DNA of 33,669 bases from IMG/VR virus record IMGVR_UViG_3300031841_003108, positions 1-33,669 of that record; one strand, written 5' to 3'. A model generated the notes under the pieces. The model ran no database searches. It was given only the letters and a program-made list of their open reading frames with translations, and was not told where the DNA came from. Shown piece by piece: positions 1 through 33,669 of the stretch (positions within the stretch are counted from its first letter, which is position 1; every line of letters begins with the position of its first letter). This stretch comes from a virus. Both the position numbers and the translations under genes were made by a program.

Positions 1-586
1 CAGGTTTCACCAGCTTTAGAAGCAAGTCGGCAAGCGGCTTTGCTAGGAGGGCCGCTGAGGTCGCAACCACAGCAATAGAAGCTGTCGTCGTCACCTGTTC
101 GGGAGCTGGAAGGTAATCAGTGAGCTTGAGCTCTGTCTTTATTGTCTCTACAGGCTCCGCTGGCTTCGGTTCTTCTGCTGGCTCGGGCTTCTTGTCCTCA
201 GACGGGGTTTCGGAGCGCGTGCCTGGGACTGGGGCCGGATTAGGTATCTCTGGAGCTGCAGGAGGCTCAGGAACCTCAGCCTTGTATGAGGGGACAGGCG
301 CTTCAGTCGTGAGAATTAAATCCTCTGGAGCGTAGTCCAGAGGTGTAAAAGAGGGTGCGTTTGCGTCGCAGTACGTCCTGACACCATTAGGGTCATCGGC
401 TGTGATGGTGTTCGACTTGCCTGACTGTGGGTGTGCCTTTACGCAGCCTGGTAAGAGTACTACCGGCTTGCTGAGGTTTACCGTTACGGGAACCTGGATG
501 GCATTCACCACTGGGGGTGCCACCATCCAATTATGGATTTGGACGGGTTTGATGCTGTTGATACCTACATCAGGTATGTCAGCCAT
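1..586 (-). CDS. Virion structural protein, proline-rich (3' end outside window)
   Basis: The reading frame starts at ATG 586-584 and is still open at base 1, so the C-terminus lies outside the window. About 195 residues are visible. The N-terminus (MADIPDVGINSIKPVQIHNW) is followed by a Pro/Glu/Ala/Lys-rich linker at about residues 90-145, then TTTASIAVVATSAALLAKPL and ADLLLKLVKP. That last stretch is a hydrophobic helix which I recognise from a proline-rich virion protein conserved in cyanophages, including T4-like cyanomyoviruses. Its job in the particle is unknown to me; a linker carrying a C-terminal hydrophobic segment would fit an anchored or penetrating component. The start overlaps the stop of the preceding gene by one base (TGATG), which implies translational coupling. 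The family match is from memory and was not checked by search. Confidence 0.8.
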   Translation of the reverse strand, partial: MADIPDVGINSIKPVQIHNWMVAPPVVNAIQVPVTVNLSKPVVLLPGCVKAHPQSGKSNTITADDPNGVRTYCDANAPSFTPLDYAPEDLILTTEAPVPSYKAEVPEPPAAPEIPNPAPVPGTRSETPSEDKKPEPAEEPKPAEPVETIKTELKLTDYLPAPEQVTTTASIAVVATSAALLAKPLADLLLKLVKP

Positions 587-867
587 CACCCCATGGGGAT
601 TGCAGGACCCGTCTGCTTGGGCAGCACGTTGAGCTGTTGATCGTGCTGTTTCTGCATTTCAGGTTTGATCTTGTCAGAGAACATGGAGTCCATATTTCCA
701 GTCAAGGCCTTAGTTTGCTTACCGAGCTGGTCTGTCAGCTGTCCACTGATGGTCTTGATCAATGCATCCTTTTGCTGCTGGATGATTGCGTCCTTATTCA
801 CAAAGACGTAACCAATCAGGAGATTGGGAAACAGTGCTAGGACTGTGATAAGGATTTTGAAGAGCAT
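586..867 (-). CDS. Small single-pass membrane protein
   Basis: This 93-residue protein begins MLFKILITVLALFPNLLIGY, a hydrophobic segment at residues 2-21 that is a likely signal anchor. A polar helical region follows (VNKDAIIQQQKDALIKTI onward, residues about 23-70), then a short tail ending PKQTGPAIPMG. The architecture is an N-terminal anchor with a helical body. I do not recognise a named family, although short anchored proteins beside the proline-rich virion protein are usual in cyanophages. The start overlaps the stop of the 51-residue gene upstream and the stop overlaps the start of the next gene, so it belongs to a tightly coupled string. A lysis accessory or virion membrane role is possible; neither is shown by the sequence. 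Confidence 0.75.
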   Translation of the reverse strand: MLFKILITVLALFPNLLIGYVFVNKDAIIQQQKDALIKTISGQLTDQLGKQTKALTGNMDSMFSDKIKPEMQKQHDQQLNVLPKQTGPAIPMG

Positions 868-1022
868 CAGTCGTCAGCCGGAAGCGGTTCGTTGCCTTCG
901 GCTAGCCATTCCTGGAACGGCGGATGATCAGCAGTGCAGGTGACCCTAATCAAGCCGTCATCATCGACACGGGCGTAAATCTGCTGACCTTCAGCAGTAA
1001 GCGGAAGCATTTTGTAGTTCAT
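867..1022 (-). CDS. Truncated tail-fibre chaperone paralog (51 aa)
   Basis: A short gene running from ATG at 1022 to TGA at 867-869. Its 51 residues match the first ~52 of the 121-residue protein at 8355-8720: both begin MNYK, carry IYARVDDD or IYARIDDD, and share RVTCTADHP then WLAEGN..LPAD. The paralog continues for about 70 more residues with a W.AIREKRDQLIRDSDW region typical of phage tail-assembly chaperones, and this copy stops where that region would start. It follows a fibre gene with an ATGA overlap exactly as the full-length copy does. It may be a decayed chaperone or a functional N-terminal domain that binds the fibre tip. The coding call is strong because reading frame, overlap and paralogy all agree; the function is inferred. 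Confidence 0.8.
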   Translation of the reverse strand: MNYKMLPLTAEGQQIYARVDDDGLIRVTCTADHPPFQEWLAEGNEPLPADD

Positions 1023-2173
1023 AGTTCAGCACTCCAGGCTAAAAATACGTCACCAATTCTGAATCTGCATTGGTTGGCTTGCGTGTTGGTCAGACCAGAC
1101 AGAGTAAATATAATTGTTATGTTATTTTTAGTAGTCGGACCGATTACAGGAACAGAACTACAGTTGGTAGTTGATCCACTCCTAACTTCGTAGTCACTCG
1201 CCGTCCCAGTTTGTTCCAAAGAAGAAGGAGGGGTTCTCATAGTGACTGGAAAGTCAATCATGACTTTGGCTTCAGTTGATCCTTCGTTGTAGCCAATCCC
1301 GATAGGATCACTGTTGCTGTCAGATTGAATCCTTTGGTAATACCGCTGACACCTACGCAGCTCATCGCCGTAGCTCCTGTGCTCAAACGGTGTGGCGACT
1401 TCACCGACCTCTAATTGGATGCCGGTAATTTGCCATTCGTTAGCGGTGCTATCGGCAAGATTTACCTGACCGACTGCACGATCTGTATTGTCTTGCGCTT
1501 GCCAACTTGTCGCCAAAGTACCTGAACTCCAGTCGGTTCCCACAGCAAGCCACCACCTGACCGTCAAACTATTGCCATTATCATTATCCAGAGAACCCGT
1601 TGTGTCTCCGGGAAACGTAATTGTTTTTTTCTCCCAAGTGCCTGAAGAGTCAATAGTGTAGGACCTGCTTATATGGCGAGTATTGTCTGAATCAAACAAT
1701 TCAACAATGTAAGTTCCAGTTTTGTTGCTTTGCACCCAGAAACTTAACGTTAAAGATTCTGCCGCAGAGGTTCCTTTTTTGAGATGCTGTAAATCCTGGC
1801 CCTCAAAGTTGTATCTAAAATTGCATTGATCATTGGCACCCAACGAAGCTTTCGCAGTGGTACAGTCGATTTTTATACTATCTTTAAAGGCATCAAGTGA
1901 AGTAGTGCTGTTTTCAACTGTCCATGTCCCAGCGCCTGATATTATAAATGCATAACGGTCGGCACCGTAATTATCTCCACTTGTTAATCCGGTAAAACTC
2001 GTCCCTCGTTGAGCCACCTGCATCGCACCGTTGATCATCAGGTTGCGATTGGTAAGCGGTCCAGCAGAAGGCAGCGATTGCCCTTCAATACTTACGTGAC
2101 CAGAGCCATCAATACTGATACCACCATCAGTAGTGTTGGTATTTTTAATAGAATTTACGCGGATTGTGCTCAT
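1019..2173 (-). CDS. Tail fibre / receptor-binding protein, paralog of 8717-9808
   Basis: 384 residues. The N-terminus (MSTIRVNSIKNTNTTDGGIS, about residues 1-38) looks like a virion-attachment module. The cyanophage/marine-phage motif NGAMQVAQRGTS follows at about residues 47-58, then a beta-rich centre (about 60-260) resembling a carbohydrate-binding jelly roll (LTLSFWVQSNKTGTYIVEL). Next come the conserved FEHRSYGDELRRCQRYYQR and a C-terminal domain ending FLAWSAEL. The paralog at 8717-9808 shares everything except the N-terminus and the details of the centre. The start overlaps the stop of the 89-residue gene (ATGA), preceded by GGAGACGC as ribosome site. The next gene is the truncated chaperone. 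Host-surface binding is inferred from the family. Confidence 0.85.
   Translation of the reverse strand: MSTIRVNSIKNTNTTDGGISIDGSGHVSIEGQSLPSAGPLTNRNLMINGAMQVAQRGTSFTGLTSGDNYGADRYAFIISGAGTWTVENSTTSLDAFKDSIKIDCTTAKASLGANDQCNFRYNFEGQDLQHLKKGTSAAESLTLSFWVQSNKTGTYIVELFDSDNTRHISRSYTIDSSGTWEKKTITFPGDTTGSLDNDNGNSLTVRWWLAVGTDWSSGTLATSWQAQDNTDRAVGQVNLADSTANEWQITGIQLEVGEVATPFEHRSYGDELRRCQRYYQRIQSDSNSDPIGIGYNEGSTEAKVMIDFPVTMRTPPSSLEQTGTASDYEVRSGSTTNCSSVPVIGPTTKNNITIIFTLSGLTNTQANQCRFRIGDVFLAWSAEL
1332..1387 (-). repeat. Near-identical block shared with 9036-9091
   Basis: 56 bases encoding the FEHRSYGDELRRCQRYYQR region of the fibre. They match 9036-9091 at 53 of 56 positions by direct reading, while flanking fibre sequence has diverged widely. 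Candidate recombination block between paralogous fibres. Confidence 0.85.
2007..2044 (-). repeat. Near-identical block shared with 9711-9748
   Basis: 38 bases encoding NLMINGAMQVAQRG at the start of the fibre body; 36 of 38 match 9711-9748. With the block at 1332-1387 it brackets the diverged central domain. Confidence 0.8.
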
Positions 2174-2439
2174 TCTGCGTCTCCAGGATATGGATAACGG
2201 GTACGGATTTCAGCGACCTTTGCGGTCCATTCATCCATAGTAGCTTCTCCACGCTGTGCCTGGAAGAACAACGGGTCGGCTTCTGCGGCGTAGGCAGCGG
2301 CGCGGTCAGCTTCTGCCTTTTCGCGCAGCCTTACAGGCAATACGTCGCGTTCGTATGCCTCACGCTTTGCGATTTCTGCAGCAGTGAGCGGCGTTTCAGT
2401 GATTTCGCCGGTTTGCAAGTTGCGTGTGATTTTATTCAT
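2170..2439 (-). CDS. Probable tail-fibre assembly chaperone, small
   Basis: 89 residues, mostly charged and helical: MNKITRNLQTGEITETPLTA, then a Lys/Arg/Glu/Ala-rich helix (about residues 22-62) and a C-terminal W.AKVAEIRTRYPYPGDAE. Small helical proteins ending in a tyrosine-proline 'YP.P' segment are common beside marine phage fibres and are usually called tail assembly chaperones. The 110-residue protein at 3098-3430 ends similarly (KYPKPAGGAE). The codons for the final G.AE also form the ribosome-binding site (GGAG) and the ATGA overlap for the fibre gene that follows. The start has GGAGTAATC just upstream. The chaperone role is inferred from position and composition, not from a catalytic motif. 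Confidence 0.75.
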   Translation of the reverse strand: MNKITRNLQTGEITETPLTAAEIAKREAYERDVLPVRLREKAEADRAAAYAAEADPLFFQAQRGEATMDEWTAKVAEIRTRYPYPGDAE

Positions 2440-2441
2440 GA

Positions 2442-3101
2442 TTACTCCACCCGATAGTGAACATAGACCGTACCAGCATCAAAACTTCCTGAAGGTGTTG
2501 AGATGGTCACTCGATCTAACGTGCCGCCGGCATCAACGTAGCCGTTCATATAATAAACCTTGCTTTGTCCCGGAACCCGACCCCTGTAGTGAGCAAACCA
2601 TCTATTTCCGTTTGCATCACCACGCTCTAATTTCATGATCGCGTAGTTAGCGTAAGCGGCATCATTGGTGCCTTTGGTTGTAAAAGCATCCGTTGTGCTG
2701 CCGCGTGTATCAGATGTGTTGCCATAGTATCCAGCGATGAAATCGTAGCCACTGGTCGTGTCTCCGCTTGAAGTTCCAACCAAAATGTCCCATTCGACTG
2801 CCGAATTTACCGACAAGCCATCAATAACGATGTGAATCGCCTGTGCATCGCTAGGAATACTGCTAACTGTCACAGAGGCACCGGTAAGACTTGTGCCCGT
2901 TGAGTCATAAGTCCAGCCAGTTGTGTCAGTCGTCTGATCAACGAACGAAAGAACGCCCGATCCGTTTGTCTGGATGACCTGCCCGCTTGAGCCGTCAGCC
3001 GTTGGTAAGGTGAAGCTAATATCACTACCTGAAGGACTTGTATCAGCTGGAGCGTCGATAGATACCGAGCCGGCGCTACTACCGTTTAACTTAAGTGTCA
3101 T
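2442..3101 (-). CDS. Tail fibre protein, modular
   Basis: 219 residues. The first ~60 residues (MTLKLNGSSAGSVSIDAPAD, then a Ser/Gly-rich run to VIQTNGSGVLSFV) are of a type that recurs at the N-terminus of marine phage fibres and probably anchors or trimerises the protein. The remaining ~150 residues form an apparently globular beta domain (VTVSSIPSDAQAIHIVIDGL ... DRVTISTPSGSFDAGTVYVH). It overlaps the preceding chaperone-like gene by four bases (ATGA), with AGGAGGTGC as a strong ribosome-binding site. Receptor recognition is inferred from cassette position and domain style. The short length suggests a tip or decoration fibre rather than a long shaft. Confidence 0.8.
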   Translation of the reverse strand: MTLKLNGSSAGSVSIDAPADTSPSGSDISFTLPTADGSSGQVIQTNGSGVLSFVDQTTDTTGWTYDSTGTSLTGASVTVSSIPSDAQAIHIVIDGLSVNSAVEWDILVGTSSGDTTSGYDFIAGYYGNTSDTRGSTTDAFTTKGTNDAAYANYAIMKLERGDANGNRWFAHYRGRVPGQSKVYYMNGYVDAGGTLDRVTISTPSGSFDAGTVYVHYRVE

Positions 3102-3430
3102 TCTGCACCTCCTGCCGGCTTCGGATACTTAGCTTTCACAGCTTCACACGCCGCATAATATTCTTCTATTTTAGTATCATCTCCTTTGCTTGACCAGTAC
3201 AAGGCGTCGGCAAGGTCGGCCATGCTGGGGTATTCCGGTGCGCGTTGGCGCTGATACTCGGTGGCGGCTAGCTCAGCTGCAATCTCAGCAGCGGCGGCAT
3301 CGACAAGAGCTTGGTCTAGTTCGATCTTGTTGCCGTCAGTATCAAATACGCCTGCCGGTTGATCACCAATTGCCTCTTCCAAACATTTAACGGCGTTTGG
3401 ATAGGCTCGATATATAGCTTGATGGTTCAT
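3098..3430 (-). CDS. Probable tail-fibre assembly chaperone
   Basis: 110 residues, almost entirely helical by composition. Residues about 38-60 are Ala/Glu-rich, and the C-terminal third (APEYPSMADLADALYWSSKG ... YAACEAVKAKYPKPAGGAE) matches the style of marine phage tail-assembly chaperones, which carry 'YPS..DQLDALYW...' followed by 'VK.KYPKP'. It lies between two fibre genes and overlaps both by four bases. Its final codons supply the AGGAGGTGCAGA ribosome site of the next fibre, mirroring the end of the 89-residue gene at 2170-2439. The role is inferred from family resemblance and position. Confidence 0.8.
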   Translation of the reverse strand: MNHQAIYRAYPNAVKCLEEAIGDQPAGVFDTDGNKIELDQALVDAAAAEIAAELAATEYQRQRAPEYPSMADLADALYWSSKGDDTKIEEYYAACEAVKAKYPKPAGGAE

Positions 3431-4041
3431 GGCAGGTACTCCGCGACAATAATGTTAGATGCTACTCGGTTTCGAAGAGTCGCATCGTCTGCATTATTTA
3501 CAGTTGAATTTGAATAAAAAGTATGAGACCCGTTGTCGCTATTATCAACAAGTACGTTGTAATCAAGTTGACTTGTAACGCCAGGACTATCTACAAAGCA
3601 GGCTGTGTGACTTGATATACGAATATTTGTGCTTGGATCAGTATATTCAAAAGTTGTAGTTGCTACCCGCGACCCAGTGGAAGTACCAACGCTAATTGGG
3701 GTTGTACCACGCCTCAGTATAGTACCCATATAAGTGTAATCCATCGACCCTTTTAGGGTGTAAAAGATAATAATTTTACTTGAAGTTGAGGACGGCGTAA
3801 TGTTTACAGTCAACCATTTAGTTGTACCAGTACTATTGGCAGAAATAGCTTCAGTGCTCCTTGTGGTAGTTGTTTGACTTTGAACCTGCAAAATCTTCCC
3901 ACCAGTACCAGACGGCAACGTGACCGTCTTACCAGACAGATCCAACGTAGACGCCAAGTCCGCTGCAGTTACTGATCCATTAGGGTAACCACCTGCACTA
4001 ATTCCGGTAAGCGTTCCGTCGCCGTTAATAGCAATAGGCAT
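3427..4041 (-). CDS. Tail fibre protein, modular
   Basis: 204 residues. The N-terminal ~48 residues (MPIAINGDGTLTGISAGGYP ... LASTLDLSGKTVTLPSGTGG) form a recognisable cyanophage fibre attachment module. The C-terminal ~150 residues are a beta-rich globule starting VQSQTTTTRSTEA, with WLTVNITPSSTSSKIIIFYT, a type seen at fibre tips in marine phages. GAGGTAA about ten bases upstream of the ATG is the ribosome site. The stop overlaps the start of the 110-residue chaperone-like gene. This is another member of the fibre array with its own N-terminal module and tip. Target specificity cannot be read from the sequence. Confidence 0.8.
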   Translation of the reverse strand: MPIAINGDGTLTGISAGGYPNGSVTAADLASTLDLSGKTVTLPSGTGGKILQVQSQTTTTRSTEAISANSTGTTKWLTVNITPSSTSSKIIIFYTLKGSMDYTYMGTILRRGTTPISVGTSTGSRVATTTFEYTDPSTNIRISSHTACFVDSPGVTSQLDYNVLVDNSDNGSHTFYSNSTVNNADDATLRNRVASNIIVAEYLP

Positions 4042-4055
4042 GATCTTAATTTACC

Positions 4056-4553
4056 TCAAATAACAGTCCAGGTGGAACCCGAAGGTATAGTAACCGTGAC
4101 CCCGGAATTCACAGTACAGGGGCCAAACGAGCCTGCGTTCTTCCCAGTCGGAATCGTATAGTCAGTATCTACAGCCTGTTCATTAAGGAGAAATACGTGG
4201 TTACCTGCACCACCTGTAGCTCCGGTGAAGTTAGAAGCTAGTTTCGCCTCAGTAACCGAGCCATCAGCCGGGGTGTTGATGTCGACCGCATCGCCCTGCA
4301 TGATGGCGAAGAAGTCCAGACTACTGGCCGGAGCAGTAGTAAAGGTGATCTGATCCCCCGAAACGGTGTAGTCAACGCTGGGGTTCTGAATCACACCGCC
4401 AACGGAAACAACCAGCTGGCTAGTGCTTGCCGGGTAAACAGCAGTACCGCTTACCCTCAGATTAAATGTTACTAACGACCCGTTGAAAGAGCCCGAGATG
4501 TCATCAATCTCACGGTTCTGTCCACGGGCTGGTTGTCTCCCGATGTATGACAC
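4056..4553 (-). CDS. Short tail fibre protein, GTG start
   Basis: 165 residues starting at GTG 4553-4551 (SYIGRQPARGQ...). The GTG choice is supported by the paralog at 7553-8341, which begins ATG with PYIGQQ in the same position. Both share an N-terminal domain of about 95 residues: IDDIS.SFNG..T.F.L, then LVVSVGGV.Q or LISVGGVVQ, then an 'I.F..AP.S...F' segment. After this comes a short beta domain (NHVFLLNEQAVDTDYTIPTG ... GVTVTIPSGSTWTVI). No good ribosome site is visible before the GTG, so expression may be low or may depend on readthrough from upstream. It probably acts as a short fibre or adaptor that uses the shared N-terminal domain to dock on the virion. Confidence 0.8.
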   Translation of the reverse strand: MSYIGRQPARGQNREIDDISGSFNGSLVTFNLRVSGTAVYPASTSQLVVSVGGVIQNPSVDYTVSGDQITFTTAPASSLDFFAIMQGDAVDINTPADGSVTEAKLASNFTGATGGAGNHVFLLNEQAVDTDYTIPTGKNAGSFGPCTVNSGVTVTIPSGSTWTVI

Positions 4554-4601
4554 AGTGGACTAGTTCTAGATAGTCTAATTGTAATCGAAGGATTCTTTCG
4601 A

Positions 4602-5180
4602 TCAACCCTGCTCGGGCCAGGGGGTGATGAACGGCTCTGTATTAGCAACCATCGAATCTGTGGCTTCGTCGTACACCTTGGGTTGATTGGTCAGAAGAGC
4701 AGCAAGTTCAGCAGTAGTCGTGCAGGCCTTGATCTCTTCTTCACGGGTTCCGCAGGTGGTGCGGACGGCAGCGCGATAAGTCGAAACCGCAGCAGGAATC
4801 TCAGCAGTCGGATCTTCCGCTTTACGAGTGACATACCAGTCAGAAGGCGACAGAAAAGAACCTGCGATTTCCTTTTGTCGCTGGACCCACTCAGTTTTCA
4901 GACCAATATTGATGACTTGCTCACCGTCCTCGTCGAGAACTGCATCGCCATTCTCATCAACTGCGGGTTCATCCTCCAGTCGTTTAGGTAGGAGGGTGCC
5001 CGATTCATTTCGGCCCCAATAGAAGCGACCGTCATAGGGTTCCGGATCAGGGACCCAGGAGATGCCTGCAAGCTCTTTATCTCTTTCAGTAGCAAGACGA
5101 AGCCAATTCGCAGGGTACTGAATGCCGTTTAACGTAAAGGCCTTACCTACACGGATAGTTTTCCCGTCAGCGACAAACAT
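4602..5180 (-). CDS. Probable tail-fibre assembly chaperone / fibre-associated protein
   Basis: 192 residues from ATG 5180. A TTG two codons upstream (5186) is in frame, but the ATG matches the expected MFVADGKTIRVGKAF start. The N-terminal part includes NGIQYPANWLRLATERDKEL. A variable acidic loop follows (DEPAVDENGDAVLDEDGEQV), then a conserved-looking helical part: WVQRQKEIAGSFLSPSDWYV, TRKAEDPTAEIPA, TYRAAVRTTCGTREEEI. The pattern 'AGS.L.P.DW...R..E....P......YRAA.R' is typical of marine phage tail-fibre assembly chaperones. The gene sits directly after the 775-residue spike, its probable client. A perfect 6-bp hairpin at 5209-5226 separates the two. Function is inferred. Confidence 0.75.
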   Translation of the reverse strand: MFVADGKTIRVGKAFTLNGIQYPANWLRLATERDKELAGISWVPDPEPYDGRFYWGRNESGTLLPKRLEDEPAVDENGDAVLDEDGEQVINIGLKTEWVQRQKEIAGSFLSPSDWYVTRKAEDPTAEIPAAVSTYRAAVRTTCGTREEEIKACTTTAELAALLTNQPKVYDEATDSMVANTEPFITPWPEQG

Positions 5181-5225
5181 AACCAATCTCTTTTACTTCT
5201 AGTTTAGTGGATCTTACTTTAGATC

Positions 5226-7553
5226 CTAGCGAGCAGTGGCGGGCGAAACACCGGAGCCGCCGAATGGGTGTGAGGCAAAGGCGACGAAAATGTGTGTGTT
5301 TCCACTGCCGTTAATACCTGCGTTACTTCCGCGTACTTTGAAGCCATTCGACAAAGTATCAAAAGAACGGTTGTTGCTGCTTAAATCGTATTCAGCACCA
5401 GATGTATTCGCTCTTAAACCCTTGTCGTGAAAATTGTAAGGATCACGAGCGGTGTCATAAATTTCCCACTCGTCAGTGCTGCTATTTGCGTTCTTAACGA
5501 GAATGTATGCCGGTCTAAACCCGCAATACACAAACGGACCATCGCTTGACCCGTTGCCGGTGTAGGTGCCGAACTTGCTGTAGCCTTCGACTTCGGCAAA
5601 GCAGTAGGCGACGTTGGTCCAAGTGTCGTCTTGGTTGTAAGAAATAACAGTAGAAGTAGGGGCATTAAAGCTCAAACCGGTAAAACTATCAGTTGCGTTC
5701 AGTCTTCCATACTTCATGGAACCATCGATGATATTTGTCATGAATAGCCAGTTGCCTGCGTTGTTCCTGCTTTTGGCTAAAATAACCTTTGGAGCGACGC
5801 CGAGGCCATGCCCGTAGGTCTCGTTGGTGCCATTTGTAGTCATCGTGACGATTGAAAAGCCAGCCGTGGGGTTGGCGCTTACCGTGGCGGGTTCGCTGCC
5901 ATCGGTGTTGCTTGAGCCGCTGCCGCCTGCAAGCCAACTCCAAAGCACATAGCTCACACCGGGAGCACCACGCAAAGCGTTGTTATTGCCAATCGTGACC
6001 CCTGTGCTGGTCAGATCGATGTCGCCTGAAGTTTCGGCAGAGTTTTCGTTGGATTGCAGAACTAAATCATTGCCGCGAACCCTGTCAGTCAGGCTGTGCG
6101 ATTGACTCGTGCTGCGAGATTTAATCCAAGCCAAATCAGTAGCCATGCCAGCATCGACGCTTTGGCTTCCACTGACACCCGTATATAAAGTAGTGCTGAA
6201 ATACTTCGACCCATCGGCAATCTCCGGCGCGGGGAGGTTCGACGTGTTCAGCGCCTTGAAACCTGTGGGTGGGGTGTACTCAAAGGCGCGTTGTCCGAAG
6301 TTGCAAACCAAATTTGTACCACTGGTGCTACTTGTGTCACCAATGGCAGGAACAAAAGTTCCGCTCACACTTGAATAAGCCGTGCCTTGACTGACGCCAT
6401 TTTTATAAAAAACAAGTGTACCAGCGTCCAAATCAAGCGCAGTACCAATTACATCACCTGCTCCGTAACTAGCGCCATAAGTGGCATCGACGTTATTGTG
6501 CCTTGTTTCGCCTGTTGAATAATACGAATAACCAGTTGCATAATTTCCAGGCTGATTGGCGATATCTGTTTCAGCCGCACCTAAAATGCCACCAGCGACG
6601 TTCGCAGTAGCAGTTGTTTGCGGTGTTACTTCCCAATACCACTTACCTGAAGAAACAGCAATTGTTCCTTTAGCGTTGCCGTAAGCAGACGTCGGCGTGT
6701 TAAATCGCAAATTGCCTTCGATCATGTCCGCATTGCTCGGACCGAATGACAGCGGATTTAACGTACACCAGTTATTCGTCGGCGTATCGCTCATCACGTC
6801 CGTTCCAGTGCCGGAGGTGGTGAAGCCAGAAGCGGTGAAGTCGTTGCTGCCAGCTTGGTCTTCGCCTAGGTTGCTGGAATTTGAAAAATTGATATAGAAC
6901 CCATTAGTGCCATACGTCAAACCCGACACGTTGATCGGACGCCACACGTCGTTATCGTCATACTCGCCAAAGCTTGTGGGGTCTAACTGAGTGCCATCGA
7001 CATGATGGATTTCTGCCATGTAGCCGCCGTAATAAAGATTGCCGCCTTGGGCGTATCGACCGATGTCATGCCGGCTTGTACCGTTCCAGCCAAGGGTCTG
7101 ATTTTGCGTCGGATAAGTAGACGTGCCAAATGCGGTTATCTGTTCCCCGTTGATGTAGAGCTTGAATCGGTTTGCTTCAGTTGCTTGAGTCGTGTCTACA
7201 GCAATAACTAAGTGATACCAAGCGGAGGGGTCTCTGAAAACTTGCGTAGTTACGAAATTAAGGCGGGCGCCGCCAGAGTCATAAATCTGAAGGGTGTTAT
7301 CACTTTTCCAGCGAATCTGGCTTTCATTTGATCCATCACCGCCATAGTAAGGACAAAAAATACCTTGATTAGCCGTAAAAGAGCCTCTTTTTAGCCAAGC
7401 ACTAAACGTCCAAGTTTTTTGGTTACCTGCACTGCTTGGGGTTCGATTGAGGTATGTAGAGCCGTTGTCGTCAAACCGCAAGCTCTGCTTAATTTGATAC
7501 GGTCCTTGATTACCACTGGCACCAGCCAGCATGGCGGCATGGAAAAAAGACAT
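5226..7553 (-). CDS. Large tail spike: LamG-like + SPRY-like + DUF7483-like
   Basis: 775 residues, the largest receptor-binding candidate. Residues about 22-200 look like a LamG/concanavalin lectin domain (TWTFSAWLKRGSF, WYHLVIAVDTT, FKLYINGEQI). Residues about 290-425 look like a SPRY domain (GKWYWEVTPQ, GDVIGTALDLDAGTLVFYKN). From about 445 to the end there is a repeat-rich beta region (AWIKSRSTSQSHSLTDRVRG, VLWSWLAGGSG, GHGLGVAPKVILAKSRNNAG, GFRPAYILVKNANSSTDEWE) typical of the DUF7483 domain found in marine phage spikes. The start overlaps the stop of the 262-residue fibre by one base. The chain LamG-SPRY-DUF7483 is known to me from marine phages; the glycan target is unknown. The domain boundaries are estimates by eye. 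Confidence 0.88.
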   Translation of the reverse strand: MSFFHAAMLAGASGNQGPYQIKQSLRFDDNGSTYLNRTPSSAGNQKTWTFSAWLKRGSFTANQGIFCPYYGGDGSNESQIRWKSDNTLQIYDSGGARLNFVTTQVFRDPSAWYHLVIAVDTTQATEANRFKLYINGEQITAFGTSTYPTQNQTLGWNGTSRHDIGRYAQGGNLYYGGYMAEIHHVDGTQLDPTSFGEYDDNDVWRPINVSGLTYGTNGFYINFSNSSNLGEDQAGSNDFTASGFTTSGTGTDVMSDTPTNNWCTLNPLSFGPSNADMIEGNLRFNTPTSAYGNAKGTIAVSSGKWYWEVTPQTTATANVAGGILGAAETDIANQPGNYATGYSYYSTGETRHNNVDATYGASYGAGDVIGTALDLDAGTLVFYKNGVSQGTAYSSVSGTFVPAIGDTSSTSGTNLVCNFGQRAFEYTPPTGFKALNTSNLPAPEIADGSKYFSTTLYTGVSGSQSVDAGMATDLAWIKSRSTSQSHSLTDRVRGNDLVLQSNENSAETSGDIDLTSTGVTIGNNNALRGAPGVSYVLWSWLAGGSGSSNTDGSEPATVSANPTAGFSIVTMTTNGTNETYGHGLGVAPKVILAKSRNNAGNWLFMTNIIDGSMKYGRLNATDSFTGLSFNAPTSTVISYNQDDTWTNVAYCFAEVEGYSKFGTYTGNGSSDGPFVYCGFRPAYILVKNANSSTDEWEIYDTARDPYNFHDKGLRANTSGAEYDLSSNNRSFDTLSNGFKVRGSNAGINGSGNTHIFVAFASHPFGGSGVSPATAR

Positions 7554-8341
7554 CAGCTATAGTTCGCGGTGAACACGGCTTGGATATCGGTAGCGCTCTG
7601 AACGATATAATCAATACGATCAATCTGATTAGGCCCGGTGCTTAAGGTGGGTGCCGAACCACCAATAAAGTCCCAATTCCCCTCATATGCAAGGGTATGG
7701 CTTCCGGTCCCATCCTGAATTACAAAAATCGATCCACTCTGACCAGCCGTAGCATTCGTCGGGTTACCCAAGGTGCGGTTGCCACCAAGGGTCAAGGTGA
7801 AGTTATTGCTCAGGGAAAGATCAACTGCAACCGTCGCAGCATCAGTAAGAGTGGTGACCTCAGCAATCTGACCGGCAGTGAAGGTCTGGACTGACTCCAG
7901 ATTTGCAATAGTCCGTGCAGCACCGTTGGAAGCGAGGCTTACAACACCCGAAGCTGAGCGGTAGAAGCCAGTGTCATCATCCGCCGAGAAAGTGATCGAG
8001 GGATTCGAGACCGAACCATCAGGGAACTGAGCGCCGACATTCACATAGTCAGCACCAGCAAGAACCACACCCCAGAAGCTCTCACCGGAGCTGGGTGCAG
8101 AGCTGAATACGATGTTGCTACCGCTCAGGTTGAAGCCATTCGTGCCACCCGAATCAGGCTCCTGGACGACACCACCAACGGAGATCAAGCAGTTCTGTGC
8201 TGCAACCGGAAAAGGTGCAGGGGTTGAACCGTTTACCTGGAGAGCGAAGCTAGTGGTAGTGCCGTTAAAGCTCGAGCTGATATCGTCAATGATTAGATAA
8301 CTAGGCTGAGCAGTCGTAATCTGCTGACCGATATATGGCAT
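7553..8341 (-). CDS. Tail fibre protein with shared N-terminal docking domain
   Basis: 262 residues. Residues about 1-100 are the same domain as in 4056-4553 (PYIGQQ..., IDDISSSFNGTTTSFAL, LISVGGVVQEPDSGG). Residues about 105-140 hold a fibre repeat of the type PSITFSADDDTGFYRSASG. The C-terminal ~125 residues (TLTDAATVAVDLSLSNNFTL then GGNRTLGNPTNATAGQSGSI) are a beta domain seen in many phage fibres and often placed near the tip. Expression probably relies on the TAGAGAACT just upstream of the ATG. It is followed with one base of overlap by the large spike gene, so it may be the adaptor connecting that spike to the virion; this is an inference from order only. Confidence 0.85.
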   Translation of the reverse strand: MPYIGQQITTAQPSYLIIDDISSSFNGTTTSFALQVNGSTPAPFPVAAQNCLISVGGVVQEPDSGGTNGFNLSGSNIVFSSAPSSGESFWGVVLAGADYVNVGAQFPDGSVSNPSITFSADDDTGFYRSASGVVSLASNGAARTIANLESVQTFTAGQIAEVTTLTDAATVAVDLSLSNNFTLTLGGNRTLGNPTNATAGQSGSIFVIQDGTGSHTLAYEGNWDFIGGSAPTLSTGPNQIDRIDYIVQSATDIQAVFTANYS

Positions 8342-8354
8342 AGTTCTCTACGGA

Positions 8355-8720
8355 TTATTCTTCTATTGTATTAGGACCAGACGTAGAAGGAACTGTAGGC
8401 CAAACAACATCTTCCGGATTTGAATAGGTCTGGGGAAGATCACGCAGGATCTGGCGGTAGGCAGACCATTGAGCTTGGTCAACGGTGGCACCAGGAATCA
8501 TGGTCCAATCGGAGTCGCGGATGAGCTGGTCGCGCTTCTCGCGGATTGCGATCCAGGGATCTACGGGGTCAGCAGGCAGCGGGGTGTTGCCTTCGGCTAG
8601 CCAGGCTTGAAATTCTGGGTGATCAGCAGTGCAGGTGACTCTGATTACTTCATCGTCATCAATACGAGCGTAGATCTGATGATCTTCAGGATAGACTTTG
8701 GAAAGTTTTTTGTAGTTCAT
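8355..8720 (-). CDS. Tail-fibre assembly chaperone (full-length copy)
   Basis: 121 residues. The N-terminal half (MNYKKLSKVYPEDHQIYARI, RVTCTADHPEFQAWLAEGNT) is shared with the 51-residue gene at 867-1022. The C-terminal half (PWIAIREKRDQLIRDSDWTM, VDQAQWSAYRQILRDLPQTY, ending in Pro/Ser-rich residues) has the 'R..RD.LL..sDW......W..YRq.LRdlP' pattern of phage tail-assembly chaperones (Pfam Phage_tail_APC type). It overlaps its presumed client fibre 8717-9808 by four bases at a junction that is repeated near 1020. Known members of this class help fold or trimerise fibre tips and are usually not in the finished particle. Confidence in the family is good. Confidence 0.88.
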   Translation of the reverse strand: MNYKKLSKVYPEDHQIYARIDDDEVIRVTCTADHPEFQAWLAEGNTPLPADPVDPWIAIREKRDQLIRDSDWTMIPGATVDQAQWSAYRQILRDLPQTYSNPEDVVWPTVPSTSGPNTIEE

Positions 8721-9808
8721 AGCTCAGCCCCCCAGGCGAGAAAACCATCCGTATTTACAAACCGGCACATGCTAACGGCATCTGTGGTTAAGCCACCTGA
8801 AACATTAAATTGAAGCCCTATGCTTTGTGTGGTTGCATGCTCGAAACTAGGGACCGAATTGCAAGTGGTTGTAGAGCCTCCAGATCTGATATTGTAATCC
8901 GAAGCAGTACCTGTTGTTTCTACGGCTGTAGGACTTGTCCGCATAGAGACGGGTAAATATACAGTGCCACGACTACTTGTAGTGCCTGCGTTGTATCCGA
9001 CATAAACAATCGTATCTCCTAGGGTGGACTGAAGTCTTTGGTAATACCGCTGACACCTTTGCAGATCATCGCCGTAGCTCCTGTGCTCAAAAGCAGAGGC
9101 GGAAGCACCGACTTCTAGTTGGACGCCGGTAATGTCAAAGGTGGCGTTGGTGGTTCCTGCCCAAGTGTTCGTCATGTCAGGCAGTTGATTTGACCCATAA
9201 GCTGCCCAGGTATCTGTCGTAAAACTACTGTCAGTAAAATCAGTCCCATAAAAAGGAACAAGCGCAACATTAAAACCGTTCCCGTTGTCGTTATTGATTG
9301 TAATGTTTGAGTTACCGGGTATTGTCTTGGTTATTTTCGTCCAAGTATCTGCAGACAAAGAAACCGCTGAGGCGTATGCTTGAGCTGTACCATCATTTGT
9401 TTTTAGCTTTAAATAGTAAGTCTGAGCGACACTAGCTCTGACCCAAAAAGAAATAGTTATATAGCTGGAAGAGGACGCATAATTCCAGCCAGATTTGGCA
9501 AGATTTTGCGCTTCAATTTTTTGGGTAATTTCTCGGTAACTATTGGCAGCTGTTGAGGAAGTGCTGTTTGTCAAACGAAGAAATTTGCGAAACCCTTCGT
9601 TGTAAGGATCACCGCTGCTTAAAGATTCTTGGGATGTTGTAACTGCTCCTTGACCAAATCCAATTTCAAAACGATCTACTAAATAACCAGTAGAAGTGCT
9701 ACTTGTCCCCCGTTGAGCCACCTGCATCGCACCGTTAATGATCAGGTTCTTGCCCGCATATAGAGCGCTATCGTCTAACCTTGCGCCGTCAATATCAGTT
9801 AATGCCAT
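8717..9808 (-). CDS. Tail fibre / receptor-binding protein, paralog of 1019-2173
   Basis: 363 residues. The N-terminus (MALTDIDGARLDDSALYAGK) differs from its paralog; from NLIINGAMQVAQRGTS onward the two align. The centre (about residues 40-235) is a beta-rich domain of CBM-like style (SYITISFWVRASVAQTYYLK). Then come FEHRSYGDDLQRCQRYYQR, a variable tip and the ending FLAWGAEL. The start is preceded by TAAGGAGGT (9817-9825), a perfect anti-16S match with eight bases of spacing, embedded in the stop of the upstream gene; this is the best ribosome site in the fibre region. The full-length chaperone follows with ATGA overlap. Host receptor binding is inferred from the family. Confidence 0.88.
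   Translation of the reverse strand: MALTDIDGARLDDSALYAGKNLIINGAMQVAQRGTSSTSTGYLVDRFEIGFGQGAVTTSQESLSSGDPYNEGFRKFLRLTNSTSSTAANSYREITQKIEAQNLAKSGWNYASSSSYITISFWVRASVAQTYYLKLKTNDGTAQAYASAVSLSADTWTKITKTIPGNSNITINNDNGNGFNVALVPFYGTDFTDSSFTTDTWAAYGSNQLPDMTNTWAGTTNATFDITGVQLEVGASASAFEHRSYGDDLQRCQRYYQRLQSTLGDTIVYVGYNAGTTSSRGTVYLPVSMRTSPTAVETTGTASDYNIRSGGSTTTCNSVPSFEHATTQSIGLQFNVSGGLTTDAVSMCRFVNTDGFLAWGAEL
9036..9091 (-). repeat. Near-identical block shared with 1332-1387
   Basis: Partner of the block at 1332-1387, in the same orientation and about 7.7 kb away, encoding FEHRSYGDDLQRCQRYYQR. Homologous recombination here would delete or exchange the fibres in between. Confidence 0.85.
9711..9748 (-). 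repeat. Near-identical block shared with 2007-2044
   Basis: Partner of 2007-2044 in the paralogous fibre, encoding NLIINGAMQVAQRG. The two blocks in each gene flank the same diverged domain. Confidence 0.8.
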
Positions 9809-9822
9809 TATCGATTACCTCC

Positions 9823-10164
9823 TTAGGTTTGCTCAAGGTAGCTAACAGAGATATCTAAAGAAGAAGCAGTGCCCGAACGAGCCCTCAGCACGTCACTCGA
9901 CTCCATGATGATCTTGGAGCCGGAGATGATCTCGAGAGAACTACCTGTCGGAACAGGTGCATTTCGAATGATATAGACGTCGTCGCCAGTGTTGGTCACC
10001 AGGAACACATCGACATCAGCCGAGGTTCCGGTCTTATTGGAAACCAGGATACTCAGAAGAACAAGAGTCGCAGACGAACCTGCTGTCAGGACATTCGTCG
10101 CTGCGTCGGTGATAGCAGTGGTGACCAGGTCTGACTTCGTTTCGATTTTAAAGGTGTTTGCCAT
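9823..10164 (-). CDS. Conserved cyanophage virion protein (MANTFK type)
   Basis: 113 residues: MANTFKIETKSDLVTTAITD, then a beta-sandwich-like sequence with LSILVSNKTGTSADVDVFLV, NAPVPTGSSLEIISGSKIIM and a C-terminal SSLDISVSYLEQT. I recognise this as a small virion-associated protein that recurs next to fibre genes in cyanophages, including contractile-tailed ones. Its composition suggests a single beta-sandwich domain and it has no membrane segment. AGGTTG lies upstream of the ATG. The final codons and stop contain the strong ribosome site for the next fibre gene. The exact role (fibre collar, adaptor or head decoration) is not known to me. Confidence 0.8.
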   Translation of the reverse strand: MANTFKIETKSDLVTTAITDAATNVLTAGSSATLVLLSILVSNKTGTSADVDVFLVTNTGDDVYIIRNAPVPTGSSLEIISGSKIIMESSDVLRARSGTASSLDISVSYLEQT

Positions 10165-10165
10165 A

Positions 10166-10570
10166 TCAACCTAAAGCCACAATAAGTGCGATGTTTTCTG
10201 TTGAATCGATCACCCCAGTGATAGTTAAGTCACCTGAGATGGTGACGTTTCCTGGGACAGTAACCGTGCCTGATGAGTCTATTGTAAGTCTAGCAACTCC
10301 ACCGGTCACTAAACTGATGTCATCAGGGCCGTTGCTGATAATGCCGGTGTTTGGATCACTGGCGAACTTAAGGGCGCAACTTGAGAGGGACCCAAGAGCG
10401 AGCCCCATGTTTGAACCATCCTGCCTTAAAAGAGGAAAACCTCCAGCAGTACTTCCGTCATGGATAACAACAATGTTCTGGTCGGTATCGACCGTGACCT
10501 CACCCGAAGCCCCCGTAAACGAAGACGTTGCGGCTGTCGACCCTCTACGAAACTGTACTTGTGTCGCCAT
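10166..10570 (-). CDS. Short tail fibre with Mtd_N-like domain
   Basis: 134 residues. The first ~45 (MATQVQFRRGSTAATSSFTG, GEVTVDTDQNIVVIHDGSTA) match the pattern of the N-terminal virion-binding domain named after the Bordetella phage major tropism determinant (Mtd_N): 'QFRRGT...F.G..GE...D.d...l.vhDG.t.GG'. A repeat of the type ALKFASDPNTGIISNGPDDI follows, and then VTVPGNVTISGDLTITGVID. The last residues are IALIVALG, the same VALG ending as the long fibre directly upstream (10575-12143). The gene lacks a variable C-lectin tip, so it is probably a fibre shaft or adaptor. The gap to its neighbours is one to four bases. Confidence 0.85.
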   Translation of the reverse strand: MATQVQFRRGSTAATSSFTGASGEVTVDTDQNIVVIHDGSTAGGFPLLRQDGSNMGLALGSLSSCALKFASDPNTGIISNGPDDISLVTGGVARLTIDSSGTVTVPGNVTISGDLTITGVIDSTENIALIVALG

Positions 10571-10574
10571 AACT

Positions 10575-12143
10575 CTATCCTAATGCAACTGCAATCGCCG
10601 TAGCGAAGCTTTCTGTAGAGATTGTTCCATCAGCATCAGGAACCGTCATTGTTCTAGTAGTGCCTGTTGTAATTCCAGAACACTCAAACGCAAGTTCCTT
10701 AGTGCCGTCGCTGTTATCTTCGATTCTAAATGAGTTATCAACAAAGGTTGCACTTGCACTGGTCAACAGCGTACCGCTGGCATCAGGGAAAGTGAATGTT
10801 CGCGTAGTTCCTGTGCTGATTCCCGAGGAATCAAATCGTGCAATCTTTGTGGCGTCTGTAGGATCGCGGAGAGCGAGGCCAGAAGTACCTGCATTCGTGA
10901 TAACACCCGCCGAGGTGATCGAAGTGAGACCCGTGATCGTCGTAGCGGAACCACCCAAGGCAATTGCCGTAGAGCCGACCGTCACAGAGCTGTTTGCTAG
11001 CTGAGCGTTGGGGATCGCGCTTGTTCCGAACTCACCTGTGCTGCTGTTGTAAGTCAGACCTGATCCGGAGGCAACACTAAAGTGAGCGCGGGCATCACTT
11101 GCACTCGGACCGGTGTAAGTGATGACACCTGTGCCTGAGTTATAGCTTAAAGACCCATCGCCACCAGAGTCAGTAACACTAATAGCGCCGCGAGCACGAG
11201 CATCTGTGAAGTAAAGGTTACCGTCTTCTGGAACAATACTAGTGTCAAGGGTATCGGTGACCGCCTGATTGCTGGCATTACCGATAAAGATCTTGCCGTT
11301 ATCCAGGTTAGGTGTTGAGTTGGCACGGCCTGGACCCGACACAAGGATCCGACCATTACTATCTGGTTGAGTGACCTTACCAATGTTCTGGATTTGGCTT
11401 GATTCACCAGTCGGGGGACTAGTAACAAGCGTTCCTGGCGACGTCCCGATGAAAAGAATGTCTCCGGCTGTGAAAGTGCTTGTATCGAAGCCAATTGAAA
11501 CACCTGTTGCAATTACGGCGCCGTTTTGACCATCAGGAATCTGCTCGGCAACAAGACCGATACATGGCATCCTTGCGGTGTTGTCAGCGTCCGCTGGTGC
11601 GACCAAAGGACGACCGTTCGTGCTACTAAAGCCAACGATTGCAACAGGCGTGCCTCTGTTGATGGTCGATCCTGATTCGTTGCGAACAAGTTCAACAACG
11701 TTTTGCGCTTCCTTGATCTCATAAGAGCCACCAAGGGAAACAGCTGTAGTGACTCCACGCGCATCTTCAAAGCTGATGCTGCTGTTGCTTAGCGATGAAT
11801 TCGGTACGCTGGATAGGGCAAATACACCCGTGGAGGATGTATAGGTAATACCAGTCGAAGTTGTAGCAGAGAGTAAACCCCTTACGTTTGCATCAGTAAC
11901 TTGGGTGAACTCGAATGCACCTGAGGTTGAGTTATATGTAAGGCTGCCTAAACCAGTCGCAGGAGACGGGCTAACCGTCGAAAGGGAGATCGCTCCCCTT
12001 GCACGAGCATTTGTAAAATACTGATTACTAGAGCCTTCGCCTAGATCATCAGTGTCATTGCCAGCGAAGTCAAGCTTATCCGAGGAAGTATTTAACTCCT
12101 CAAAGAAGCCTGAATTGAGAATAATTGACTTTCTGGTTGCCAT
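10575..12143 (-). CDS. Long tail fibre with repeated FT(D/N)ARARGAIS units
   Basis: 522 residues. Two copies of a fibre repeat are clear: SSNQYFTNARARGAISLS with LTYNSTSGAFEFT (about residues 36-90), and DGNLYFTDARARGAISVT with LSYNSGTGVITYT (about 305-350). Each is followed by a 'SGxxYxSSTGxF' unit. Between them lies a globular stretch (NVVELVRNESGSTINRGTPV to RILVSGPGRANSTP). Near the C-terminus two more repeats occur (ISTGTTRTFTFPDASGTLLT and ITTGTTRTMTVPDADGTIST), and the protein ends AIAVALG. These units are well known from cyanophage long tail fibres. A hairpin (12158-12184) precedes the AGGGAATT ribosome site. It probably forms a trimeric shaft; the receptor is unknown. Confidence 0.88.
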   Translation of the reverse strand: MATRKSIILNSGFFEELNTSSDKLDFAGNDTDDLGEGSSNQYFTNARARGAISLSTVSPSPATGLGSLTYNSTSGAFEFTQVTDANVRGLLSATTSTGITYTSSTGVFALSSVPNSSLSNSSISFEDARGVTTAVSLGGSYEIKEAQNVVELVRNESGSTINRGTPVAIVGFSSTNGRPLVAPADADNTARMPCIGLVAEQIPDGQNGAVIATGVSIGFDTSTFTAGDILFIGTSPGTLVTSPPTGESSQIQNIGKVTQPDSNGRILVSGPGRANSTPNLDNGKIFIGNASNQAVTDTLDTSIVPEDGNLYFTDARARGAISVTDSGGDGSLSYNSGTGVITYTGPSASDARAHFSVASGSGLTYNSSTGEFGTSAIPNAQLANSSVTVGSTAIALGGSATTITGLTSITSAGVITNAGTSGLALRDPTDATKIARFDSSGISTGTTRTFTFPDASGTLLTSASATFVDNSFRIEDNSDGTKELAFECSGITTGTTRTMTVPDADGTISTESFATAIAVALG

Positions 12144-12157
12144 CTTTAATTCCCTAG

Positions 12158-12184
12158 CAGCCGACTGTTAAGCAGTCAATGCTG
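12158..12184 (-). promoter_or_regulatory. Hairpin in the leader of the long fibre gene
   Basis: CAGC-ATT-GACTG-CTTAA-CAGTC-G-GCTG on the minus strand forms a two-part stem (4 + 5 pairs) ending just before the AGGGA ribosome site of the 522-residue fibre. There is no T-run, so it is more likely an mRNA structure that tunes stability or initiation than a terminator. Confidence 0.45.
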
Positions 12185-12217
12185 TCCGTTCTTCTTATCT
12201 TAGCAGCAGTAAAAATG

Positions 12218-12679
12218 CTAACTAAGGAGAATAGGTGGCTCAAGTTGAATGATCAAGTTAGCTGTAGTCGCTGCTTCTCCAACGCGAACCACAAACTGTC
12301 CCGATGTACTTGGCGGTGTCGTTGTAATCGCACCATCACTTGTGTTGAGGTAGTACACATCACCTGCATTGAGCCCGGATGTAGCCATCACCCCAACTAC
12401 AAGACAGCGAACCTCTTCTCCCGCAAGCTTTGCTGTTTGTGCAAACCCTACGACAGTTGCTTCATCAAGAGTTCCTGAAGCATTCGCCCGACCTACTTTT
12501 CCGTCGGATGAACGTGAATAAAGCGCATCACCTTGTGATACATCTTCGAAAGCTTCAGCTCCAAAGCCCGCAACGGCATAGACAGTTCGCCCCGCCATTG
12601 TCGACTTAAGGTCAAGCAGTACGCCGTTTAGACCTACATAATTAGGTGCATACGGTTCATGATCTTTTGTACCAGCCAT
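12218..12679 (-). CDS. Virion protein, tandem paralog of 12679-13203
   Basis: 153 residues. The middle and end match the neighbouring 174-residue protein: FEDVSQGDALYSRSSDGKVG against FEAVSDGDALYMRTSDGQVG, DEATVVGFA against DEAIVVGFA, GDVYYLNTSDGAITTTPPST against GDVYFLSTTAGEISTTAPST, and an identical C-terminus LEPPILLS. The two genes clearly arose by duplication, and the divergence suggests an old event. The sequence has the style of a beta-rich capsid-decoration or fibre protein, also resembling the globular centre of the 522-residue fibre (VAIVGFSS...GDILFIGT...). The genes touch through a TAATG overlap. No specific family is assigned. Confidence 0.8.
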   Translation of the reverse strand: MAGTKDHEPYAPNYVGLNGVLLDLKSTMAGRTVYAVAGFGAEAFEDVSQGDALYSRSSDGKVGRANASGTLDEATVVGFAQTAKLAGEEVRCLVVGVMATSGLNAGDVYYLNTSDGAITTTPPSTSGQFVVRVGEAATTANLIIQLEPPILLS

Positions 12680-13203
12680 TAACTTAAGAGAATAGGAGGC
12701 TCGAGTTGAATGGAGAACTCAGTAGTCGTAGCGCCCTCTCCAACTCTTGTTACGAATTGACCTGCCGTTGAAGGAGCAGTCGTGCTTATTTCACCGGCTG
12801 TTGTAGAAAGGAAGTAAACATCGCCGGGATCAATACCTGTCTGGTCACTAAGAAGGCCAGCGACTAAGACCTTTACAGTTTCACCAGAGGCAGCGTCGTC
12901 ATCGGCAAATCCAACAACGATAGCCTCGTCTTGAGTTCCGTCAGCCTGGGCCAATCCAACCTGTCCGTCACTCGTCCTCATATATAAAGCATCACCATCA
13001 CTTACTGCCTCAAAGGTAGTGGCATCAAAGCCAACCCTTTCCGGAGCGAAAGTAGGAAAGCCCTCCTTGAGGTCAATCAGGGCGTCTACAAGCCCATGCA
13101 TATTATATTCATACGGCTGCCTCGTCATCGTGAAGGAGTTAGCCGTCATGATGTCGATAAGGATTGCGACCGCGCCTGCTACATTCGGTTCGTAAGAGGC
13201 CAT
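12679..13203 (-). CDS. Virion protein, tandem paralog of 12218-12679
   Basis: 174 residues. The first ~45 (MASYEPNVAGAVAILIDIMT ... MHGLVDALIDLKEG) replace the shorter N-terminus of the paralog; both contain a 'GL..(V/A)L.DLK' helix. The remaining ~120 residues align with the paralog and end LEPPILLS. The gene is the first minus-strand gene to the left of the divergent region 13204-13275, which also contains the start of the lone plus-strand gene. It may therefore head the fibre operon that runs to base 1. It is probably a structural component near the tail; this is an inference from neighbours. Confidence 0.8.
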   Translation of the reverse strand: MASYEPNVAGAVAILIDIMTANSFTMTRQPYEYNMHGLVDALIDLKEGFPTFAPERVGFDATTFEAVSDGDALYMRTSDGQVGLAQADGTQDEAIVVGFADDDAASGETVKVLVAGLLSDQTGIDPGDVYFLSTTAGEISTTAPSTAGQFVTRVGEGATTTEFSIQLEPPILLS

Positions 13204-13224
13204 ATGAACTTACGTCGTTTTAAT

Positions 13225-13253
13225 CATTCTAAGTTGTTAACTACTCTAGAATG
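13225..13253. promoter_or_regulatory. 29-base dyad in the divergent intergenic region
   Basis: CATTCTA (13225-13231) mirrors TAGAATG (13247-13253), AGT (13232-13234) mirrors ACT (13243-13245), and the centre is GTTAAC (13236-13241). Only two mismatched positions and one extra base interrupt the symmetry. It lies between the minus-strand start at 13203 and the plus-strand start at 13276, as expected of a shared operator or of overlapping promoters. Confidence 0.6.
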
Positions 13254-13275
13254 AGAATGTAGCTTGCAGCATGAG

Positions 13276-13518
13276 ATGTCTCCGGAGCTGATTGCCGCTG
13301 TAATCACTGGAGGCGTTGGTGCTTTTACAGGATTATCGCGAGCACTGAATAACTTTAATCGTAAAGTGGAACGCAGATTCGAGCGGATAGAAGACGACTT
13401 TGATCTTCTACAGGATCGAATGACTCGTGACTACGTTCTGAAAGAAGACTTCCTCCGTGAAATGGAGTCAGTCCACACCAAGCTCGATCGAATCCTCGAT
13501 CACCTTTTAGCTAATTAG
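13276..13518 (+). CDS. Small membrane-anchored coiled-coil protein, only plus-strand gene
   Basis: 80 residues from ATG 13276; an in-frame TTG at 13264 would add four residues. MSPELIAAVITGGVGAFTGL contains one hydrophobic segment (about 5-23). A highly charged helix follows (RKVERRFERIEDDFDLLQDR, VLKEDFLREMESVHTKLDRI) ending DHLLAN. The strong amphipathic heptad pattern and plausible composition make it a real gene although it runs against all 47 neighbours. Similar small anchored coiled-coil proteins occur in cyanophages. Possible roles are a holin or lysis regulator, or a membrane-bound regulator; none can be chosen from sequence. Its stop overlaps the stop of the convergent gene 13515-13940 by four bases. 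Confidence 0.8.
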   Translation: MSPELIAAVITGGVGAFTGLSRALNNFNRKVERRFERIEDDFDLLQDRMTRDYVLKEDFLREMESVHTKLDRILDHLLAN

Positions 13519-13940
13519 AGCGTCACCCAGGCACTAGCGCCAGCGTCATACATCAAGAACGCGGACGCACCTGAGTCGTAGTGAAGCTGGCCATCTACCG
13601 GGTTGCTTGGTTGTCCCGCACTGCGCGAAACAACAGCCTTCACCGTCTGGAAATTGGTTCCGTCGTGGATCTTCAGGATGTGGGTGCTGGCAGTATCGAG
13701 CCAAGACTCACCTTTGCTGTAGCTCGCAAAACCTGCTGCGGGGCTATTGGGTGCTGTGGAGCCGACATGCGTAGGGCCGACTTTGATCAGGCCTGTGCTG
13801 GGGGCGGCAGTATTGTCCTTGAAGTAGACGCCAGGATCAGTAGCGTTGAAATTGATGCAGAGCTCGGCTTCTCCAATCCTTGTTGGCGTGGGTCGATCAT
13901 TTGCGACAGAAGAACGCCGGCTAAGAATCTGAACAGTCAT
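13515..13940 (-). CDS. Small cyanophage virion protein, fibre-like
   Basis: 141 residues. MTVQILSRRSSVANDRPTPT, GEAELCINFNATDPGVYFKD, then STGLIKVGPTHVGSTAPNSP form an N-terminal half that resembles the Mtd_N-style docking domain ('RR.S.....P....GE..IN....dPG.yfkD'). The second half has a repeat of the form 'G.SW.DT....ILKIHDGT.FQ.VK' and 'G.LHYDS..SAFLMYDAGASAWV'. I recognise this combination from cyanophage structural proteins. It follows the 768-residue virion protein after two bases. A role as adaptor or thin fibre at the portal-tail complex is plausible. The stop lies inside the end of the plus-strand gene. Confidence 0.82.
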   Translation of the reverse strand: MTVQILSRRSSVANDRPTPTRIGEAELCINFNATDPGVYFKDNTAAPSTGLIKVGPTHVGSTAPNSPAAGFASYSKGESWLDTASTHILKIHDGTNFQTVKAVVSRSAGQPSNPVDGQLHYDSGASAFLMYDAGASAWVTL

Positions 13941-13942
13941 AC

Positions 13943-16249
13943 TTAGCTATTGATGTACAGACCGCAATCGACCTGAATCGGCTGTGCGTCTGGGGTTGAA
14001 TATGTCCTACAGTCTAATTCACTATCGTCCGGCGCCACAACAGGAGTCCCGTTGATATAAGTGCCGCCGTCGATTTCACCGAACTGGAAGTCACTTGTAT
14101 AGTCGGTCAACGGCTGGTCCAACATACCGATCTTCACATCGGTAATCAACGTTGGATCGATGTTGAAGACCTTCTGCATCATCCGCAACATACCCATCGT
14201 TGCGTTCTGGGTCGTGCCCTCACGGTCGAGATTACCCTCAGCATCACGCCGGATTGTACCGGTCATCTGCATGCTGATCAGGTTCGGGTCAAAGTTCGCC
14301 ACCTGCTCGGGCTGGTTCCGTGCGCCTGCAATCTCTTTTGCGCCAGTCCAGGGCATTCCATACCCCATCATCGACATCCGCTGAGCCTGGAGCTTCGTCC
14401 TGTCGTTCTGCTTCTCGAGATTGTCGTAAAAACGCTCTAGTGCAATGCCGAGCGGCTGATCGTTAGGTTCTTTAAGCCAAGCACCAACATACTCGTGGTT
14501 TTTAAGGTTGGTTACCTTCACATAGCCAGCAGTCGTCTGGTTAATCGGATAAATAATCTTAAATTGATCCTTATTTACGACTTCTGTGACAATATATTCA
14601 CCTTTTTCAGCCAAACCGCTGGTGAAGTCGCAGATAATCCTTGTATTAGCGCCTAAACCGTGGTCTACAGCATCAATCGTGATGTTTGGGCCACCGTCTT
14701 GAGAATATCTCGCAGTAATGTTGATCGGTTCGTTGCCCTCGTCATGGACGACCGACCACATCGCAGCATAAACGTGTTTACACCAGCGCAATTGGTAGTA
14801 CTCGAGGTTTGGATAAGAAAATTCAGACGTATCTTCGTAAGTTGGCAGACTGAAGAAGTCATTTACGGTGACAAAACCAAAATCACTGAAGACGCCGGCG
14901 TCATCTCGTTGATCAACCGTGGACCCGTCCCGTTCTAAGCGATCACCTGGCTTGACTGAACCAATTTCAGTGATTGGGAAGCGCCTTTTTTGCGATTCGG
15001 AGTACAAATTAAAGCCTGTCCGCTTCATAAAGTCAGGACAAGTGCATTGATACCGTATTTCAGTGGTCAGAAACCGTCCGACAGTGAAACCACGAGCTGC
15101 AGGAGTTACGATTGTTTGTCTATCGTTGACATTTTTCGCCTGATAGCTGTCTTCACGTTGGAAAAGGATCTCATTTGTGTTTAAATCAGTGCCTGTGACC
15201 GTGTAACCAACGTAATCTTCATAGTTGTAGTCACGAAGACGCCTGGTCAAGATGGCTGCACCAGATGTTGAGCCTCCTACGAAAGCCCTGACTTCAAAAA
15301 TGAAGTCATTTGTGATGCCTGATACCTTATATAGGCCTGGAATTGCGGTTCCAGAAGTAAAAACAAGACTTACTTCATTGCCAACTGAAAGCCCGTGCGC
15401 TGACGCACCACAATTTATGGTGATTACTCCTGCGGCTTGGCTGTAGGTGCTGAAGATACCGGGATCTTTCTCAATAACACGGTCTGCAAGGCGCTCACCA
15501 GCAAAGAAATTGACAGGTGTTGGTATGAACCGAATCGCAACACGCATCTCAGTCCAGAGAAGATCACTGAAAGAAGTGATTTGACGGACAGTGACGTTAC
15601 CGGAAGTCGTTAATGAAGCTGCTGCTGTGACTGTAAAGGTATTAGTCGTGACTCCCGTGATCGTTAATGTCGCGTCTACACCGCTACCCGTGGTGAAGTC
15701 AAGGTAGACATCGGCACCGACACTCAGACCATGGTCATCAATGGTGACTGTAATCGTCGTGCCTGACTGACTGTATGTCCCAGTGACAGGAGCACGCGCA
15801 TAGCGGACACCTGTAATCGGAAGGCCGAAGTTGTAAAAGCTAAAACTATTGGTGTCACGGATACCCACCATCTGCTCACCAATCTCTGGTGAACTGCTAG
15901 GGAAGGTGAAGACTCTGGCAGGAATGAAGACACCGGGGAACTGCTGGAAGGCGCAGTACATCCGGAAGTCACCCCGCGTATTCCGGTCCTTGGAGCCCGT
16001 CCCTAGATAAGTCTGGGTGAGAGTGTAAAGATCGTAGCCACGTCGCCAGCGAGCCCAAAGGGACTCCCTGTTGTAGAACTTGGTATCACTGTCGAACTCG
16101 GCATCAGTAGGCTCAAAGTCGAAGGCTCTCGGCTTGAACTTCTGCTTTTTAGTGCCACTGAAGTCAGTTTGCTTGTCAAACTTCTTAGCAAACTTGCCGT
16201 CAAAATTCTGATTCCCAGAAGAACCAAATCCGCCAACTCCGAACGGCAT
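13943..16249 (-). CDS. Large virion protein with beta repeats and SWIM-like motif
   Basis: 768 residues. The N-terminus is Gly/Phe/Lys-rich (MPFGVGGFGSSGNQNFDGKF). Three copies of a ~57-residue beta unit are visible: 157-212 (GTYSQSGTTITVTIDDHGLS...), 267-323 (STYSQAAGVITINCGASAHG...) and 513-569 (ARYSQDGGPNITIDAVDHGL...); the adjacent 262-residue protein carries a fourth. C402 and C404 (QCTCPDF) with C490 and H492 (WCKHVYAA) form a CxC...CxH arrangement like a SWIM zinc-binding motif. The C-terminal ~170 residues include a helical part (LERFYDNLEKQNDRTKLQAQ) and end DCGLYINS. It is clearly a structural protein; a tail hub or nozzle role is possible but not shown. Confidence 0.85.
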   Translation of the reverse strand: MPFGVGGFGSSGNQNFDGKFAKKFDKQTDFSGTKKQKFKPRAFDFEPTDAEFDSDTKFYNRESLWARWRRGYDLYTLTQTYLGTGSKDRNTRGDFRMYCAFQQFPGVFIPARVFTFPSSSPEIGEQMVGIRDTNSFSFYNFGLPITGVRYARAPVTGTYSQSGTTITVTIDDHGLSVGADVYLDFTTGSGVDATLTITGVTTNTFTVTAAASLTTSGNVTVRQITSFSDLLWTEMRVAIRFIPTPVNFFAGERLADRVIEKDPGIFSTYSQAAGVITINCGASAHGLSVGNEVSLVFTSGTAIPGLYKVSGITNDFIFEVRAFVGGSTSGAAILTRRLRDYNYEDYVGYTVTGTDLNTNEILFQREDSYQAKNVNDRQTIVTPAARGFTVGRFLTTEIRYQCTCPDFMKRTGFNLYSESQKRRFPITEIGSVKPGDRLERDGSTVDQRDDAGVFSDFGFVTVNDFFSLPTYEDTSEFSYPNLEYYQLRWCKHVYAAMWSVVHDEGNEPINITARYSQDGGPNITIDAVDHGLGANTRIICDFTSGLAEKGEYIVTEVVNKDQFKIIYPINQTTAGYVKVTNLKNHEYVGAWLKEPNDQPLGIALERFYDNLEKQNDRTKLQAQRMSMMGYGMPWTGAKEIAGARNQPEQVANFDPNLISMQMTGTIRRDAEGNLDREGTTQNATMGMLRMMQKVFNIDPTLITDVKIGMLDQPLTDYTSDFQFGEIDGGTYINGTPVVAPDDSELDCRTYSTPDAQPIQVDCGLYINS

Positions 16250-16257
16250 GGCTCACA

Positions 16258-17046
16258 TCAATAGAATCCGCCTTGTACGCCGACGTAGAAGCCATTGGTC
16301 AGGGCTGTAGCACCACTGACAGCTGCGTAGATTGCTTGGCCGCGACGAAGCATAAGGCCACGCTGCTTAGGTGCGATCTGACTCGTGGCGCTGTCGAAGT
16401 TGCCACCAGCTTGGACCGTCGGGTGGTTGATCAGCGGCAGATCGCGCTCGAGGGTAAGGCTGTAGGAAAGGTTCTCTTGAACGGCAGAAACACTCGATAC
16501 GAAGAGAGGGAAAAACTGGTTGGTGTTGGTGACTGTACCGACGTTCACCAAGTAAAAACAGATATCGATCGGAAGCGAGACGTCAACGTTTCCGGTAATA
16601 GGACCTGAAACCGATGGAATGGCTGCAGTAAAGGTCGTGGGCGTGACCGTCAGAACGGTTGCCTCAAGGTCAATGGGGACCGAACCAGAGCTGTAGCTAG
16701 TGAAGTTGAGCCACGCCTTTTGTCCAACTTGAAGATTATGGCCAGCAGTGATCGTGACCGTAACAGTAGTGCTATCTGCTGAGTATGTACCAGTCGTCGC
16801 AGTCTGTGCGTCAATGCGCTCGATTGTACGCTTGGAGTAGGTCAACCAAATCTCATCGACGTAAGCGCCGGAGATCGACGTATCGGTCTGGGCCGAGTCG
16901 ACGTCAAAGACCTTCGTGGCATTACCAACTGCCGTAGGAATCAAGCTAGTGCCGAAGCTTTGCCCGGATGCCACAGTCAACAACGTCGACGTCGTCGCTG
17001 GACGATCAACCATTAAAGGTTGCTTATTAGAACTACTGCTCGACAC
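16258..17046 (-). CDS. Virion structural protein with one beta repeat
   Basis: 262 residues, in the same operon as the 768-residue protein and nine bases before it. Residues about 87-146 (GTYSADSTTVTVTITAGHNL, VGQKAWLNFTSYSSG) are a fourth copy of the beta unit repeated in its neighbour. The C-terminal part (YSLTLERDLPLINHPTVQAG, then APKQRGLMLRRGQAIYAAVS) looks globular and ends NGFYVGVQGGFY. No named family is recognised. The shared domain suggests that both proteins assemble into the same tail or neck structure. The gene is preceded by GGTTGAT-N8-GCTATAAT at 17074-17096, the same motif found upstream of the capsid gene, so it may head its own transcript. Confidence 0.8.
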   Translation of the reverse strand: MSSSSSNKQPLMVDRPATTSTLLTVASGQSFGTSLIPTAVGNATKVFDVDSAQTDTSISGAYVDEIWLTYSKRTIERIDAQTATTGTYSADSTTVTVTITAGHNLQVGQKAWLNFTSYSSGSVPIDLEATVLTVTPTTFTAAIPSVSGPITGNVDVSLPIDICFYLVNVGTVTNTNQFFPLFVSSVSAVQENLSYSLTLERDLPLINHPTVQAGGNFDSATSQIAPKQRGLMLRRGQAIYAAVSGATALTNGFYVGVQGGFY

Positions 17047-17073
17047 TTCTACTCAGCGGGTTTCTTTAAAAGT

Positions 17074-17096
17074 ATTATAGCGGTATCCGATCAACC
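17074..17096 (-). promoter_or_regulatory. Promoter-like motif before 17046 virion gene
   Basis: Second copy of GGTTGAT-N8-GCTATAAT, 28 bases upstream of the 262-residue virion gene and overlapping the last codons of the 53-residue gene. The eight bases between the two boxes differ from the other copy, while both boxes are identical, which suggests function rather than recent duplication. Confidence 0.6.
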
Positions 17097-17252
17097 TTCT
17101 TTTTTACGCTTCTCTTCAAGGCGGGACTTTGCCTTGTTCAAAGCATCCTTACGCTTTTCTTTATCGCTCTTCGGGGCGCCATCGCCTTCTTTTTCTTCCT
17201 GCTTCTTCTTGAAATGAGCGAGAAGCTCAGGGGGCATTTTTTTATCAGCCAT
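17091..17252 (-). CDS. Small highly charged protein (53 aa)
   Basis: A short gene from ATG 17252 to TGA 17091-17093: MADKKMPPELLAHFKKKQEE, KEGDGAPKSDKEKRKDALNK, AKSRLEEKRKKEG. About half of the residues are Lys or Glu and the sequence is compatible with one long helix. It begins two bases after the stop of the 77-residue gene, inside the string of small genes. Such short Lys/Glu-rich proteins are frequent in phage morphogenesis regions, but I recognise no family. Its last codons (GAA GGT TGA) overlap the upstream half of the repeated promoter-like motif. Confidence 0.7.
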   Translation of the reverse strand: MADKKMPPELLAHFKKKQEEKEGDGAPKSDKEKRKDALNKAKSRLEEKRKKEG

Positions 17253-17254
17253 GA

Positions 17255-17488
17255 TTAACGTCCGTAGCCTTGTCCGCCGCCCTTGGCCAGGTACTTAGAG
17301 CGAGGTGATTTGGTGACGGTGCCTTCACCGTAGCTAGTGCTCGCTTGCTGCTCGAGACCAGGGGCTTCGACTCCACCGCCGATACCGAGTGCACTGCCGG
17401 CCATACGCTCAGGACCGGCTGCGAGATCTTCACCCGGCATTGGGATGTTGAGCTCTCCCATCATTTCAGTGTTTTTAGATGCGCCCAT
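17255..17488 (-). CDS. Small hypothetical protein, Gly-rich (77 aa)
   Basis: 77 residues: MGASKNTEMMGELNIPMPGE, then a Gly/Ala-rich middle (GSALGIGGGVEAPGLEQQAS) and a basic tail (KSPRSKYLAKGGGQGYGR). The ATG immediately follows the stop of the preceding gene (TAAATG) and AGG overlaps that stop, so the pair is translationally coupled. There is no membrane segment or recognisable domain, and the composition suggests a disordered protein. It sits among small genes between the lytic transglycosylase and the large virion proteins, so it is probably a minor virion or assembly factor. Confidence 0.7.
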   Translation of the reverse strand: MGASKNTEMMGELNIPMPGEDLAAGPERMAGSALGIGGGVEAPGLEQQASTSYGEGTVTKSPRSKYLAKGGGQGYGR

Positions 17489-17734
17489 TTACCTAATTGA
17501 CGAATTCAAATCTCTTGGCGTTGGTACATTGCCGCGTAATCCTTCACGCAACATTGTCCCAGTAATGTAAGGCTCAGGCTGGACTCCTGGCTCTACTAAG
17601 TCTATAGCTAACAAATCCCCCGCCATGCGAGGTGGTTCAGGCCGCACTCGACCGGGCGAACCCATCCGCTCTCTAGGGATATCTTCATGACGCAGCCCGA
17701 ACATATACCCGAGCTCGGTTGTAGGTTTTACCAC
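17489..17734 (-). CDS. Small hypothetical protein, Pro/Arg-rich (81 aa), GTG start
   Basis: 81 residues if translation begins at GTG 17734, which overlaps the end of the preceding gene (ACGTGGTAA). No ribosome site is visible, so re-initiation after the upstream stop is the likely mechanism. An ATG ten codons later (17704, MFGLRHEDIPRERM) is an alternative with only a weak GAGCTCGGG before it. The sequence is rich in Pro, Arg, Glu and Gly (GSPGRVRPEPPRMAGDLLAI, GVQPEPYITGTMLREGLRGN) and shows no domain I recognise. Its place in an uninterrupted string of coupled genes supports it being real. Confidence 0.65.
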   Translation of the reverse strand: MVKPTTELGYMFGLRHEDIPRERMGSPGRVRPEPPRMAGDLLAIDLVEPGVQPEPYITGTMLREGLRGNVPTPRDLNSSIR

Positions 17735-18009
17735 GTTGCTTGAATGGGACTCTTATTGAGAACAACAGGCGGGATATTGTCTGAATGCGATCTAGACACC
17801 TCTCGCATGTAAGCCGGATTGTTCAACTGATACCTGGGATCGTTTTCCCCGGTGTAAGAAACAACGAAGTTACAAGGAGTGTGCTGCTCCGTCTTCGCCA
17901 TATTGAACGGATCGCTGAAGCTAGCCGTTTGCATCTGATAGTCGTTGTACATGTTTCTGTACAAGACCGGGAAAGACTGGCTGTATCCGGGAACTTGAGC
18001 GAACCTCAT
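17728..18009 (-). CDS. Small hypothetical protein, Tyr/Asn-rich (93 aa)
   Basis: 93 residues: MRFAQVPGYSQSFPVLYRNM, YNDYQMQTASFSDPFNMAKT, NFVVSYTGENDPRYQLNNPA, ending NKSPIQATW. It is rich in Tyr, Asn, Gln and Ser, has no membrane segment, and resembles no family known to me. The start codon overlaps the stop of the transglycosylase gene (ATGA) and the stop lies six bases inside the next gene. Tight coupling to a lytic virion enzyme suggests co-assembly, for example as part of the tail or ejection apparatus. That is an inference from position only. Confidence 0.7.
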   Translation of the reverse strand: MRFAQVPGYSQSFPVLYRNMYNDYQMQTASFSDPFNMAKTEQHTPCNFVVSYTGENDPRYQLNNPAYMREVSRSHSDNIPPVVLNKSPIQATW

Positions 18010-18602
18010 CAGTCCATGAACTCAGGAGCTTTGAATGCGCTTGCAAGCATGCCCTGGACATCTAAGCCGGACTTAGGTGCCACGAAAGATTGCTCTCTTC
18101 CGCGCAAATTATTGATGAAGTTCTTTAAGAACCCAATGTTTAACGAGCGCTTATCCTCTTCCTTGTCCTTTTCTACCGGAGGGGGAGGCGTCAACATCGG
18201 CTGAGGCTTAGTGGTGCTCTGTACATCGCCACCGGAGCCCAGCACTTGTTGTACTTTTGGAAGGTGTTGTTTGTAGATACCCTGAGAATAAACAGACCAA
18301 GCGCCTAAACCCTGGCGATTGCGGATATCTAAAGCAGCCTTAGCGTTTGTAAGAGGATCTTTTAGCTGCTCATTGCTTCGCAGACCATACCTTGTACGAC
18401 GTTCTTTACCAAGTTCATATCCAGGCTCGTCCAGCATGTTGATCTGGAACAAGCCGTAAGAATCATCAGGATATCTCGGATTGTGTGCATCAGGCCTGAG
18501 ACCTGATTCACCCATGCCGATGGCGACCATCGTAGGAATCTCTGACTCTTTAAAACCTGCCTGCCGAAGAACGTTTGCAGTCTCTTGGATTGATAATGCC
18601 AT
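18009..18602 (-). CDS. Lytic transglycosylase-like virion enzyme
   Basis: 197 residues from ATG 18602, which lies four bases after the stop of the preceding gene with AGGAAG directly before it. A longer frame exists from 18743 (47 extra residues) but has no ribosome site and lies inside the upstream gene. The catalytic region is at residues 26-60: VAIGMGESGLRP (E32 is the probable general acid), then DDSYGLFQINM; the YGLFQI motif is typical of SLT/lysozyme-like folds. A later helix (NAKAALDIRNRQGLGAWSVY) completes the core by about residue 115. The remaining ~80 residues are Pro/Lys-rich and then helical. Family members cleave peptidoglycan locally during DNA entry or during lysis. Position among virion genes favours entry. 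Confidence 0.85.
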   Translation of the reverse strand: MALSIQETANVLRQAGFKESEIPTMVAIGMGESGLRPDAHNPRYPDDSYGLFQINMLDEPGYELGKERRTRYGLRSNEQLKDPLTNAKAALDIRNRQGLGAWSVYSQGIYKQHLPKVQQVLGSGGDVQSTTKPQPMLTPPPPVEKDKEEDKRSLNIGFLKNFINNLRGREQSFVAPKSGLDVQGMLASAFKAPEFMD

Positions 18603-18606
18603 CTTC

Positions 18607-19086
18607 CTAGCGGTGGTTGGTTTCGAGAATGAGGCGGGTGCCGACAGCAACATCAGCAGGCCCAGGCAGAGCTTGAATAAACTCGGCACCTTCCCTGTTG
18701 AAGCGGTAACGAGCCTGTTCAGGATTTCTGTAATTGGGAACATATAGATGCAACGCCAATCTGTCAGTCTCGTACATATAAATCTGAGTCCAAGTCTTCA
18801 GCGTTTCCTTGAAGTCAGTGGTCGCGATAGTACGATCGACGTCACCTGCAATTGACTCTACTCGTCCTCTCGGAACTGTCGAGTTATTCATCTTGCCTGT
18901 CATGTCGGTGCGCTTTTCAGCTTCATCACACCGCTCGATCTGCTCCACGATCTTGGAGTACCAGAAGGAGTCAGGAACGTTATCTAAAGCCTCTTCTAAT
19001 CGTGCTAAGTCACCCGCTGGGATTGAGGTTGTGTTGTACCCCAAGTGCCAGCGGATTTTAGACTTAAGAAAGGTATCGAGCTTCAT
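18607..19086 (-). CDS. Probable head-tail connector / neck protein
   Basis: 159 residues: MKLDTFLKSKIRWHLGYNTT, SIPAGDLARLEEALDNVPDS, then helices EQIERCDEAEKRTDM and the segment TWTQIYMYETDRLALHLYVP, ending GTRLILETNHR. The mostly helical N-terminal half with a small beta-like C-terminus, its size, and its place after the capsid genes are in keeping with phage adaptor proteins that sit below the portal. The 'K.K.RWHLGYN....PAGD..R.EEA' opening feels familiar from cyanophage genomes, but I cannot name a family with certainty. The gene is separated from the next upstream gene by a 68-base AT-rich spacer. Confidence 0.7.
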   Translation of the reverse strand: MKLDTFLKSKIRWHLGYNTTSIPAGDLARLEEALDNVPDSFWYSKIVEQIERCDEAEKRTDMTGKMNNSTVPRGRVESIAGDVDRTIATTDFKETLKTWTQIYMYETDRLALHLYVPNYRNPEQARYRFNREGAEFIQALPGPADVAVGTRLILETNHR

Positions 19087-19154
19087 TAATGCTCACCAAT
19101 GCATTATTGTGCAAGAACTATATGCACCAATAACACATTAACACGCGCCAATAA

Positions 19155-19595
19155 TCACTCGACGCGGACAAGGTTTTCCTTGAAGATCTCATCCCAATCA
19201 ACACGCTTGATCTGACGAAGTTGCTCCAAGCGGGTGTACCTTTCACCTGCAAGCGAAAGCTGGATGTCCTTGATCTCACGAGCGGTCTTGAGACCAACGC
19301 CCGGAAGTGCATCGGCGATCTGGCGGGCAGATGCCATGTTCACATTGACGCGAGTGTCGACAGGGAAGGTCTCTTTCTTGGTCGGCTTCGCAGGTTTGGC
19401 TCCATCTTTCTCAAGATCTGCAGTCAGACGCTCTTCATTCCTGATCTGCTCAGAGGTTGCATCGATGTGAGGGGTCAGGTCTGACTCGTCAATATAAATG
19501 ACTTCTTCATTGGCATCCAAGCACATGAGAATGCCTTCCCCGTGCTGGGAAACAACTTCTACAAGCCCTCCAGTCACACGGTTCTGGTACAGCAT
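19155..19595 (-). CDS. Helix-hairpin-helix (ComEA-like) small protein
   Basis: 146 residues from ATG 19595; a TTG at 19607 would add four. Residues 1-45 are a beta-rich segment (GLVEVVSQHGEGILMCLDAN). Residues 50-80 are charged and linker-like (Lys/Glu/Ala/Pro). Residues 82-136 contain NVNMASARQIADALPGVGLK, TAREIKDIQLSLAGERYTRL and LRQIKRVDWDEIF: the order 'NxNxA....I..LPGVG...A..I' is that of a helix-hairpin-helix DNA-binding module of the ComEA type. Such a module in the head-tail gene block is unusual. It might bind the DNA end held in the portal channel, or the gene might be a regulatory insertion. It lies directly after the intrinsic terminator at 19645-19672. Confidence 0.75.
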   Translation of the reverse strand: MLYQNRVTGGLVEVVSQHGEGILMCLDANEEVIYIDESDLTPHIDATSEQIRNEERLTADLEKDGAKPAKPTKKETFPVDTRVNVNMASARQIADALPGVGLKTAREIKDIQLSLAGERYTRLEQLRQIKRVDWDEIFKENLVRVE

Positions 19596-19644
19596 AATTA
19601 CATCCAATTACTGATATAGCATACTGGAATTCATACTTCTGGAC

Positions 19645-19672
19645 AATAAAAAAGCGGGTCATTACGACCCGC
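19645..19672 (-). terminator. Intrinsic terminator after capsid gene pair
   Basis: On the minus strand GCGGGTC-GTAAT-GACCCGC gives a perfect seven-pair stem with a five-base loop, followed directly by TTTTTTATT. It lies 25 bases after the stop of the 268-residue gene and closes the capsid transcript, limiting the strongest expression to the capsid protein and its partner. Confidence 0.9.
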
Positions 19673-19696
19673 CATGTAACGATCAGAACAAAGTCA

Positions 19697-20503
19697 TCAC
19701 TCGTCGTTACCGCCCACTTGGGAGGCAAAGTCGATGAAGCCTTGGATGTCGGCGAAGGTAGCGGCAGCAGCAGGACGGACGTAGTTAACACGACCGATGA
19801 TGTAAGCAGCCTTACCAGCAGCGACGTCGGCAGCACTGATGGAGATACCAGCACCGTCGGGGGTGGTGGCGGTCAGAGCGGTCACGTTGAACACCTTCAT
19901 GGTGGTGTCAGAGGTGCACTCGAACATCATGGCGTCGACGAAGTCGCTGTCATCGATGGTGCCGGAGACGGCGTCGATGAAAGGAACCTTGGAGGTCGAA
20001 ACACCGGAGTCACCCTGGCTGATTGCAGTCGAAGCGAAAGCAGTCAACTGAGCGGTTGCAGCCTTAATACCGTTGAGGACGGTAGCGGGGGTGGGGACGG
20101 GGTTAGCGCCAGAAGCAGGCTTCAGGCAGACGATCTCGGAGTTAGTACCAACGAGGTCGGCGGTGATAGGAGAAGCCGGATAGGAAGGCTCACCAGCAGA
20201 GGGGATGTCCTGACCCAGGGCAATAGAAGCCGAGTAGATATAAGCAGGACGATCGCTGCTGGCCTGAACGACCATGGAAGTGCGGTCATCGCGCACGCGG
20301 TCGCTAGAACGGCGATCGGGGGAAGGAACGATCAGATCACCACTGGTCACGCCGGTGGTGGAGTCGACCTTGAAGTAGCCGACGAGCTCATAGAACTCGA
20401 GGCCTGGCCATGCGTACACACCTTCGGTGTTGAACGAGGACAGACGGTTGATTTGATTACCGGGCTGCAGGATTGCGCCCTTTTCAGCGGTGTAGGTTGC
20501 CAT
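19697..20503 (-). CDS. Abundant virion protein, probable capsid decoration
   Basis: 268 residues: MATYTAEKGAILQPGNQINR, then beta-rich sequence (EFYELVGYFKVDSTTGVTSG, LIVPSPDRRSSDRV, AYIYSASIALGQDIPSAGEP). The C-terminal half is alternately Ala/Thr-rich (VLNGIKAATAQLTAFASTAI) and ends FIDFASQVGGNDE. It begins two bases after the capsid gene with GAGGAGGT as a near-perfect ribosome site, and is followed by a strong terminator. Its codons are as biased toward G/C endings as those of the capsid gene, which fits high expression. A cement or head-decoration protein, or a major tail protein, are the main candidates; no family is recognised. Confidence 0.75.
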   Translation of the reverse strand: MATYTAEKGAILQPGNQINRLSSFNTEGVYAWPGLEFYELVGYFKVDSTTGVTSGDLIVPSPDRRSSDRVRDDRTSMVVQASSDRPAYIYSASIALGQDIPSAGEPSYPASPITADLVGTNSEIVCLKPASGANPVPTPATVLNGIKAATAQLTAFASTAISQGDSGVSTSKVPFIDAVSGTIDDSDFVDAMMFECTSDTTMKVFNVTALTATTPDGAGISISAADVAAGKAAYIIGRVNYVRPAAAATFADIQGFIDFASQVGGNDE

Positions 20504-20505
20504 TA

Positions 20506-21660
20506 TCAGTTGACCTCCTCATTGATGGTGAAGGCGGTGGTCACGAAGTCCTTATTCAGGTTGGCGAAACCAGCGTACAGCTGCCAGATCAGGATGATGA
20601 AGCGGCTGAAGTCGTCGTTGTTGTTGATAAGCACCTGGGCGTTGGGGCCACCGATGCCGACGCCAACGGCCTGAGGACCGAAGAACAGGCCAGCGGGGGT
20701 GTCGCGGGTTCCAGTAGCGGTGCCTGCACCAGTCAGGGTGGTGGTAGCGGTCTTGCTGGGGAAGTTGGTGGACTCGAAGAAGCGAACACCTTCGAACACG
20801 AAGCCGGAAGGCATCACGGGCTCGCCAGCAACGAACTGGGCTTGACCGTACTGACCGCCCTGGTACAGAGCAGCGTTAGGAGCGCTCATACCCATCAGGG
20901 GGTTGGGAGCACCCATGCCGGGGTAACGTGCCACTTCGCGGAAGCCGTCGTCAGCACGCAGATCCTTCATGAAGGAGGGATCAGCGATACAACGGTAGTA
21001 GCCGTCCTGGAACACAGGAACGTTACGCTTACGCAGGCTCTTAACAACGTTCAGAAGGTCAAACTTGACGTTGAACTTGAAGCGCTCAGCAGCGTATTCA
21101 GCGGCGGTATAGGTAGAAACGGTGACACCGGTCTTGGTGTGGTCGTTGGGGTAGTAGTAACCACCCTGGGTGTCGCCGGACTGACCACGGGACTCAGACT
21201 TGAACAGCTCGTCCAGGAACACACGATCGCGCCAACGACGGTAGTCGTCGAGCAGGGTCAGCGAACCGATGGACTGGTGGAACATGTTGAGGTTCCCGGT
21301 GTCCAGCAGCAGACGCTGAGCGGTCATGAGGGTCTCGCGAGCAATCTTGAAGGTGCTCGGGAGGTTGGTGTTGTTCGGGTCAGCAGGGCCGGTGTACTCA
21401 CGCAGAGACACAAGCACCTTGTCCTTGACGATGGAACGGCTGTTGGCAGTACCGATCGTCTGGTCTTGGGTACGCTCGCGGCTGGTCTTCGTGCCGGGGT
21501 TACCGAAGAAACGGTAACGATCCAGCTGCACGGTCTGACCAGGCTGCTTGGTAAAGTCGTGGACTACGACGGGCTCGCAAGCCATCTCCACGACATAAGC
21601 CGGGTGGGGGCGGTACAGTTCCGCACCCAACAGCTTGGGAAAGTCGTTATCGATGAACAT
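20506..21660 (-). CDS. Major capsid protein, HK97-fold (N4-gp56-like style)
   Basis: 384 residues: MFIDNDFPKLLGAELYRPHP, then EPVVVHDFTKQPGQTVQLDR, a helical region (STFKIARETLMTAQRLLLDT) and an insertion-like segment. NVVKSLRKRNVPVFQDGYYR with CIADPSFMKDLRADDGFREV resembles the peptide-domain signature of N4-gp56-type capsid proteins ('..YV.ii.P....DL..d..f'). The C-terminus (DDFSRFIILIWQLYAGFANL) is hydrophobic. The neighbouring scaffold candidate and portal support the assignment, as does the biased codon use that leaves almost no stops in the antisense frames. It is preceded by GGTTGAT-N8-GCTATAAT at 21744-21766. Assignment as capsid is strong; the subfamily is less certain. Confidence 0.88.
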   Translation of the reverse strand: MFIDNDFPKLLGAELYRPHPAYVVEMACEPVVVHDFTKQPGQTVQLDRYRFFGNPGTKTSRERTQDQTIGTANSRSIVKDKVLVSLREYTGPADPNNTNLPSTFKIARETLMTAQRLLLDTGNLNMFHQSIGSLTLLDDYRRWRDRVFLDELFKSESRGQSGDTQGGYYYPNDHTKTGVTVSTYTAAEYAAERFKFNVKFDLLNVVKSLRKRNVPVFQDGYYRCIADPSFMKDLRADDGFREVARYPGMGAPNPLMGMSAPNAALYQGGQYGQAQFVAGEPVMPSGFVFEGVRFFESTNFPSKTATTTLTGAGTATGTRDTPAGLFFGPQAVGVGIGGPNAQVLINNNDDFSRFIILIWQLYAGFANLNKDFVTTAFTINEEVN

Positions 21661-21743
21661 AGTAATTTCTCAGCTAAGTTTTAAGCGCTGATACTTGAGG
21701 ACAAAGTCCTCTGGATATGGAACTTTTCATTCCATTACAAAAA

Positions 21744-21766
21744 ATTATAGCAACGCTTTATCAACC
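21744..21766 (-). promoter_or_regulatory. Promoter-like motif before major capsid gene
   Basis: GGTTGAT-N8-GCTATAAT on the minus strand, 84 bases upstream of the capsid ATG. TATAAT is a perfect sigma-70-type -10 hexamer. The same motif with the same spacing occurs at 17074-17096. There is no good -35 at 16-18 bases, so the GGTTGAT box may replace it. Confidence 0.65.
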
Positions 21767-21789
21767 TGGATTATTAAAGTCGTCGACTT

Positions 21790-22059
21790 TTACGGCATCA
21801 AAGTGCGGTCAACAGCACGAGCACGGGGGTCAGGAGATCCGTCAATCATGTTGCCGGGGCTAAAGACAGTCGGAGGGACAGTGCCAATGCGACCGTAAGG
21901 ATTGAGCAGACCATCAGCAGGTTGGAGCGCAGGGCTCATGGCCTGGATCTCAGGATTAATAGGGCCTTCGGCGGCAGCTTGTTGTGCAGCGGCTTCTGCA
22001 ACAGCCTTTGCCATCAGGGCTTTCGAAAGGGCTTTCTTAGCTTTGCTGTTGTCCATCAT
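21790..22059 (-). CDS. Small hypothetical protein, Ala-rich helix (89 aa)
   Basis: 89 residues. It starts with two consecutive ATGs (MMDNSKAKKALSKALMAKAV), preceded by AAAGGACAAAA, and overlaps the preceding stop by four bases. Residues 5-32 form an Ala/Lys-rich helix. The rest is Pro/Gly-rich (INPEIQAMSPALQPADGLLN, PPTVFSPGNMIDGSPDPRAR). No family is recognised. Its place between scaffold candidate and major capsid gene suggests a head-assembly role. A 129-base spacer with promoter-like motif separates it from the capsid gene. Confidence 0.72.
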   Translation of the reverse strand: MMDNSKAKKALSKALMAKAVAEAAAQQAAAEGPINPEIQAMSPALQPADGLLNPYGRIGTVPPTVFSPGNMIDGSPDPRARAVDRTLMP

Positions 22060-22490
22060 TTTTGTCCTTTTTGATTAGGCATGGGGGCGTATCCCATCGG
22101 CAGCTGTCCGGTAGGAGGCATCATCGGGAGCAACTGATACTGCTGCTGCACTTGAATCTGGTTCTGGAACATCTCTGCCTGGCTCAGAGCACGTGGAGCT
22201 AAGAGGCCATTAGCAGGTAAAGGAGAACCGGGGAGATTGAGCTTGAGATAAGCGTTATCCAGATCGCGAGGCATGCGGGGCTGAGGAGCACGGGGATCCC
22301 CAACTTTTGCTTCCATGTCCTGCATTCGAACGGCTGCATATTCGTCAACGTTGCCAGACATGACTTGACGCGACGTGTCGCCAGCACCGAATTGAACAAG
22401 GCCGGGAGCACCAATCGGTCCACCAGCAGTTCCAATCGCTGCCAGGAACTGATCAGCTTTTTCTCTTGCTCCTGCCTTCTTCTTTGCCAT
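22056..22490 (-). CDS. Hypothetical head-region protein, Pro/Gln/Met-rich (144 aa)
   Basis: 144 residues: MAKKKAGAREKADQFLAAIG, a Gly/Pro stretch, DTSRQVMSGNVDEYAAVRMQ, RMPRDLDNAYLKLNLPGSPL, and a low-complexity C-terminus rich in Gln, Met and Pro (QNQIQVQQQYQLLPMMPPTG). No ribosome site is visible before the ATG. The gene lies just after a strong hairpin with a T-tract (22493-22528), and a TATAAATA octamer (22540-22547) lies just before that hairpin. The gene may thus start a new transcript. The function is unknown; a minor capsid or assembly protein is a reasonable guess given its neighbours. Confidence 0.72.
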   Translation of the reverse strand: MAKKKAGAREKADQFLAAIGTAGGPIGAPGLVQFGAGDTSRQVMSGNVDEYAAVRMQDMEAKVGDPRAPQPRMPRDLDNAYLKLNLPGSPLPANGLLAPRALSQAEMFQNQIQVQQQYQLLPMMPPTGQLPMGYAPMPNQKGQK

Positions 22491-22492
22491 GT

Positions 22493-22528
22493 TAAATAAA
22501 AAATATGGGGGCAGCCTTAGCTACCCCC
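22493..22528 (-). terminator. Intrinsic terminator after scaffold candidate
   Basis: On the minus strand GGGGGTAGC-TAAG-GCTGCCCCC makes a nine-pair stem (one G-U) with a four-base loop, followed by ATATTTTTTATTT. It lies 28 bases after the stop of the 22556-23557 gene. This is a textbook rho-independent terminator, which would separate portal/scaffold transcription from the capsid genes. Confidence 0.85.
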
Positions 22529-22539
22529 TATTCTAGAAC

Positions 22540-22547
22540 TATTTATA
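22540..22547 (-). promoter_or_regulatory. TATAAATA octamer (T4-late-type) before 22490 gene
   Basis: Exact TATAAATA on the minus strand in the short intergenic space between the scaffold candidate and the 144-residue gene. A transcript starting about 10-13 bases downstream would begin at or inside the hairpin at 22507-22528. The placement is suggestive but not proof of a promoter. Confidence 0.4.
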
Positions 22548-22555
22548 TTTAGCGA

Positions 22556-23557
22556 TCACTCCATCACCAGGAGTTTGTTGCGGAACACCTCGGGGTTCTG
22601 CGCGGCGGAGTTCAGATAACGCCAGGCATTGGAGGGGTCACGATCGGCCAGGTTGCCGAAGCTGTTCCAGAAGTCGCCAGCGTTAGCGGGGGACTGGGGC
22701 TGGGGAGGAACGGGCATCTCAGGGCGCTGGGGAGCAACGCGCTGAACGGTGGGCTGCTGTTGGAACTGCTGGCCAACCTGCTGACCCTGAGGAGCAGCAG
22801 CTTCATCGGGGATGGGGTGGGGGCCATTCTCACCGAAGAACTCGCAGGTGTAGTCGGCGAGGACGTCGGGATCAGTCAGGATGGTCTCATAAGCTTTGTG
22901 CTCATTGGAGAGTTCCTGAAGCAGTTCACAAGCTTGAATCAGCTGCTGATTGGTTTGAATCAGAGCGTCTTCAACATCACAGGCATACTTATTGACGATC
23001 GCAGCGGCATCAGGACCGAAGTGATCAATAACCTCAAGACTTGCCTCGCTTACCCCGTTGGCGCGGAGCATTTCCGGGGTTATTTCCAGCGAAGTTTGGG
23101 AAGAGTTGCTGGAGTAAGCCTGGTTGTTGTTGATCCCAGGCGTAGAGGTCTGCATCCCCAGGTTGTTGAACTGGGTTGTTTGCTGGGAACCGTAGCTGGC
23201 CGGGTCGATTGCCTGGTTCGGATTCGATTGTTGACCCAGGGACGGGAATTGGACGGGCGAACTCAGGAGTCCGACCACCTTGTTGAACGCCTCCTTGTAA
23301 GGGTTGTCCGCTTGTTGGGGCGCCTGGTACTGCTGGGGGCTGTACTGAGTAGGGATTGAGGCCGGTGCCTGCGTCCCCATCTGGGCCTGCATTACTGGGG
23401 CTGGGGCCGTCACCTGTTGGTAAGGCGCCACCCATTGCTGATTGGTAGAAACCGCCGGAGCCTGGGCCGCCGTCTGCGCTGGAGCCGCGTAGCTGGTCGG
23501 TTGGGTCGGGGATACTTGGGGTGCCGATTGGGTCGGCATTGCGGTATCGGCCTGCAT
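22556..23557 (-). CDS. Probable capsid scaffold; start overprinted on portal gene
   Basis: 333 residues. The ATG at 23557 is preceded by AGAGGT (23563-23568) with five bases of spacing, although both lie deep inside the portal gene. Residues 1-174 are encoded in a second frame over the last 524 bases of portal and are Gln/Pro/Ala/Thr-rich. Residues 160-258 are outside the overlap from 175 on and helical: ITPEMLRANGVSEASLEVID, EDALIQTNQQLIQACELLQE, and ILTDPDVLADYTCEFFGENG, a pattern I associate with phage scaffold-type proteins. The C-terminus is again Pro/Gln-rich, then NAGDFWNSFGNLADRDPSNA. A scaffold role follows from its position between portal and capsid and its helical, low-complexity nature. 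A terminator follows. Confidence 0.8.
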   Translation of the reverse strand: MQADTAMPTQSAPQVSPTQPTSYAAPAQTAAQAPAVSTNQQWVAPYQQVTAPAPVMQAQMGTQAPASIPTQYSPQQYQAPQQADNPYKEAFNKVVGLLSSPVQFPSLGQQSNPNQAIDPASYGSQQTTQFNNLGMQTSTPGINNNQAYSSNSSQTSLEITPEMLRANGVSEASLEVIDHFGPDAAAIVNKYACDVEDALIQTNQQLIQACELLQELSNEHKAYETILTDPDVLADYTCEFFGENGPHPIPDEAAAPQGQQVGQQFQQQPTVQRVAPQRPEMPVPPQPQSPANAGDFWNSFGNLADRDPSNAWRYLNSAAQNPEVFRNKLLVME

Positions 23558-25289
23558 AAGTTACCTCTTTTTGTAGGCTTTCGAGTGTGCGATAAAGGAA
23601 GGGGGTGAGATCAAGTCTCGGATCCGCAGCCATTGGAAGGTTTGGTTGCTGCGGATGTGGTGTCCGCATCTCTTGATTGATTAGATCAATGAATGCGGAG
23701 TAAGCCCTCTGTACTTCCCCTACCACACGGAATGGGAAACCGGAGAGCATGCCCGCGATCTCGTCATCCGTTTTAGAAGGGAATAGATACTTCAGTGCTT
23801 CTATGCTATCAACTCCTAACTCTTGCAAGTTTCTGGTGAAGATAGACTGGTTGAGTTTATCCTGTGTTGTGTCTTCATACACAGGACCTAACCAACGCCA
23901 TTGAATGGTTCTATCACCATCCGGCGCAAGACCTAAAACACCGTCCGGAATCTCCTGCTCTTCGATTGCTTTATCAATCGCAGCTTGAAGTTTCTTTTCG
24001 TACCGAGCTTTTGCACGGTCGTATTTCTCAAGGTCTTTATCGTCAGGCTCCTCAGGGAGCTCGGGATACTTGATCCCGCTCTCGTAGGCCAGGGACTTAC
24101 GGAAGATTTGCTCTTCCTGGAAGACGATCAGCTCCAAGCAGCGGCAGATGCCATAGGTGTAGAGCTGAAGGCACTTCTTCTTGGCCGTGGCGCTGACCCG
24201 TCCGTATGCAGACTTGTATTCAGTCGCAGTGACGTTCGTAATGCTCAGGTCGTCGATACCACCTAAAGCAAGGCGGATCTCACTCCGGAGCTGCTCGGCA
24301 TAACGAGCCTGGTCAGTGCTAACCGCGTTCGGCGTGATGAAGCCGACACGGTCGGTGGGCTCCAGGTTTGCGATGACGCGGGGGACACGCATGCCGGAGC
24401 CGGGCTTGCCGTTGTACCCAGGCGATTGCCTGGTTACGTTGTCCTGCTTGTAGGTCGAGCTGGAGAGGAAGAACTCAGACTCAAAGCCGGACTGGCTGGA
24501 GATGCTTGGGCGCTGAGTCGCGTCCTTCTGGTCGAACTCAACAATGTCCTGCTTGGGGCGGGAAGAGAGCAGGGTGGGATTACCAAAGAACGAAAGGTTT
24601 GCCCGGATGTTCTTGACCATCTCGTCATGAGCGACGATCTGGTTTGCAAGCCATTCGAACTCACCGCTGCCCTCGGTGCCAAAAGCATCAGGGTTGTTGA
24701 GAACCTCCACGCATGGAATGAACTCCATGGTGTTCTTCAACACCTTCTTGTCGGTGAACGGGAAGTCCATCGCAGGGTTGTCGAAGCTGACTTCCTGCTC
24801 GCTGTGGTACTCCTCAATGGTGTCCGCAGTGATCCGCAGGCGCATGTAACGCTTGTCGGTGTTCAGACCAACGCCCTGGAAACCACGCGAAGACTTGACC
24901 TTATATGGATAGATGATGATGACTTCTTCTAAGTCACCTTCTGGTGAGTAGTAAGTACGGTACGAATCGCGGTCGAACCAGTAAATACGATATGTCTTCT
25001 GTGTAGGCCGGATGTAGAAAAGACCCTTACCGAAAGCGAGGAATCGGTCCCAGATCGAATCTAAGCGTGCGTCCAGTTTGTTGAACTTGATGACCTGCTG
25101 GATAAAGTCGTACCGCTGAGTGCCGAAGTTATCCTGCATCGGATAGAACTCCACACCTTGGCGGATCCCAAACATCTTCATTTGGGACAGGTGGGCGTTC
25201 ACCAGCATGGTGTCCGCAGGGCCTGTACTGTCGCGTGAAACTACCGACTTCAGGATAGATTCAAGCTGTGATTTAGCACTATCGCCCAT
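23034..25289 (-). CDS. Portal protein with long low-complexity C-terminal tail
   Basis: 751 residues. The core (about 1-570) reads as a portal: MGDSAKSQLESILKSVVSRD, then a region YWFDRDSYRTYYSPEGDLEE, a long central part with LANQIVAHDEMVKNIRANLS and ARYAEQLRSEIRLALGGIDD, and a helix-rich stretch up to RYEKKLQAAIDKAIEEQEIP and the clip-like QWRWLGPVYEDTTQDKLNQS. From about 578 the protein becomes Gly/Pro/Gln-rich (SSADGGPGSGGFYQSAMGGA, GVQQGGRTPEFARPIPVPGS) and ends basic (QRGKRGKS). That tail is co-encoded with the N-terminal half of the next gene in another frame. The portal dodecamer is the channel through which DNA is packaged. The identification rests on position after TerL, length and fold style. 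Confidence 0.85.
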   Translation of the reverse strand: MGDSAKSQLESILKSVVSRDSTGPADTMLVNAHLSQMKMFGIRQGVEFYPMQDNFGTQRYDFIQQVIKFNKLDARLDSIWDRFLAFGKGLFYIRPTQKTYRIYWFDRDSYRTYYSPEGDLEEVIIIYPYKVKSSRGFQGVGLNTDKRYMRLRITADTIEEYHSEQEVSFDNPAMDFPFTDKKVLKNTMEFIPCVEVLNNPDAFGTEGSGEFEWLANQIVAHDEMVKNIRANLSFFGNPTLLSSRPKQDIVEFDQKDATQRPSISSQSGFESEFFLSSSTYKQDNVTRQSPGYNGKPGSGMRVPRVIANLEPTDRVGFITPNAVSTDQARYAEQLRSEIRLALGGIDDLSITNVTATEYKSAYGRVSATAKKKCLQLYTYGICRCLELIVFQEEQIFRKSLAYESGIKYPELPEEPDDKDLEKYDRAKARYEKKLQAAIDKAIEEQEIPDGVLGLAPDGDRTIQWRWLGPVYEDTTQDKLNQSIFTRNLQELGVDSIEALKYLFPSKTDDEIAGMLSGFPFRVVGEVQRAYSAFIDLINQEMRTPHPQQPNLPMAADPRLDLTPFLYRTLESLQKEVTYAGRYRNADPIGTPSIPDPTDQLRGSSADGGPGSGGFYQSAMGGALPTGDGPSPSNAGPDGDAGTGLNPYSVQPPAVPGAPTSGQPLQGGVQQGGRTPEFARPIPVPGSTIESEPGNRPGQLRFPANNPVQQPGDADLYAWDQQQPGLLQQLFPNFAGNNPGNAPRQRGKRGKS

Positions 25290-25303
25290 TCTGTTTAAGA
25301 GGT

Positions 25304-25486
25304 CTACTGATCAATATCGTACCCAGCTTCCAGCCTTTTGAAAATGATGGTGCCGTCCTCAACTTCTACATCGAAACTTTCGTTCGGCTGCAGAGCCATG
25401 TCGTGACACAATTCGTCAGGCAGAGGCAAGATTGCAGAACCATAAGCATCCTGCTCGAGCTCAACTAAGTAATAGCTGGGAGACAT
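25304..25486 (-). CDS. AbrB/MazE-like small protein
   Basis: 60 residues: MSPSYYLVELEQDAYGSAIL, PLPDELCHDMALQPNESFDV, EVEDGTIIFKRLEAGYDIDQ. The segment 'G.aiLPLPdELc.....l..nEsFdVEVEDGtIifKRl' matches the order of elements in the swapped-hairpin AbrB/SpoVT/MazE DNA-binding fold (a loop-helix followed by a beta hairpin with a central Gly). It lies between large terminase and portal, eighteen bases after the terminase stop, with no ribosome site. It could be a transcription factor for late genes or a small packaging accessory. The fold assignment is from pattern only. No toxin partner is present next to it. Confidence 0.7.
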   Translation of the reverse strand: MSPSYYLVELEQDAYGSAILPLPDELCHDMALQPNESFDVEVEDGTIIFKRLEAGYDIDQ

Positions 25487-25514
25487 CGCGTGTGAATATC
25501 TATAGTTTAAATCG

Positions 25515-27038
25515 TCAATACTCTAACTCCAGTTTGCCTCTTGTCATTAATCCGTTGCACAACCAAACCAAAGCGTCGACGCAGTCATCGTGTGAGCTCA
25601 CGCCAAAGTTGACGATCTCGTCAGTAAGAGCCTGGAATTTACGATATTTGTTGAAAATTATCTTCCGTTGCTCGAACAGACCCATGATGCCACGGAAACG
25701 TGCAACTTTATCGCCTCTGAAACCCTTGACCGGATGCCAGTGCAGGTTGTAGAGACCATGTTCTCCAAGACAGATACGTTTGAAGTCAGCTTCCAATGAA
25801 GCCTGGTAGGCCACAGCTTCTGACCAAATCTCAACATTGGCTCCTGAAGGGAAGTATTGATCTTTTTCTTTGTGCACCACACCCCACTCTTCCATCATTT
25901 CCATGATTGCCTCTAACTTCTCGAGGTTTCCCATGATCCTGAGACGTTTGCAATCGATGATATGAATCTTCCCTCCCACTCGCCCTCCCATCACGAAGAC
26001 CGTGTAGTCGTTTCGTTCCCTGACACCTGCAGAAAGGTCAACGCCGACTCCCAGACAATCGAATTCAGTGGCGATGTTTCCTTTGACGATCAGATCAGGA
26101 GAGAGCGATAGCTCGCTCGTTTGGACGACCTGATTTTGGTACTGGAAGCTAAAGGCGACCGGAGCTTGGCGACGGCGATCTTGAAGGTATTCAAGAGACC
26201 ACATTTCAGGCCAATAGGATTTTTCGTCCCCGTTTTCGTCTACCGAAATTGCAGATTGGACGATTTGCACCCAGTCATTGGCTGGAATGAAAGTGGAGTT
26301 GTGAATGTCGTCATGACGAAATCGGGTTCCGAGGCAAATCGCCCGTCCGCCCTCAAACATCGTGGGAACAATAACCGAGTTCCAGTTGTCCTCCATTGCT
26401 TGCCGGATGTCCCGGTTCTTGATGTCGTCCGCACTCTTGATCGCGTCATCGATGATACAGAGGTGTGAACGCTTGGAGGTCACAGCACCTTTGAGACCTG
26501 CACAACACACCGTGAACTCTTCTTCACCGGTTGACTTGATCCCAGCGAACTTCCAATCAATACTCCAGTACTCGTTGGAATTGATGCCCTTTGCGATCTT
26601 GACGGTGGGAAAGATCTCTTTGTAATTCTTACTTTCTTCAATGATCCTCTTGATTGCTGCGCTTTTGGGTCGTGCCACATCAACCGTGTAGGAGATGTAG
26701 AGGATTTTCAAAGGTTTCTTCGCCATGGCATGGACACCAACAGCCCAAGCCGTGTACAAACCGAGGATCGTGGATTTAGCGCTACCGCGTGGTGCCAGGA
26801 TGTCGATGTTGGGGCCACCGATACCAATCAGACACTCGCTGTCATCTCCGGTGCACAGGTACTTATGCCACTCCTGGTGGTGCGCTGCAGGAGGTTTATC
26901 TCCGACTACATCACAGAAATATGCAAAGTCTTTACGCGCCCGTTCGACATCAATATTCGATGACTTCTTTACAACACGCTGCTGTGCTGCAGCCCGTGCA
27001 GTACGTCGATAGACGCTATAAATACTAGTTCCTGCCAT
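25515..27038 (-). CDS. terL: Terminase large subunit (ATPase-nuclease)
   Basis: 507 residues, a normal TerL length. The Walker A motif is APRGSAKST at residues 82-90 (K88). Walker B is LCIIDD at 193-198 with the acidic pair D197-D198. A coupling-type motif follows at about 235-238 (CLGT). The nuclease half starts near residue 330 with VGVDLSAG (D334), has a second acidic position near E403 (VEIWSE) and ends with HDDCVDALVW (D484, D485, D488), the typical RNase H-like metal ligands. The protein packages DNA into the procapsid by ATP hydrolysis at the portal and cuts the concatemer. It is flanked by the AbrB-like gene and portal downstream and a 94-residue gene and the TerS candidate upstream. 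Confidence 0.95.
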   Translation of the reverse strand: MAGTSIYSVYRRTARAAAQQRVVKKSSNIDVERARKDFAYFCDVVGDKPPAAHHQEWHKYLCTGDDSECLIGIGGPNIDILAPRGSAKSTILGLYTAWAVGVHAMAKKPLKILYISYTVDVARPKSAAIKRIIEESKNYKEIFPTVKIAKGINSNEYWSIDWKFAGIKSTGEEEFTVCCAGLKGAVTSKRSHLCIIDDAIKSADDIKNRDIRQAMEDNWNSVIVPTMFEGGRAICLGTRFRHDDIHNSTFIPANDWVQIVQSAISVDENGDEKSYWPEMWSLEYLQDRRRQAPVAFSFQYQNQVVQTSELSLSPDLIVKGNIATEFDCLGVGVDLSAGVRERNDYTVFVMGGRVGGKIHIIDCKRLRIMGNLEKLEAIMEMMEEWGVVHKEKDQYFPSGANVEIWSEAVAYQASLEADFKRICLGEHGLYNLHWHPVKGFRGDKVARFRGIMGLFEQRKIIFNKYRKFQALTDEIVNFGVSSHDDCVDALVWLCNGLMTRGKLELEY

Positions 27039-27060
27039 GCGCTAAGCATAGCTCCATACA

Positions 27061-27345
27061 TCAATTAGAACGACGTTTTAGGAAGTCAACCAAGAACTGA
27101 AGTTCATTCATCTGGTTATCCGCTTCGTCAATCTTCTGAGAGAAATCGCTCAGATCGTTCTTGTATTTAGGGTTGCCAAAGACATCCGTGTAACGGGTAT
27201 CCCGCTCAGGTACGTAGATGAAAGGTGGTGAAGGGTCCGGTGTCGGCCAACCGATCGGGGGTGTACTACTCTTCGGTGTCGGCCAGCCAATTGGCCTCTG
27301 GTTACAAGGCGGGCCACCTGGAGTATCACATAAAGGCGCAAACAT
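27061..27345 (-). CDS. Small hypothetical protein with GWPTP repeats (94 aa)
   Basis: 94 residues: MFAPLCDTPGGPPCNQRPIG, a 12-residue repeat (RPIGWPTPKSST then PPIGWPTPDPSP), then PFIYVPERDTRYTDVFGNPK and a helical C-terminus (DEADNQMNELQFLVDFLKRR). The DNA repeat has a 36-base period (27239-27248 and 27275-27284 both read GGCCGACACC on this strand). The gene is between the small and large terminase candidates and is preceded by TATAAATA at 27368-27375. No ribosome site is obvious. The GWPTP units could be a binding tape or a linker. I recognise no family. Confidence 0.65.
   Translation of the reverse strand: MFAPLCDTPGGPPCNQRPIGWPTPKSSTPPIGWPTPDPSPPFIYVPERDTRYTDVFGNPKYKNDLSDFSQKIDEADNQMNELQFLVDFLKRRSN
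27239..27284 (-). repeat. 36-base period repeat encoding PIGWPTP twice
   Basis: The ten bases at 27239-27248 recur at 27275-27284 and surrounding bases are similar, giving two 12-residue units with PIGWPTP in the 94-residue protein. Confidence 0.7.
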
Positions 27346-27367
27346 ATAAAAACGTCATCAATACCTA

Positions 27368-27375
27368 TATTTATA
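27368..27375 (-). promoter_or_regulatory. TATAAATA octamer (T4-late-type) before 27345 gene
   Basis: Exact TATAAATA on the minus strand, 23 bases upstream of the start of the 94-residue gene and between it and the TerS candidate. This is the core of T4-type and cyanomyovirus late promoters. No sigma factor for such promoters is visible in this window, and an AT-rich spacer could hold the octamer by chance. Confidence 0.4.
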
Positions 27376-27382
27376 AATTTTA

Positions 27383-27868
27383 CTATGATTCCTCTTGCAG
27401 GATCTTCGTCCAAACGCCCATTGAGGCCTCCTGGAGTGGGCCTTCGATCGGATCATCACGGAAGATCGTTAACATCTCCCGAAGTGCACGGTCGGCACCA
27501 GCAAGGATCAACCCCTGCTTATCCATCAAGATCTTCTCGTCATTCAACTGCTTGATGCTGCCGCGCAGTTCCTTTTGCATCATCGCGATGCGAGAGGCGC
27601 CCATATCCTGCTTGACCATGCCCATATCGATCGCATCCCGCAGCTTCGAGATGTCCATCGTCATAGCGTCAATCTCCATCTCCAAAACGCCAGAAAAATC
27701 CCGCTTCTTGAATTCCTTCTGAGACCACTCGTCGGCTTCAACGATGGAACCAGTGAACCCCAAGAAACGGGCGTATAGGTAGATCTGGATGGGAGTTCCT
27801 GCCTTTTTGCAAAAAGCTAGAAAGGATTCACGGTCTTTGTCAGTCAGAGAGTGAATCCAATCAATCAT
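27383..27868 (-). CDS. terS: Probable terminase small subunit
   Basis: 161 residues: MIDWIHSLTDKDRESFLAFC, a region YLYARFLGFTGSIVEADEWS that could form a small DNA-binding helical domain, a long helix (FSGVLEMEIDAMTMDISKLR ... SRIAMMQKELRGSIKQLNDE, about 75-125) suitable for oligomerisation, and a C-terminal segment ending GVWTKILQEES. The arrangement of N-terminal helices, central coiled coil and short tail is that of TerS proteins, and the gene is one small gene upstream of TerL. The overlap with the upstream gene is ATGA. No homology search was possible, so the assignment is by architecture and location. Confidence 0.65.
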   Translation of the reverse strand: MIDWIHSLTDKDRESFLAFCKKAGTPIQIYLYARFLGFTGSIVEADEWSQKEFKKRDFSGVLEMEIDAMTMDISKLRDAIDMGMVKQDMGASRIAMMQKELRGSIKQLNDEKILMDKQGLILAGADRALREMLTIFRDDPIEGPLQEASMGVWTKILQEES

Positions 27869-28353
27869 GCTCGATACTGGCTCTGGGCCTGTTCGTAATC
27901 CCTTTGCTCTTTATAGCGACGGAACATCTCCCTTTGCAAGTCAGTGGTTCGGGTTTCTTCGCCTTCAACGCGAGTCGTCTTCCGGGTTTCCTCACCAGCA
28001 GTCTCAAGGCCACGGCGATACTGAGAGCCGGTCTCAACAATGCCTGCTCGCTCTTCCTGGCCGCGCACACGGGTCAGGCCGGTTTCAATCTCACCAGCTT
28101 GCTTCTGCGTGAGGCGTTGTTCAGCTCCTCCTGCTTGCGTACGGCGGATGTCCTGACCAGCAAAGAACTCAGCATTGGTGCGGTCTAACTTCGCACCGAG
28201 CTCCATGTTCAGACGGGTCTGCTTACCGCTGACCTCATTCAATGCAGTCTGGGTTGCCACAGATTGCGTAGGAGCCTGCGTCACCGTCGGCGGCGGAGGA
28301 GCCGGGGCGTAGACGATTGACGGTGGTGGTGGAGAAGGTTTAGATCCGCCCAT
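27865..28353 (-). CDS. Internal virion protein candidate, proline N-terminus and coiled coil (162 aa)
   Basis: 162 residues. The N-terminus MGGSKPSPPPPSIVYAPAPP is a Gly-Ser-Lys plus polyproline opening seen in several podovirus internal core proteins. Residues 35-162 are Gln/Glu/Arg-rich and could form a continuous helix (ALNEVSGKQTRLNMELGAKL, GLETAGEETRKTTRVEGEET, RRYKEQRDYEQAQSQYRA). A good ribosome site (AAAGGTATAACT) precedes the ATG. The gene overlaps the TerS candidate by four bases. A role as a DNA-ejection or internal capsid protein is inferred from composition and from the neighbouring series of similar genes. Confidence 0.72.
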   Translation of the reverse strand: MGGSKPSPPPPSIVYAPAPPPPTVTQAPTQSVATQTALNEVSGKQTRLNMELGAKLDRTNAEFFAGQDIRRTQAGGAEQRLTQKQAGEIETGLTRVRGQEERAGIVETGSQYRRGLETAGEETRKTTRVEGEETRTTDLQREMFRRYKEQRDYEQAQSQYRA

Positions 28354-28382
28354 AGTTATACCTTTGCTTTTGTTATTTTAGT

Positions 28383-29078
28383 TTAGGCAATACGACGGCC
28401 AGAGTAACGACCGATCCCTTGGGTGCCGAAACCAGTGGCTGCTTGCTGCTGAGTCGCGATGGCCTGTGCTTCACGGGCAAATGCATCAGAAGCAAGTTGT
28501 TGCTGTTTCTGCTTGGACTCCATGATGGCCTGGATCGAAGACGGGAGTTGCTCCTTGAATGCACGATAACGCTGACTTGCACTCAGGGCACGTTCAGTAG
28601 CGCGGCGACCGGCTTCATCGAGGTACGGGAAAAACTCCCGCATCTGCTTGATTGATTGCTCGGTTGAGATATCACCGGCTTCACGTTGTAACCGGCTGGA
28701 GATTTCACCCAGTCGATTGGCCAGGTCTAATTCACGGTTGATGACCGTATCTTGGTCGAGTGCAGATTCTGCTTTGTTCTCTGCCTTTTCGATCTTGGCA
28801 TCGGCTTTGGCTTTTTCAGCTTCGGCCTTACCCATGTCCAAGATGGCTTGGGTGTACCGGGCTTTGTTTGCCTCGCGGGTCTTCACCAGGTCCTCAAGGT
28901 TCGGTCCTTTGTAAAGACCAAACGCATCAGCGATACTCTCAAGGGGATTCTGTGGTCCGACTTTCGTGTCGAGCGTTGAAGTGATGCCCTCGGGCATGTA
29001 CCCACTGCCGATCAACCGATCACGTAAAGCGAGATTTTCCCGCGCTAATTGTTCTGCACGTTCTCGGAGTAGGCTCAT
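28383..29078 (-). CDS. Helical internal virion protein candidate (231 aa)
   Basis: 231 residues, helical almost throughout: MSLLRERAEQLARENLALRD, then LDTKVGPQNPLESIADAFGL, a long charged coiled coil (ARYTQAILDMGKAEAEKAKA, DAKIEKAENKAESALDQDTV, about residues 75-130) and Gln-rich C-terminal helices (MESKQKQQQLASDAFAREAQ) ending RYSGRRIA. One base separates it from the previous stop. It has no membrane segment. Long helical proteins of this kind are typical of ejection or scaffold components, and its position ahead of the terminase genes in the same operon supports a structural role. No family name is assigned. Confidence 0.75.
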   Translation of the reverse strand: MSLLRERAEQLARENLALRDRLIGSGYMPEGITSTLDTKVGPQNPLESIADAFGLYKGPNLEDLVKTREANKARYTQAILDMGKAEAEKAKADAKIEKAENKAESALDQDTVINRELDLANRLGEISSRLQREAGDISTEQSIKQMREFFPYLDEAGRRATERALSASQRYRAFKEQLPSSIQAIMESKQKQQQLASDAFAREAQAIATQQQAATGFGTQGIGRYSGRRIA

Positions 29079-29079
29079 A

Positions 29080-29877
29080 TCACTGATATTGGTATTGGCT
29101 GGTCAGAGCACCACCAGCCTGTTGAAGTGCGCCGAGACCTGCCTTTAGGCCTGCCTCTTGAGCAAGCTGTTGCATTGCTGCACGGGTCTTAATGTTCTGG
29201 CGGATGCCAGCACCAGCCATCTGCCGCTCGAACTCTTTCTTGGAGCGGGCCTCAGCTGCTGATTCGATCTCGGGGAGCAGGGTGCGAAGAACGTCGCGCT
29301 GGGTCTGTGCATCCTTCAGAGTCTGAAGGCGCTGGCCCATACCTGCGGGACCAAGAACATCAAGGGGGCCGCCGTAAGGAGAAGTGGGTCCATACTGACC
29401 CATTCCCGGAGGCAGTGCAGCACCACCATAGACAGGTTTGCCGTCAGCGGTGTAGCCAATAACACCTGCACCTGTTTGAGCGACGGGGCCTAAGCCTTGT
29501 TGTACCCCTTGAGCAGCCTGACCAGCCACTTGATTAGATGCACCGCCCAGGGCTAAAGCGCCTGCGCCTAAACCCAGGCCGGTGAGGCCGTACGCCGCCC
29601 TGCTAAGAGCAGCGGGCGTAAACTTCTCGGCAACCTTTGGAGCGACAGTGGTCAGAAGGCCCGGTAGCCTTCGAGTGCCAGCCATCAGGACTCCGCGTGC
29701 GGGTCCCATCAAGGCGCCGCCTCCGAGATAACCCAGGCCGCCCTGTAAAGCTGCCTCAACCGGACGTCCCTGGCGGAGGGAAGGTAAAGCTGCACCGGCC
29801 GCCATGAGCAGTGGGAGCTTGCCCATCGCGAATTTTCCAGCTGCTGCTAATGCTGGAATTGCTACTGGAGCTGGCAT
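29080..29877 (-). CDS. Gly/Ala-rich hydrophobic virion protein (265 aa)
   Basis: 265 residues. The N-terminal half carries several Gly/Ala-rich hydrophobic segments (VAIPALAAAGKFAMGKLPLL, GGLGYLGGGALMGPARGVLM, YGLTGLGLGAGALALGGASN), compatible with membrane-inserting helices. The centre is Gly/Pro-rich (GGAALPPGMGQYGPTSPYGG). The C-terminal third is helical (TLKDAQTQRDVLRTLLPEIE, MQQLAQEAGLKAGLGALQQA). Such an alternation is common in phage ejection proteins that form a channel through the cell envelope. AAGAAGAAG lies upstream. The assignment is by composition and neighbourhood only. Confidence 0.72.
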   Translation of the reverse strand: MPAPVAIPALAAAGKFAMGKLPLLMAAGAALPSLRQGRPVEAALQGGLGYLGGGALMGPARGVLMAGTRRLPGLLTTVAPKVAEKFTPAALSRAAYGLTGLGLGAGALALGGASNQVAGQAAQGVQQGLGPVAQTGAGVIGYTADGKPVYGGAALPPGMGQYGPTSPYGGPLDVLGPAGMGQRLQTLKDAQTQRDVLRTLLPEIESAAEARSKKEFERQMAGAGIRQNIKTRAAMQQLAQEAGLKAGLGALQQAGGALTSQYQYQ

Positions 29878-29925
29878 ACTCTTAATACTTCTTCTTATGT
29901 TAATTAGTTTAAATTAGGTAACTCC

Positions 29926-30384
29926 TCAGGTCAGCATGTCAGTGACGCCCGAACCAGATAGGCCGCCAGCGACTGCGCCGACCGGACCACCTGTCGCAAA
30001 GCCACCAAGTGCACCTAAAGCAGCACCTGCAACACGAGATCCCCAACCACGCTTACCGGGAACATACGTACCGGCGTACTCCCTCATCCAGAAGGGATCA
30101 CGGGTTTCAGTCAAGCCCTCGGCAAGCTGATTGACCGTTCCGGCCAGGCTGCTCTTGTCTTCTTCTCCTTCATTAATTCTCCGCATGCGGCCATAAGGAT
30201 TGTTGTAGGGATCTTTCTGACCAAAGCTTTTGCCAGCTTGCAAACCGGAAGCGAAGTTCTTCAAGAAGGCAGCGGTTTTAGGGTTTTTACTAGCCCAACT
30301 TGAGCCTCCGCCCGAACTACCAGAACTGAAGCTACCTAATGTAGGTCCGTTCAGATCGACTTTGTTCGCGTATTCACCAAACAT
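29926..30384 (-). CDS. Virion protein candidate with glycine-zipper C-terminus (152 aa)
   Basis: 152 residues: MFGEYANKVDLNGPTLGSFS, a Ser/Gly linker (SGSSGGGSSWASKN), a helix (PKTAAFLKNFASGLQAGKSF), a charged middle (GRMRRINEGEEDKSSLAGTV) and a C-terminal hydrophobic glycine-zipper (VAGAALGALGGFATGGPVGA, VAGGLSGSGVTDMLT). Glycine-zipper segments insert into or span membranes. The region upstream of the ATG is AT-rich with no clear ribosome site. It is part of the run of membrane-active-looking proteins that precedes the terminase genes, hence a candidate ejection or virion membrane-interacting protein. Confidence 0.72.
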   Translation of the reverse strand: MFGEYANKVDLNGPTLGSFSSGSSGGGSSWASKNPKTAAFLKNFASGLQAGKSFGQKDPYNNPYGRMRRINEGEEDKSSLAGTVNQLAEGLTETRDPFWMREYAGTYVPGKRGWGSRVAGAALGALGGFATGGPVGAVAGGLSGSGVTDMLT

Positions 30385-30393
30385 TGTTTTAAA

Positions 30394-31074
30394 TTAGTAC
30401 TGGTTAGTGCCACCGAAAATGCCGCCGCTACCGGTCAGCTGATCAAACAGCTTGGCGCCAGACATCGGTTGGTTGTAAGGAGTGCGTGCCTCTTGACGAG
30501 CTTGGGCAATCATCAGATCGTGTTGCTGACGCTGCTCCTGCAAGTAGAGCGACTGTTGGAACTTCTGAGCGGCGAGTTCCTGGTTGCCGAGCTGACGAGC
30601 TGCATCAGCCTGGAGCTTGGCATCGATGATCCCGTAGGCTGAAGCTTCACGGGCGGCAATCGTGTCCATTGCTGCCGAGTAAGCAGTTTCAGGTTTTGTC
30701 AGTGCACCACCGACAAGAGCACCTGTTCCTAATACCGCCACTGCTTGAGAGACCGGCTTAGCAACTTGACCAGCCATGACCGCAGCATCGATAATCTGAT
30801 TAGTCGGTGTCGTCGCCACTCGTTCAGCAACCTTGCCGACCAGTCCTGGTTTATCTACAAATCGCTCTGCAAACTTTGCCGCAGCTGGGCCACCGGTAAG
30901 AACAGCCTCTTCAGCAGCACGTCCGGCCATCGAACCGAACTTACCTAATGCTTGGCCACCTTTCCTTGCGGCGGCCAGGCCATATTTAGCGCCTTCACCT
31001 AAAGCTTTACGGCCTTGTTCAGATTCTAAGAACTTAAGCAGAACTTCTCCTGCTGGTCTAATTGCTCCTGTCAT
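30394..31074 (-). CDS. Hydrophobic/helical virion protein candidate (226 aa)
   Basis: 226 residues: MTGAIRPAGEVLLKFLESEQ, an Ala/Gly-rich N-terminal half (GAKYGLAAARKGGQALGKFG), a hydrophobic segment around residues 110-135 (VAKPVSQAVAVLGTGALVGG) and a Gln/Ala-rich helical C-terminal half (DAARQLGNQELAAQKFQQSL, MIAQARQEARTPYNQPMSGA). It overlaps the preceding stop by one base (TAATG). As with its neighbours, membrane insertion plus long helices suggest an internal or ejection protein. No family is recognised. Confidence 0.72.
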   Translation of the reverse strand: MTGAIRPAGEVLLKFLESEQGRKALGEGAKYGLAAARKGGQALGKFGSMAGRAAEEAVLTGGPAAAKFAERFVDKPGLVGKVAERVATTPTNQIIDAAVMAGQVAKPVSQAVAVLGTGALVGGALTKPETAYSAAMDTIAAREASAYGIIDAKLQADAARQLGNQELAAQKFQQSLYLQEQRQQHDLMIAQARQEARTPYNQPMSGAKLFDQLTGSGGIFGGTNQY

Positions 31075-31520
31075 TAAACTTTTACTCCACTAGCACCGGG
31101 GAACTTTCCAGCGGTGTTTTGGCTGCTTTCGTTAGAAGCTGCCGTTGCAGGTTGTGAAGCTATTCTAGCGACAGTCTGCGGACCCACGGCCTCATCTTCT
31201 CCGACAAATCCGCGTTGTACGCCAACACTGTATTTTGCCAAGAAATCTTTAGCGAAACTGTTGTCGCCAGGATTAGCAAAAGTCGGTTCAGGACTGGAGG
31301 CTGCCTGATCAATCTTCGCCTGCGACATCGCCGCTACGTCGTTGAAAGTTCTGCTTCCGGAGTAGAAGTCGTCGTAACGGGGATTCTCTTTACGAAGCCG
31401 GGAGGCAAACGCATCAAAAGTATCCGTATCACGGTTCGGCCCCAAAGTCCCCTTATAAGGGGTGTCTCCGGATAGAAATTTTTCGTCGGACGTATTAGTT
31501 CGTCGGTTGAAACTAACCAT
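31074..31520 (-). CDS. Hypothetical soluble virion-region protein (148 aa)
   Basis: 148 residues: MVSFNRRTNTSDEKFLSGDT, DTDTFDAFASRLRKENPRYD, DFYSGSRTFNDVAAMSQAKI, FAKDFLAKYSVGVQRGFVGE, and a disordered Ala/Ser/Asn-rich end. There is no membrane segment. The gene starts two bases after the stop of the holin-like gene and its stop overlaps the next start. Unlike its neighbours it is hydrophilic, so it may be a soluble partner or chaperone of the hydrophobic proteins around it. I recognise no family. Confidence 0.7.
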   Translation of the reverse strand: MVSFNRRTNTSDEKFLSGDTPYKGTLGPNRDTDTFDAFASRLRKENPRYDDFYSGSRTFNDVAAMSQAKIDQAASSPEPTFANPGDNSFAKDFLAKYSVGVQRGFVGEDEAVGPQTVARIASQPATAASNESSQNTAGKFPGASGVKV

Positions 31521-31522
31521 TA

Positions 31523-31915
31523 TCAGGCGGAAGTGTTGACCTTAGCGGTGATGTCCTCAGCAGCTAAACGCTGTTCGAGGGGCATGCCATTTTGCTCAAG
31601 CAGACGCACCTTCTGGGCAGCTGCACTCGGCAGCCAGGATTGCGCCATGTGGACAGCCAGTTTCTTGATTTCGTCAGAAGAAAGCTTGCCGTCAGCCACC
31701 GACTCAACTGCGAGTTCGAAAGCCTTATCGACCTTGGAGCCGTCCCAGTTGCTCAGGTTCTTATCAAGAACCGGGTCGATAATGTCATAGGCCTTCTCAA
31801 CAAGAGGGCCGTACTTGAGAATAGCTTGGGCAGTCATATTCTTCTTCAGGAACACCGCCAGGGCAGTGACCGCTGCGCCGAGGACGGACGCAATAATCGG
31901 TTCGAGGAAGGACAT
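31523..31915 (-). CDS. Holin-like or virion membrane protein (130 aa)
   Basis: 130 residues. Residues 4-24 (LEPIIASVLGAAVTALAVFL) form one hydrophobic helix followed by KKN, as in an N-out or N-in signal anchor. The rest is amphipathic and helical (YGPLVEKAYDIIDPVLDKNL, DKAFELAVESVADGKLSSDE, KKLAVHMAQSWLPSAAAQKV). The single-helix N-terminal anchor and short charged body resemble several phage holin families, though most holins are shorter. It could equally be a virion protein contacting the inner membrane during DNA entry. It is preceded by an AT-rich segment (31916-31950). Confidence 0.68.
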   Translation of the reverse strand: MSFLEPIIASVLGAAVTALAVFLKKNMTAQAILKYGPLVEKAYDIIDPVLDKNLSNWDGSKVDKAFELAVESVADGKLSSDEIKKLAVHMAQSWLPSAAAQKVRLLEQNGMPLEQRLAAEDITAKVNTSA

Positions 31916-31950
31916 GGATTCAAAGTATATATGAATATATTACTTCGAAG

Positions 31951-33393
31951 TTATTTTTGCTTCATGTAGAAATCGATAAGCTTTTGTTTCTGAACAGGAT
32001 CTCTCACATCGCCGTGGCTCTTGATGACCAACTGCTCGGCTTGTTGCCGTTTTTGGGCTTCCGCCTTTCTATCTTTGAAAGGGTTTAAAGCACTGACAAC
32101 ATCTCCAGCGATTTCACCAAGAGTGACAGGCTTAGCTGCTGCGGCTTTTGCTTCCTCTACTCGCTTCATCACAGCTCCGACTTCACGGCCTTTATTGGTC
32201 ACAAAAGCAGAAGGAGTGAGACTCTCTGGAGCTGTTTGACCCTCTTTGACCATTGCTCCCGTCTTTTTCATTCCAGAAAGCAGTTTCCCCATGGAACCCA
32301 TCTCGGATTGCTCGAGACTGCTTTGTTCTGGATCGGAAAGGCGATCCATCTGAGACATCATTGCGCGGGCGAAAGTCGGGGTAACGGCTTGCCTGTAAGT
32401 TTTACTCGGATTACTGGTGTAGGTCACACCCATGTATTGAGGGTCTTGAGGATCAAGTTGAATACTGCTAACTGCAGTGCTGCCGGGAATGTCGGTTGTA
32501 AAGACGGATCCTGCCATGCGAACCTTTCCTTCGTCCGCAAGACCTGAAAGGATTTCTCGTGCCAACTCCTTTTCTTGCTTGTCAACAGACCTACTCTGTT
32601 CACCGAGTAGCTCCATGCCACTCTTAGGGAAAGCTTCTGTCCCTGGGGCCTGGAAAGGACTAATGTCTTGAGAGGCTTCGTAAAACTCGTACTGCTGAGC
32701 TAACTTATTCAGCTCAGGGTCCGTGATCATTTCAGTGCCTGGCTCGATCTTGCCAACGCTGTATTCTTTCGCGGCGACGTTCGATAAATCAGTCTGGATT
32801 ACGCCAGACGAAGGTTGTTGGCGAACACCGACCCGAGGTTCAGTCGGGGCCTGGACCGAAGCGCGTTGGGCCGCCAGGCTTTCGTTCTCAACTTCAGGAG
32901 AAGCAACAGGAACCTGGGTCTGACCTGAGTAGCGGTTGCGGAACGCCTGGATCTGCTCTGGAGTTGCAGCAGTGCCAACTAACTCTTCACCAGAGTCAGT
33001 TCGGAAGCCTTGAACAAAGTCCTGAACCTGATCCCGAATTGAGGGTGCGGCAACTTCACTATCAGTTGCACTAACAGTTACCTTCTGACCACCAGGGGTG
33101 GCTTCAGTGGTGCGGCCAGTATCAGTCAGGTTTTCAGTGACTTTCGCTTTCTTCTCTCCACCCGTCTTCGCCATCTCTTCCTGAGTGGCTAATGCCAAAG
33201 CGCCTGCACCAGCAAGAGCACCTGCAGCTAATGCACCTTTGGCGGCACCACGGAGAACACGGCCAAAACCACCGCCGCCGCGACGCATGTTATACACCTG
33301 CGGGGCAATAGCCATACGCCCTGCTGGAGTATTAGGAATGGGCTGCCCCGTCATCCGGGAATAAAACTCGAAGTCTGCCGGAGATACAGGCAT
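31951..33393 (-). CDS. Large virion protein candidate, first gene of the operon (480 aa)
   Basis: 480 residues. MPVSPADFEFYSRMTGQPIP and NTPAGRMAIAPQVYNMRRGG form an N-terminal motif; a basic-then-hydrophobic segment follows (GRVLRGAAKGALAAGALAGA, residues 44-63, continuing GALALAT to 70). Residues 75-300 are acidic, Thr/Gln/Pro-rich and probably extended. Residues 300-360 look folded (MAGSVFTTDIPGSTAVSSIQ, DPQYMGVTYTSNPSKTYRQA). The C-terminus is helical and ends LIDFYMKQK. The architecture suits an internal capsid protein that is ejected with the DNA. It is the first gene after a 276-base gene-free leader. No named family is recognised. Confidence 0.72.
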   Translation of the reverse strand: MPVSPADFEFYSRMTGQPIPNTPAGRMAIAPQVYNMRRGGGGFGRVLRGAAKGALAAGALAGAGALALATQEEMAKTGGEKKAKVTENLTDTGRTTEATPGGQKVTVSATDSEVAAPSIRDQVQDFVQGFRTDSGEELVGTAATPEQIQAFRNRYSGQTQVPVASPEVENESLAAQRASVQAPTEPRVGVRQQPSSGVIQTDLSNVAAKEYSVGKIEPGTEMITDPELNKLAQQYEFYEASQDISPFQAPGTEAFPKSGMELLGEQSRSVDKQEKELAREILSGLADEGKVRMAGSVFTTDIPGSTAVSSIQLDPQDPQYMGVTYTSNPSKTYRQAVTPTFARAMMSQMDRLSDPEQSSLEQSEMGSMGKLLSGMKKTGAMVKEGQTAPESLTPSAFVTNKGREVGAVMKRVEEAKAAAAKPVTLGEIAGDVVSALNPFKDRKAEAQKRQQAEQLVIKSHGDVRDPVQKQKLIDFYMKQK

Positions 33394-33669
33394 AACTATC
33401 TCTATTTACCACGTTATTCCTCAGTTTAAATTGACTCAACTCCCTATGGCCGGATCCCCCTAAATGCCCTATATTGGGGTCGAATTGGGGAAATATTTTG
33501 GAGAGACATCTGGCCCGCCCGTCACATAACTTTACGTTGTAGGAAAAAAAAGACCCTGTGTAACGAGTTTGTAACAGTGTTACGACCGCTTCATTAAGCA
33601 AGTCACATTCAGTTACAAAGCCGATCGCTTCTATATGTATTGGCGATTCGATCGCGACCGCTTGACGTT
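33394..33669 (-). other. Gene-free leader upstream of the operon
   Basis: No credible gene lies in these 276 bases. On the minus strand they contain a run of eight T (33543-33550), several GTAAC/GTTAC units including the perfect palindrome at 33571-33583, and GC-poor sequence nearer the 33393 start. The preceding GTTAC-rich stretch could pair weakly ahead of the T-run, so a terminator for an upstream gene outside the window is possible. No convincing -35/-10 pair was found by eye. The region is expected to carry the promoter for the 27-33 kb genes. Confidence 0.5.
33571..33583. promoter_or_regulatory. GTAACA-n-TGTTAC palindrome, possible operator
   Basis: A perfect 6+1+6 inverted repeat with further GTAAC/GTTAC half-sites nearby (33560-33564 and 33612-33616). 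It resembles the cyanobacterial NtcA form GTA-N8-TAC but has seven bases between GTA and TAC, so it is not a canonical NtcA site. It is upstream of the first minus-strand gene and might bind a phage or host regulator. Confidence 0.35.

Follow-up and report, generated by a model that had tools for sequence, protein, structure and literature searches.

Long out-of-frame overlaps between genes are usually attributed to a lack of genome space. In phage phiX174, the internal scaffolding protein B is encoded out of frame inside gene A. Same-strand viral overlaps with a +1 shift have a median length of 14 nt (interquartile range 8-26) across 12,609 genomes (PMC8903798), and the gene overlaps of phiX174 have been reviewed (PMC8227390). 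A second type, in which a scaffold gene is nested in frame within the head protease gene, is common (lambda C/Nu3 type; KS10, PMC2628397). In phages T7 and P-SSP7 (gp8/gp9), the portal, scaffold and capsid genes follow one another on the same strand, with a 99-nt gap that contains promoter phi9 between portal and scaffold in T7, and a 1-nt overlap in P-SSP7.

The locus described here lies in a 33,669-nt stretch of viral DNA (IMG/VR record IMGVR_UViG_3300031841_003108; hereafter the window). It has the T7 and P-SSP7 gene order and strand arrangement, but the portal gene and the probable scaffold gene share 446-641 nt in the window and its relatives, far longer than the surveyed overlaps of the same shift and strand. 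As in the lambda C/Nu3 type, the scaffold start is located inside another head gene; there, however, both genes are read in one frame and the scaffold forms part of the protease protein, whereas here the two products have no residue in common. The out-of-frame arrangement is shared with phiX174, a 5.4-kb ssDNA phage under size pressure in which the partner is a replication protein. In contrast, the present virus is a tailed phage of approximately 80 kb, and the partner is the portal with which the scaffold candidate would assemble. Literature searches, mainly of openly accessible papers, turned up no tailed phage described as having portal and scaffold genes that overlap out of frame. Dual-coding genes as such are known; what is unusual here is the length, the age, the partners and the large genome.

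Gene context and identity of the portal protein

The features discussed below are as follows (window coordinates).

25515-27038, minus strand: terminase large subunit (TerL) gene; phrog_38 (E 2e-79), PF17289
23034-25289, minus strand: portal gene, 751 amino acids; stop codon at 23034-23036
22556-23557, minus strand: probable scaffolding protein gene, 333 amino acids; ATG at 23555-23557, +1 frame
23034-23557, minus strand: proposed dual-coding segment, 524 nt; portal residues 578-751 and scaffold candidate residues 1-174
23563-23568, minus strand: ribosome-binding site AGAGGT, 5 nt 5' of the scaffold ATG
23561-23563, minus strand: in-frame TAA of the scaffold frame, one codon 5' of the scaffold ATG
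23558-23870, minus strand: putative cis-acting element in the portal gene; reduced synonymous change, alternative frames closed
23591-23724, minus strand: predicted RNA structure (clade A), inside the cis-constrained stretch
20506-21660, minus strand: major capsid protein gene; phrog_1357 (E 4e-15)

A sequence-only reading of the window had reported the two open reading frames, their 524-base overlap, the portal stop, the internal start and the AGAGGT motif, and all of these coordinates proved exact on re-derivation. The portal gene adjoins TerL, with a single 60-residue ORF between them, and the scaffold candidate gene is positioned between the portal and major capsid genes. Codon positions 1, 2 and 3 of the scaffold ORF correspond to portal positions 2, 3 and 1.

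The 751-residue protein matches phrog_20475 (E 2e-210) and, weakly, phrog_64, 'portal protein' (E 1e-4). Although the structural model is of low confidence (mean pLDDT 41.5), a Foldseek search with it gave an E value of 4e-5 to the portal of cyanophage P-SCSP1u, and every match at E<=0.001 was a portal. Alignment of the model using VIA-align gave a best Z of 9.1 (rmsd 7.2 over 190 aligned residues), and all 50 matches listed were portals or portal complexes. The upstream protein is thus, by predicted fold, a portal, as had been proposed from sequence. The family phrog_20475, labelled 'virion structural protein', is by the same fold comparison the portal of this lineage.

The part that aligns with solved portals spans residues ~52-462, with further predicted helices up to residue ~580. 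Beyond a core of approximately residues 1-577, the tail (578-751) is a low-complexity Gly/Pro sequence with a basic end (APRQRGKRGKS), predicted to be disordered apart from short helices in the low-confidence model. It is reasonable to hold that portal cores of this kind can do without such a tail, given that in this model the aligned part and the helices end at about residues 460 and 580, respectively, the latter coinciding with the beginning of the overlap.

The overlap is conserved across four clades

Four viral-contig scans and one scan of genome contigs supplied the relatives; with the window and Synechococcus phage S-EIV1 included, 330 loci encode a portal of this family. The overlap was counted in the 323 loci whose portal gene is complete at its 3' end, which hold 277 distinct overlap sequences. 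These fall into four groups: A (containing the window), B (S-EIV1), C (L166-like) and D (L170-like). S-EIV1 is the sole isolate and the window's only relative in the phage collection, with a portal identity of 51%; the clade C and D portals found in one of these scans are 42-46% identical to that of the window. The lineage comprises widespread cyanobacterial viruses from fresh and marine waters, with a genome of approximately 80 kb. Phage contigs of the lineage also occur in genome bins labelled Bacteroidetes, Euryarchaeota, Crocinitomicaceae and Blastopirellula (L163-L170), as contamination of metagenome-assembled genomes.

It was found that the +1 overlap occurs at the same place in 323/323 loci and in all four clades, with a length of 515-539 nt in clade A (83 loci), 545-641 nt in B (81 loci), 458-524 nt in C (77 loci) and 446-536 nt in D (82 loci). 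The clades contain 6, 18, 18 and 22 distinct overlap lengths, respectively, and every difference is a multiple of 3. Stops or frameshifts in relatives, which the sequence-only reading had named as evidence that would count against it, were seen in the overlap of none of these loci. Of the remaining alternative frames on the two strands, none is open throughout in clades A and B. A 199-residue antisense ORF over the overlap (22760-23359, plus strand) was rejected, as it is not conserved. One metagenome-assembled contig (L165, 6001-8399) carries portal residues ~246-300 twice, together with a frame break in the portal core; this is probably a misassembly and leaves the overlap unbroken.

An open +1 frame was not accepted as sufficient evidence on its own. 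Owing to its Gly/Pro-rich composition, the portal tail retained an open +1 frame in 28% of 20,000 synonymous recodings; with shuffled tail codons this frame was open in 0.35%, and recoding of the scaffold left the portal frame open in 0/20,000. Openness being unremarkable by composition, relatives were needed, and it is conservation among them that provides the decisive sequence evidence for an overlap not due to chance. Judged by its distribution, the arrangement is older than the split of at least four clades. No outgroup relatives that lack the overlap were found. The next relatives by terminase are ~21-25% identical and include phage MW202796, in which the portal gene, by annotation alone, lacks a long overlap with the gene that follows.

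Both proteins retain short motifs from clade to clade. On the portal side, the last 15 residues are on average basic in every clade (mean net charge +4.7 to +7.3), and within the overlap the scaffold frame encodes the conserved motif NP[WY]xxAF.

The downstream protein is probably a scaffolding protein

The model of the 333-residue protein has a disordered, Q/A/P/S-rich N-terminus with one short helix (residues 88-99), which falls within the conserved stretch NPYKEAFNKVV, followed by a long helix (184-228) and C-terminal helices (293-331). The helices have pLDDT values of ~56-88, but the pTM is 0.21. No homologue of this protein was found in PHROGs, Pfam, NCBIfam or PDB sequences; a PDB sequence search with portal and scaffold profiles gave no relative, and profile comparison with T7 gp9 and P-SSP7 gp8/gp9 gave nothing significant. 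On the basis of its position, size and predicted helices, we consider the downstream protein likely to be the scaffold.

The main alternative is that it is a different head-assembly or ejection protein, which would leave the dual coding unaffected. This would agree with the lack of family or fold support for a scaffold and with the presence of other uncharacterised proteins between the scaffold candidate and the capsid gene, but it is the less probable reading by some way: the gene is located between portal and capsid as in T7 and P-SSP7, the length is similar to that of their scaffolds (333 versus 307 and 265 residues), and the model places a long helix in the centre and further helices at the C-terminus.

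In the window, a 144-residue protein with a Met/Pro/Gln-rich end and no family match is encoded between the scaffold candidate and the capsid gene (22056-22490, minus strand); it was not found in clade B pairs. In S-EIV1 (L081, 7733-8209), the interval encodes a Gly/Ala-rich protein, also without a family match, that looks different from that of the window.

Both reading frames are under purifying selection

Divergence was measured on phylogenetically independent pairs within each group, and for dN/dS changes were split by their effect in each of the two frames. In clade A, portal codon positions 1, 2 and 3 diverge by 0.033, 0.014 and 0.220 in the core and 0.081, 0.025 and 0.059 in the overlap. 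The corresponding values for the scaffold candidate are 0.054, 0.034 and 0.242 outside the overlap and 0.025, 0.059 and 0.081 within it. Third positions of both genes are thus approximately three- to fourfold less free in the clade A overlap. The order of positions also flips there: portal position 1 (scaffold position 3) varies more than portal position 3, as predicted for a second reading frame. Clades B, C and D show the same pattern, with a smaller drop in D. From core to overlap, portal third-position divergence falls from 0.220 to 0.059 (A), 0.243 to 0.075 (B), 0.333 to 0.128 (C) and 0.343 to 0.172 (D), and that of the scaffold candidate, from the unshared part to the overlap, falls from 0.242 to 0.081, 0.217 to 0.122, 0.303 to 0.139 and 0.326 to 0.201, respectively.

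In the overlap, dN/dS of the +1 frame is 0.24, 0.24, 0.35 and 0.44 in clades A, B, C and D. In the portal core, the same frame gives 0.77-0.84, and no 170-codon window outside the overlap gives less than 0.63. The portal frame has a dN/dS of 0.38, 0.51, 0.45 and 0.54 in the overlaps of A, B, C and D, compared with 0.04-0.09 in the core; the upper bound for the clade B tail (0.70) is inside the range of non-coding windows (low end 0.63). Codon-position and synonymous-rate tests on both frames, proposed in the sequence-only reading, therefore point to purifying selection on both in every clade, with the scaffold frame more constrained and the selection on the portal tail weaker.

A rival reading is that only the scaffold frame is selected, with the portal tail tolerated as read-through provided it contains no stops. 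The portal dN/dS, far higher for the tail than for the core, and the low-complexity, predicted disordered nature of the tail would both fit. We nevertheless regard this as improbable, as variation at scaffold third positions is 1.6- to 3-fold lower within the overlap than across the unshared part, the point estimates of portal dN/dS lie below the non-coding-frame level in all clades, and the tail motifs IPxPG, GDADL and the basic C-terminus persist across clades.

A putative cis-acting element precedes the scaffold start

In clades A and B, the portal synonymous rate drops from ~0.25 to 0.02-0.14 over the ~300 nt 5' of the scaffold start; the same stretch shows a fall from 0.38 to 0.14-0.26 in clade C and a weaker dip in D. 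All alternative frames are closed in this stretch, and terminase gene controls show no comparable dip. In clade A, a stable RNA fold is predicted at 23591-23724, with a z of about -3.2 at its 3' half; 98.6% of cells are paired, compared with 37-57% in slid controls, and there are three double changes in two pairs, few but consistent. The fold predicted for clade B differs, but includes a hairpin at a similar place. An Rfam search gave no match, and a consensus promoter scan found none near 23557-23900. The ~300-nt stretch is probably a cis-acting element and may control the internal gene; its position resembles that of T7 promoter phi9. A block at 23791-23819 (TTAGG-GTTGATAGCAT-GAAGCACTGAA) is near-identical in clades A and B, and has no second copy in the window.

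Part of the synonymous constraint in the overlap may come from a nucleic-acid element that begins in this upstream stretch. It is very unlikely, though, that such an element (RNA structure, promoter or packaging site) accounts for the depressed variation of the overlap as a whole. The synonymous depression 5' of the overlap is real, with closed frames and a plausible RNA fold, but within the overlap the position order flips, which a second frame predicts and a nucleic-acid element does not, no sequence has the frame closed, and the indels are all multiples of 3.

Translation start of the scaffold candidate

The start region of clade A reads AAAAAGAGGTAAC[CT]T-ATG, and AGAGGTAAC[CT]TATG is near-invariant there. 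In clade B it reads AAAAGGAGATGAGTT-ATG with AAGGAG as ribosome-binding site, and in clade D AAGGAGTTAAGTTACA-GTG with AAGGAG retained; in clade C, the ribosome-binding site is weak, a less marked purine stretch. In clade D (for example L170, 4005), the ATG is now ACA and a GTG one codon further is used. A stop in the scaffold frame is found 5' of the start in 315 of the 323 loci, one codon away in 232 and two codons away in 83. Together with the conserved start codon, this bears out the earlier placing of the translation start at 23557. It also means that in most phages the scaffold frame cannot be entered from upstream, which makes independent internal initiation the simplest route.

The near upstream stop also counts against programmed +1 frameshifting, which would give a portal-scaffold fusion and no separate scaffold. 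The frames are indeed +1 related, and an A-run (CAAAAAGAGG) is found 5' of the junction in clade A, but this run is not conserved in clades C and D, any earlier shift would terminate at the in-frame stop, and the ribosome-binding site and start codon are conserved. A scaffold is moreover normally required in excess over the 12 portal copies. We therefore hold out very little prospect for frameshifting; internal initiation, by inference from the conserved signals, fits.

Least probable of all is that translation is confined to the portal frame, the +1 openness arising from composition and the downstream protein starting later: the 28% openness after recoding and the S-EIV1 annotation, which places the downstream ORF start 3' of the portal stop, would agree with this, but it is disfavoured at the sequence level by the open frame in 323/323 loci, the 2- to 4-fold reduction in portal synonymous change, the +1-frame dN/dS of 0.24-0.44 and the conserved ribosome-binding site, start, upstream stop and NP[WY]xxAF motif.

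In S-EIV1 (KJ410740.1; L081, 6751-7725), the second gene is annotated as a 402-nt ORF that begins only 3' of the portal stop. An ATG with its AAGGAG stands where expected in this genome and the +1 frame is open from there on, and by this comparison the annotation is without the first part of the scaffold candidate. The S-EIV1 major capsid gene (L081, 8248-9474; record 60859-61983, plus strand) is annotated as an antisense ORF and a fragment.

Proposed mechanism and origin

Taken together, these data make it very probable that the segment is dual-coding, with both proteins made by separate initiation and kept by selection. A single mRNA would carry the portal gene. Ribosomes from the portal start codon would read to 23034, adding the disordered, Gly/Pro-rich, basic-ended tail, while others would initiate from the ribosome-binding site inside the portal gene and its ATG (23557), yielding the 333-residue scaffold candidate. 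Scaffold residues 1-174 would form a mostly disordered Q/A/P/S-rich arm with one short helix, and the portal tail may be directed into the head interior, where the scaffold sits. In T7, the portal C-termini form a crown inside the capsid (PMC6702177). In the P22 procapsid, the C-terminal portal barrel lacks structure, and the portal is bound by the scaffold, which sits on it (PMC12005531). By analogy with the T7 crown and the P22 scaffold placement, both arms would occupy the same space.

As for origin, the portal is ~215 residues longer than that of T7 (751 versus 536, and 522 in P-SSP7), an excess of about the tail length plus 40 residues, whereas the scaffold candidate is of normal size compared with T7 and P-SSP7. 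The oversized portal and the scaffold-frame stop just 5' of the start favour the portal tail as the newcomer, and we lean towards this tail being the later addition of the two frames. The portal gene may formerly have ended beside the scaffold start, its stop being lost by a frame change that added the tail. Codon usage did not separate the frames as a test of age, with no consistent difference in the four clades.

A further proposal is tentative and, in our estimation, rather unlikely: that the disordered arms bind each other or a common partner in the procapsid as a nucleation complex, with the RNA element setting the scaffold excess. If true, portal and scaffold would be genetically locked, neither exchangeable by recombination without the other.

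This virus of approximately 80 kb, with no need to save space, keeps the overlap down to ~42% portal identity. A portal and a neighbouring head gene can thus be locked together genetically, and the locus offers a natural experiment in which two disordered protein segments evolve under mutual constraint. The annotation of the sole isolate, S-EIV1, is corrected, and the cis constraint 5' of the internal start makes control of the portal-to-scaffold ratio directly testable.
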